Part shown: piece by piece, positions 1 through 36,815 of the stretch
How the letters are laid out: every line of letters starts with the position of its first letter
Position numbering within the stretch: the stretch's first letter is position 1
NCBI GenBank assembly: GCA_025454475.1
Contig: JALOOJ010000013.1
Span: 1 to 36,815, forward strand
Length of the DNA stretch: 36,815 bases
Origin: Anaerolineae bacterium
GTDB lineage: Bacteria > Chloroflexota > Anaerolineae > B4-G1 > SLSP01
Direction: 5' to 3'
Made by a program: the position numbers and the translations under genes
The notes under the pieces: model-generated
What the model saw: only the letters and a program-made list of their open reading frames with translations
What the model was told of the DNA's origin: nothing
Database searches by the model: none

Positions 1-33
1 TGCGATGAACCGGTCAGGCAGCCCTGCAACCAT
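1..33 (-). CDS. 5' end of an unidentified gene cut by the window edge
   Basis: Only 11 codons are visible, reading MVAGLPDRFIA from an ATG at 33. A strong ribosome-binding sequence (GGAGGTG) lies just upstream, 25 bases after the stop codon of the MFS gene, so this is probably the next gene of the same transcript. An in-frame ATG at 48 is a possible alternative start but would place the ribosome-binding sequence inside the gene. No function can be assigned. Confidence 0.5.
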   Translation of the reverse strand, partial: MVAGLPDRFIA

Positions 34-58
34 CGTCACCTCCGTCATCGGTATGCAC

Positions 59-1507
59 TCAGTCCCGGGGCCCTCGCTGTGCGGGGGTCGGGCCACGTAT
101 CTCTCTTACTCCTGCCATCGCCGGAACGGCCAGCAGGAACATCACGCCGTAGATGGCAAACAGAAAGACGTATCCGTTAGCATCAGCAATCGGCCCGCCG
201 ATATAAGCTCCGATGGCGCCCGCACCGGCACCGGCGAGGTTCGAGAGCCCCAGGAACCGACCGGCCTGACCCTCGGGCACGATCGCCGTGCCCAGGGCCC
301 AACTTGCCGAGAAGAAGAGGCCCATCGCTGCGCCGATCAGACTGCCCCCGGCGTAGAGCGCAGCCATCGAAGGCACGAGCAGGATCACCAGCGTGCCAGC
401 TGCCGCGATCAGGCTGCTGAGCACAACCAACAGCCGTTTCCCGAACCGGTCCGACAGCCAACCGCTGGGCAGGGCCGTCAGCATAATCGCGATACCCACG
501 AACATCATCACCCGAGCAGCTGGCCCTGCAGCCCGCTCACCTGCCAACTCGACATAGCGCTCCTGCAGAAAGTAGAGCATAAAGCCGGCAAAGTTGTTCG
601 CCGCTACCAGAAAAGCCAGGCGACTGATCACCCACCAGGTAAAGGATCGATGGGCTGCCGCGTCCTGGCCCAGACCGACGCTCACACTGATCCACACGCC
701 TGCCAGGATGGCCAATGCCATCGCCAACACGCCGATAGCCGCGATCGTCCATCGCGCAGCGAGTCCTGAGAGGTCCGCCGCCCATCGCATCCCTGCACCG
801 GCCACAGCCCCAGTCCCAAGGATCACGGACGTAAAGATAGCCGTCATCAGCGCCAGACGTAACAACGGTTGCCAGTCCATAGGGCCGGGTGACACGGCCA
901 GCGGGCGTTCAGGAACAACCATGGTCACTGCAGCACAGACCAGGATCACGGCGATCACCGAAAAGAGCGCGCCCCACAGGTTTCCCGCGGCGACCATATC
1001 GGCGACGACGAAAGAGGTGAAGACCAGCGGCACGGGCAGTTCCAGCAGCGCTTTGAACCCCGAGAAGCGACCGCATTGGTCCAGTGGCACCAGGTCCGGG
1101 ATCAGCCCCTGTGTCGCAGCGTGGGCCGCGTTGGATGCGACCATGGACAGGATAATGATGGCGAAGAAGACCCAGTATCCGACCAAACCCTCCAGGCTTG
1201 CGACAGCGCCGATCAGGATGAGAACCACGGCCTCACCGACTGCACCCCAAAGCACAAAGGGACGTCGCCGGCCCAGTCGTGCCGTGCCGCGATCAGAGAG
1301 CAGCCCCATTAGCGCCTGTATCAACAGCGCGACCATCAAGCTCCAGAGGCGGATCCGACCGACATAGGTGCCCTTGAGCGACTCACCCACAAAGCGCTGC
1401 ACCAGCAGAGGCACGACCAGCGGCGTCAGCACCTGTGAACGCGTCGTCAAGGCAAACCAGTAGATGTTGATGCTGATGTAGTCATACCAACGGGTGGGTC
1501 GGTTCAC
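59..1507 (-). CDS. MFS transporter (GPH/SLC45-like)
   Basis: An integral membrane protein of 482 residues with about twelve hydrophobic segments by inspection. It carries a major facilitator motif A between helices 2 and 3 (GLLSDRGTARLGRRRP) and a second loop of the same kind in the C-terminal half (GWLSDRFGKR). Length and motif fit the major facilitator superfamily; the aromatic-rich N-terminus and motif resemble sugar:cation symporters of the GPH/SLC45 type, but the substrate cannot be read. The start is a GTG at 1507 preceded by AAGGAAGG. It is divergent from the acyltransferase gene and probably co-transcribed with the gene that begins at 33. Confidence 0.85.
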   Translation of the reverse strand: MNRPTRWYDYISINIYWFALTTRSQVLTPLVVPLLVQRFVGESLKGTYVGRIRLWSLMVALLIQALMGLLSDRGTARLGRRRPFVLWGAVGEAVVLILIGAVASLEGLVGYWVFFAIIILSMVASNAAHAATQGLIPDLVPLDQCGRFSGFKALLELPVPLVFTSFVVADMVAAGNLWGALFSVIAVILVCAAVTMVVPERPLAVSPGPMDWQPLLRLALMTAIFTSVILGTGAVAGAGMRWAADLSGLAARWTIAAIGVLAMALAILAGVWISVSVGLGQDAAAHRSFTWWVISRLAFLVAANNFAGFMLYFLQERYVELAGERAAGPAARVMMFVGIAIMLTALPSGWLSDRFGKRLLVVLSSLIAAAGTLVILLVPSMAALYAGGSLIGAAMGLFFSASWALGTAIVPEGQAGRFLGLSNLAGAGAGAIGAYIGGPIADANGYVFLFAIYGVMFLLAVPAMAGVREIRGPTPAQRGPRD

Positions 1508-1586
1508 TGGAATCCTTCCTTCACTTCAGCAGACGCCATACCGCCGCACCGCAGGCCGCACGGCAGCCGCCACCAAGCCTGTTCCA

Positions 1587-1614
1587 TTGACCTGTGCGTG
1601 AGCTGTGATAGCGT
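1587..1614 (+). promoter_or_regulatory. candidate promoter for the acyltransferase gene
   Basis: TTGACC, a 16-bp spacer and TAGCGT preceded by TG (extended -10) lie in the divergent intergenic region. The -10 is poor, so this is a weak call supported mainly by the spacing shared with stronger promoters in the window. Confidence 0.35.
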
Positions 1615-1690
1615 GAGCAAACAGGGAGCCATCAGGCTTGCCTGCATCATAGCACTGGAGCAACGCAGCTCAAACACGAAGGGCAGGTCT

Positions 1691-2809
1691 ATGCCAGACC
1701 AGGAGACCACGATCGCCTATCCCAGACGGCGGCTGGCTCGGGGACTGCTGCGAGGGCTTGGGCGGGTACTGGTCCCACTGCTCACACGCACGCAGGTCAC
1801 CGGTGCTGAACGCTTTCCCCCGAGTGGGCCGCTCATCGTGGTTGGGAATCATATCGCCGCGATGGAGGTCGTGCTGATGGTGGTCCACGCACCGCGGCCT
1901 ATGGAGATGCTCGGTGCAGGCGACATCGCGGCGCCTCCGCTTATGGACGCCATCTCGCGACTCTACGGCTTCATCCCGGTCAACCGGGGCAACTTGGATC
2001 GCCCGGCTCTGACCCAGGCGCTGGATGTCCTCCGCCATGGGGGCGTTCTGGGCCTCTTCCCCGAAGGCGGCATCTGGGATCCCGGCGCCATGGAGGCCAA
2101 GCGCGGCGTCGCCTGGCTCAGCTACCACGCGAGGGCCCCGATCCTCCCCATTGGCTTCGGCAGTCCGGAGGGCGCGCTCAGGGCAACGCTCATGTTTGGG
2201 CGCCCTCGATTGGTGATGGCTATAGGGGAGCCTCTGCCGCCCATCGATCTGCCTCCGGGTGTGCCCCGCCGCGAGGGATTGCAGCGTGCCGCAACCGCCA
2301 TCATGGATGCCGTCGATAACCTGATCCCTGCCGCGTACCGGCAGCAACGAGCTACGATCACTGACGAACGCTTTGAGTTGAGACTCGCGGTCCACGACGC
2401 CACGGGCCAAGAGATACCCGTCCCGCCGTCCCTTACGCTGACGCATGCCGAGGCGCTGTGCAAGGTCTTCTACCGCCCCGCCATCTTGCGTATCTTCGTC
2501 AAGGACCTTCGCCTACCTGCTGTCGCCCTTCAGCAGCTTGAGCTTCACCCTTCACCAACCGACCTGGTCGCCGCCCTGGCCCCCATCCTGAACTACATCA
2601 CCCACGATAACCCTGGTTTCTTCCCCTACCGCTTTGGGACTCCAGGCGGCCTTGCCATGGGGGCCGGCGTCCGCGAGCTGTACGATCTAGCTGCCTGGGC
2701 GCGAGACTCGGGACACAGCCTGCTCATTCAGCCGATCCGCCGCTACCGCCTCGCCGGACAGAGCGAGGAGATTGTCGAGACGATGCCCGGTGAGGCGCAC
2801 GTGTGGTAG
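1691..2809 (+). CDS. PlsC-like glycerophosphate/lysophospholipid acyltransferase
   Basis: A 372-residue protein whose first ~230 residues match the PlsC acyltransferase fold, which moves a fatty acyl group onto a lysophospholipid at the inner face of the membrane. Visible blocks are H54-IAAM-E59 (the catalytic HX4D position, here HX4E), GFIPVNRGN near 93-101 and LFPEGG at 122-127 (family motif FPEGTRS). The C-terminal ~140 residues match nothing I recognise. The ATG at 1691 is chosen because the recognisable domain starts soon after it and GAAGGGCAGG lies upstream; an in-frame ATG at 1598 would overlap the candidate promoter. The next gene follows in the same direction after 45 bases. Substrate is not determinable, and Glu for Asp in the catalytic motif is unusual. 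Confidence 0.8.
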   Translation: MPDQETTIAYPRRRLARGLLRGLGRVLVPLLTRTQVTGAERFPPSGPLIVVGNHIAAMEVVLMVVHAPRPMEMLGAGDIAAPPLMDAISRLYGFIPVNRGNLDRPALTQALDVLRHGGVLGLFPEGGIWDPGAMEAKRGVAWLSYHARAPILPIGFGSPEGALRATLMFGRPRLVMAIGEPLPPIDLPPGVPRREGLQRAATAIMDAVDNLIPAAYRQQRATITDERFELRLAVHDATGQEIPVPPSLTLTHAEALCKVFYRPAILRIFVKDLRLPAVALQQLELHPSPTDLVAALAPILNYITHDNPGFFPYRFGTPGGLAMGAGVRELYDLAAWARDSGHSLLIQPIRRYRLAGQSEEIVETMPGEAHVW

Positions 2810-2854
2810 GTGCGAACGATTCCTTCAGGGGAAATCCTCAGTAAGCGAGGTGCT

Positions 2855-5365
2855 ATGCACACCATCACCCTGGGTCGGCGACCGACCTTTGGCGAAGTCG
2901 TTGACTACTATATGCAGGAGCAGTTCTTGCGTTATCTGTTGGACACAACAAGCAACCGTCGTGTCGTGCTCGTCATCGCTGCGCGCAAGCACTGGGAGCC
3001 CAACTGGGAAACCGATGGAATCAGGGGAGGAAATACCGACGATCTGCGCCGCTGGATCCAGGGCAAGGTGCAGCAGCACCTAGCCCATGTGTCGGCGGGT
3101 GATCGGCCTGATTACTACCCGGCTTTCCACCAATCCGTCTGGCGAGGCAGAGCCGATCAGCAGGTGATGGACTGCATCTTCGAGGCTGACCTACCCTCGT
3201 GGCGCGACGCTTTTCGCGATGTTGGCACCGTCGTCGCGCTGCTTGAGCAATACGGCGTGCCCTACCAATGCAAGTTCAGCGGGCATCGCAGCTTACACAT
3301 CGTCATCCCTGGCGAGGCGATGCCCCCAGGCTATCGCGGCACCGGCGCAAGGAGACTGGCCCGGCAGCTATTGCGGTGGAGCCATAGCCAGGCCCACACA
3401 CTTCCCAGGATAACCCGCATGCCCTACAGCCTTAACGAGGACACAGGCTTGGTGTGCCTGCCGATCGAGCCGGGCTTGCTCCGCTCATTCCGGCCATGGC
3501 AAGCGAACCTGCATCTGGTCGACATCTCCAAGCAGCCGCACAGCCCCGAGGTTGATGAGAGCCACCAGGATCACTTGGCGCAACTGCTCCAGGATCTCGG
3601 GAATGGTGCTGCAGACATAACACACCAAGGGAGCGTAACCAATCGCCCCACGTACGTCATCGACGATCCTGATCGAGTCTTGGCTCCGTATCGAGATCGC
3701 CTCAAGAGCCTCCACAGCAGCGGAGCGATCGGCCATGTCTGGGCACGGCTGGCAGGTGATCTCCCGGTGACGAATTCGGAACTAATGAACGGACTCTTGC
3801 AGGACGATCCGGACGTGGCATGGCTATGGGCCGAAGCCTATGTGTTCCACGGAACTACCGTCACGCCACAAGTCTTCGAGGCCCTACTCACGCAGGAAGA
3901 GGAGTACGCCCGGGCCTCTGCCACGGACATCTTGCTCAGGTTCGAGAGGGTGATCGTGCCCCTTGTCGTGCAGGCTATCCGTGAGCTGACCGTGTACACG
4001 GCGGTCGGGGCGAAGGCAGCCTATCTGCTGACTCAAAGCCCGTGGCTGCGACAAGCTGTGTTCGACGCGATTAGCGCCAGCGCTGACGACGCCCACGACG
4101 CACGTATCACCGTGGCGTGTTTGACCGGCGCCGTAACCAGCGACTGGTGCTCGGCGCTGGCACTGCTCGAGCCCATCAGGAAAACACCAGAGCTGCCACC
4201 ACACGAACGGGCGCGGCTGCGACGCAAGATCAGGGCTCTGGAGATAATGGCCACCCTCGGTGGATGGGACAAGGTGCATGAGGACGAGAAGGCCCGGCGT
4301 CTGGCAGCCCTGGGCCCTGAAGTCACAGAGCTGCTCCTGATGGCTGCCAACAGCCCGGAGCCTCGGTTCAGACGGGGGATTGTGACGGCTTTGGCGGTCC
4401 GTGCGGACCCGCGTGCCACAGAGGTGCTAATCCGCGCTCTCAACGACGACTACACCAAGGTGAGGCAGAAAGCGGTTGGGGGTCTCGTTCGGATCGGAAG
4501 GCCTGCTGTGGCCCACCTCATCAGCGCCGCCGATAGCGACCAGACACGCATCCGGCGTTATGCTCTGCTATGCCTGGGCAGAATCGCGCTATCGGATCCG
4601 GAGGCCGCGGCACGAGCGAGGAATGTAGTCGCGGGCGCCCTCGCTGATGGCGAAGAGGCTGTGCGCCGCACTGCGATAAGAGCTATGGCGAGCATGGCGA
4701 CACTGGATGATCTGGACATTCTCACGGCCTTGCTGGGAGAGGCTGAACCGGAGATCGCCATCGCTGCAACGTTGATACTCGAAGCACTGGGGATGGAAGG
4801 AACTGAGGCGCTCGGCGCGATGGCGATAGGTGAGCACGTTCCTGCGGCCGCCTATTACATCGCGCGTCAGGGGGACGCGAGGGGAAGTGAGATCCTCGCC
4901 GCGCAACTTGGGGACGAAAGCAAACAGAAAATCGCGGTCGAATACCTACGCGAGCTTAGAGATCCGCGGTGTGTCTCCTATCTGGTCGAGCAGATCAGAG
5001 AGTCAACGGATTGGCGAGGGATCTGGTTGGCGCAGGAACTGGGAGCAATAGGTGGCGATATCGCAGTGCAGGCACTGATCGAGACGCTATCGCGAGATGC
5101 GCACTTGATGCGCCGAGGGGCCGTCCGTGGCCTGGACACAGCACGGGATCCGGCAGCGATTCCGGCGCTCGTCGATGCCCTGGATGATGCCGACGGAAAG
5201 GTGCGCAAGCTGGCAGCCGATGCTCTGGTGCGCTTCGGTGAGGTAGCAACTGGGAGCCTGCACGAAGCGTTGGCACGGACGGGTGAACGCGATGGGCGCC
5301 GTCGCAGCATCCTGACGCAGATTCTCGGTAGGCTGGAGAGGTCGGCCCCGAGCGCCCAAAGCTAG
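2855..5365 (+). CDS. primase-like (AEP fold) N-terminal domain fused to HEAT repeats
   Basis: An 836-residue protein. Residues ~95-230 resemble the small catalytic subunit of archaeo-eukaryotic primases: E110-A-D112 in CIFEADLP at the place of the metal-binding DxD/DxE, S142-G-H-R-S-L-H148 at the place of SGxxGxH, and TRMPYSLNEDTGLVCLPI, which matches the 'R-x-PYSL-x-x-x-TGL' block of PriS-like proteins. From about residue 470 to 825 there are repeated helical pairs typical of HEAT/PBS-lyase-like repeats (for example ATEVLIRALNDDYTKVRQKA), usually a protein-binding solenoid. The middle ~200 residues are helical and unassigned. ATG 2855 is preceded by AAGCGAGG; a GTG at 2810, directly abutting the upstream stop, is an alternative adding 15 residues. 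Function is unknown. The primase assignment is by motif reading, and catalytic activity is uncertain because motif I begins with Glu and one motif II glycine is Ser. Confidence 0.7.
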   Translation: MHTITLGRRPTFGEVVDYYMQEQFLRYLLDTTSNRRVVLVIAARKHWEPNWETDGIRGGNTDDLRRWIQGKVQQHLAHVSAGDRPDYYPAFHQSVWRGRADQQVMDCIFEADLPSWRDAFRDVGTVVALLEQYGVPYQCKFSGHRSLHIVIPGEAMPPGYRGTGARRLARQLLRWSHSQAHTLPRITRMPYSLNEDTGLVCLPIEPGLLRSFRPWQANLHLVDISKQPHSPEVDESHQDHLAQLLQDLGNGAADITHQGSVTNRPTYVIDDPDRVLAPYRDRLKSLHSSGAIGHVWARLAGDLPVTNSELMNGLLQDDPDVAWLWAEAYVFHGTTVTPQVFEALLTQEEEYARASATDILLRFERVIVPLVVQAIRELTVYTAVGAKAAYLLTQSPWLRQAVFDAISASADDAHDARITVACLTGAVTSDWCSALALLEPIRKTPELPPHERARLRRKIRALEIMATLGGWDKVHEDEKARRLAALGPEVTELLLMAANSPEPRFRRGIVTALAVRADPRATEVLIRALNDDYTKVRQKAVGGLVRIGRPAVAHLISAADSDQTRIRRYALLCLGRIALSDPEAAARARNVVAGALADGEEAVRRTAIRAMASMATLDDLDILTALLGEAEPEIAIAATLILEALGMEGTEALGAMAIGEHVPAAAYYIARQGDARGSEILAAQLGDESKQKIAVEYLRELRDPRCVSYLVEQIRESTDWRGIWLAQELGAIGGDIAVQALIETLSRDAHLMRRGAVRGLDTARDPAAIPALVDALDDADGKVRKLAADALVRFGEVATGSLHEALARTGERDGRRRSILTQILGRLERSAPSAQS

Positions 5366-5515
5366 ACTGAGTACCGCCGAGCCGTCGGCCTCAGATCGCG
5401 CAACCTCTGTTGATGTCCCGCGTACATGACCATGGGTGTGTCACGACGCGGGTCCCTGTGCGTGGGTCAAGGGCCCTGCTCCAGAGGATAGCATCAGCAG
5501 TGAAAGGACGCGGAA

Positions 5516-6235
5516 ATGAACGAGGAAGCGATGGAAACTGAAGCGACTGAACACGAGATCCCGGTGAAGCTGACTACCAGAGCCGAAGTCACCGCGAAGA
5601 TAATGGCCCAACGCGATCTGAGCGGCGCAGATATGAGCGGCGCTGACCTGCCAGGGATGAAACTCGCCGGGCTCAAGATGCAGAAGGCGAACCTTGCCGG
5701 CGCCAACCTCGCCGGCGGGCTGTTCGCGGGCGCAGACATGGACCAGGCCGACCTCAGCGACGCCGATCTGACCGGCGCAAAGATGATGGGCGTGAATCTC
5801 GGGAAAGCCCTGCTCCGCAAGGTGAAAATGACTGCGGCAAGGGTCATGGGCGTCAACCTCGGAGGAGCCGATCTGACCGACGCTGACCTAACCGACGCAC
5901 GGTTGATGGGCACTAATCTGGAAGGCGTCATGGCTCGCGGTGTGAATCTGACAGCAGCCCAGGTGGTGGGCAGCAACTTCAAGAACGCGGACTTCGCGGG
6001 TGCCGACTTCACCAGCGCGACGCTCAAGCGCGTGGATGTCACCGGCGCCGACTTCAGCGATGTCGATACCACGGGCACACGCTCCGGCAAAGTGGACTGG
6101 TCCCTGGCCAAGGTGGCACCGGCCAAGTTGCCCGAGCCCATGCCCGAACCCCCGGCCTGGCTACCGGGCGCGATCGTGGGTGTCGGTGTCGTATTGCTGA
6201 TCTTGGCCCTGCGCAACAAACGCCGCAAGGCCTAG
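5516..6235 (+). CDS. pentapeptide-repeat protein with C-terminal membrane anchor
   Basis: A 239-residue protein. Residues ~35-185 are tandem A(D/N)LxG/x pentapeptides (ADLSDADLTGAK, ANLAGANLAGG and others), the signature of the right-handed quadrilateral beta-helix. A short charged N-terminus (MNEEAMETEATEHE) precedes them. After a Pro-rich linker (about 200-213) one hydrophobic segment (GAIVGVGVVLLILAL) and a basic tail (RNKRRKA) end the protein. With no signal peptide this looks like a tail-anchored cytoplasmic beta-helix; that topology is inferred. GAAAGGACGCGG upstream supports the start. The 150-bp gap before it shows no convincing promoter. Partner and role are unknown; gyrase-protecting pentapeptide proteins are a family comparison only, and none is known to me with this anchor. 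Confidence 0.85.
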   Translation: MNEEAMETEATEHEIPVKLTTRAEVTAKIMAQRDLSGADMSGADLPGMKLAGLKMQKANLAGANLAGGLFAGADMDQADLSDADLTGAKMMGVNLGKALLRKVKMTAARVMGVNLGGADLTDADLTDARLMGTNLEGVMARGVNLTAAQVVGSNFKNADFAGADFTSATLKRVDVTGADFSDVDTTGTRSGKVDWSLAKVAPAKLPEPMPEPPAWLPGAIVGVGVVLLILALRNKRRKA

Positions 6236-6250
6236 GATCCGGCTGAATGC

Positions 6251-6326
6251 ACTGCCCAAGTCGCTAGACTGGGGCAGTACCTGCCTCTCCCGCTCAAGGG
6301 GCTTTCGGAGACCTTGGGCGGGAGAG
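6251..6326. terminator. two tandem hairpins between convergent genes (bidirectional terminator)
   Basis: Hairpin one pairs 6251-6262 with 6267-6278 (11 pairs and one mismatch, 4-base loop). Hairpin two pairs 6285-6299 with 6312-6326 (15 pairs including one G-T wobble). They lie between the pentapeptide gene and the end of gatB, which converge. Neither has a clear T-run, so the terminator call rests on position and stem stability. Confidence 0.6.
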
Positions 6327-6349
6327 AAGAGGCTTGGGCGACCCTTCGG

Positions 6350-7825
6350 TCAGCGCCGCCGCGCCTCGAGTTTTCCGCGAAGCAACCCAAGGACCGTCTG
6401 AGGTTGCGCTCGCCCGCGCGTTGCGCGCATAACCTGTCCCATGAACCACTGCAGCAAGCTCTCTCTCCCGCCGAGGAAAGCGACGACCTCGTCGGGATGG
6501 TCGGACAATACCTGGTCAGCGATCTGTGACAGCGCCTCCTCGTCCGATATCTGGACCAACCCGTTGTCCTTGACGATCACCTCCGGCGCCCGACCGGTCT
6601 CGAACATCGTCGCGAGCACGTCCTTGGCACTACTCAGGCTAACTGTCCCGGCATCAACAAGCTTCACGAGTGAGGCGATCGACTCCGGGGTCACGCGCAC
6701 AGCCTCCAGCGCCACGCCATCACGGTTCATCAAGTACGCCAACTCGCCCACGATCCACTTGCTGACAGAGGCTGCATTCCCACCGTAGCTGCGGGCCGCC
6801 GCCTCAAAGTAGCTGGCCAGCGCCTGATCCTCGACGAGGATACGTGCGTCGTTCTCGACCAGGCCATAGACCCCAACGAAGCGGGCATACTTTGCATCGG
6901 GCAACTCAGGCAGCGCCTGTCTCACCTCCTCGATCCATGCACCGTCGATGGTCAGCGGCGGCAGATCGGGCTCCGGGAAGTAGCGATAGTCGTGCGCGTG
7001 CTCCTTGCTGCGCTGGGAAACGGTTACACCCCGTGCTTCATCCCAGCCCAGCGTCTCCTGGACCACTGTCCCCCCCGCCTCAACCACCTCGATCTGACGG
7101 GCGATCTCATACTCGGAGGCTCGCACCAGCGCCCGGAAACTGTTGAGGTTCTTGATCTCCGTCCGCGTGCCAAGGGCTTCAGTCCCACGTGGACGTATCG
7201 ACACATTCGCCTCAAAACGCAAGACGCCTTTCTCCATGTCTCCCGAGTTAACCCCCAGATAGCGCAGGATCTCACGGATCTTGGTCCCATAGGCATACGC
7301 CGCCGCAACGGAGTGCATATCGGGCTCGGAGACGATCTCGAGCAACGGCACACCTGACCGGTTGAAGTCAATCAGAGTGTAGGCACCCCCGCGAGCCCCT
7401 CCGGCGGAGTAGTGGAAGCTCTTCGCCGTGTCCTCCTCCATATGCGCGCGCCGGATACCGATGCGGACGTTCCCACCATCCTCGGTCTGCACGTCGATCC
7501 AGCCATTCGTCGCAATCGGGTCATCGTATTGCGAGATCTGGTATCCCTTGGGAAGATCGGGGTAAAAGTAGTTCTTGCGCGCGAAGCTCGTGGATGCGTT
7601 TATCTGGCAGTTCAGCGCCAGCCCAACCAGCATGGCCTGCTCGACTGCGAGTTTGTTCACCACGGGCATGGCCCCGGGCAACCCACCGCAGACCGGGCAG
7701 ACAGCAGTGTTCGGCTCCGCCACCGTCGTATCCACCACCGGGCACCCACAGAACATCTTCGACGCTGTGCGCAACTCGGCGTGGATTTCCATACCGATGA
7801 CGATTTCGTATTCGGTCTCCGCCAT
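6350..7825 (-). CDS. gatB: aspartyl/glutamyl-tRNA amidotransferase subunit B
   Basis: GatB is the kinase/transferase subunit of the GatCAB amidotransferase, which converts Asp-tRNA(Asn) to Asn-tRNA(Asn) and/or Glu-tRNA(Gln) to Gln-tRNA(Gln). The 491-residue length is normal. Diagnostic blocks are the opening YEIVIGMEIHAEL, the zinc-site cysteines FCGCP and CPVCGG, YFYPDLPKGYQISQYD, RIGIRRAHMEEDTAKS, and a C-terminal tRNA-binding YqeY-like tail ending in helices rich in Arg. ATG 7825 is preceded by AGGAGAG and begins the conserved domain; in-frame codons further upstream encode low-quality sequence. It is the last gene of the aspS-gatC-gatA-gatB unit and ends 24 bases from a hairpin pair. Confidence 0.97.
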   Translation of the reverse strand: MAETEYEIVIGMEIHAELRTASKMFCGCPVVDTTVAEPNTAVCPVCGGLPGAMPVVNKLAVEQAMLVGLALNCQINASTSFARKNYFYPDLPKGYQISQYDDPIATNGWIDVQTEDGGNVRIGIRRAHMEEDTAKSFHYSAGGARGGAYTLIDFNRSGVPLLEIVSEPDMHSVAAAYAYGTKIREILRYLGVNSGDMEKGVLRFEANVSIRPRGTEALGTRTEIKNLNSFRALVRASEYEIARQIEVVEAGGTVVQETLGWDEARGVTVSQRSKEHAHDYRYFPEPDLPPLTIDGAWIEEVRQALPELPDAKYARFVGVYGLVENDARILVEDQALASYFEAAARSYGGNAASVSKWIVGELAYLMNRDGVALEAVRVTPESIASLVKLVDAGTVSLSSAKDVLATMFETGRAPEVIVKDNGLVQISDEEALSQIADQVLSDHPDEVVAFLGGRESLLQWFMGQVMRATRGRAQPQTVLGLLRGKLEARRR

Positions 7826-7926
7826 GCGAGCTCTCTCCTCTAGATGCCAGGAATTAGCGGTTAGGGACGGGGGATAAGGGTTCGACTGACCCCATCCTCC
7901 CGTATCCCCGACCAACTCATCTCCTA
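7826..7926 (-). other. gatA-gatB spacer with degenerate G-rich words
   Basis: A 101-bp gap between co-directional genes. On the minus strand it repeats short words such as GGGGATA, GGGATGGGG and AGGGACGGGGG-like runs, resembling the aspS-gatC spacer. I see no hairpin terminator or promoter that I would defend, so gatB is probably in the same transcript. Confidence 0.4.
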
Positions 7927-9393
7927 TCACTCGGCCATAGGCCGCCGCGTGTGCCAGTCGGTCGTGGCCTGATATGCGGCACCGACAGACAGAACACCCG
8001 CCTCTCCCATCGGCGGCCCGATGATCTGCATCCCTACGGGAAGCCCCTCCGCGAATCCACACGGCACCGCCAGCGAACAGACACCTCCCGGATTGGCCGC
8101 CACAACGTGGATGTCGGAGAGATACATCTGAAGAGGGTCATCGACCTTCTCGCCGATCTTGAACGCACATGTGGGGCTGACCGGCGCGATAAGTGCATCT
8201 ACCACCTCGAAGGCGTGGGCGAAGTCCTGTCGCAGCAACGTCCGCACGCGCTGAGCCCGCAGGTAGTAGGCGTCATAGTATCCCGCCGAGAGGGCGAACG
8301 TCCCCAGCATGATTCGTCGCTTGACCTCAGGCCCGAAACCCTTGCCGCGGGTCTTGAGGTAGCGCTCAACAATGTCGACGCCCTCGGGCGGCTCCGAGAG
8401 CCCGAACCGCACCCCATCGAAGCGCGCCAGGTTCGAGCTGGCCTCCGCCGTGAGGATCAGGTAGTAGATGGAGATCGCGTGTTCCGTGTGAGGCAGCGAG
8501 ACCTCCCGCACCTCCGCACCCAGTGCCTCCAGATGGGTGATCGCCGTCCGGACGGCACACTCGACAGCGGGATCGATGCCCTTGGCGAAATACTCGATGG
8601 GGACGCCGAGCCTCACACCATCCAGGCGCTCGCCTGTCATCGTCGAAGTATAGCCGGGCACTGGTACACCGACCGAGGTGCTGTCGCGCGGGTCGCGCCC
8701 CGCGATGGCACCAAGCACAAGCGCAGCATCCCACGCGTCGTGGGTCAAGGGTCCGATGCTGTCGAACGATGATACGAGTGCGAGCAGACCATACCGGGGC
8801 ACACGACCATAGGTGGGCTTGAGGCCTGTCACGCCGCAGAACGACGCTGGCATCCGGATCGATCCACCTGTATCCTCCCCGAGCGCAAACAGGCCCATGC
8901 CCGAAGCGACCGCGGCCGCGGACCCACCACTCGATCCTCCGGGCACTCGGTCGAAGGCCCAAGGGTTGCGCGTCGCGAAGAAGGCCGAGTTCTCGCACGA
9001 GGAGCCCATGCCGAACTCATCCATATTCTGCTTGCCGACCAGCACAGCGCCGGCCTCGCGGAGCCGCGAGATCACCGTCGCGTCGTACCGAGGGACGTAG
9101 TTCTCCAGAATGCGCGAGGAGCACGTGGTGCGCACCCCCGTGGTCGACAGGCAGTCTTTCACCCCATAGGGGATACCGGTCAGCGGGGTCAAAGGTCCGC
9201 CTCGCTGCAGACGTGCATCGGCAGCCGTGGCCTCCTGCAGCGCTGCGTCCTCGCAGACCGTGACGTAGGCCTTGATCGCTGGGTCCACCGCCGCGATCCG
9301 ATCCAAAACGGCCTGTGTTAGCGCCACAGACGTGATCTCACCCGAACGCAACAGCGCCGACGCTTTGCGAATGGTCAACGCATGTAGATCCAT
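7927..9393 (-). CDS. gatA: aspartyl/glutamyl-tRNA amidotransferase subunit A (amidase)
   Basis: GatA is the glutaminase subunit that supplies ammonia to GatB. The 488-residue protein shows the full amidase-signature catalytic triad: Lys79 in PYGVKD, the cis-Ser154 in PGGSSGGSAA and the nucleophile Ser178 in GEDTGGSIR, at the same numbers as described for S. aureus GatA. The start is ATG 9393 with GAGGAGGC upstream; longer in-frame reading runs into gatC. It begins 10 bases after the gatC stop, so the two subunits are translated together. The visible sequence is intact from start to stop. Confidence 0.97.
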   Translation of the reverse strand: MDLHALTIRKASALLRSGEITSVALTQAVLDRIAAVDPAIKAYVTVCEDAALQEATAADARLQRGGPLTPLTGIPYGVKDCLSTTGVRTTCSSRILENYVPRYDATVISRLREAGAVLVGKQNMDEFGMGSSCENSAFFATRNPWAFDRVPGGSSGGSAAAVASGMGLFALGEDTGGSIRMPASFCGVTGLKPTYGRVPRYGLLALVSSFDSIGPLTHDAWDAALVLGAIAGRDPRDSTSVGVPVPGYTSTMTGERLDGVRLGVPIEYFAKGIDPAVECAVRTAITHLEALGAEVREVSLPHTEHAISIYYLILTAEASSNLARFDGVRFGLSEPPEGVDIVERYLKTRGKGFGPEVKRRIMLGTFALSAGYYDAYYLRAQRVRTLLRQDFAHAFEVVDALIAPVSPTCAFKIGEKVDDPLQMYLSDIHVVAANPGGVCSLAVPCGFAEGLPVGMQIIGPPMGEAGVLSVGAAYQATTDWHTRRPMAE

Positions 9394-9403
9394 CGGTGCC
9401 TCC

Positions 9404-9724
9404 TCAGCCTTCCTCGCCACCGCCCAGGACAACGGGCACGCGCACGAATCCATCCTGCTGCTGAGGCGCATTGGAGAGGAAGTCTTCACGCGCCATCGAG
9501 GGCGCCACGGCGTCTTCGCGCAGCTGCGCGCGGCCCATAGCAACTTGCTGATACGGTGGCACGCCTTCGACGTCGACTTCAGCCAGACGGTCGAAATAGC
9601 CAACAATCGACTGCAGTTGCTTGTTGAACGTTGCCACTTCCGCATCTGTCAGCTCGAGACGGATCAGGAACGCAATGTGCTTGACCAGAGCCTCGTCGAT
9701 CATCTGTCCCCTATGGCTGGACAT
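9404..9724 (-). CDS. gatC: aspartyl/glutamyl-tRNA amidotransferase subunit C
   Basis: GatC is the small subunit that wraps the GatA/GatB interface. The 106-residue sequence has the family pattern: an N-terminal helix VKHIAFLIRLELTDAEV, QLQSIVGYFDRLAEVDVEGVPP, and the C-terminal LREDAVAPSM...FLSNAPQQQDGFVRVP with the typical 'NAP..GFVRVP' ending. ATG 9724 has AAGGAGAAGCG before it. A second in-frame ATG at 9703 (MIDEALV) also has an AGGGGA sequence and is a real alternative. It follows aspS after a 127-bp G-rich spacer. Confidence 0.95.
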   Translation of the reverse strand: MSSHRGQMIDEALVKHIAFLIRLELTDAEVATFNKQLQSIVGYFDRLAEVDVEGVPPYQQVAMGRAQLREDAVAPSMAREDFLSNAPQQQDGFVRVPVVLGGGEEG

Positions 9725-9752
9725 CGCTTCTCCTTCTTGTGGGAGGGACTAG

Positions 9753-9858
9753 CGATCAGTGCTTGGGGACTAGGCCGGAGGCGGGCAACTGATCCCAGTC
9801 GCCAGTCAGCAATCCCCAGTCACTATTCCCCAATCCCCCATCAACCAGTCCCTAATCC
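9753..9858 (-). repeat. degenerate GGGGATTG-type repeat array in the aspS-gatC spacer
   Basis: On the minus strand the spacer is built of variants of GGGATTAG / GGGGATTG / GACTGGGGA. The array overlaps the last two codons of aspS. Several G-tracts of 3-5 (from GGGATTAGGG through GATGGGGG, ATTGGGG and GACTGGGG) follow one another, so the RNA could fold into a G-quadruplex. I see no gene or canonical terminator in it. Confidence 0.55.
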
Positions 9859-11243
9859 CGTCTCCTCATCTGAATGTGCAGCTCATCCAACTGCGCCTTC
9901 GTCACCGGCGCGGGCGCGCGCATGGTCAAGTCGCTGGCCTGGCGCGTTTTGGGAAAGGCGATCACATCGCGTATCGTATCCGTGCCGGCAAGGATCGCAA
10001 CCAACCGGTCGATCCCCAGGGCTATCCCACCGTGGGGCGGCGCCCCGTACTGGAACGCCTCGAGCAAGTGCCCGAAGTCTTCCTCGGCTTCCTCAGGCGA
10101 GTAGCCGAGAAGGCCAAGCACCCTCACCTGAAGCTCGCGCTGATGGATTCGGATCGACCCGGAGCCCAGCTCCCAGCCATTGCAGACCAGGTCATAGCAG
10201 TTCGCACGCACGGCGCCAGGATCCGCCTCCAACCGCGCAAGGTCCTTGGGTCTGGGGCTGGTGAAAGGATGGTGCTCCGAGTCCCAGCGACGCTTCTCCG
10301 GATCCCACTTGTAGAGTGGGAAGTCGACAACCCACGCAAACGCCAGTTGCTCGGGATCAGAGCGCAGGTCCGGCTTATCGGTCGCATAGCGCGAAATCGC
10401 CTCATCATAGGTTAGGCGGGGAAAGGGCGTGACGAGCCGTTTCTCAGGCACTGCAACCCGCACGATGGCAGCGATGAGTCGCTCCACCAACGCCAGCACG
10501 TCCTCCTGTCCCACGAAGCTCATCTCCAGGTCCAGTTGGCTGAACTCGGGCTGCCGGTCGGCGCGCAGGTCTTCATCGCGGAAGCAGCGAGCGACCTGGT
10601 AATAGCGATCGAATCCCGCGACCATCAGCAGTTGCTTCATCTGCTGAGGCGACTGCGGCAGTGCATAGAACTCGCCCGGGTGAATGCGACTGGGCACCAG
10701 ATAGTCGCGCGCGCCCTCCGGTGTGCTCCGCGTCAGAACAGGCGTCTCCACTTCGAGGAAACCCTCAGCATCCAGAGTGTCGCGCATTGCCTTGACCACC
10801 CGATGGCGCAACCGGAAGTTAGCCTGGAGCGCGCTGCGACGGAGGTCCAGATAGCGGTATCTCATTCGAAGCGCCTCATCCACGTCGGGCGCCTCCTCCG
10901 CTGTGAAGGGCAAGGGCTGCGTGGCGTTGAGGACCTCGATGAATCTGGCACCGACCTCGATCTCGCCTGTCAGGAGGGCCGGATTCGCTGTACCGCGAGG
11001 GCGCTCGTGGACGGTCCCCTGAACCGCAACAACGTAGTCATCCCTGAGCGTCTGCGCGACGGCGTATGCTTCAGGCGATGATCGCAGGTCGACGACCACC
11101 TGTACAGTGCCCTCGCGATCCCAGAGGTCGATGAAGATGAGACGACCGTGGTTTCGTCGAGTGCGCACCCACCCCATGAGCGTCACCTGCGCACCGATAT
11201 CCGCCGGCCCCAATGCCCCACAATGATGCGTTCGTTTCTCCAT
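9852..11243 (-). CDS. aspS: aspartyl-tRNA synthetase, bacterial type without GAD domain, probably non-discriminating
   Basis: AspRS charges tRNA(Asp) with Asp and, if non-discriminating, also tRNA(Asn). Residues ~1-105 form the OB anticodon-binding fold ([16 protein letters not shown]); the class II core follows with motif 2 ([20 protein letters not shown]) and motif 3 ([13 protein letters not shown]). The protein is 463 residues against ~590 for bacterial enzymes: after [10 protein letters not shown] it goes directly to [14 protein letters not shown], so the ~110-residue GAD insertion domain is absent. His32 (in RRNHG) and Gly84 (in RPRGTANP) align with the His31/Gly82 pair reported for the non-discriminating Pseudomonas AspRS, where discriminating enzymes have Leu and Lys. 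The gatCAB genes downstream complete an Asn-tRNA pathway. ATG 11243 begins the conserved domain, behind a G-rich sequence rather than a clear Shine-Dalgarno. Expression appears controlled by the leader at 11275-11541. Confidence 0.96.
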
Positions 11244-11274
11244 ACCCCTGCCCCCTAGTGTGCTCAAGCTAACC

Positions 11275-11353
11275 AAAAAGCCACGGGCCTCCGTGGCTTC
11301 TCATGGACTTGGCACAAGAAAAGCCACGGGTGTTTCTGTGCGCCCGTGGCTTT
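11275..11353 (-). promoter_or_regulatory. aspS transcription attenuator: overlapping alternative hairpins and two terminators
   Basis: Reading the minus strand, four related segments follow the leader peptide: 1 (11353-11343, AAAGCCACGGG), 2 (11330-11318, CCCGTGGCTTTTC), 3 (11302-11291, GAGAAGCCACGG) and 4 (11286-11275, CCGTGGCTTTTT). 1:2 is an 11-bp stem followed by U's. 3:4 is a 9-bp stem with a 4-base loop and five U's. 2:3 is a 12-bp stem with one G-U and excludes both. Segment 0 inside the leader ORF (11404-11393, GTGCGCCTGTGG) pairs over 12 bp (one G-U) with 11349-11338 and would block 1:2. This is the exclusive-pair layout of amino-acid biosynthetic attenuators. The pairing is seen; the regulation is inferred. 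Confidence 0.75.
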
Positions 11354-11377
11354 GGTCTTTGGCTGGAATGCGAATGG

Positions 11378-11452
11378 CTAGCCTCGACCCTCCCACAGGC
11401 GCACGCTGGGATTATCGTTCTGATTGTTGACCTGCAGATTCAGCACCGACAT
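11378..11452 (-). CDS. Asn-rich leader peptide of the aspS operon
   Basis: A 24-codon ORF in the aspS leader. Within ten consecutive codons (5-14) it reads N-L-Q-V-N-N-Q-N-D-N, five Asn and one Asp. An AGGAG at 11468-11464 lies 11 bases upstream of its ATG at 11452. The frame stays open back to an ATG at 11506, just at the predicted transcription start, so a leaderless 42-codon version is also possible; yvcK shows the same -10-to-ATG distance. The ORF ends at 11378, 25 bases before the first attenuator stem, and its codons 17-20 form pairing segment 0. Density of Asn codons upstream of terminators in front of an Asn-tRNA-forming operon makes it a probable sensor ORF rather than a functional protein. 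Confidence 0.7.
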   Translation of the reverse strand: MSVLNLQVNNQNDNPSVRLWEGRG

Positions 11453-11513
11453 TGCCCGCGCATCTCCTGTAAGACCCTCGAAACCGCCCACCATTCGATG
11501 ATGCATTGCCTCG

Positions 11514-11541
11514 ATTATAGGAGGGGGAGCCGGATTGTCAA
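11514..11541 (-). promoter_or_regulatory. strong sigma-70-type promoter of the aspS operon
   Basis: On the minus strand TTGACA (11541-11536), a 16-bp spacer and TATAAT (11519-11514) match both consensus hexamers fully. Predicted transcription start is about 11507, giving a leader of roughly 260 nt before aspS. The promoter sits just after the upstream gene, whose transcripts would also meet the attenuator. Confidence 0.85.
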
Positions 11542-11569
11542 GCATTTCTGACCCAAGATTCGCGCTACA

Positions 11570-12421
11570 CTATAGCAGCTCAGGCAGGGCGATCCATTCG
11601 CCCTTCTGTGTCTCGACCTTCAGGCCACCCACCAGGTCGCCGTCCCGAATCAGGCTGTCAACCGTCTTCCCGACCTCGCGCTTGGGCCACCAGAAGACCT
11701 TGGCAACGTCGGTGGCTGCAACAGCGCCGACCGACCGCATATAGAAGCTCAACAAGCGGCGTTGCGCCTCACCCATCGTGAACTCCCTGGCTCGGTCGAG
11801 TATCTCCGGGTAATGGCGATGGACACACTCATAGACAAACGCATAGTTCCAGGTACCGGCCTCGGCGACACCGATCGGCAGGATCTTAAGGTCGGACTGC
11901 AGTTCCTCCAGGCCGCGGTTGAAACGATAGCTCGATGCGGTATCGGTCATCGCGGTCGCGCGACGTAGCGCGATGGTATGCAGAGGTCCCTCATTCAGCA
12001 GGGCTTCGTAGATCGTTTTCGCCTCCGCGGTCATCGTGCCGTCGCGATACTGGTACAGGTAATCCTCCTCCGGCGAACCGAAGTTCTCACTCAGCGCATA
12101 AAATGCGGGGACGACATCCAGCGAGATCATAGTCGCCTTCCGACGGAGTACCTTGGCGTAATACCATTGACGTGCGCCCAGGAGCGCATCCTTCCACCCC
12201 CAAGTCACGTGCCCGGGATCGTCGTGGGCATCAGCGACCGAACGCTCGCCGGCAACCGCGGCCCATAGGCTGGGCATTTCAATGCCCTTGATCGGCCAGA
12301 ACATCACGAATCCGCGCGCGTTGACATAATCCACCGCCGCTTCCTTGGTCGTCACCCGCAGCTCCGGTTGTGTGCGATAAGTGCGCGTCCGGTAACTCGC
12401 TACCCGCTCCAACGTCAGCAT
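11570..12421 (-). CDS. AlkZ-related winged-helix protein (YcaQ/AlkZ-like)
   Basis: A 283-residue protein resembling the AlkZ/YcaQ winged-helix family, some members of which are glycosylases for alkylated or cross-linked DNA. The N-terminal block (MLTLERVASYRTRTYR, then EAAVDYVNARGFVMFWPIKG), the WGWKDALLGARQWYYAKVLRRK segment and the C-terminal wing (GAVAATDVAKVFWWPK) support this. I do not see the QxQ catalytic motif described for the characterised AlkZ proteins, so glycosylase activity is doubtful; 'AlkZ-related' is the safe label. ATG 12421 has GGAGGGGGCGGC upstream and overlaps the end of the metallohydrolase gene by 7 bp, showing translational coupling. It is third in a minus-strand unit starting near 14013. 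Confidence 0.65.
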   Translation of the reverse strand: MLTLERVASYRTRTYRTQPELRVTTKEAAVDYVNARGFVMFWPIKGIEMPSLWAAVAGERSVADAHDDPGHVTWGWKDALLGARQWYYAKVLRRKATMISLDVVPAFYALSENFGSPEEDYLYQYRDGTMTAEAKTIYEALLNEGPLHTIALRRATAMTDTASSYRFNRGLEELQSDLKILPIGVAEAGTWNYAFVYECVHRHYPEILDRAREFTMGEAQRRLLSFYMRSVGAVAATDVAKVFWWPKREVGKTVDSLIRDGDLVGGLKVETQKGEWIALPELL

Positions 12422-13305
12422 GCCGCCCCCTCCGTGAGCCAGTCCTGGGCCCACCCCACGACGCCTGGAGCTCTTCCGCCCATCTCACTATACGCCTGTT
12501 CGATGTTCCAGAGGTGCGCGTTAGGGTAGGTATCCGGCTGCGCGAATTGCACCTCACTGCAGCGGGTAACCGTCTCGATCAAAGATGCACCATCGGCAAC
12601 GGCGTGCGCCACGCACTCTCTCATCGCGGCGAGGTAGGCCTGATCACGCTCGAAGCGTCCGCGGATCTCGACGGCGTCATCGGTGACGGTGCCGTGCCCG
12701 GGGACAAGCACCCGCACGTCCAGGTGGGACAACCTATCCAGAGTCTGTAGATAATGGCTGAAGGTGTCCATCACCATCGGGATCTCCACATCGCTGAGCA
12801 TATCGCCAGCCCATAGCAGCCCCGCGGATGGCTCGTAGAGCACAACGTGGTCCGGAGCGTGACCGCGGGCGATCATCAGCCGGAGGCTGCGGGCCCCAAG
12901 GTGGATGCAGATCCGATCATCAAACATGACATCCGGCGCCGGCGGCACGAACACGTCAAGCCCTGGCTGGCCATCGGCGGAACGCCAGGCTGCCACCTGA
13001 CGCACGAGGTCATCGCCGTGTTCCGAGACCACGGCAGCGTAGCCCGCGGCGGCGAAGACCCGTGCGCGCGGGAACCTTGTCGGGCCTAACAGGTGGTCCC
13101 AGTGTGCGTGAGTCACGACGATGCCGCGGACATCGGCTCCGTGGGCCGCGACGAATGTTGCCACGGCATCGAGCTCGGTGGGCGTAATACCAGGGTCGAG
13201 AAGGTACGCCTCACCGGCGTCGAGAAAGACGCCGGCATTCGTAGTATACACGCGGCTCTGCGTGACCCAGGCGTAAGGCGTCAACTGACGGAAAGGGGCA
13301 CCCAT
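12415..13305 (-). CDS. metallo-beta-lactamase-fold hydrolase
   Basis: A 296-residue MBL-fold protein. The metal-binding HxHxDH motif is T65-H-A-H-W-D-H71, followed by a later His in ARGHAPDHVVLYE, Asp in LLWAGDML and His in VLVPGHGTV: the full set of zinc ligands of the family. Such proteins hydrolyse thioesters, lactones, phosphodiesters or similar bonds; the substrate here cannot be told. The C-terminal ~90 residues are helical with an FAQPDTYPNAHLWNIEQAY segment. The start ATG 13305 has no good Shine-Dalgarno and lies 26 bases after the preceding gene. It overlaps the AlkZ-related gene, so a shared process is possible but unproven. Confidence 0.88.
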   Translation of the reverse strand: MGAPFRQLTPYAWVTQSRVYTTNAGVFLDAGEAYLLDPGITPTELDAVATFVAAHGADVRGIVVTHAHWDHLLGPTRFPRARVFAAAGYAAVVSEHGDDLVRQVAAWRSADGQPGLDVFVPPAPDVMFDDRICIHLGARSLRLMIARGHAPDHVVLYEPSAGLLWAGDMLSDVEIPMVMDTFSHYLQTLDRLSHLDVRVLVPGHGTVTDDAVEIRGRFERDQAYLAAMRECVAHAVADGASLIETVTRCSEVQFAQPDTYPNAHLWNIEQAYSEMGGRAPGVVGWAQDWLTEGAAC

Positions 13306-13331
13306 GCGTTAGGAGCGACCGAGCCAGAGTC

Positions 13332-13985
13332 TCAGAGACGTAACCTGGGCGATAGGGGCCCGCCGAGGGATGCTACCGCCTGGCGGACTGCCTCAGGATC
13401 AGGATCCCGCAGCGCGTCCGGCGAAGCGGGAGCGTCACCACAAACCACCTTCACGAGACCATCCCTACAAGGGACCACGAGGTCCGCCACATAGTCGTCC
13501 TGGTCGTCGCGGATCAGATAGTCGCGCTCAGGAAAGAAACCGCTCTCCTTGAGAGTGACGTAGAGCCCATCAGCGCCGGACTCATAAAGATCGTTGAGCT
13601 CCTCGGCAGCCGAGAAACGATCCCACGTCGTGGCGATGAAGCTCACACGCCGCCACCTCAGACTCGGAATCGGGGGCTCACGACGAATCAGGGGACCGAT
13701 CTGCATCTTGTAATAGAGCTGATCCGCACGCGGGTGCGCCTGATCGCTCGGGAAGAGGTCGCGCCGCAGCACCAGCTCGTGTCCGCGCACCTCAGCGTAC
13801 CAATGCACGGCCCACTTCTCCTGGGCGAAGGCCGCCGTGAAGTAGAAAGCCAACACCGCCGCATCGGTCGTGCATTCCGGCGCGTGTTGCACGGGGATGC
13901 GGTACCATCCCTCATCTTGCGCTAGGCCAAAGTCCTGAGGATCGGGCATGACGCCGACCAAGACCCGATCGGCTGCATGGAACAT
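13332..13985 (-). CDS. uncharacterised protein with a WYRIPV motif
   Basis: A 217-residue soluble protein with no signal peptide or membrane segment. Its N-terminal half (RVLVGVMPDPQDFGLAQDEG, WYRIPVQHAP, then LAFYFTAAF and VHWYAEV) resembles a family of hypothetical proteins I have met in Chloroflexota and Cyanobacteria, sometimes beside nuclease domains. No catalytic motif is evident here. The middle contains YESGADGLYVTLKESGFFPERDYLI, which reads like a partial restriction-endonuclease-type fold, but key acidic/lysine residues are not convincing. ATG 13985 is chosen because GGGAGG lies 5 bases upstream; a GTG at 13991 would abut the ribosome-binding sequence. It is the first gene of the unit reading from the promoter at 14013-14040. 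Confidence 0.6.
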   Translation of the reverse strand: MFHAADRVLVGVMPDPQDFGLAQDEGWYRIPVQHAPECTTDAAVLAFYFTAAFAQEKWAVHWYAEVRGHELVLRRDLFPSDQAHPRADQLYYKMQIGPLIRREPPIPSLRWRRVSFIATTWDRFSAAEELNDLYESGADGLYVTLKESGFFPERDYLIRDDQDDYVADLVVPCRDGLVKVVCGDAPASPDALRDPDPEAVRQAVASLGGPLSPRLRL

Positions 13986-14012
13986 AGCCACCTCCCATGG
14001 GCGTACGCAGAC

Positions 14013-14040
14013 AGTATAGCCTCCGACCGCGGGTTGACAA
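14013..14040 (-). promoter_or_regulatory. promoter for the 13985-11570 gene unit
   Basis: On the minus strand TTGTCA (14040-14035), 16 bp, TATACT (14018-14013). The -35 overlaps the -35 of the opposite promoter by five bases, so only one polymerase can occupy the site at once. Confidence 0.7.
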
Positions 14041-14060
14041 ATGGACTAGTGTGCTACCAT
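14034..14060 (+). promoter_or_regulatory. promoter for the methylmalonyl-CoA epimerase gene
   Basis: TTGACA (14034-14039) with a TG-extended TACCAT at 14055-14060 (15-bp spacer). It leads to the epimerase gene at 14117 and shares -35 bases with the divergent promoter. Confidence 0.6.
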
Positions 14061-14116
14061 AGCTATGGTGAGGCACTCGAGGCGAGTCGATGACCGATGA
14101 TCAGGGAGGCCGACCA

Positions 14117-14515
14117 ATGCACGTGCACCATATCGCGATCGCAGTGCAGGATTTGGACGCAGCGCTGCCATTCTACAGTGATGCGCTTGGGATGGTGTTA
14201 GGAGAGCGGCATACCGTTCCTGAAGAGGGTGTCGAAGTAGCCATCCTGCCGGTAGGTGATTCGGAGATCGAGCTTCTGGAGCCCCTGGATCCAGGGAACA
14301 GCATTGGGCGGTTTCTCGAGAAACGTGGAGAGGGCATCCACCACATCTGTATATTGGTGGATGATATTGAGGCCACCATCGAGCAGTTGGTCCAGACCGG
14401 CGCCCAGATGGCCACCGAGGTCCGCGAACATCCCAATGGTACGCGTTACGCCTTCGTGCATCCCAAAAGCTCCCACGGCGTGCTGTTGGAGCTTTACGAG
14501 CAACCTAAGGCCTGA
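14117..14515 (+). CDS. mce: methylmalonyl-CoA epimerase
   Basis: A 132-residue VOC-fold enzyme that interconverts (R)- and (S)-methylmalonyl-CoA in propionyl-CoA metabolism, upstream of B12-dependent methylmalonyl-CoA mutase. Two paired beta-alpha-beta-beta-beta modules are visible: MHVHHIAIAVQDLDAALPFY and GIHHICILVDDIEATIEQL. Metal ligands fit the family: the His near residue 4, the His of GIHHIC, and Glu in the final VLLELYE. The segment SEIELLEPLDPGNSIGRFLEKRGEGIHH is diagnostic for this enzyme rather than other VOC proteins. ATG 14117 is preceded by GGGAGG at 7 bases; an in-frame ATG at 14090 is less likely. It is transcribed alone and ends at a strong hairpin. No mutase gene is in the window. 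Confidence 0.93.
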   Translation: MHVHHIAIAVQDLDAALPFYSDALGMVLGERHTVPEEGVEVAILPVGDSEIELLEPLDPGNSIGRFLEKRGEGIHHICILVDDIEATIEQLVQTGAQMATEVREHPNGTRYAFVHPKSSHGVLLELYEQPKA

Positions 14516-14523
14516 TCACCACT

Positions 14524-14613
14524 GGGCGCCCAAGGCCGTACGGCGCCCTCGGTTACCGCACGTCGAGCGCCAAACAACAGACCTTGCGAAGGTGTAGTTT
14601 CACCTTCGCAAGG
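14524..14613. terminator. two hairpins between convergent genes
   Basis: The first pairs GGGCGCC (14524-14530) with GGCGCCC near 14543-14549. The second is a perfect 13-bp stem, 14582-14594 with 14601-14613, loop TAGTTT. A T-rich stretch follows on the minus-strand side. Position between mce and the corrinoid gene fits a bidirectional terminator. Confidence 0.75.
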
Positions 14614-14640
14614 CTCGCGTTTCTCACCACAGGTGAACGC

Positions 14641-15279
14641 CTAGACTCCCAGGAGTTGCTTGGCCAGCGTCGCTGCACGGCTGGCATCGGGCGCATAGCC
14701 ATCGGCGCCGATCTCATCCGCGTAGGCCTGCGTCACAGGCGCGCCGCCGATCATCACCTTGACGGAATCCCGAATGCCGGCTTCGACCAAGGCATCGACC
14801 GTGTTCTTCATGTTAGGCATCGTGGTCGTCAGCAGCGCCGACATAGCGATCACATCGACACCCTGAACCTTCACCGCGTCCATGAACTTCTCGGGCGACA
14901 CGTCCGTGCCCAGATCGACGATCTCGAACCCGGCGCCTTCCAGCATCATGCACACAAGGTTCTTGCCAATGTCATGCAGGTCGCCCTTGACTGTACCCGC
15001 TGCCACTTTGCCAACAGGCTTGACGTCGGCATCGATAAGCTTCGGCTTAAGAATGGCCAGGCCGGCCTTCATCGCGCGAGCGGCAATCAGCATCTCAGGG
15101 ACGAAGTACTCGCCCTCCTCGAAGAGGCGCCCGACCTCGCCCATCGCCTTAATCAGGCCCTCATTCAGGATCTCGGGGGCGGATATACCTTCCTCAAGCG
15201 CCGCGGTCACGGTGCGCTGAACAAGGGGCATATCGCCGTCCATGATGCCGCCGCGAATGACCTCAAGCTTGTTCTCCAT
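14641..15279 (-). CDS. corrinoid (B12-binding) methyltransferase protein, MtbC/MtaC-like
   Basis: A 212-residue protein carrying a corrinoid cofactor that shuttles methyl groups between a substrate methyltransferase and a second methyltransferase. Residues ~1-85 form the helical cap (B12-binding 2); ~90-212 form the Rossmann-like B12 domain. The base-off/His-on ligand motif is D100-L-H102-D-I-G105, and the SALLTT and MIGGAPV blocks that hold the nucleotide tail are present. ATG 15279 is preceded by AGGAGGAAGC. Its partner methyltransferase (16490-17866) is two genes upstream, with a CobW-type GTPase between. It also has its own promoter at 15333-15360, which would allow extra corrinoid protein to be made. 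Confidence 0.94.
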   Translation of the reverse strand: MENKLEVIRGGIMDGDMPLVQRTVTAALEEGISAPEILNEGLIKAMGEVGRLFEEGEYFVPEMLIAARAMKAGLAILKPKLIDADVKPVGKVAAGTVKGDLHDIGKNLVCMMLEGAGFEIVDLGTDVSPEKFMDAVKVQGVDVIAMSALLTTTMPNMKNTVDALVEAGIRDSVKVMIGGAPVTQAYADEIGADGYAPDASRAATLAKQLLGV

Positions 15280-15332
15280 ACTGCTTCCTCCTAATAGCCG
15301 ATGTGTATACGACGAGCCAGCATTGACTTACC

Positions 15333-15360
15333 ATTATATAGCAAGTGCACCCAAATCCAA
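15333..15360 (-). promoter_or_regulatory. promoter for the corrinoid protein gene
   Basis: On the minus strand TTGGAT (15360-15355), 16 bp, TATAAT (15338-15333), giving a 5' leader of about 47 nt. Confidence 0.65.
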
Positions 15361-15403
15361 AACGAGCCGCAACTGCAACGCCAACCCTCGATACGCTCTC
15401 GGG

Positions 15404-16489
15404 TCATTGCATCCGGTATGTGGGTTTGGGAAAACCGGGGTGAAACGCGACCACGTCGCTGATGACAACCGTGGCGCCCGCCTCCAATGCAGCTACCGTA
15501 GCTGCCTCCTGCACCAGATCGCGAACTTGCGAGGGCTCGGATTCCACGCGAGCATTGACAACCAATGTGACCCTTGTCCCGGGTAGGTCGGGAACTGTGG
15601 TGTGCCAATCCTCTTCGACGAGCGCTGGAAAGCTCACCTTTGCCTCGACGACACCGGATTGGACAAGGAATTTGAGGTGCCCAATGACCAGTCCTTCGCG
15701 CCGTAGATTGGAGAGCAGGAGCAAGAAGAACCGCTGCAGGAGAGACCGCCCTGTTCCCTCAGACACCTCGAACACCAGCCGCTCATCAAGCCAGGCCAAC
15801 GCAGCCTCACCCGCGCCGTACCGCGCGTAGTCGATGTCGAGCGCCTGACCCGGCGCCGTGGCTTCTCCTGAGGTGAGCATCTCCAGCCATCCGCCAACAC
15901 CCTCTGCGACGAGCGAGTTCTGGAAACGGACGCGCTTGTCCGGGAAGCGCTCGTCTGCCAGGACAGCCAGTTCTTGGACCGCGTCATCAGAAAGGAGGTC
16001 CACCTTGTTAGCTACCAGCAGGCCGGACTCCTCAATCTGCTTGTCGAAAACGTAGACGACATCGTCGCTGAAAGGCATCGGTTGCCCAAGGAGGCGTCGG
16101 CGGAGCAACCGAGCATCGGCGAACACCGTGAAGCTTGTGGGCGCCTCGAGATCCGACCTGCGCAGAGTCAAGAGTGGCCTAACGACCGTTGCCACGATAT
16201 CCGCGCAAGACCCCACAGACTCCGCGAATATCGCATCCGGTCGTGCGGTCCGCTCGAGCTGGTCAAGCTGCGCATCGAGATCGCTGTAGTTGCAGCAGAA
16301 ACATCCGCCGGTGACCTCAACCGTCGGCACAGCCTCACTGCGAAAGAAGGCCGTATCAACCAGGTAGCGGCCTTGGTCATTCGTAACGACACCCACCCGC
16401 AGACCTCGAGCCATCAGCAGCTTTGCGCCACCGATGATCGCCGTCGTCTTGCCACTCCCCAGAAACCCCCCGACGATGTGCAGGTCCAA
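15404..16489 (-). CDS. CobW/G3E-family GTPase
   Basis: A 361-residue P-loop GTPase of the G3E (CobW/UreG/HypB) family, whose members act as metal or cofactor insertion chaperones. Visible are the Walker A GGFLGSGKTT at residues 7-16, the metal-binding CxCC in TGGCFCCNY, Walker B-region IFAESVGSCAD, and the guanine-specificity NKVD (VANKVDLL). The C-terminal ~130 residues include SFPALVEEDWHTTVPDLPG and TLVVNARVES, a CobW_C-like region. The TTG start at 16489 directly follows the TGA of the methyltransferase gene, with GAGGA inside that gene's last codons as ribosome-binding site, so the two are tightly coupled. Placement between a corrinoid methyltransferase and a corrinoid protein suggests service to the B12 cofactor or to a zinc site; this is inference. 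Confidence 0.9.
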   Translation of the reverse strand: MDLHIVGGFLGSGKTTAIIGGAKLLMARGLRVGVVTNDQGRYLVDTAFFRSEAVPTVEVTGGCFCCNYSDLDAQLDQLERTARPDAIFAESVGSCADIVATVVRPLLTLRRSDLEAPTSFTVFADARLLRRRLLGQPMPFSDDVVYVFDKQIEESGLLVANKVDLLSDDAVQELAVLADERFPDKRVRFQNSLVAEGVGGWLEMLTSGEATAPGQALDIDYARYGAGEAALAWLDERLVFEVSEGTGRSLLQRFFLLLLSNLRREGLVIGHLKFLVQSGVVEAKVSFPALVEEDWHTTVPDLPGTRVTLVVNARVESEPSQVRDLVQEAATVAALEAGATVVISDVVAFHPGFPKPTYRMQ

Positions 16490-17866
16490 TCAGTCCTCGA
16501 GATAGCGCTCAAGCACTTCGACGAGCTCACGGTTGCTGGGAATGAGCGAAGAGTACTTGAGCTGCCCATTGACATAGATGCTGGGGAGGTTCTTGACCCC
16601 CATCTTCACGACACGCGCTACGTTCGCCTTCTCGGTGAACTTGTATTCTACCAGCTCCACGCGTCCGCCCAACTCGCGTGTCGCGCGCTGCGCGGCGTCC
16701 TTCATGTAACTGCATGCAGCGCACGTGTCGGAGTCGAGCGTGAACACCTCGACCAACGGCTTGTCCAAATCGGCATAGTCGGGGAGCTGCACGGCATCCA
16801 GGTCCAGCGACTCCGCATGGTAGTTGGCGAGCATCACTCGGGTCCCCTCCGGGTCGCGAACGGCCTGAACAACACCGACGACGTTCTCCGCTGGCACATC
16901 ATAGGGCATATCGCATCCCGGCGCCAGGATGAAGTTACGGCTATCGACCCGGTCGAGCATGTCGACCACGAACTTCATGTTGTCCTGCTGATTACCCAGC
17001 AGCATGTGGGTTGTCAACGGGATATTGCCCCCAATCGTGATGTTGTGGCGTTCGGTGATCTCCCTCGCCGTCACCAGATTGATGTTCTCATCGATCGAGA
17101 TCGAGTCCGGGTGCGTCCGGCACATAGCATCGATGTTCTTGGTGGCGTCGCCGCACACGAAAAACGAGGAGAATGCGCCCCTCTCGCGGACATATGCGAA
17201 GAGCTCCTTGTACGGGTCGGACAGAAGCTTGTCGAAGTGGCGCGGTGAGATCTGCGATACCAGTGGATCCACGAATGCGATCACGTCCATGCCCGCATCC
17301 AGGTAGAAACCAGCCACGCGCTTCGCCACATCACGCGCATAGGTCAGCAACTGCTCCAGGAACTCGGGGTGATCGTACATATCCATGAAGATCTCAGTAC
17401 CACGCAAGTGCGAGGCCAACGTCAGTGCCCCGGTGACCAGCCCATAGAGCGCTGTGTGCTCACCTACTTCATCCTTCATACGGCGCATCGTATCAAGGAT
17501 CATCGGCAGGCGGCCGTCCGTGGGCTCGGGCAGCCTGCTGGGCATATGCATGTCTGCAGCCAGCGGATGCGAAGCCACGGTCGGAGGCGCTTTGTCGACC
17601 CACAGAAGCTCACACCCCAGGATCTCGGCCTCGATCTGAAGATCGAACACTACCGGCTGTCCGTCAGGGTCGTACGTGCGGTTGACCGCGAGAAGCGCCT
17701 CGAACAGCTTGTCGGGGTCGGTCAGCACTTCGTGCGCGGTGTATCCCAGCAACTTGCCTGCGTGGACACCGGCGAATGGCACCCACGGGACGCGTGGTGT
17801 TTGCTGGTGCCGCAGAGCGGCAAAGATCAGGTCTTTGCCGGACATTCCGGCAGGGTCATGTGTCAT
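16490..17866 (-). CDS. UroD-type corrinoid methyltransferase fused to a thioredoxin-like domain
   Basis: A 458-residue protein. Residues ~10-355 match the uroporphyrinogen decarboxylase superfamily, MtaA/CmuA-like branch, which moves methyl groups to or from a corrinoid protein. Second-site Cys318 is present in ILAPGCDMP, but the zinc-site 'HxC' reads F236-V-C238 (FFVCGD), so the His is missing. Residues ~368-458 form a thioredoxin/glutaredoxin-like domain: PLVEVFTLDSDT, C382-A-A-C385, KFTEKANVARVVKMGV, then LPSIYVNG with the expected cis-Pro. ATG 17866 has AGGGGGAGG upstream; earlier in-frame codons lack support. It heads the minus-strand unit with the CobW GTPase and corrinoid protein. The methyl donor is unknown, and the thiol domain may reduce the cofactor or a disulfide, or accept the methyl group. 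Confidence 0.85.
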   Translation of the reverse strand: MTHDPAGMSGKDLIFAALRHQQTPRVPWVPFAGVHAGKLLGYTAHEVLTDPDKLFEALLAVNRTYDPDGQPVVFDLQIEAEILGCELLWVDKAPPTVASHPLAADMHMPSRLPEPTDGRLPMILDTMRRMKDEVGEHTALYGLVTGALTLASHLRGTEIFMDMYDHPEFLEQLLTYARDVAKRVAGFYLDAGMDVIAFVDPLVSQISPRHFDKLLSDPYKELFAYVRERGAFSSFFVCGDATKNIDAMCRTHPDSISIDENINLVTAREITERHNITIGGNIPLTTHMLLGNQQDNMKFVVDMLDRVDSRNFILAPGCDMPYDVPAENVVGVVQAVRDPEGTRVMLANYHAESLDLDAVQLPDYADLDKPLVEVFTLDSDTCAACSYMKDAAQRATRELGGRVELVEYKFTEKANVARVVKMGVKNLPSIYVNGQLKYSSLIPSNRELVEVLERYLED

Positions 17867-17949
17867 GATATCCTCCCCCTTGGGTATACTGGTCCACAGC
17901 AGCAACGCGAATCACACTCCGGGGTTGCTGAGGCCGCTTACTCCAGTGG

Positions 17950-17977
17950 AGTCTATCCGAGTCGAGCATCAGTGCAA
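17950..17977 (-). promoter_or_regulatory. candidate promoter for the methyltransferase unit
   Basis: On the minus strand TTGCAC (17977-17972), 16 bp, TAGACT (17955-17950). It is back-to-back with the cold-shock promoter. No cobalamin-riboswitch motif was found in the ~85-nt leader. Confidence 0.5.
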
Positions 17978-17984
17978 GGACGAG

Positions 17985-18012
17985 TTGACAGATCCACCAA
18001 ACCTGGTATAAG
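17985..18012 (+). promoter_or_regulatory. promoter for the cold-shock gene
   Basis: TTGACA (17985-17990), 16 bp, TATAAG (18007-18012). The predicted start near 18019 gives a 5' UTR of about 134 nt, long for a 69-codon gene but typical of cold-shock mRNAs, whose leaders can sense temperature. Confidence 0.75.
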
Positions 18013-18152
18013 TTGGGCCAATGGGATGCACCGAAATCCTCATTGGGCGGGCGCCTGGATCTGTAGGAGCGAATCCGGGCGTTTTGTTGTTCAAGTGGTA
18101 GTGACGAGGCTGGCATCCCGTAATTCGCAGTGTTGAAAGGGAGCATAGCGAG

Positions 18153-18362
18153 ATGAAGGAACGAGAAGTTGGTGTCGTCAAGTGGTTCAATGCCGCCAAG
18201 GGATACGGGTTTATCTCCCGCGAAGGCAACGAGGACGTGTTCGTCCACTACTCCGCCATTCAGTCTGAGGGTTTCCGGAAGTTGGTTGAGGGACAACAGG
18301 TCGAGTTCTCGCTCGAAGAAACCGATAAGGGTCTGCAGGCCAGCGACGTTGTGGCCCTGTAG
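18153..18362 (+). CDS. csp: cold-shock domain protein
   Basis: A 69-residue CspA-type protein, a single OB fold that binds single-stranded RNA/DNA and melts RNA structure. RNP1 (KGYGFIS) and RNP2 (DVFVHYSAI) are both present, with the usual opening [12 protein letters not shown]. Length is standard. AAAGGGAG lies upstream of the ATG at 18153. It has its own promoter with a long 5' UTR and its own intrinsic terminator, so it is a single-gene transcript. Confidence 0.97.
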
Positions 18363-18396
18363 GTAGAATACCGTCGTACCCGATCATACTGTTCCC

Positions 18397-18427
18397 AAAA
18401 GCCGTCTGGGTGAGCCAGGCGGCTTTT
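18397..18427 (+). terminator. intrinsic terminator of the cold-shock gene
   Basis: A 13-bp stem (18397-18409 with 18415-18427, one G-T wobble) with a 5-base loop; the stem ends in CGGCTTTT followed by GCTTTG. Confidence 0.88.
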
Positions 18428-18692
18428 GCTTTGTACCGGATTGGGGCTTGCCCTGCACCTGTTCTCCACTATGATAAGGTCGTTTTGAACCGGCGAAGAC
18501 TTAGCCACAGCGAACACACCAGGATTGCCGCGACCAGCACGTTTGGTCATGGCAGGGCTCGGCAGCCAGTCAACCAGTTGAGGGTGCGACAGGCAGCCAA
18601 GCGCGGCAGTTTGCGGGCTAGGTCTTTTTTTTGCTCCGCTCACGGCTTGCCGCCCGGAGAGCGCCTCTCAAGGAAGGGAGATGTAGGGCACT
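18428..18692 (+). promoter_or_regulatory. stretch upstream of the DUF211 gene with a promoter and a T8 tract; possible leader or small RNA
   Basis: A candidate promoter TTGCCC (18448-18453), 16 bp, TATGAT (18470-18475) predicts a start near 18482, about 210 bases before the next gene. A hairpin with 8 of 9 pairs (GCCGCGACC with GGTCATGGC, about 18526-18552) and a T8 tract at 18625-18632 preceded by a weak bulged stem lie downstream. The region could be a long 5' leader or a ~145-nt small RNA. I find no protein ORF and no recognised RNA family. Confidence 0.4.
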
Positions 18693-18980
18693 ATGGGTAG
18701 AATCAGGCGTCTGGTATTGGACACGCTCAAGCCGCATGATCCAAGCATCATCGAGTTGGCAGACAAACTCACCGATCTGGTCGGCGTCTCGGCTGTCAAT
18801 ATCAGCATCTATGAGATGGACCGCAAAGTGGAGAACGCCAAGATCACTATTGAGGGCGAAGCCGTGGATTTCGCGATCGTTGTGAGACTCATCGAGGAGA
18901 TGGGAGGCGCGATCCACTCCGTTGACGAGGTCGCGGCGGGGCGGCACATAATCGACGATGCACAGACATTGCAGGACTAG
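18693..18980 (+). CDS. DUF211 family protein
   Basis: A 95-residue protein matching the DUF211 pattern: IRRLVLDTLKPHDPSIIELADKL at the start, GVSAVNISIYEMDRKVEN, ITIEGEAVDF, then LIEEMGGAIHSVDEVAAG. The predicted fold is a small ferredoxin-like alpha/beta sandwich. Its biochemical role is not known; the family is widespread in archaea and scattered in bacteria. GGAAGGGAG precedes ATG 18693 at about 11 bases. It stands alone between the cold-shock gene and the Thr/Pro-rich gene. Confidence 0.85.
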   Translation: MGRIRRLVLDTLKPHDPSIIELADKLTDLVGVSAVNISIYEMDRKVENAKITIEGEAVDFAIVVRLIEEMGGAIHSVDEVAAGRHIIDDAQTLQD

Positions 18981-19134
18981 CCGACATCGGGACATGCAGC
19001 CGCACACAACAGGCAGGCCTGACCAAGGACGCCGAGAAGTCGGCTTGCACTCCCTCGCACAGCGCATCCACGAGTATGAGGGAACCGCTGGCTGTCTACT
19101 GCTCGGCGCACACTAAGGCACTGCGTCGTGCGCT

Positions 19135-19162
19135 TTGACACGCGCCCGGAGGATGCTATGAT
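19135..19162 (+). promoter_or_regulatory. promoter for the Thr/Pro-rich protein and M42 peptidase genes
   Basis: TTGACA (19135-19140), 16 bp, TATGAT (19157-19162); predicted start about 19169, leaving a 5' leader of about 97 nt that contains a 7-bp hairpin at 19190-19206. Confidence 0.75.
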
Positions 19163-19265
19163 TGCCCCCGTCGGGTACTCTGGAGAGCAGGCGGACATCG
19201 TCCGCCAGTTCGCGGCCATCGTAGACGTGAATATCTGACACAGAGCGCCCTACCTGAACCTGCCT

Positions 19266-19796
19266 ATGGAGAAACTGCGCTCCCAAAAGCCTATCTACAC
19301 GGTCCTGATCGCTATCATCATCGCGACAATCCCGTGTTATTGTCTCGGGTTCGTGGCATTGGCGATACGGCCATCGCAAGGTCCATCAGAGCCGACGGGA
19401 ACCCTGACAGCGACGCCGACCTCTCAGGTGACGTTGACGCCCTTTGAGGTGGGCCCTGGTACGGGCACCCCAGCCAGGACGCTGGGACCGACACCGACGC
19501 AGTGGTTCCCCCCAACCCGTACCGCCACACCGGAGACGACAGAAACGCCAACGCCGACCGTGACGCCGACGGACACGCCGACGCCATCTCCCACCGTGAC
19601 CGGGGAGCCCACAGCGACGCCCACCTCCACAGGTACGGCGACCCTGACACCGTCGCCCACAGCGACCGAAACTGCGACAGCAACGGCGACGCCGACACTG
19701 GAACTGCCGACCGAGACACCGACGCTGACGCCGGAGCCTACAGTCACAGATACCCCAACGGTCACCGCCACGGCTGTCATCACCACCACGCCCTGA
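19266..19796 (+). CDS. membrane-anchored Thr/Pro-rich protein
   Basis: A 176-residue protein. Residues ~10-33 are one hydrophobic helix (YTVLIAIIIATIPCYCLGFVA) after a short basic N-terminus. The rest is almost entirely Thr, Pro, Ser, Ala and Glu in TPT/TPSPT-like repeats with no folded domain. Such sequences act as extended extracellular linkers or stalks, often glycosylated, and are common in Chloroflexota surface proteins; here the stalk carries nothing at its end. The coding DNA is a run of ACGCCGACG-like repeats. It ends 20 bases before the first M42 peptidase start, on the same transcript. The ATG at 19266 has no good Shine-Dalgarno. Confidence 0.7.
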   Translation: MEKLRSQKPIYTVLIAIIIATIPCYCLGFVALAIRPSQGPSEPTGTLTATPTSQVTLTPFEVGPGTGTPARTLGPTPTQWFPPTRTATPETTETPTPTVTPTDTPTPSPTVTGEPTATPTSTGTATLTPSPTATETATATATPTLELPTETPTLTPEPTVTDTPTVTATAVITTTP

Positions 19797-19816
19797 CCGA
19801 TCACGGGAGGAGCTTA

Positions 19817-20872
19817 TTGGAGACCCTCGAACTACTTACGACACTGACGGAAGCCTCAGGGCCAGCCGGGTATGAGCATGCAGTGACCCACATCGTCGCG
19901 GATCTGTGGCGCCCCTGGGCCGACGAGATCCGCGTGGACGCTATGGGCAACCTCATCGCCGTACAACAGGGAACGGGACCGCAGCCCAGGCGCGCGGTGA
20001 TGGCAGCTGCGCACCTGGACGAGATCGGCCTCATCGTCACCGGGTTCGACGGCGAGTTCCTGCGCGTGCATTCGCTGGGCGGCGTGGACCGGCGCGTTCT
20101 GCTAGGTCTGTCGGTCCGCGTCCACAGCCGCCGGGAGATCCCGGGCGTGATCGGCAGTCGTCCACCCCACGTGCTCCCCCCGTCCGAACGGCAGAATGTC
20201 CTTCCGTGGCATGAGGTCATGATCGACGTTGGCCTACCTGCAGAGGAGGTCAGGGCGCTTGTCCGCGTCGGCGACCCCGTGACCATACGACAATCCACGA
20301 TGGCGCTGAAAAACGGACGCGTCGCCGGTAAGGCCATGGACAACCGCGCCTCTGTGGCTGCACTGACACTGGCACTTGAGGCACTTCGCCACCGTGAGCA
20401 CGCCTGGGATTTCTACGCTGTGGCGACAGTGCAGGAAGAGGTCGGCGTCAAGGGTGCCATTACGAGCGCCTACGGTATCAGCCCCACTATCGCGGTCGCC
20501 CTCGACGTAACATTCGCCAGGCAGTACAACGACAGCAATCCGGGCGTGTTCGAGCTGGGCAAAGGCCCAACCATCGGCGTAGGACCCAATTTCCACCCAC
20601 AGATGGTCAAACGCTTGGCCGAAGCTGCAGAGAGCGATGAGATCCCGATTGAGTTGGAACCGCTCCCCGGCTCGAGTGGAACTGACGCCTGGGGCATCCA
20701 GGTCGCCAGAGAGGGGATCCCTTCGGGCCTGATCTCAATCCCAGTGCGCTATATGCACCAGCCTGTCGAGACGGTCGCCTTGGTCGACATCGAGCGTGCC
20801 GGACGGCTGCTGGCTGGATTCGTCTGCGGGTTGGAGCACGGCTACACGCCCCGATGGGAGGACGAGGTATGA
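19817..20872 (+). CDS. M42 family aminopeptidase, first of three
   Basis: A 351-residue metallo-aminopeptidase of the M42 family (FrvX/TET type, large self-compartmentalised dodecamers that trim peptides). Metal and catalytic residues are in place: His-x-Asp in AAHLDEIG, Asp in GKAMDNRAS, Glu-Glu in TVQEEVGVKGA, Asp in VALDVT, and the last His in RYMHQP. The TTG start at 19817 is set by GGGAGGAG four bases upstream and by the onset of family sequence (ETLELLTTLTEASGPAGYE). Its TGA overlaps the ATG of the next paralogue (ATGA). Relative to the next two it has a longer middle segment (residues ~115-145, SRPPHVLPPSERQN). Confidence 0.93.
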   Translation: METLELLTTLTEASGPAGYEHAVTHIVADLWRPWADEIRVDAMGNLIAVQQGTGPQPRRAVMAAAHLDEIGLIVTGFDGEFLRVHSLGGVDRRVLLGLSVRVHSRREIPGVIGSRPPHVLPPSERQNVLPWHEVMIDVGLPAEEVRALVRVGDPVTIRQSTMALKNGRVAGKAMDNRASVAALTLALEALRHREHAWDFYAVATVQEEVGVKGAITSAYGISPTIAVALDVTFARQYNDSNPGVFELGKGPTIGVGPNFHPQMVKRLAEAAESDEIPIELEPLPGSSGTDAWGIQVAREGIPSGLISIPVRYMHQPVETVALVDIERAGRLLAGFVCGLEHGYTPRWEDEV

Positions 20873-21918
20873 GCGCCTTGATAGACCATCTGGGGATCCT
20901 GTCGAACGCGCCGGGCATATCGGGGAACGAGATTGCAGTCCGTCGTGCCATTCGGCCGATGATCGAGCAGCATGTTGGCGGCCTGCACGTGGATGTGATG
21001 GGCAACCTCATCGCGCACAAAGCAGGAGACGGCACGTCGCCATTACGCGTCCTGGTAACAGCGCATATGGACGAGGTCGGGCTGATGGTCGTGGGCTACA
21101 CGGGGGATGGCGAACTACGGGTCGCCACCGTCGGGGGTATTCCTGACCGGCTGCTGCCTGGCCTGACCGTATTGGTCGGCGAGGAGTCGCTGCCGGGGGT
21201 CATTGGGCTGACGGCAATCCACCGCGCGGGCAAGGGAGATCTCGAGAAAGCCCCTGGTGTGGACCAGTTAGCCGTGGACATCGGCGCAAACAGCAAAGAT
21301 GAGGCAAAGCGGTTGGCTCCAGTGGGTACGCCTGTCGTGTTCAGCACGCGTTTCGAGACAATGGGCACCTGCTGTGCCGGAAAGGCATTCGACGATCGTG
21401 CAGGATGCGTCGCCCTGATTGCGCTGCTCAGCGGTCAGCCCTTTCCGTTTGAGATCACCGGTGCATTTACCGTGCAGGAAGAAGTCGGGCTGCGCGGCGC
21501 ACGGGTCGCCGCATACAGCGTCGATCCCGATGTGGCCATTGTGCTGGAGGGTACGTTGGCCGACGACCTTCCCAAGGTGGAGCCTGACGTCAGTCCCACG
21601 ACAACGTTGGGACTCGGTCCCGCAGTGACGGTGAAGGACAGTTCGTATACCACCCCTCCGCGACTGCTGCGCCACTTTGTAGAGGTAGCCGAAGCCGAAG
21701 GCATCCCATATCAACTCAAGCAGCCTGGCGTCGGTGGAACCGATGCCGGAAGCATCCACCAGGCGAGAGCTGGGATTCCCACGATTACGGTGGCCGTCCC
21801 GTGTCGCTACATCCATAGCCCTATCTCTCTAGTACGCGACAGCGACCTGGCAGCTTTGGTGCGCCTTGTCGACATCGCCGCTCGACGGATTACGGCTGAT
21901 GTCATCCGTCCTCTGTAG
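20869..21918 (+). CDS. M42 family aminopeptidase, second of three
   Basis: A 349-residue paralogue. Metal ligands are readable as TAHMDEVG, KAFDDRAG, TVQEEVGLRGA, VLEGT and RYIHSP. The fourth position is Glu (VLEGT) where the flanking paralogues have Asp (LDVT, VDVT). In M42/M18/M20-type enzymes an Asp/Glu difference at this metal ligand accompanies differences in substrate or metal preference; that is family knowledge, not shown here. ATG 20869 overlaps the upstream stop by four bases, and GGGAGGACGAGG upstream acts as ribosome-binding site inside the previous gene. Confidence 0.93.
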   Translation: MSALIDHLGILSNAPGISGNEIAVRRAIRPMIEQHVGGLHVDVMGNLIAHKAGDGTSPLRVLVTAHMDEVGLMVVGYTGDGELRVATVGGIPDRLLPGLTVLVGEESLPGVIGLTAIHRAGKGDLEKAPGVDQLAVDIGANSKDEAKRLAPVGTPVVFSTRFETMGTCCAGKAFDDRAGCVALIALLSGQPFPFEITGAFTVQEEVGLRGARVAAYSVDPDVAIVLEGTLADDLPKVEPDVSPTTTLGLGPAVTVKDSSYTTPPRLLRHFVEVAEAEGIPYQLKQPGVGGTDAGSIHQARAGIPTITVAVPCRYIHSPISLVRDSDLAALVRLVDIAARRITADVIRPL

Positions 21919-21953
21919 AACGCGTGAGGCAGACTCCGAAGAAGGAGACACCC

Positions 21954-22952
21954 TTGGATCTGGCACTTCTCGAAAAGTTAACTCAGACCTATGGCCCCTC
22001 GGGATACGAGGACGCGATCCGTGCCGTCATTGGCAGCGCCATCGAGGCTGTTGCGGATGAGACACGGGTGGATCCCCTCGGCAGCCTCATCGGCTATCGC
22101 CGTGGTCAGGGAGGCGCACACGACGGCAAGCGTGTGATTCTGGCCGCCCATATGGATGAGATCGGCCTGATCATCACCCATGTGGAGGAGAAAGGATTCC
22201 TCCGGTTCACCTCCATTGGCGGCGTACGCGCGGCCCACTGCATCGGAACAAGGGCCACATTTGCCAATGGTATCACGGGCCCCATCTACGTGGAACGGCG
22301 GGATGATGCCTCCAAGCTCCCAGAACTGCAGCATCTGTATCTGGACATCGGCTGCGCAGATCGCGCCTCGTGTCCGGTACGCGTTGGGGACACGGCTACC
22401 TTCGTCGGTCCCCTGATGCAGCGAGGGTCACGACTGATCAGCAAGGCCCTGGACGACCGAATCGGCTGTTATGTTTTGATCGAGGTCATGCGCCGCCTGG
22501 ATAATTCAGCTCACGACGTCTACTTCGCGTTCACGACCCAGGAAGAGATCACCCTGTCCGGCGCACGGACCGCCGCGTACCGGATCGAGCCGGATATCGC
22601 TATCTCCGTTGACGTGACGGCGACAGGCGATGTACCCAAGGCACTGCCGATGGAAGTGAGCCTGGGCCAGGGGCCAGCCGTAAAGGTGAAGGATGGCGGC
22701 ATGATCGCCCATCCCCATGTCCGCGATCGCCTTGTCGAGGCAGCGGAACGCGCCGGCGCGCCCTACCAGATGGAAGTCCTGCTGGGCGGTACCACCGACG
22801 CAGCGGCGATGCAGCTTGTGAGATCTGGCGTGCCGAGTGGTTGTCTCAGTATCCCTTGCCGGTATGTTCACTCCCCTTCAGAAATGGTCGACCAGGGGGA
22901 CGTAGAGCATGCGATCGAGGTGCTGCTTTCGCTGCTCCGCGAAACGCTGTAG
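21954..22952 (+). CDS. M42 family aminopeptidase, third of three
   Basis: A 332-residue paralogue with AAHMDEIG, KALDDRIG, TTQEEITLSGA, SVDVTATGD and RYVHSP. The Glu-Glu pair is followed by I-T-L-S rather than the usual V-G-x-(K/R), a local change next to the catalytic site. The TTG start at 21954 is chosen for the AAGAAGGAGA five bases upstream; an in-frame GTG at 21924 is possible. It lies 35 bases after the second paralogue and completes the transcript. I see no hairpin terminator in the 143-bp gap that follows. Confidence 0.93.
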   Translation: MDLALLEKLTQTYGPSGYEDAIRAVIGSAIEAVADETRVDPLGSLIGYRRGQGGAHDGKRVILAAHMDEIGLIITHVEEKGFLRFTSIGGVRAAHCIGTRATFANGITGPIYVERRDDASKLPELQHLYLDIGCADRASCPVRVGDTATFVGPLMQRGSRLISKALDDRIGCYVLIEVMRRLDNSAHDVYFAFTTQEEITLSGARTAAYRIEPDIAISVDVTATGDVPKALPMEVSLGQGPAVKVKDGGMIAHPHVRDRLVEAAERAGAPYQMEVLLGGTTDAAAMQLVRSGVPSGCLSIPCRYVHSPSEMVDQGDVEHAIEVLLSLLRETL

Positions 22953-23027
22953 CCCACCGCAGCGCAATCGAGGTCTTCAACGCCCTCACCAATCGCCTGC
23001 ACGGGAATCTCTCCCCACTTGGCACAG

Positions 23028-23056
23028 TGGCACATGTCCCCTTTTTGTGATATGAT
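23028..23056 (+). promoter_or_regulatory. promoter for the lipoprotein gene
   Basis: A good -10, TATGAT (23051-23056), with a weak -35, TGGCAC (23028-23033), 17 bp apart. The -35 match is poor, so the call depends mainly on the -10. Confidence 0.45.
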
Positions 23057-23095
23057 TAGCTAATAAACTTCACTTTGCGCAGCAGGAGGAGCGGG

Positions 23096-23578
23096 ATGAC
23101 AAGGAAGAGGGCGTTGCGTGGGGCATGGGGGCTGTTGATCATAGTCGTGCTGCTTCTGGCGGCCTGTGGCGGAGGCGATACCGGCGCGCCTCCGGCGGTA
23201 GATGGCGATGGGCCCGGGGTTGAGGAGGAAGCTCCTACGGCAGAAGACAACGGCGATGAGACGGTTGCAGAGCCGACCTCAACAGCCGAGAGTCAGATCC
23301 CGGACGTCCTCGTTCTACATCCGGACGCCTTCGACCTGGTTGCTACGCCTGCTTCGGGCACCTACGTGTACCAGGTGCCCGGGATGGTTGCAGAGATCAT
23401 GGATTACATGCTGACAGAGCTCAAGGCCAAAGGCTGGGAGGAGCTCGGTCAGCCGACACTGATGGGACACTTAGCGACGCTAACCTTGCGGATGGGCAAG
23501 GACCGCCTCACGATCAGCATGCAGGATAACGAGATTACCGAGGCGACGCGCGTCCAGATGCTACTGATGCAGCAGTAG
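23096..23578 (+). CDS. small lipoprotein of unknown function
   Basis: A 160-residue exported protein. Basic N-terminus (MTRKRALRG), hydrophobic stretch (GLLIIVVLLLAAC) and the lipobox LAAC at about residues 22-25 mark it as a lipoprotein. An acidic, low-complexity linker follows (GDTGAPPAVDGDG to about residue 70), then a compact ~85-residue domain with VLVLHPDAFDLVATPASGTYVYQVPG, MVAEIMDYMLTELKAKGWEELGQ and a beta-rich end. The domain resembles the 'extract a difference between peptide and model' modules seen in Chloroflexota lipoproteins, but I cannot name it. AGGAGGAG precedes ATG 23096. Confidence 0.8.
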   Translation: MTRKRALRGAWGLLIIVVLLLAACGGGDTGAPPAVDGDGPGVEEEAPTAEDNGDETVAEPTSTAESQIPDVLVLHPDAFDLVATPASGTYVYQVPGMVAEIMDYMLTELKAKGWEELGQPTLMGHLATLTLRMGKDRLTISMQDNEITEATRVQMLLMQQ

Positions 23579-23630
23579 AGCCGGCCGACGTTTCGACTGT
23601 GTGGGAAGACACAAACCCAGGGGAGGTGGA

Positions 23631-23981
23631 GTGGAGAGTAGGGAGCTAGCGAACCGGATTACCGAGATTATCGTCGACAGACAGGGCGAGGACATCGTGC
23701 TGCTCGATCTGACCGAGGTCACAACCTTCACCGATTACTTTGTGATCTGCACAGCAGGCAGCCGCCGTCAGTTGGATGCGCTACAAAATGCCATTCGCGA
23801 GGGGGTGAAGCAGAGCGAGCAACGGCTCGTTGCCCTCAACGTAGAAGGCGATCCGGAGTCGGGTTGGGTTCTCGTTGACTACAATAGCGTGATCATCCAT
23901 CTTTTCAGCGATGAGATGCGCAAGTTCTATCGGCTCGAGGAGCTCTGGAGCAACGCTCGTACGATAGCGCGCATCCAATAA
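23631..23981 (+). CDS. rsfS: ribosome silencing factor RsfS
   Basis: A 116-residue protein of the RsfS/Iojap/C7orf30 family, which binds ribosomal protein L14 (uL14) on the large subunit and blocks subunit joining when nutrients are short. Typical sequences are LLDLTEVTTFTDYFVICTAGS, SGWVLVDYNSVIIHLFSDEMRKFYRLEELW. The start is a GTG at 23631 preceded by GGGGAGGTGGA; an in-frame ATG at 23601 is upstream of the ribosome-binding sequence and less likely. It follows the lipoprotein by 52 bases and ends at its own terminator. Confidence 0.95.
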   Translation: MESRELANRITEIIVDRQGEDIVLLDLTEVTTFTDYFVICTAGSRRQLDALQNAIREGVKQSEQRLVALNVEGDPESGWVLVDYNSVIIHLFSDEMRKFYRLEELWSNARTIARIQ

Positions 23982-24003
23982 GTGTTACCAGGGACACGCT
24001 CAG

Positions 24004-24060
24004 AGTGCCGGGGACTGGAGGCGTCGGAATGCCTTCGCGGTCCCTGGCACTGTTTGTTGT
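24004..24060 (+). terminator. intrinsic terminator after rsfS
   Basis: A 12-bp stem (24004-24015 with 24040-24051, one G-T wobble) enclosing a second small stem, followed by GTTTGTTGT. It lies 14 bases before the next promoter and insulates yvcK from rsfS. Confidence 0.8.
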
Positions 24061-24073
24061 GGGGCACCGTTTG

Positions 24074-24101
24074 TTGACATGCCCCGTGATCTGGGTATAA
24101 T
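24074..24101 (+). promoter_or_regulatory. consensus promoter of yvcK, probably giving a leaderless mRNA
   Basis: TTGACA (24074-24079), 16 bp, TATAAT (24096-24101): both hexamers perfect. The ATG at 24109 lies 7 bases after the -10, where transcription should start, so the mRNA would have no 5' UTR. Confidence 0.85.
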
Positions 24102-24108
24102 CGCCTTG

Positions 24109-25404
24109 ATGAAGCGGAGGGTTATCCTGGCTGGAGCGCAAAGCTGGCCAACCCACCTCAAGTGGCTTACGCCCGGGATCGGCGTCAAGCGCTGGCTATT
24201 GCTGTTGGCCCTCGGTGTGGGGCTTCTGAGCCTCGGTGGTACGGTCGCTTTGCGAGCAGCCTATCCCCTCCCTCGGTACTTTTACTATGTAACGCTTCAG
24301 TTCCTGCCGCGCGGCCTGAGGGCCTTCAGTTTCCTGTTCGTCGCCACCGGCATCATCGGATACGCTGTCTGGGGGCTGAGTCGGGCGCTGCTGGTTCCGA
24401 TTATGTCGGGCGCGCACCCCTCGATTCCTCAAGCATTGTATGACTATCGGCGCCGTGGGCGCGGGCCGAGGATCGTCGTGATCGGTGGCGGACACGGACA
24501 ATCGTCTGTGTTACGTGGAATGAAGGCTTTCACCTCGAACCTGACCGCGATCGTCACCGTGGCCGACGACGGAGGGTCATCCGGCAGGCTCCGGCGCGAT
24601 GTCGGGATCCTGCCTCCAGGCGACTTCCGAAACTGCATTGCCGCCCTGGCAGACGATGAGGCCTTGATGACCCGCCTGTTTCAGTACCGGTTCGCCAACG
24701 GCAAGGATCTGAGTGGGCACAGCTTTGGCAACCTGTTTATCACCGCTATGGCCGGGGTCACGGGGTCCTTTGAGTCTGCCCTAAAGGAGTCCAGTCAGGT
24801 CTTGGCTGTGCAGGGTCGGGTTCTGCCTAGCACGCTCGAAGCAGTGACTCTCTGTGCTGACGTCAGCAGGGAGGACGGAAGCGTCGCTCGTGTGTGTGGT
24901 GAATCGGCGATTCCGCTGTCCAGTGGTCGCATCTTGCGGGTGACACTGATCCCCGAGAGCCCAAACGCGTATCCGGGCGCCATCCAGGCGATCTTGGCCG
25001 CGGACCTGGTGGTCATCGGGCCCGGCAGTCTGTACACCAGCATTCTGGCTAACCTGCTGGTGCCGCAGATCCTTGAAGCGCTGAAAGCAACGCGGGCAAC
25101 GCTCATCTATGTATGCAACGTGGCAACGCAGCCCGGCGAGACGGACGGCTACACGGCACAGGAGCACGTTCGAGCGCTGGAGCGCCATATCGGTGAGGGT
25201 GTGATCGACAGGATTGTGGTCAACACCCACCTTCCGAAGAGCGTCCCGATCGTGGGGGACACGGAGTGCGATTGGGTCAGACCCGAAGCCATCATGTCGG
25301 AGGACCCACGGACGATCGTAGCGGATCTGGTGGATCGTACCTGTGATGGACACCACAACAGTGAGCGATTGGCCGAGGCATTGTTAACGCTTTTGAAGGA
25401 GTAG
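24109..25404 (+). CDS. yvcK: YvcK/CofD-like protein with N-terminal membrane anchor
   Basis: A 431-residue protein. Residues ~120-430 form the CofD/YvcK Rossmann-like domain: VVIGGGHGQSSVLRGMK near 124-139, VTVADDGGSSGRLRRD, PPGDFRNCIAAL, GHSFGNLF, VVIGPGSLYTSIL. YvcK proteins bind UDP-sugars and are needed for normal peptidoglycan synthesis and growth on gluconeogenic carbon sources in Bacillus. Two hydrophobic helices precede the domain (about 29-50 and 72-97), placing it on the membrane; short Bacillus YvcK lacks them. The ATG at 24109 lies at the predicted transcription start with no Shine-Dalgarno. It precedes gap, pgk and tpiA, a sensible neighbour for a gluconeogenesis factor. Confidence 0.92.
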   Translation: MKRRVILAGAQSWPTHLKWLTPGIGVKRWLLLLALGVGLLSLGGTVALRAAYPLPRYFYYVTLQFLPRGLRAFSFLFVATGIIGYAVWGLSRALLVPIMSGAHPSIPQALYDYRRRGRGPRIVVIGGGHGQSSVLRGMKAFTSNLTAIVTVADDGGSSGRLRRDVGILPPGDFRNCIAALADDEALMTRLFQYRFANGKDLSGHSFGNLFITAMAGVTGSFESALKESSQVLAVQGRVLPSTLEAVTLCADVSREDGSVARVCGESAIPLSSGRILRVTLIPESPNAYPGAIQAILAADLVVIGPGSLYTSILANLLVPQILEALKATRATLIYVCNVATQPGETDGYTAQEHVRALERHIGEGVIDRIVVNTHLPKSVPIVGDTECDWVRPEAIMSEDPRTIVADLVDRTCDGHHNSERLAEALLTLLKE

Positions 25405-25437
25405 TTGGGGATGTACGATTGATGATTGGGCCAGCAC

Positions 25438-25465
25438 ATCGACCGCGGCGACGCCGCGGCTCGAT
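25438..25465. other. strong hairpin between yvcK and gap
   Basis: ATCGACCGCGGC (25438-25449) pairs with GCCGCGG-C-TCGAT (25453-25465) with one bulged base. There is no T-run, so it is not a canonical terminator. The rest of the 132-bp gap shows no convincing promoter for gap. Confidence 0.5.
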
Positions 25466-25536
25466 CGCCAGTGGGTCTAGTCGTCAATCCTGGGTTTCCA
25501 ACCAAATGCTCAACCTTAAGACACGAAGGAGTGACT

Positions 25537-26547
25537 ATGGCTACGAAGATTGGGATTAACGGGTTCGGACGTATTGGACGATTGGTGCTGCGCACGATTC
25601 TCGAGCGCCACCCTGACGAGTTGGAGGTGGTCGGCGTCAACGACCTCTTCAGCACCAAGATCAACGCCCACCTGTTCAAGCACGACTCGACCTATGGCGA
25701 CTTCAAGGGTGATGTCTCCTACACCGCGGACAGCATTATCGTCAATGGCAAGACGATCAAAGCTTTCGCCATTCGCAACCCCGAGGAGCTTCCGTGGAGC
25801 GAGCTGGGTGTTGATATCGTCATCGAGTCAACGGGTATCTTCCGCGATCGCGAGGGCGCCGGGAAGCACATCAAGGCAGGCGCCAAGAAAGTCATCATCA
25901 CCGCTCCGTCCAAGGGCGAGGATATCACCATCGTGATCGGCGTGAACGAGCAGGACTACGATCCTACGAACCACAACATCATCTCCAACGCATCCTGCAC
26001 GACCAACTGTCTAGCTCCCGTTGCCAAGGTCCTTCAGGACAACTTTGGCATCGCCCGGGGCTTGATGACTACGATTCACTCCTACACAAATGACCAGGTC
26101 ACACTGGATCAAGGACACAAAGACCTACGTCGCGCCCGAACAGCCGCTCAGAACATCATCCCCACCACCACCGGTGCAGCGCAAGCTGTGGCGCTGGTAA
26201 TCCCCGAGCTGAAGGGTGTGTTCACCGGCTTCGCGATGCGTGTGCCGACGCCCACGGTCTCCGTTGTTGACCTGACAGTCGAGCTGAAGACTGACACCAC
26301 AGTCGAGGCAATCAACGCCGCGATGAAGGATGCGGCCGAGGGCGCGCTCGCCGGGATCCTCGGCTACACTGACGAGGAGTTGGTGTCGTCGGACTTCAGG
26401 GGCGATGAGCGCTCTTCCATCTTCGACTCTGAACTGACCATGATGATGGGTCCGCGCTTCGCCAAGGTAGTCTCCTGGTATGACAACGAGTGGGGTTACT
26501 CCTGCCGGGTCGCGGACCTTGCCGCGATCGTCGCCAGCAAGCTGTAG
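25537..26547 (+). CDS. gap: glyceraldehyde-3-phosphate dehydrogenase
   Basis: A 336-residue phosphorylating GAPDH that converts glyceraldehyde 3-phosphate, NAD+ and phosphate to 1,3-bisphosphoglycerate. The dinucleotide-binding start is [13 protein letters not shown], the catalytic Cys154 is in SNASCTTN, and [11 protein letters not shown] closes the enzyme. NDL at residues 35-37 (VGVNDLF) fits an NAD-preferring type. ATG 25537 is supported by AAGGAG nine bases upstream and by the family start; longer in-frame reading is unsupported. It heads the gap-pgk-tpiA cluster and is followed by an intrinsic terminator. Confidence 0.98.
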
Positions 26548-26574
26548 GGGCCGAACAGCCAGAGATGAACCAAG

Positions 26575-26605
26575 AAGGGATAAGGAGCGACTCCTTATCC
26601 CTTTT
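26575..26605 (+). terminator. intrinsic terminator between gap and pgk
   Basis: A perfect 13-bp stem (26575-26587 with 26591-26603), 3-base loop, then TTTTC. It lies just before the pgk ribosome-binding site; partial read-through would make gap mRNA exceed pgk mRNA. Confidence 0.85.
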
Positions 26606-26627
26606 CTCTATATCAAAAGGAGGTCCC

Positions 26628-27800
26628 ATGACCAAGAAGACCGTGCGCGATATCGACCTGAAGGGTAAGCGCGTCCTGATGCGCGTAGACTTCAATGTTC
26701 CGGTTGAGGGCAAGACCATTACGGACGATACCCGTATCCAAGCTGCCTTGCCGACCATCAGGTACGTCCTTGAACAAGGCGCATCCGTCATCCTGATGTC
26801 GCACTTTGGACGCCCCAAGGATGGCCCCGATCCTAAGTACAGCCTGCAGCCCGTTGCGGTGCGCCTGGCAGAGCTCCTCGGCATGCCGGTCACGATGGCG
26901 CCCGATGTCGTCGGTGAGGAGGTAGAGGCGATGGCCAAAGCCCTCAAACCCGGCGACGTTATGCTCCTGGAGAACACCCGTTTCTACCCCGGCGAGACCA
27001 AGAACGCTCCCGATTTTGTCGATAAGCTGGCCGCTCTTGGCGACATCTACGTCAACGATGCCTTTGGCTCAGCCCACAGGGCTCACGCCAGCACGGTGGG
27101 AATTGCCGAGAGGATGCCCGCCGTGGGCGGATTCCTCATCGAGAAGGAGATCACGTTCCTGGGCAAAGCCACGGGAGACGCGGAGCATCCTTACGTCGTC
27201 ATCCTGGGTGGAGCCAAAGTCTCCGACAAGATCCTGGTGATTGAGAACATGCTCACCAAGGCCGACACGATCCTGATCGGTGGCGGCATGGCCAACACGT
27301 TCCTCAAGGCACAGGGCCTGGAGATGGGCGACTCATTGGTTGAGGATGACGTGCTAGATACCGCCAAGGCATTGATGGCCAAGGCCGGGGGCAAGCTGGT
27401 GCTACCCGTCGACGCCGTCGTCGCTAACGCTTTCGACAACGATGCGCCCCGGAATGTGGTGGATATCGCTGCCGTCAGCACGGGCTGGCGCATTCTGGAC
27501 ATTGGCCCGAAGACCATCGAGCTGTATATGAGCAAGCTAGCCGATGCCAAGACCGTTGTCTGGAACGGGCCTATGGGCGTCTTCGAGATGCCGAACTTCG
27601 CCAAAGGCACCTTCGCCATCGCTGAAGCCCTCGCGGCGCTCGATGCAGTGACGGTGATTGGTGGCGGGGACTCGGCTTCGGCGGTCAACCAGGCCGGCGT
27701 CGCCGACAAAGTGAGTCACGTGTCCACCGGAGGTGGCGCGAGTCTTGAGTTCCTGGAGGGCAAGATTCTGCCCGGCGTCGCGGCACTCAACGACAAGTAG
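26628..27800 (+). CDS. pgk: phosphoglycerate kinase
   Basis: A 390-residue kinase that transfers phosphate between 1,3-bisphosphoglycerate and ADP. N-terminal substrate-binding blocks are [14 protein letters not shown], the SHFGRP loop and ENTRFYPGE; the C-terminal nucleotide domain shows [29 protein letters not shown] and GGGDSASAV. Length is typical and nothing is missing. ATG 26628 follows AAAAGGAGG. The gene lies 80 bases after gap, across an intrinsic terminator, and 122 bases before tpiA. Confidence 0.98.
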
Positions 27801-27875
27801 CCTCACAGCAGACATCCGACCGACCCCACCGCTGAGTGGGCCCCGTTGTTCGCGGAGAACACTATCGAGAAGCAC

Positions 27876-27904
27876 GCCGGGCACTGGACACTCCAGTGCC
27901 CGGC
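27876..27904 (+). other. hairpin between pgk and tpiA
   Basis: A perfect 13-bp stem GCCGGGCACTGGA (27876-27888) with TCCAGTGCCCGGC (27892-27904), 3-base loop, immediately before the tpiA ribosome-binding site. There is no T-run; it may be an RNA-stabilising or processing stem rather than a terminator. Confidence 0.65.
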
Positions 27905-27922
27905 GCTTGAAAGGAGACCCGA

Positions 27923-28693
27923 ATGCGTAGACCGTTCATTGCCGGTAACTGGAAGATGCACAAGACCGTCGCCGAAGCCGTTGACCTTGCCGTTGCGCTC
28001 AAAGCGGCTCTGGCGGACGTATCGACCATGGACCTGGCCGTCTGTCCCACTGCGACCGCCCTGGAAGCGGTGAGCCACGTGCTGGCACGCACAAACATCG
28101 GCGTCGGCGCCCAGAATATGTACTGGGAGGATAGCGGAGCCTACACGGGTGAGATCTCACCCTTGATGGCAAAGGAGTTGGCCGCATACGTGATCATCGG
28201 CCACTCAGAGCGACGCCAATACTTCGGCGAGACCGATACGACCGTCAATCTCAAGCTCAAAGCCGCCCTTCGGCATAACCTCACCCCCATCGTCTGCATC
28301 GGCGAAAGCCTGGCGCAGAACGAGGCGGGCGAGACCGTGGCGTTCGTCGGCGCTCAGATCCGCGGCGCCTTTGCAGGCATTGCACAGGACGATGCTCAGA
28401 AGGTCGTGCTGGCGTATGAGCCCATCTGGGCCATCGGCACGGGACGCACCGCAATGCCCGAGGACGCGGACCGCACCATCCGCGAGGCCATCCGCAACGT
28501 CTTGTGCGATCTCTATGACCAGGCGACTGCCGAGACGATCCGGGTGCAGTATGGCGGCAGCGTCAAGCCCAGCAACATGGCGGACTTCATCGTGATGCCC
28601 GAGATCGATGGGGCGCTGGTCGGCGGTGCAAGTCTAAAGGTCGAGGACTTCGCCGGCATCGTCAAGAACGCTGCGGCGGCGCTGAAGGTCTGA
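27923..28693 (+). CDS. tpiA: triosephosphate isomerase
   Basis: A 256-residue TIM barrel that interconverts dihydroxyacetone phosphate and glyceraldehyde 3-phosphate. Active-site blocks are FIAGNWKMHK (Lys), GHSERR (His), YEPIWAIGTGR (Glu and the flexible loop) and YGGSVKPSN (phosphate grip). GAAAGGAG lies upstream of ATG 27923. It is the third glycolytic gene in a row and is followed after 14 bases by the epimerase gene. Confidence 0.98.
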   Translation: MRRPFIAGNWKMHKTVAEAVDLAVALKAALADVSTMDLAVCPTATALEAVSHVLARTNIGVGAQNMYWEDSGAYTGEISPLMAKELAAYVIIGHSERRQYFGETDTTVNLKLKAALRHNLTPIVCIGESLAQNEAGETVAFVGAQIRGAFAGIAQDDAQKVVLAYEPIWAIGTGRTAMPEDADRTIREAIRNVLCDLYDQATAETIRVQYGGSVKPSNMADFIVMPEIDGALVGGASLKVEDFAGIVKNAAAALKV

Positions 28694-28707
28694 GAGGGGG
28701 TCGATCC

Positions 28708-29955
28708 ATGCCCGACCCAACCAGGCTGCGTGACTCGGTTCAACGCGCCGAAGCGGAACTCCGTGGGAATATCCTCCCATTCTGGATGTCCCACGCCGTC
28801 GATCACGAGCGTGGCGGCTTCTACGGAGAGATCACCAACGATCTCACAGTTCGAAGAGATGCGCCACGGGGCGCCCTGCTCACATCACGCATTCTCTGGA
28901 CCTACTCGGCCGCGTATCGAAGGTACAAAGACACGGCCTACCTTGCGATGGCCGATTGGGCGTACAAGGACCTCGTCCATCGGTTCTGGGATGAAACGTA
29001 CGGCGGGCTCTACTGGATGGTGGGCGTTGATGGTACGCTGATTCGGCCCGGCAAGCAGATCTATGGGCAGGCGTTCGGCATCTATGCCTTGGCAGAATAC
29101 TATGCCGCGACCAGGCACGAAGAGGCGCTGCAACGGGCGCAGGCGATCTTCCAGGCGATGGAGGCCCACAGTTACGATCCCGAGCATCGGGGCTACTTTG
29201 AGGCATTCGCGCGTGACTGGGGCCAGGCTACCGATGTGCGGCTGAGCACCGTCGACCTGAACGAGATGAAGTCGATGAACACGCATCTGCACGTGATGGA
29301 GGCGTTCACGAACCTACTGCGGGTCTGGCCCGACGCTACGTTGCGCGCCAAACAGATCGAGCTCCTCGACGTCATGATGACCCACGTGATCAACCCAAAT
29401 ACCGCGCAGATGATCCTTTTCTTCAACGAAGCTTGGGAGCCGCGATCGCACCATGTCTCCTACGGACATGACATCGAAGCCAGCTGGCTGCTCGTCGAGT
29501 CTACGGAGGTAGTGGGCGATGCTACACTGGACCAGCGCGCGAGGGAGTTGGCGGTGCAGATGGCGCAAGCTGTCTACGAGCAGGGGCTCGACCCTGATGG
29601 CGGCATCGTCTACGAAAGAGGACCTGAGGGCCTGTTGGACTCTACCAAACAGTGGTGGCCGCAGGCTGAGGCGGCTGTAGGCTTCCTCAACGCCTACCAG
29701 CTGAGTGGCGCGCCGCACTTTCTGGACGCGGCGCTCAATAGTTGGGACTTCATAGAGACCCACCTCGTCGATCGTGAATACGGGGAGTGGTTGCGCTATG
29801 TCGAACGCGATCTAACTCGCCCGCAAGGTACGGGGGAGAACAATGCCAAAGTCAGCTTCTGGAAGTGCCCCTACCACAATGGACGGGCATGCATGGAGCT
29901 GATCGAGCGCCTGCACAAGATACGGGGTCCGATCAGCATCATCGAAGGGATCTGA
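28708..29955 (+). CDS. AGE-family epimerase, probably cellobiose 2-epimerase
   Basis: A 415-residue (alpha/alpha)6-barrel sugar epimerase/isomerase of the N-acylglucosamine 2-epimerase superfamily. The conserved blocks fit cellobiose 2-epimerase best: KQIYGQAFGIYALAEYY, NTHLHVMEAFTNLL (His), SYGHDIEASWLLVE (catalytic His), WWPQAEAAVGFLNAY, and FWKCPYHNGRACMEL (catalytic His). Cellobiose 2-epimerases turn beta-1,4-linked glucose disaccharides into glucosyl-mannose; mannose isomerase and N-acetylglucosamine epimerase are alternatives. GAGAGGGGG precedes ATG 28708. The gene is adjacent to tpiA and ends at a terminator shared with convergent nuoI; two secreted glycosidase-like genes lie further along. 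Confidence 0.87.
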   Translation: MPDPTRLRDSVQRAEAELRGNILPFWMSHAVDHERGGFYGEITNDLTVRRDAPRGALLTSRILWTYSAAYRRYKDTAYLAMADWAYKDLVHRFWDETYGGLYWMVGVDGTLIRPGKQIYGQAFGIYALAEYYAATRHEEALQRAQAIFQAMEAHSYDPEHRGYFEAFARDWGQATDVRLSTVDLNEMKSMNTHLHVMEAFTNLLRVWPDATLRAKQIELLDVMMTHVINPNTAQMILFFNEAWEPRSHHVSYGHDIEASWLLVESTEVVGDATLDQRARELAVQMAQAVYEQGLDPDGGIVYERGPEGLLDSTKQWWPQAEAAVGFLNAYQLSGAPHFLDAALNSWDFIETHLVDREYGEWLRYVERDLTRPQGTGENNAKVSFWKCPYHNGRACMELIERLHKIRGPISIIEGI

Positions 29956-29984
29956 CAGGTCGATTGGCCGATGATCCGGACCGG

Positions 29985-30022
29985 AGCGTAGGGGGCGAAG
30001 CTGCAGCTATGCCCCCTACGCT
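29985..30022. terminator. bidirectional hairpin between the epimerase gene and nuoI
   Basis: AGCGTAGGGGGC (29985-29996) pairs perfectly with GCCCCCTACGCT (30011-30022), a 12-bp stem with a 14-base loop. The right arm overlaps the last codons of nuoI. Confidence 0.65.
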
Positions 30023-30648
30023 GTTCCGGGACTCGTCGAATCTGCAGGCTGCGGCTCAGTCTGTTGACCATCCTCAGTCCGTCGAGCGGACTCGGTCTGC
30101 CGAGCGGACTCGGTCTGCCGAGCGTAGTCCGAAGGATGAATCTCGGCATCATAGGACTCAGGCCGTGCCAGGTCTTTGGCGCTCATAAAGCCCAAGCGCC
30201 GATAGGACGCGATCTCGAAATCGTGATCCATCTTGATGGCATCGAATGGACAGAACTCCGCGCAGAACCCACACGACATACACAAGCTGACGTCAAGGAA
30301 ATAGGAGACAGGGTAGCGGCGCGGACGACCGGTCTCCGGCTCCTTGGCGCGCTCGATCCAGATGCACTGCACCGGGCAGATCTGCGCACAGATGCCGCAG
30401 GCTGTACAGCGTAGCTGTGCGGTCTTGGCGTCTATGACGAAGAACGGCAGATTCCGGTAGTTCTCGGGCAGATCGAGTCGCTCGCTGGGATACTGAATGG
30501 TGAACACACCGCGTGAGGGCGTCCCCTGCCCGTCTGAGGCGCCTCCCCGCTTCCGAGCGGCTCCCCGCTTCGGAGCGGCTCCGACGTAGGTCATCACGAA
30601 GTGGGCCAGCGTCATTGCCAAGGTCTTGATGATGCCCCAGCCGTACAT
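30016..30648 (-). CDS. nuoI: NADH-quinone oxidoreductase subunit I with repeat insertions
   Basis: NuoI carries the two [4Fe-4S] clusters N6a/N6b that pass electrons toward cluster N2 in complex I. Both ligand sets are intact: C81-x2-C84-x2-C87-x3-C91 and C123-x2-C126-x2-C129-x3-C133. TIQYPSERLDLPENYR is the family signature before them. Two parts are abnormal. Residues ~25-46 are an extra Lys/Arg/Gly-rich segment between the amphipathic helix and that signature. Residues 175-198 are four six-residue units (YARQTE, SARQTE, SARRTE, DGQQTE). Both are encoded by 18-bp-period repeats. The ATG at 30648 shares its A with the nuoCD stop. Confidence 0.95.
   Translation of the reverse strand: MYGWGIIKTLAMTLAHFVMTYVGAAPKRGAARKRGGASDGQGTPSRGVFTIQYPSERLDLPENYRNLPFFVIDAKTAQLRCTACGICAQICPVQCIWIERAKEPETGRPRRYPVSYFLDVSLCMSCGFCAEFCPFDAIKMDHDFEIASYRRLGFMSAKDLARPESYDAEIHPSDYARQTESARQTESARRTEDGQQTEPQPADSTSPGTA
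30055..30126 (-). repeat. 18-bp tandem repeat, four copies, inside the 3' end of nuoI
   Basis: Four adjacent 18-bp units (30055-30072, 30073-30090, 30091-30108, 30109-30126), the last two differing at only one position (CTCGGTCTGCCGAGCGGA / ...CGTA). The period is six codons, so copy-number change keeps the reading frame. Confidence 0.9.
30543..30582 (-). repeat. 18-bp-period repeat inside the 5' part of nuoI
   Basis: About 2.2 copies of CTCCCCGCTTCSGAGCGG (S = C or G) with period 18, encoding a Lys/Arg/Gly/Ala-rich insert. The unit is partly self-complementary (CGCTTCGGAGCG). Confidence 0.8.
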
Positions 30649-32519
30649 CAGCGATCAACCTCCCCCATCGTCAGATCGATGCTGCCCAGGATCGAGACGA
30701 CGTCCGCGATCTTGACACCGCGGGTCAAAGCACTGAGCGGCGTCAGGTTGAGCAGCGATGTCGCACGGATGTGGTAGCGATAGGGATTGGCGCCGCCGTC
30801 GGACACGAGGTAGAAGCCCAACTCACCCTTCGGCGCCTCGATGCGTGCATAGGTCTCACCGGGCGGGATGAGCATCTTCGGGGAGAGCCGGTGTGACTGA
30901 ATGGGTCCTTCAGGAATCGCATCCAGCGCCTGCTCGAGGATCCGGAGGCTTTCCCATACCTCATCAAAGCGTAGTGCCACACGGTCGAAAGCGTCGCCGT
31001 GCTCGCGGGTGACCACGTCAAATGCGAAGCGATCGTAGATGCCGTAGGGTTCGGCTCGCCTGATGTCATATCTGACACCACATGCACGCAAGACGGGCCC
31101 ACTCACACCGCTCGCGATCGCATCGTGCGCGGAGAGCATCCCCACATTCACGCTCCGCGCCCGCACGATCTCGTTATCGAGCAGGAACGACTGCATCTGC
31201 TTCACCTTCTTCGGTAACCGCCCGCGGACCAAGGCGCGGGCACGCTCGATCCACCCCTCAGGCAAGTCGCGAGCAATGCCGCCCGGGCGCATGTAGTTGA
31301 ACATCATCCGCCCGCCCGCGGCGGCCTCAAACAGATCCAGCACCAGTTCCCGCTCCTCCAGCGCATAGAGAGAACCGGTGAAATACATCCCGATCTCATT
31401 GCTGAAGAAGCCCGCCGCCAACACGTGATTGACGACCCTGGAAAGCTCGGCCATGATGACACGAATGTACTCGGCCCGCTCCGGGACCTCCCACCCCAGC
31501 AGCTTCTCCATCGCCAGGCAATAGGCCAAGTTGTTCGTCATCCCATTGATGTAGTCCAAACGATCGGTGTAGGGGATGTTCTGAAGCCACGTGTTGCGCT
31601 CGCCGATCTTCTCGTGGCAGCGATGGAGATACCCAAAAACCGGTTCCAGGTGCCGCACCGTTTCGCCATCCAACCTGACGGCCATCCGGAAAACCCCGTG
31701 TGTGCTGGGATGGTGTGGGCCCATGTTGAGGATCATCTCCTCAGTCTTGAGCGGCTTGTCCGTGTCGCGGTCAGCAGACAACATGCGTTCGTAGAGCAGG
31801 GCATCGGCCTCGCTGAAGTCCTCGTCCACGTGCAGATTGTGCTCCGCGAACTCGCGGCTGTACCGGACGTTGGCGTGATAGGGCGTCCGTTCCTCAGCGT
31901 ACAGGGGACTTCCGCCCTCAGGGAACCGGCTGCGGAATGGTTTGTGCTCCTCTTCGAAATAGGCCTCTCGCCAGTCCTTACGCAGTGGGAAGCCATCGAA
32001 CCCCTCCCACATCAGCAGGCGCCGCAGATCCGGGTGCCCGTCAAAGCGCACCCCAAACATATCCCAGACCTCGCGCTCCTGCAGGTTCGCCGCCGCGAAC
32101 TCCGGAGTCAACGAGGGCAAGATCGCCCCTTCCCGGGCGGTGTGGACGTGGAGCACGACATAGCCTCCGCCCTCGAGCCGGAACAGGTGGTAGACCACGT
32201 CGATGTGGGGCGGGAGCTGTCCTACGGCCTCGGGATAGTCCACCGCTGTCAGACTGGAGAGCATCACGTACCCCAGCTCATCCCGCAGAAACCGCATGAC
32301 ATCGAGCAGATGACGCGAGTGGACCAGCACGCCTTCATACCGCGGACGATTCTGCAGGACCGAACGCGACACCGACCGGGTCATACGATGCTCGCCGCCC
32401 TGCGGGTACCCTTCGGCATCGCCTCGCTCCGGCGGCTGAGCCGGGTGTAAGGCCCCGGGGAAGCGCGCTTGGAGCTTCTCCCAGACCTCCACCGGCATAC
32501 CGTTGATCGTGTCAGCCAT
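30648..32519 (-). CDS. nuoCD: NADH-quinone oxidoreductase, fused subunits C and D
   Basis: A 623-residue fusion of the NuoC (30/49 kDa partner) and NuoD (49 kDa) subunits of complex I. The NuoC part spans ~45-215 (LTAVDYPEAVGQLPPHIDVVYHL, LQEREVWDMFGVRFDGHPDLRRLLM, GFPLRKDW). The NuoD part runs from ~255 (MILNMGPHHPSTHGVFR, HRCHEKIGERNTWLQNIPYTDRLDY) to the C-terminus IADVVSILGSIDLTMGEVDR. The conserved His and Tyr region near the quinone site is present. The fusion is known in gammaproteobacteria and other groups. ATG 32519 has GGAGGAG upstream. It lies 2 bases after nuoB and overlaps nuoI by one base. Confidence 0.97.
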   Translation of the reverse strand: MADTINGMPVEVWEKLQARFPGALHPAQPPERGDAEGYPQGGEHRMTRSVSRSVLQNRPRYEGVLVHSRHLLDVMRFLRDELGYVMLSSLTAVDYPEAVGQLPPHIDVVYHLFRLEGGGYVVLHVHTAREGAILPSLTPEFAAANLQEREVWDMFGVRFDGHPDLRRLLMWEGFDGFPLRKDWREAYFEEEHKPFRSRFPEGGSPLYAEERTPYHANVRYSREFAEHNLHVDEDFSEADALLYERMLSADRDTDKPLKTEEMILNMGPHHPSTHGVFRMAVRLDGETVRHLEPVFGYLHRCHEKIGERNTWLQNIPYTDRLDYINGMTNNLAYCLAMEKLLGWEVPERAEYIRVIMAELSRVVNHVLAAGFFSNEIGMYFTGSLYALEERELVLDLFEAAAGGRMMFNYMRPGGIARDLPEGWIERARALVRGRLPKKVKQMQSFLLDNEIVRARSVNVGMLSAHDAIASGVSGPVLRACGVRYDIRRAEPYGIYDRFAFDVVTREHGDAFDRVALRFDEVWESLRILEQALDAIPEGPIQSHRLSPKMLIPPGETYARIEAPKGELGFYLVSDGGANPYRYHIRATSLLNLTPLSALTRGVKIADVVSILGSIDLTMGEVDR

Positions 32520-32521
32520 TG

Positions 32522-33151
32522 TTAGCGCTTCTCCTCCGGCGGCCCCACGAGCCCTTCCAGATCCCGCCAGTTCAAGAGGTCCGGGCCTAAGGCTGGCTCC
32601 GGGATACCCTTGTCCTCGCCCGTCTGGAAGGCCCGAATGTCGCGGATCGACTCATGGTCAAAACGCGCATCCAGCGTGAGGATGCCATGGATCAGCGCCT
32701 CAGGCCGCGGTGGGCACCCGGGGATGTAGACGTCCACTGGGATCAGGCGGTCAACGCCGGAGACAACGTTGTAGCCCTCTTTGAAAGGGCCACCGGAGAT
32801 GGCACACGCCCCCATCGCGATCACATACTTGGGCTCAGCTATCTGATTGTACAGACGCACCAAGAGGGGGGCCATCTTCTTGGTCACCGTACCGTTGACG
32901 ATCAAGAGGTCCGCCTGACGCGGACTGGCCCGCATGATCTCCATCCCAAAGCGCGCGGTATCATAGCGCGAAGCGGCGGTGGCGATCATCTCAAAGGCAC
33001 AGCAAGCTAGACCAAAGAGCATCGGCCAGAGCGAGCGCTTCCGGGCCCATGCATAGACCTGATCCAGTGTGGTGAGATTGACCGAGGATTGGAGTTCAGG
33101 AGGAACCTCGGGCAATCGACTGACGGAGCCCGCTTGGGACTGCCTCGCCAC
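32522..33151 (-). CDS. nuoB: NADH-quinone oxidoreductase subunit B
   Basis: NuoB holds cluster N2, the last iron-sulfur cluster before quinone in complex I. Its four ligand cysteines are visible: C50-C51 in LACCAFEM, C116 in GACAISGG and C146 in [10 protein letters not shown]. The protein is 209 residues. The GTG at 33151 is chosen because AGGAGGT lies seven bases upstream; an in-frame ATG at 33178 would give nine more residues but has no ribosome-binding site. No nuoA lies before it, and only B, CD and I are present here, so the other complex I genes must be elsewhere if the complex is complete. Confidence 0.96.
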
Positions 33152-33186
33152 AGTACGACCTCCTCGCACATAGCTCATAAAGCCAA

Positions 33187-33208
33187 GGGGCGAGACTGCG
33201 CTCGCCCC
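33187..33208 (-). terminator. hairpin between tRNA-Leu and nuoB
   Basis: GGGGCGAG (33187-33190 onward) pairs with CTCGCCCC (33201-33208), an 8-bp GC-rich stem followed on the minus strand by TTGGCTTT. It may end tRNA transcription or only attenuate it before nuoB, since no separate nuo promoter is evident. Confidence 0.55.
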
Positions 33209-33213
33209 TCCGA

Positions 33214-33295
33214 TGGGGAAGGCGGGACTTGAACCCGCACGCCTTGCGGCACATGATCCTAAGTCATGCTCGTCTGCCTATTCCGACACTTCCCC
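33214..33295 (-). tRNA. tRNA-Leu, anticodon UAG
   Basis: An 82-base type II tRNA. Acceptor GGGGAAG pairs with CTTCCCC, followed by discriminator A. The anticodon loop is CTTAGGA with anticodon TAG (reads CUN Leu codons). A long variable arm (TGCCGCAAGGCG) and a T arm GCGGGTTCAAGTCCCGC confirm a Leu tRNA. CCA is not encoded (ATC follows). It is transcribed from its own promoter. Confidence 0.97.
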
Positions 33296-33305
33296 CGCAC
33301 GCGCG

Positions 33306-33333
33306 ATTATACCGCCGATCAGCGGCTGAGCAA
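33306..33333 (-). promoter_or_regulatory. promoter of tRNA-Leu (and possibly nuoB-nuoCD-nuoI)
   Basis: On the minus strand TTGCTC (33333-33328), 16 bp, TATAAT (33311-33306). Predicted start about 33299, four bases before the tRNA 5' end. Confidence 0.75.
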
Positions 33334-33351
33334 CACTCCTGTGACTCGCAG

Positions 33352-34584
33352 TCAGGGCTTCGCCATTGCCTTGAGCGCCTCGTAAGCCGGACGTGTCGCC
33401 GCGCCGGCCCATATGCTCTGGTCCACATCACGACCCCACCAGAACGGGTCGACGATCGCCCACCAGTACTCCTCATTGTCCGGAGTCCACTTCGGATCGG
33501 GAAGATTCCACACAAACATCGGACCGATCCAGGGCGACCAGTTTTCCCGAGCGTAGGCAAACGCCCGCACGAGATAGCTGGCCTGCTCCTCCGGAGTCAC
33601 CGCAAACCAAGCGTAGTCCGGATGGTCAAGGCTATTCGCCGTATGCCAGCCAAACTCGAGCACCGCGATCTGTTTGTCGCCGTCACCGTACTGCTCCATG
33701 ACGGCCCGCATCTCCTCAACATGCCGAAAACAGAAGAACGAATGTCCGCCATACGGATTTGCGGGATCAGCCGCCTCGGCCGGTGAGACCTCGGGAGGCG
33801 CCTTGTAACCCGGCGCGTTGAGACCCAGGAGATCGTAGTAGGAGGCAGCCCCGGCCTCGTACATCGCTACAAGGTACTCACCGTCAGGAATCGCCTCAGG
33901 CAGAGCAGACCCCGTCGGGGCCAGCCCTGCTGAGATGACCAATGCCTGCGGGTCGGCCTGCTTGATGGCCATGTAACATGTCCTGAGCACAGCCACATAG
34001 CCTGCCGGGTCTGGTGCAAGGCCTCCCCACTCGCGCGCCAAGTTGGGTTCGTTCCAGACCTGATACCCGCTGACCCTGCCGCGGTAGCGTGTTGCCAACA
34101 CGCCACAGAAGGTGTCCAGGGCATCCAGCGACACCGGCATGGCCGCAGCGTCCCCATCCGGCGCAGCGGGGATAGCCCACACGGGTGGGTGATCTATGCG
34201 CAGGATGAGATTGATGCCTCGCTCGCCCGCCTGATCGACGATGAGGTCCGCTGCGCGCCATTCATAGCGCCCAGGGCCTGCCCCCTCCACATCCAACCAG
34301 GCGATGCGCTGTTTCGCCCACGTGAAGCCCGCATCCTGCACCAAGGGCCAATCGCGGCGTATCGCGGCCCACTCATCCCACCACAGGTGGATGTTGACGC
34401 CATAGTCCGGAGAGTCGATCCGGGTCGGTACAGGCCAAGGCGTCGGGCTGGGTGTTGACGTGACAGGCACCCTGAACACGCCGGAGAATCGGCCGGAGAG
34501 CCCGTCCACAACGAGCAGGACGAAAAGGAGTGCAGCAACCCCTGCGAGGACGAATGGCCTCCGGTATCTGCAAAGAAGCGTCAT
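33352..34584 (-). CDS. membrane-anchored clan GH-A glycosidase-like protein
   Basis: A 410-residue surface protein. Residues ~10-28 form one hydrophobic anchor (FVLAGVAALLFVLLVV), followed by a short Thr/Pro linker (VTSTPSPTPWPVPT) and a (beta/alpha)8-barrel. The presumed acid/base Glu is in GYQVWNEPNLAREWG and the nucleophile Glu in IAVLEFGWH, the standard spacing of clan GH-A retaining glycosidases. The barrel resembles GH39/GH5-type cellulase folds; substrate is unknown. The start at 34584 lacks a Shine-Dalgarno. It lies 102 bases after a larger paralogue. Some proteins of this kind in Chloroflexota have no tested activity, so glycosidase is inferred from residues. Confidence 0.8.
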   Translation of the reverse strand: MTLLCRYRRPFVLAGVAALLFVLLVVDGLSGRFSGVFRVPVTSTPSPTPWPVPTRIDSPDYGVNIHLWWDEWAAIRRDWPLVQDAGFTWAKQRIAWLDVEGAGPGRYEWRAADLIVDQAGERGINLILRIDHPPVWAIPAAPDGDAAAMPVSLDALDTFCGVLATRYRGRVSGYQVWNEPNLAREWGGLAPDPAGYVAVLRTCYMAIKQADPQALVISAGLAPTGSALPEAIPDGEYLVAMYEAGAASYYDLLGLNAPGYKAPPEVSPAEAADPANPYGGHSFFCFRHVEEMRAVMEQYGDGDKQIAVLEFGWHTANSLDHPDYAWFAVTPEEQASYLVRAFAYARENWSPWIGPMFVWNLPDPKWTPDNEEYWWAIVDPFWWGRDVDQSIWAGAATRPAYEALKAMAKP

Positions 34585-34686
34585 GGGGTGGTTCTACATT
34601 GGGCGGAAACTGGGGGGCGACGCTAGCCCCACCCCCCGATTCCCGCGTCTAGTGCGCTCTGGCTCAGCAAAACGCTCAGGCCTGCG

Positions 34687-36102
34687 CTACGGCACCTTGG
34701 GCATTTCCCCGATCGCGCCATAGGCCGGGCGGGCGACGCCCTTGAGATCGAGGATACTGTACGGCGTGTTCGGGTCCAGCGCTCCTATGCCACCTTTGTA
34801 AGAGTAGTCCAGGTTCCAGAGGAAAGCCAGATGGACAATACCCCATTCGCGCATGAGCTGGAATGCTTCAACATTCCATTGCGCCTGCTCCTCGAGGGTG
34901 TTATCCGCCGCAAACTCAAAGCCGGGCGGCGTGCCATCGAAGCCCTCAGAGCTCGCCCAGCCGAACTCGGTCACACAGAGTGGCGTGTCACGCTGAGCCG
35001 CTCTGATCATCTCGTGATAGCCAAAGAGCGTGGTCTTGAACGACCACGAGTGATGCGGCGAGTCAAACGGCGCGCGGAAGGTCGCTGTGGGGTCGTTATA
35101 CCCCTCGTCCCAGGCAACATCAGGCGGGACGTTGTACCCATTGTGGTGGGCACCGACACAATCCGCGTAGTTCAGGAACCCTGCATCGACCATCTGCTGG
35201 AAATAGGCAAAGTCATCCACCACCGTGTAGCGGTTGGAATTCTGTGGGTCTGTAGCCACAACCCCGGTCGGTGAGAGCGCCCCACTGATCACGATGATAC
35301 TGGGATCGCGGCTCTTGATCGCCTGATAGGTCAGCCGCAGCATCTCCACATAGCGCTCAGCCTTCACACCTTCCTCGGTATCCCACTCACGGTCGAGGTT
35401 CTGCTCGTTCCACACCTCAATGGCGTGGACTCGGCCCTTGTACCGGTCGACAAGCTCGCCTACAAACGTGACAAAGAGCGACAGATCGTCGGGGGGAGCC
35501 GCCTCAGGATTGGCATCGATATAGGTGCGCGACCATGCCGGCGATCCCACGACACTCATCATCACCTTGAGACCGCGCTGATTCGCGTAGAGCACCATCG
35601 CGTCATACCCACTCCAGTCCATCTGTCCCGGCCCAGAGGAGAAGTGATCCCAGCGCACCTGCTGCTTCACCCAGGACAGCCCCAGATGGTCCCTGACCTG
35701 ACCCATCGTGTAGTCGGGCATCCCAATCCCGTGAGCGGCAATGCCGTAACCAAAGTCACCCCACGGCAGGGGCGGAAGATTGCTCGTGCTCGCCGCGTCA
35801 GGCGTCGGGGTCGGCAGCAAGATCTGCCCTTCCGATGTCGGCGTAACAACAGGCATCGTCGTAGGCTCGGAACTCGAACCGCCGGTAGACCCGCCAGGGG
35901 CGAAAGGATTGGTCGATGTCGGGGTCGTCGTAGGCAAGACCTCGACGGATCCGCCACGGCGCCCGGGCAGATCGATGAAGCCAAGCGCACAGGAAAGACC
36001 GATGCCCATAAGCGCGATCCACACAATGCCGGCGATAGCCAGAGAGCGCCCGGACATCCTGGAAAAGAAGTCCTGAATATGCTGCAAGAACGGATTACGC
36101 AT
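34687..36102 (-). CDS. membrane-anchored clan GH-A glycosidase-like protein (paralogue)
   Basis: A 471-residue paralogue of the following gene. Hydrophobic anchor at ~20-43 (SLAIAGIVWIALMGIGLSCALGF), then a ~65-residue Thr/Ser/Pro/Gly linker (VLPTTTPTSTNPF...), then a (beta/alpha)8-barrel with Glu in HAIEVWNEQNLDREW (acid/base) and Glu in LCVTEFGWAS (nucleophile). 'NEQN' replaces the more common 'NEPN'. The C-terminus ends with the same PAYGAIGEM/PAYEALKAM tail in both proteins, pointing to a duplication. ATG 36102 is set by GGAGGTTTG; an in-frame ATG at 36129 is less likely. Confidence 0.82.
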   Translation of the reverse strand: MRNPFLQHIQDFFSRMSGRSLAIAGIVWIALMGIGLSCALGFIDLPGRRGGSVEVLPTTTPTSTNPFAPGGSTGGSSSEPTTMPVVTPTSEGQILLPTPTPDAASTSNLPPLPWGDFGYGIAAHGIGMPDYTMGQVRDHLGLSWVKQQVRWDHFSSGPGQMDWSGYDAMVLYANQRGLKVMMSVVGSPAWSRTYIDANPEAAPPDDLSLFVTFVGELVDRYKGRVHAIEVWNEQNLDREWDTEEGVKAERYVEMLRLTYQAIKSRDPSIIVISGALSPTGVVATDPQNSNRYTVVDDFAYFQQMVDAGFLNYADCVGAHHNGYNVPPDVAWDEGYNDPTATFRAPFDSPHHSWSFKTTLFGYHEMIRAAQRDTPLCVTEFGWASSEGFDGTPPGFEFAADNTLEEQAQWNVEAFQLMREWGIVHLAFLWNLDYSYKGGIGALDPNTPYSILDLKGVARPAYGAIGEMPKVP

Positions 36103-36169
36103 CAAACCTCCATCGGCATGACAAGCCACTGGGCTCTACAAGGCGCTCGCCTGACCTGAGCGCCGCCAG

Positions 36170-36739
36170 TCATCCCCAGCCAAGGTTGCGCGAGAACCGT
36201 GGCGAATGCTTCCGTCGCACGCTGGGCCCGGCGCTACCACCCGGGCCCTCGTCCTTGGAGATTTCCGGTCCCTGCGAGTCTTGACTCACAGGGGGACCTA
36301 CAGCTCCCATCCGGTTCTCTACCTGCTGCGACAGGGCCACGGCTGCCCCCAGCTCTGTGGCCTCCGCACCTGCAGCGGCCTGAGCCAAGTCATCCACCAG
36401 ATCCACCACATCGGCGTCTGTGGCACCGTCAACGCGTCGCTCGATCAGCTCCCGGTATGCCCGGCTGCCATAGAGGCCGGAGGCATCCTCCAGCCGCCCT
36501 GAAGACTTGAGGAACTCCGCCATCTCCTGCGGATTTTCGGGGTCGACAGCAGCAGCGCCATGGCTGAGCGCGCTCCGATGGTGCGCCGTGCCGCGGACGA
36601 AACTCGCCGCGGAGATCAGCTTCACGACCTCGCGGTTGCCGCAGCGCGGGCAACACGGCAACGCATCGTCTTCGATGAGCCGCACCAACCGGCTGAACCG
36701 CCCCTGGCACACCGCACAGTAATACTCGTAGATCGGCAC
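36170..36739 (-). CDS. FmdB-type zinc-ribbon protein
   Basis: A 189-residue protein. Its N-terminal ~60 residues are the FmdB/CxxC_CxxC_SSSS zinc ribbon: VPIYEYYCAVCQGRFSRLV, then CCPRCGNREVVKLISAASFV. The family is named after a putative regulator of formylmethanofuran dehydrogenase but the role in bacteria is unknown. The remaining ~125 residues are Ala/Glu/Ser-rich and low in complexity, longer than the usual ~80-110-residue family member, with no recognised domain. The GTG at 36739 is chosen because FmdB proteins start 'MPxYEY' and GAGGG lies upstream; an ATG at 36775 is possible. Confidence 0.85.
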   Translation of the reverse strand: MPIYEYYCAVCQGRFSRLVRLIEDDALPCCPRCGNREVVKLISAASFVRGTAHHRSALSHGAAAVDPENPQEMAEFLKSSGRLEDASGLYGSRAYRELIERRVDGATDADVVDLVDDLAQAAAGAEATELGAAVALSQQVENRMGAVGPPVSQDSQGPEISKDEGPGGSAGPSVRRKHSPRFSRNLGWG

Positions 36740-36778
36740 TCGAACACCCTCAGGCCCACACAGCGGCTCTAGCACCAG

Positions 36779-36812
36779 CGTAGGCTCCCATCCAGAGGAA
36801 TGAGAGCCTACG
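36779..36812. terminator. hairpin at the window end
   Basis: CGTAGGCTC (36779-36787) pairs perfectly with GAGCCTACG (36804-36812), with a 16-base loop. It lies upstream of the FmdB gene and may terminate a gene beyond the window. Confidence 0.5.
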
Positions 36813-36815
36813 ATA

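Follow-up and report, generated by a model that had tools for sequence, protein, structure and literature searches.

The window (the whole stretch of 36,815 nucleotides that was analysed) carries an open reading frame of 836 codons on the + strand, at 2855–5365, between genes for an acyltransferase and a pentapeptide-repeat protein. The ATG at 2855 is supported as its start by the alignment of MHTITLGRRPTFGE with the family start MATVCTFGRRPTLGE. An earlier note had described the product as a primase-like domain, recognised by three blocks of the archaeo-eukaryotic primase (AEP) fold, fused to HEAT repeats. All three blocks were found, namely CIFEAD at residues 107–112, SGHRSLH at 142–148 and RMPYSLNEDTGLV at 188–200, and the fusion is confirmed by homologues, predicted fold, motifs and Pfam HEAT matches. 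The coordinates are collected in Table 1.

Table 1. Features of the AEP-HEAT locus, in window coordinates.
Feature	Position	Strand	Basis or remark
Acyltransferase, left neighbour	1598..2809	+	Kept at empty sites
Segment present here, missing in three same-genus genomes	2810..5388		Flank alignments; edges approximate
AEP-HEAT fusion gene, 836 aa	2855..5365	+	Open frame; start backed by family alignment
AEP (primase-polymerase) domain, residues 5–256	2867..3622	+	hhalign Prob 99.7; AF2 pTM 0.81; VIA-align Z 16 to 6sa0_A
Motif I CIFEAD (E110, D112)	3173..3190	+	E-x-D usual in fusion family
Motif II SGHRSLH (H148)	3278..3298	+	Alignment of family rows
Expected motif III carboxylate region, residues 172–184	3368..3406	+	Without Asp/Glu; family Asp opposite T182/H181
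Conserved RMPYSLNEDTGLV block, residues 188–200	3416..3454	+	Family alignments
HEAT solenoid, residues ~272–830, ~34 helices	3668..5344	+	AF2 model; Pfam HEAT_2 1e-28; Foldseek alphaRep/karyopherin/CAND1
AEP-HEAT junction, residues 290–361	3722..3937	+	BLASTP alignments through residue 361; co-linear with Poribacteria fusion proteins
Pentapeptide-repeat protein, right neighbour	5516..6235	+	Kept at empty sites

In three genomes of the same genus, the MFS, acyltransferase, pentapeptide-protein and gatB genes stay neighbours, and the AEP-HEAT gene is missing between the acyltransferase and the pentapeptide protein. Since these genomes keep the flanks without the gene, it is accessory. The right flank aligns with them up to about 24 bp from the AEP-HEAT stop codon. 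The segment edges show neither a target duplication nor an inverted repeat, and the composition is not foreign (GC3 of 0.69–0.73, compared with mostly 0.68–0.79 in the neighbours). The pattern is most simply explained by gain in this lineage, the alternative being loss in the others. DnaG was found in every host tested, which means that the AEP-HEAT protein is not the replicative primase. As the earlier note held, no LigD, CRISPR or mobile-element gene is recognised among the annotated neighbours, nor was a conserved neighbour seen that would indicate a pathway or partner. Elsewhere in the window, an aspartyl-tRNA synthetase gene beside gatA and gatB (9852–11276, − strand) encodes 474 aa instead of the usual ~600 aa, and a further AspRS, of ordinary length, is encoded in this genome; three consecutive M42 peptidase genes occupy 19502–22952 on the + strand.

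We now turn to the N-terminal domain. Single-sequence searches with it (class, phylum, genome, viral, plasmid and phage sets) gave no close relative, and the matches L022, L043, L044 and some others were short and judged to be noise. Pfam gives a weak LigD_Prim-Pol match under the cut-off (E 0.013), NCBIfam gives HEAT-type matches only, and the curated PriS models of both resources do not match the window protein. PADLOC and PHROGs revealed no AEP system in the window. With PF01896 and PF21686, the AEP-HEAT ORF alone was recovered from its own genome, weakly, and no LigD Pol elsewhere in it; in the class, the same models returned LigD-type proteins and not the AEP-HEAT gene. In the viral set, contigs L048–L059 encode, around 8001, a LigD_Prim-Pol domain (1e-13) followed by a LigD 3'-phosphoesterase (6e-8), with no ligase domain in the same protein.

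Comparison with the family is far more informative. Residues 6–256 align with Poribacteria AEPs in hhalign with Prob 99.7 and E 1.2e-26, the AEP-HEAT relative L142b is matched by BLASTP at 6e-34 over residues 5–361, that is, across the junction, and a profile of the homologue set reaches eukaryotic PriS in the PDB (E 2e-6) via the motif III/PYSL block. An AlphaFold2 model of the domain, built with 17 sequences, has a pLDDT of 79 and a pTM of 0.81. It superimposes on Prim-PolC with Z 16.0 over 223 residues at 3.8 Å (VIA-align; Foldseek was also run), and the scores for LigD Pol, human PriS, P. furiosus PriS and CAPP are 15.9, 13.3, 12.8 and 10.6, respectively. The structural comparison proposed in the earlier note thus matches both the PriS and the LigD-Pol folds, and the RRM-like palm, the absence of which had been named as grounds for abandoning the assignment, is present in the model, with Z of 10–16 to many AEPs. 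As far as prediction can settle such a question, the fold is settled.

The idea that the N-terminal domain is unrelated to AEPs and carries the motifs by coincidence draws on the weakness of the single-sequence searches and of Pfam taken alone. It is contradicted by the hhalign result, the fold match, the BLASTP relative and the tree described below, and we give it practically no credence. Because whole-domain homology, the BLASTP relative and the predicted fold agree, the motif match is not chance. On the alignments and the model, the domain is best described as a divergent homologue of the AEPs, in ancestry and predicted fold, and not as a demonstrated active AEP, since the motif III acid is absent.

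AEP catalysis normally requires the acids of motifs I and III and the histidine of motif II (PMC5862659). The window protein keeps motif II, D112 and R188-PYSLN. The earlier note took the Glu that opens motif I and the Ser at a motif II glycine as possible signs of altered activity, and neither is peculiar to the window copy. Against the superfamily pattern of motif I, hhhDhD/E, CIFEAD of the window protein has Glu in place of the first Asp; all seven readable AEP-HEAT rows have E-x-D here, so that E110 follows the rule of the fusion family and is not in itself a sign of decay. Ser at the motif II position is common across the bacterial AEP clade; SGHRSLH has the expected sxH, and SG-x-x-S-L-H is kept across the fusion rows. 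From the alignments, the key oddity of the window copy, absent from the earlier note, appears instead to be the loss of the motif III acid (hD/E). The first Asp or Glu after E154 is E195, and the family Asp aligns with T182, adjacent to H181. Asp occupies this site in L143, L144 and L142a and Glu in L142b, which makes four Poribacteria fusion members, motif III being unclear in L147 and L148. In the Lentisphaerae-labelled member L068 this site is His, and an Asp stands four residues upstream of it. In the model, residues 170–190 have moderate confidence (pLDDT ~71–76), and there is no strand at 176–186, where that of motif III is expected. H181 or another residue might replace the missing third ligand. 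In the RepE/RepS AEPs, Gln replaces the motif III Asp (PMC5862659). A missing motif III Asp is accordingly no proof of inactivity, and for this reason catalysis in the window copy is graded as probably weak or lost rather than dead.

The C-terminal part forms tandem helical hairpins that match HEAT models. In the full-length model (pLDDT 81) the protein is helical from about 272 to 830, with about 34 helices, and this arm resembles alphaRep, CAND1 and karyopherins in Foldseek. Pfam (HEAT_2, 1e-28) recognises HEAT from ~493 onward only. The earlier assignment of the C-terminal third to HEAT repeats is therefore right as to type and too short as to extent, since the modelled solenoid makes up about two thirds of the protein, around twice the length noted earlier. 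The charge of the window protein's HEAT part, acidic to neutral (net −11), would suit docking on a protein more than wrapping of DNA. Docking deduced from charge is not uniform across the fusion proteins, since the HEAT arm of L142b from Poribacteria is basic.

To find further members, the decisive search was for the DNA pattern RxPYSL[NH]xxTGLV in the genome collection, which gave 24 loci, including archaeal PriS, four Poribacteria loci and one Lentisphaerae-labelled contig (L068). Alignments A3 and A4, used solely for steering search patterns, contain scrambled artificial rows; a pattern from A4 retrieved phage Pol-PE proteins. As the pattern misses RLAYSL relatives, the known distribution is incomplete. 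Within these bounds, the fusion recurs in Poribacteria and in the Lentisphaerae-labelled bin, which answers the question of distribution raised in the earlier note. Truncated within the AEP domain by the start of its contig, L068 matches the window protein at 30% identity in 645 columns (1e-62), beginning at the PYSL block and continuing through the HEAT arm, and this co-linearity indicates that the architecture is conserved. Its genome, G687, is a bin of 14.1 Mb that may be mixed, so that L068 could come from another host. The AEP family occurs in 7 of 84 genomes of the Poribacteria phylum, several of them multicopy, with stand-alone (~262 aa), tandem (~640–674 aa) and AEP-HEAT architectures, and with up to five copies per genome. 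Pfam confirms HEAT in L142b, L144 and L147 and finds it weakly in L143, while L142a, L145 and L148 end at contig edges before any HEAT part. Among 400 genomes of the window's phylum the family is found at high score in this genome alone, and among 268 of the L068 phylum in that of L068 alone.

When 45 AEP domains were placed in a maximum-likelihood tree, the seven AEP-HEAT rows cluster together (100/97) within a 20-row bacterial AEP clade (99/91), the L147/L148 rows having an unusual composition and a long branch. This clade is separate from DPANN PriS, other archaeal PriS, LigD and phage Pol-PE, which places the window protein outside both the PriS and the LigD groups; its annotated neighbours also include no ligase or Ku. 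The window protein has all the traits of the AEP-HEAT group, that is, a GRRPTxGE-type start, E-x-D, SGxxSLH, PYSLN/AYSLN, HEAT after ~290 and a place in one tree group. No AEP domain of the bacterial clade that was tested scores above the cut-off of a curated model, and the window protein belongs to a bacterial branch of the AEP superfamily without a name in the resources searched. A full-text search of the literature found no description of an AEP and HEAT fusion, with an earlier survey mention being possible.

Most of what is known of AEPs in bacteria concerns LigD/Prim-PolC repair, proteins linked to CRISPR, and mobile elements. The closest match, Prim-PolC of Mycobacterium smegmatis (5op0/6sa0), is likewise a small bacterial non-replicative AEP of the same fold, at 19% identity. 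Its acidic triad is intact and its partner is LigC, which was not seen near the window gene; it is not known to have a HEAT arm. The LigD polymerase domain (PF21686), nearly as close in fold, lies on a separate branch of the tree, and the window protein stays under its Pfam cut-off. With PriS (PF01896, TIGR00335) the window AEP shares the R-x-P-Y-S-L-N/H-x-x-T-G-L block and an N-terminal YY...R region, and DPANN PriS align along the entire domain; it differs in its branch, its short motif II–III spacing and the lost motif III carboxylate, and it has a fused HEAT arm where PriS has its PriL partner. In PolpTN2, the PriS-PriL fusion of plasmid pTN2, a single polypeptide likewise carries an AEP and, C-terminal to it, a large helical region (PMC5862659). 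This region resembles PriL, with a predicted Fe-S cluster, and not HEAT; the acidic triad of PolpTN2 is intact and its motif II His is changed, opposite to what is seen in the window copy.

We favour, with confidence and doubt about evenly balanced, an accessory AEP that is docked via its HEAT arm and binds nucleotide or nucleic acid, catalysis being weak or lost in the window copy. We infer that the HEAT arm would dock the protein onto a partner and that the AEP palm would bind a nucleotide plus a nucleic-acid end. The family at large would probably act as a primase-polymerase or end-filling nucleotidyltransferase of the Prim-PolC/LigD-Pol kind; with the third metal-binding carboxylate gone, the window copy would probably have little or no catalysis left and would retain binding. 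The suggestion in the earlier note of altered activity or nucleic-acid binding only hence remains the best-fitting one, with motif III as the relevant site. A fully active primase-polymerase, using E110, D112 and a substitute ligand such as H181, with the HEAT arm PriL-like or a clamp in repair or replication restart, is a serious but clearly less probable candidate. Motif II is intact and the motif I acids are present, Prim-PolC with gapped DNA gives the best match in the structural comparison, RepE/RepS tolerate motif III replacement (PMC5862659), and other fusion members keep the Asp/Glu; however, the stretch between E154 and E195 is free of any acid, the motif III strand is missing from the model, and the HEAT part is not basic.

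It is unlikely, in our view, that the fusion family is non-catalytic throughout, acting as a nucleotide or nucleic-acid sensor or adaptor. Such a pure pseudo-enzyme would accord with the fixed Glu-for-Asp at the first motif I position, the loss of motif III in both the window copy and L068, and the lack of further motif residues in the second AEP of tandem relatives, but four Poribacteria fusion members keep the motif III Asp/Glu together with motif II. More improbable still is a conflict or defence module, in which the gene would be patchily distributed and spread horizontally, and its AEP would target damaged or invading nucleic acid, in some cases coupled to an ART/Tpt1-like domain. Presence and absence within one genus, multicopy expansion in few Poribacteria, ART-like domains inside two fusion-family proteins and near two other AEP genes, and a PADLOC HEAT-ARM match all point this way. 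Against it, that match covers the HEAT repeats only, the window shows no recognised defence gene nearby, no link to CRISPR, nuclease or integrase was seen, and the family was not found in the phage, plasmid or viral collections.

Beyond the accessory AEP that we prefer, one can speculate, as a rather doubtful extension, that AEP-HEAT is a new accessory system for processing or sensing nucleic-acid ends, in which the HEAT arm would target a PriS-like palm, sometimes with an ART/Tpt1-like domain, to damaged or foreign nucleic acid, and repeated loss of catalysis would turn enzymes into sensors. In any case, a separate bacterial AEP branch, in which architectures of its own occur (single, tandem, HEAT-fused and ART-inserted), lies under the Pfam/NCBIfam cut-offs, and it offers natural pairs with and without the third catalytic acid for testing AEP roles besides priming.

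Finally, some observations on the Poribacteria relatives, where AEP gene contexts are scattered, deserve mention. Tandem-AEP proteins (L149:3161–5182, L152:4627–6636, L146:1891–3813 and L062) combine one intact-looking AEP with a second copy without motif II and/or III residues. A domain with the pattern LWHGTT...SIL..GF (PARP/Tpt1-like, ART-like) is inserted in two AEP-HEAT family proteins of genome G690 (L144:1334–3589 and L142:145–1107; Pfam E 0.006–0.01 in L142), and free-standing ART/Tpt1-like proteins (L062:4154–5011 and L154:285–1445) are encoded within a few kb of two other AEP genes; judged from sequence, this association hints at a role in nucleic-acid damage or conflict. In four genomes, a stand-alone AEP gene is followed by one for a conserved protein (~600 aa if complete, with a C-terminal DUF4097; L154:5430–8050, L070, L076 and L079), and the two form a possible operon.
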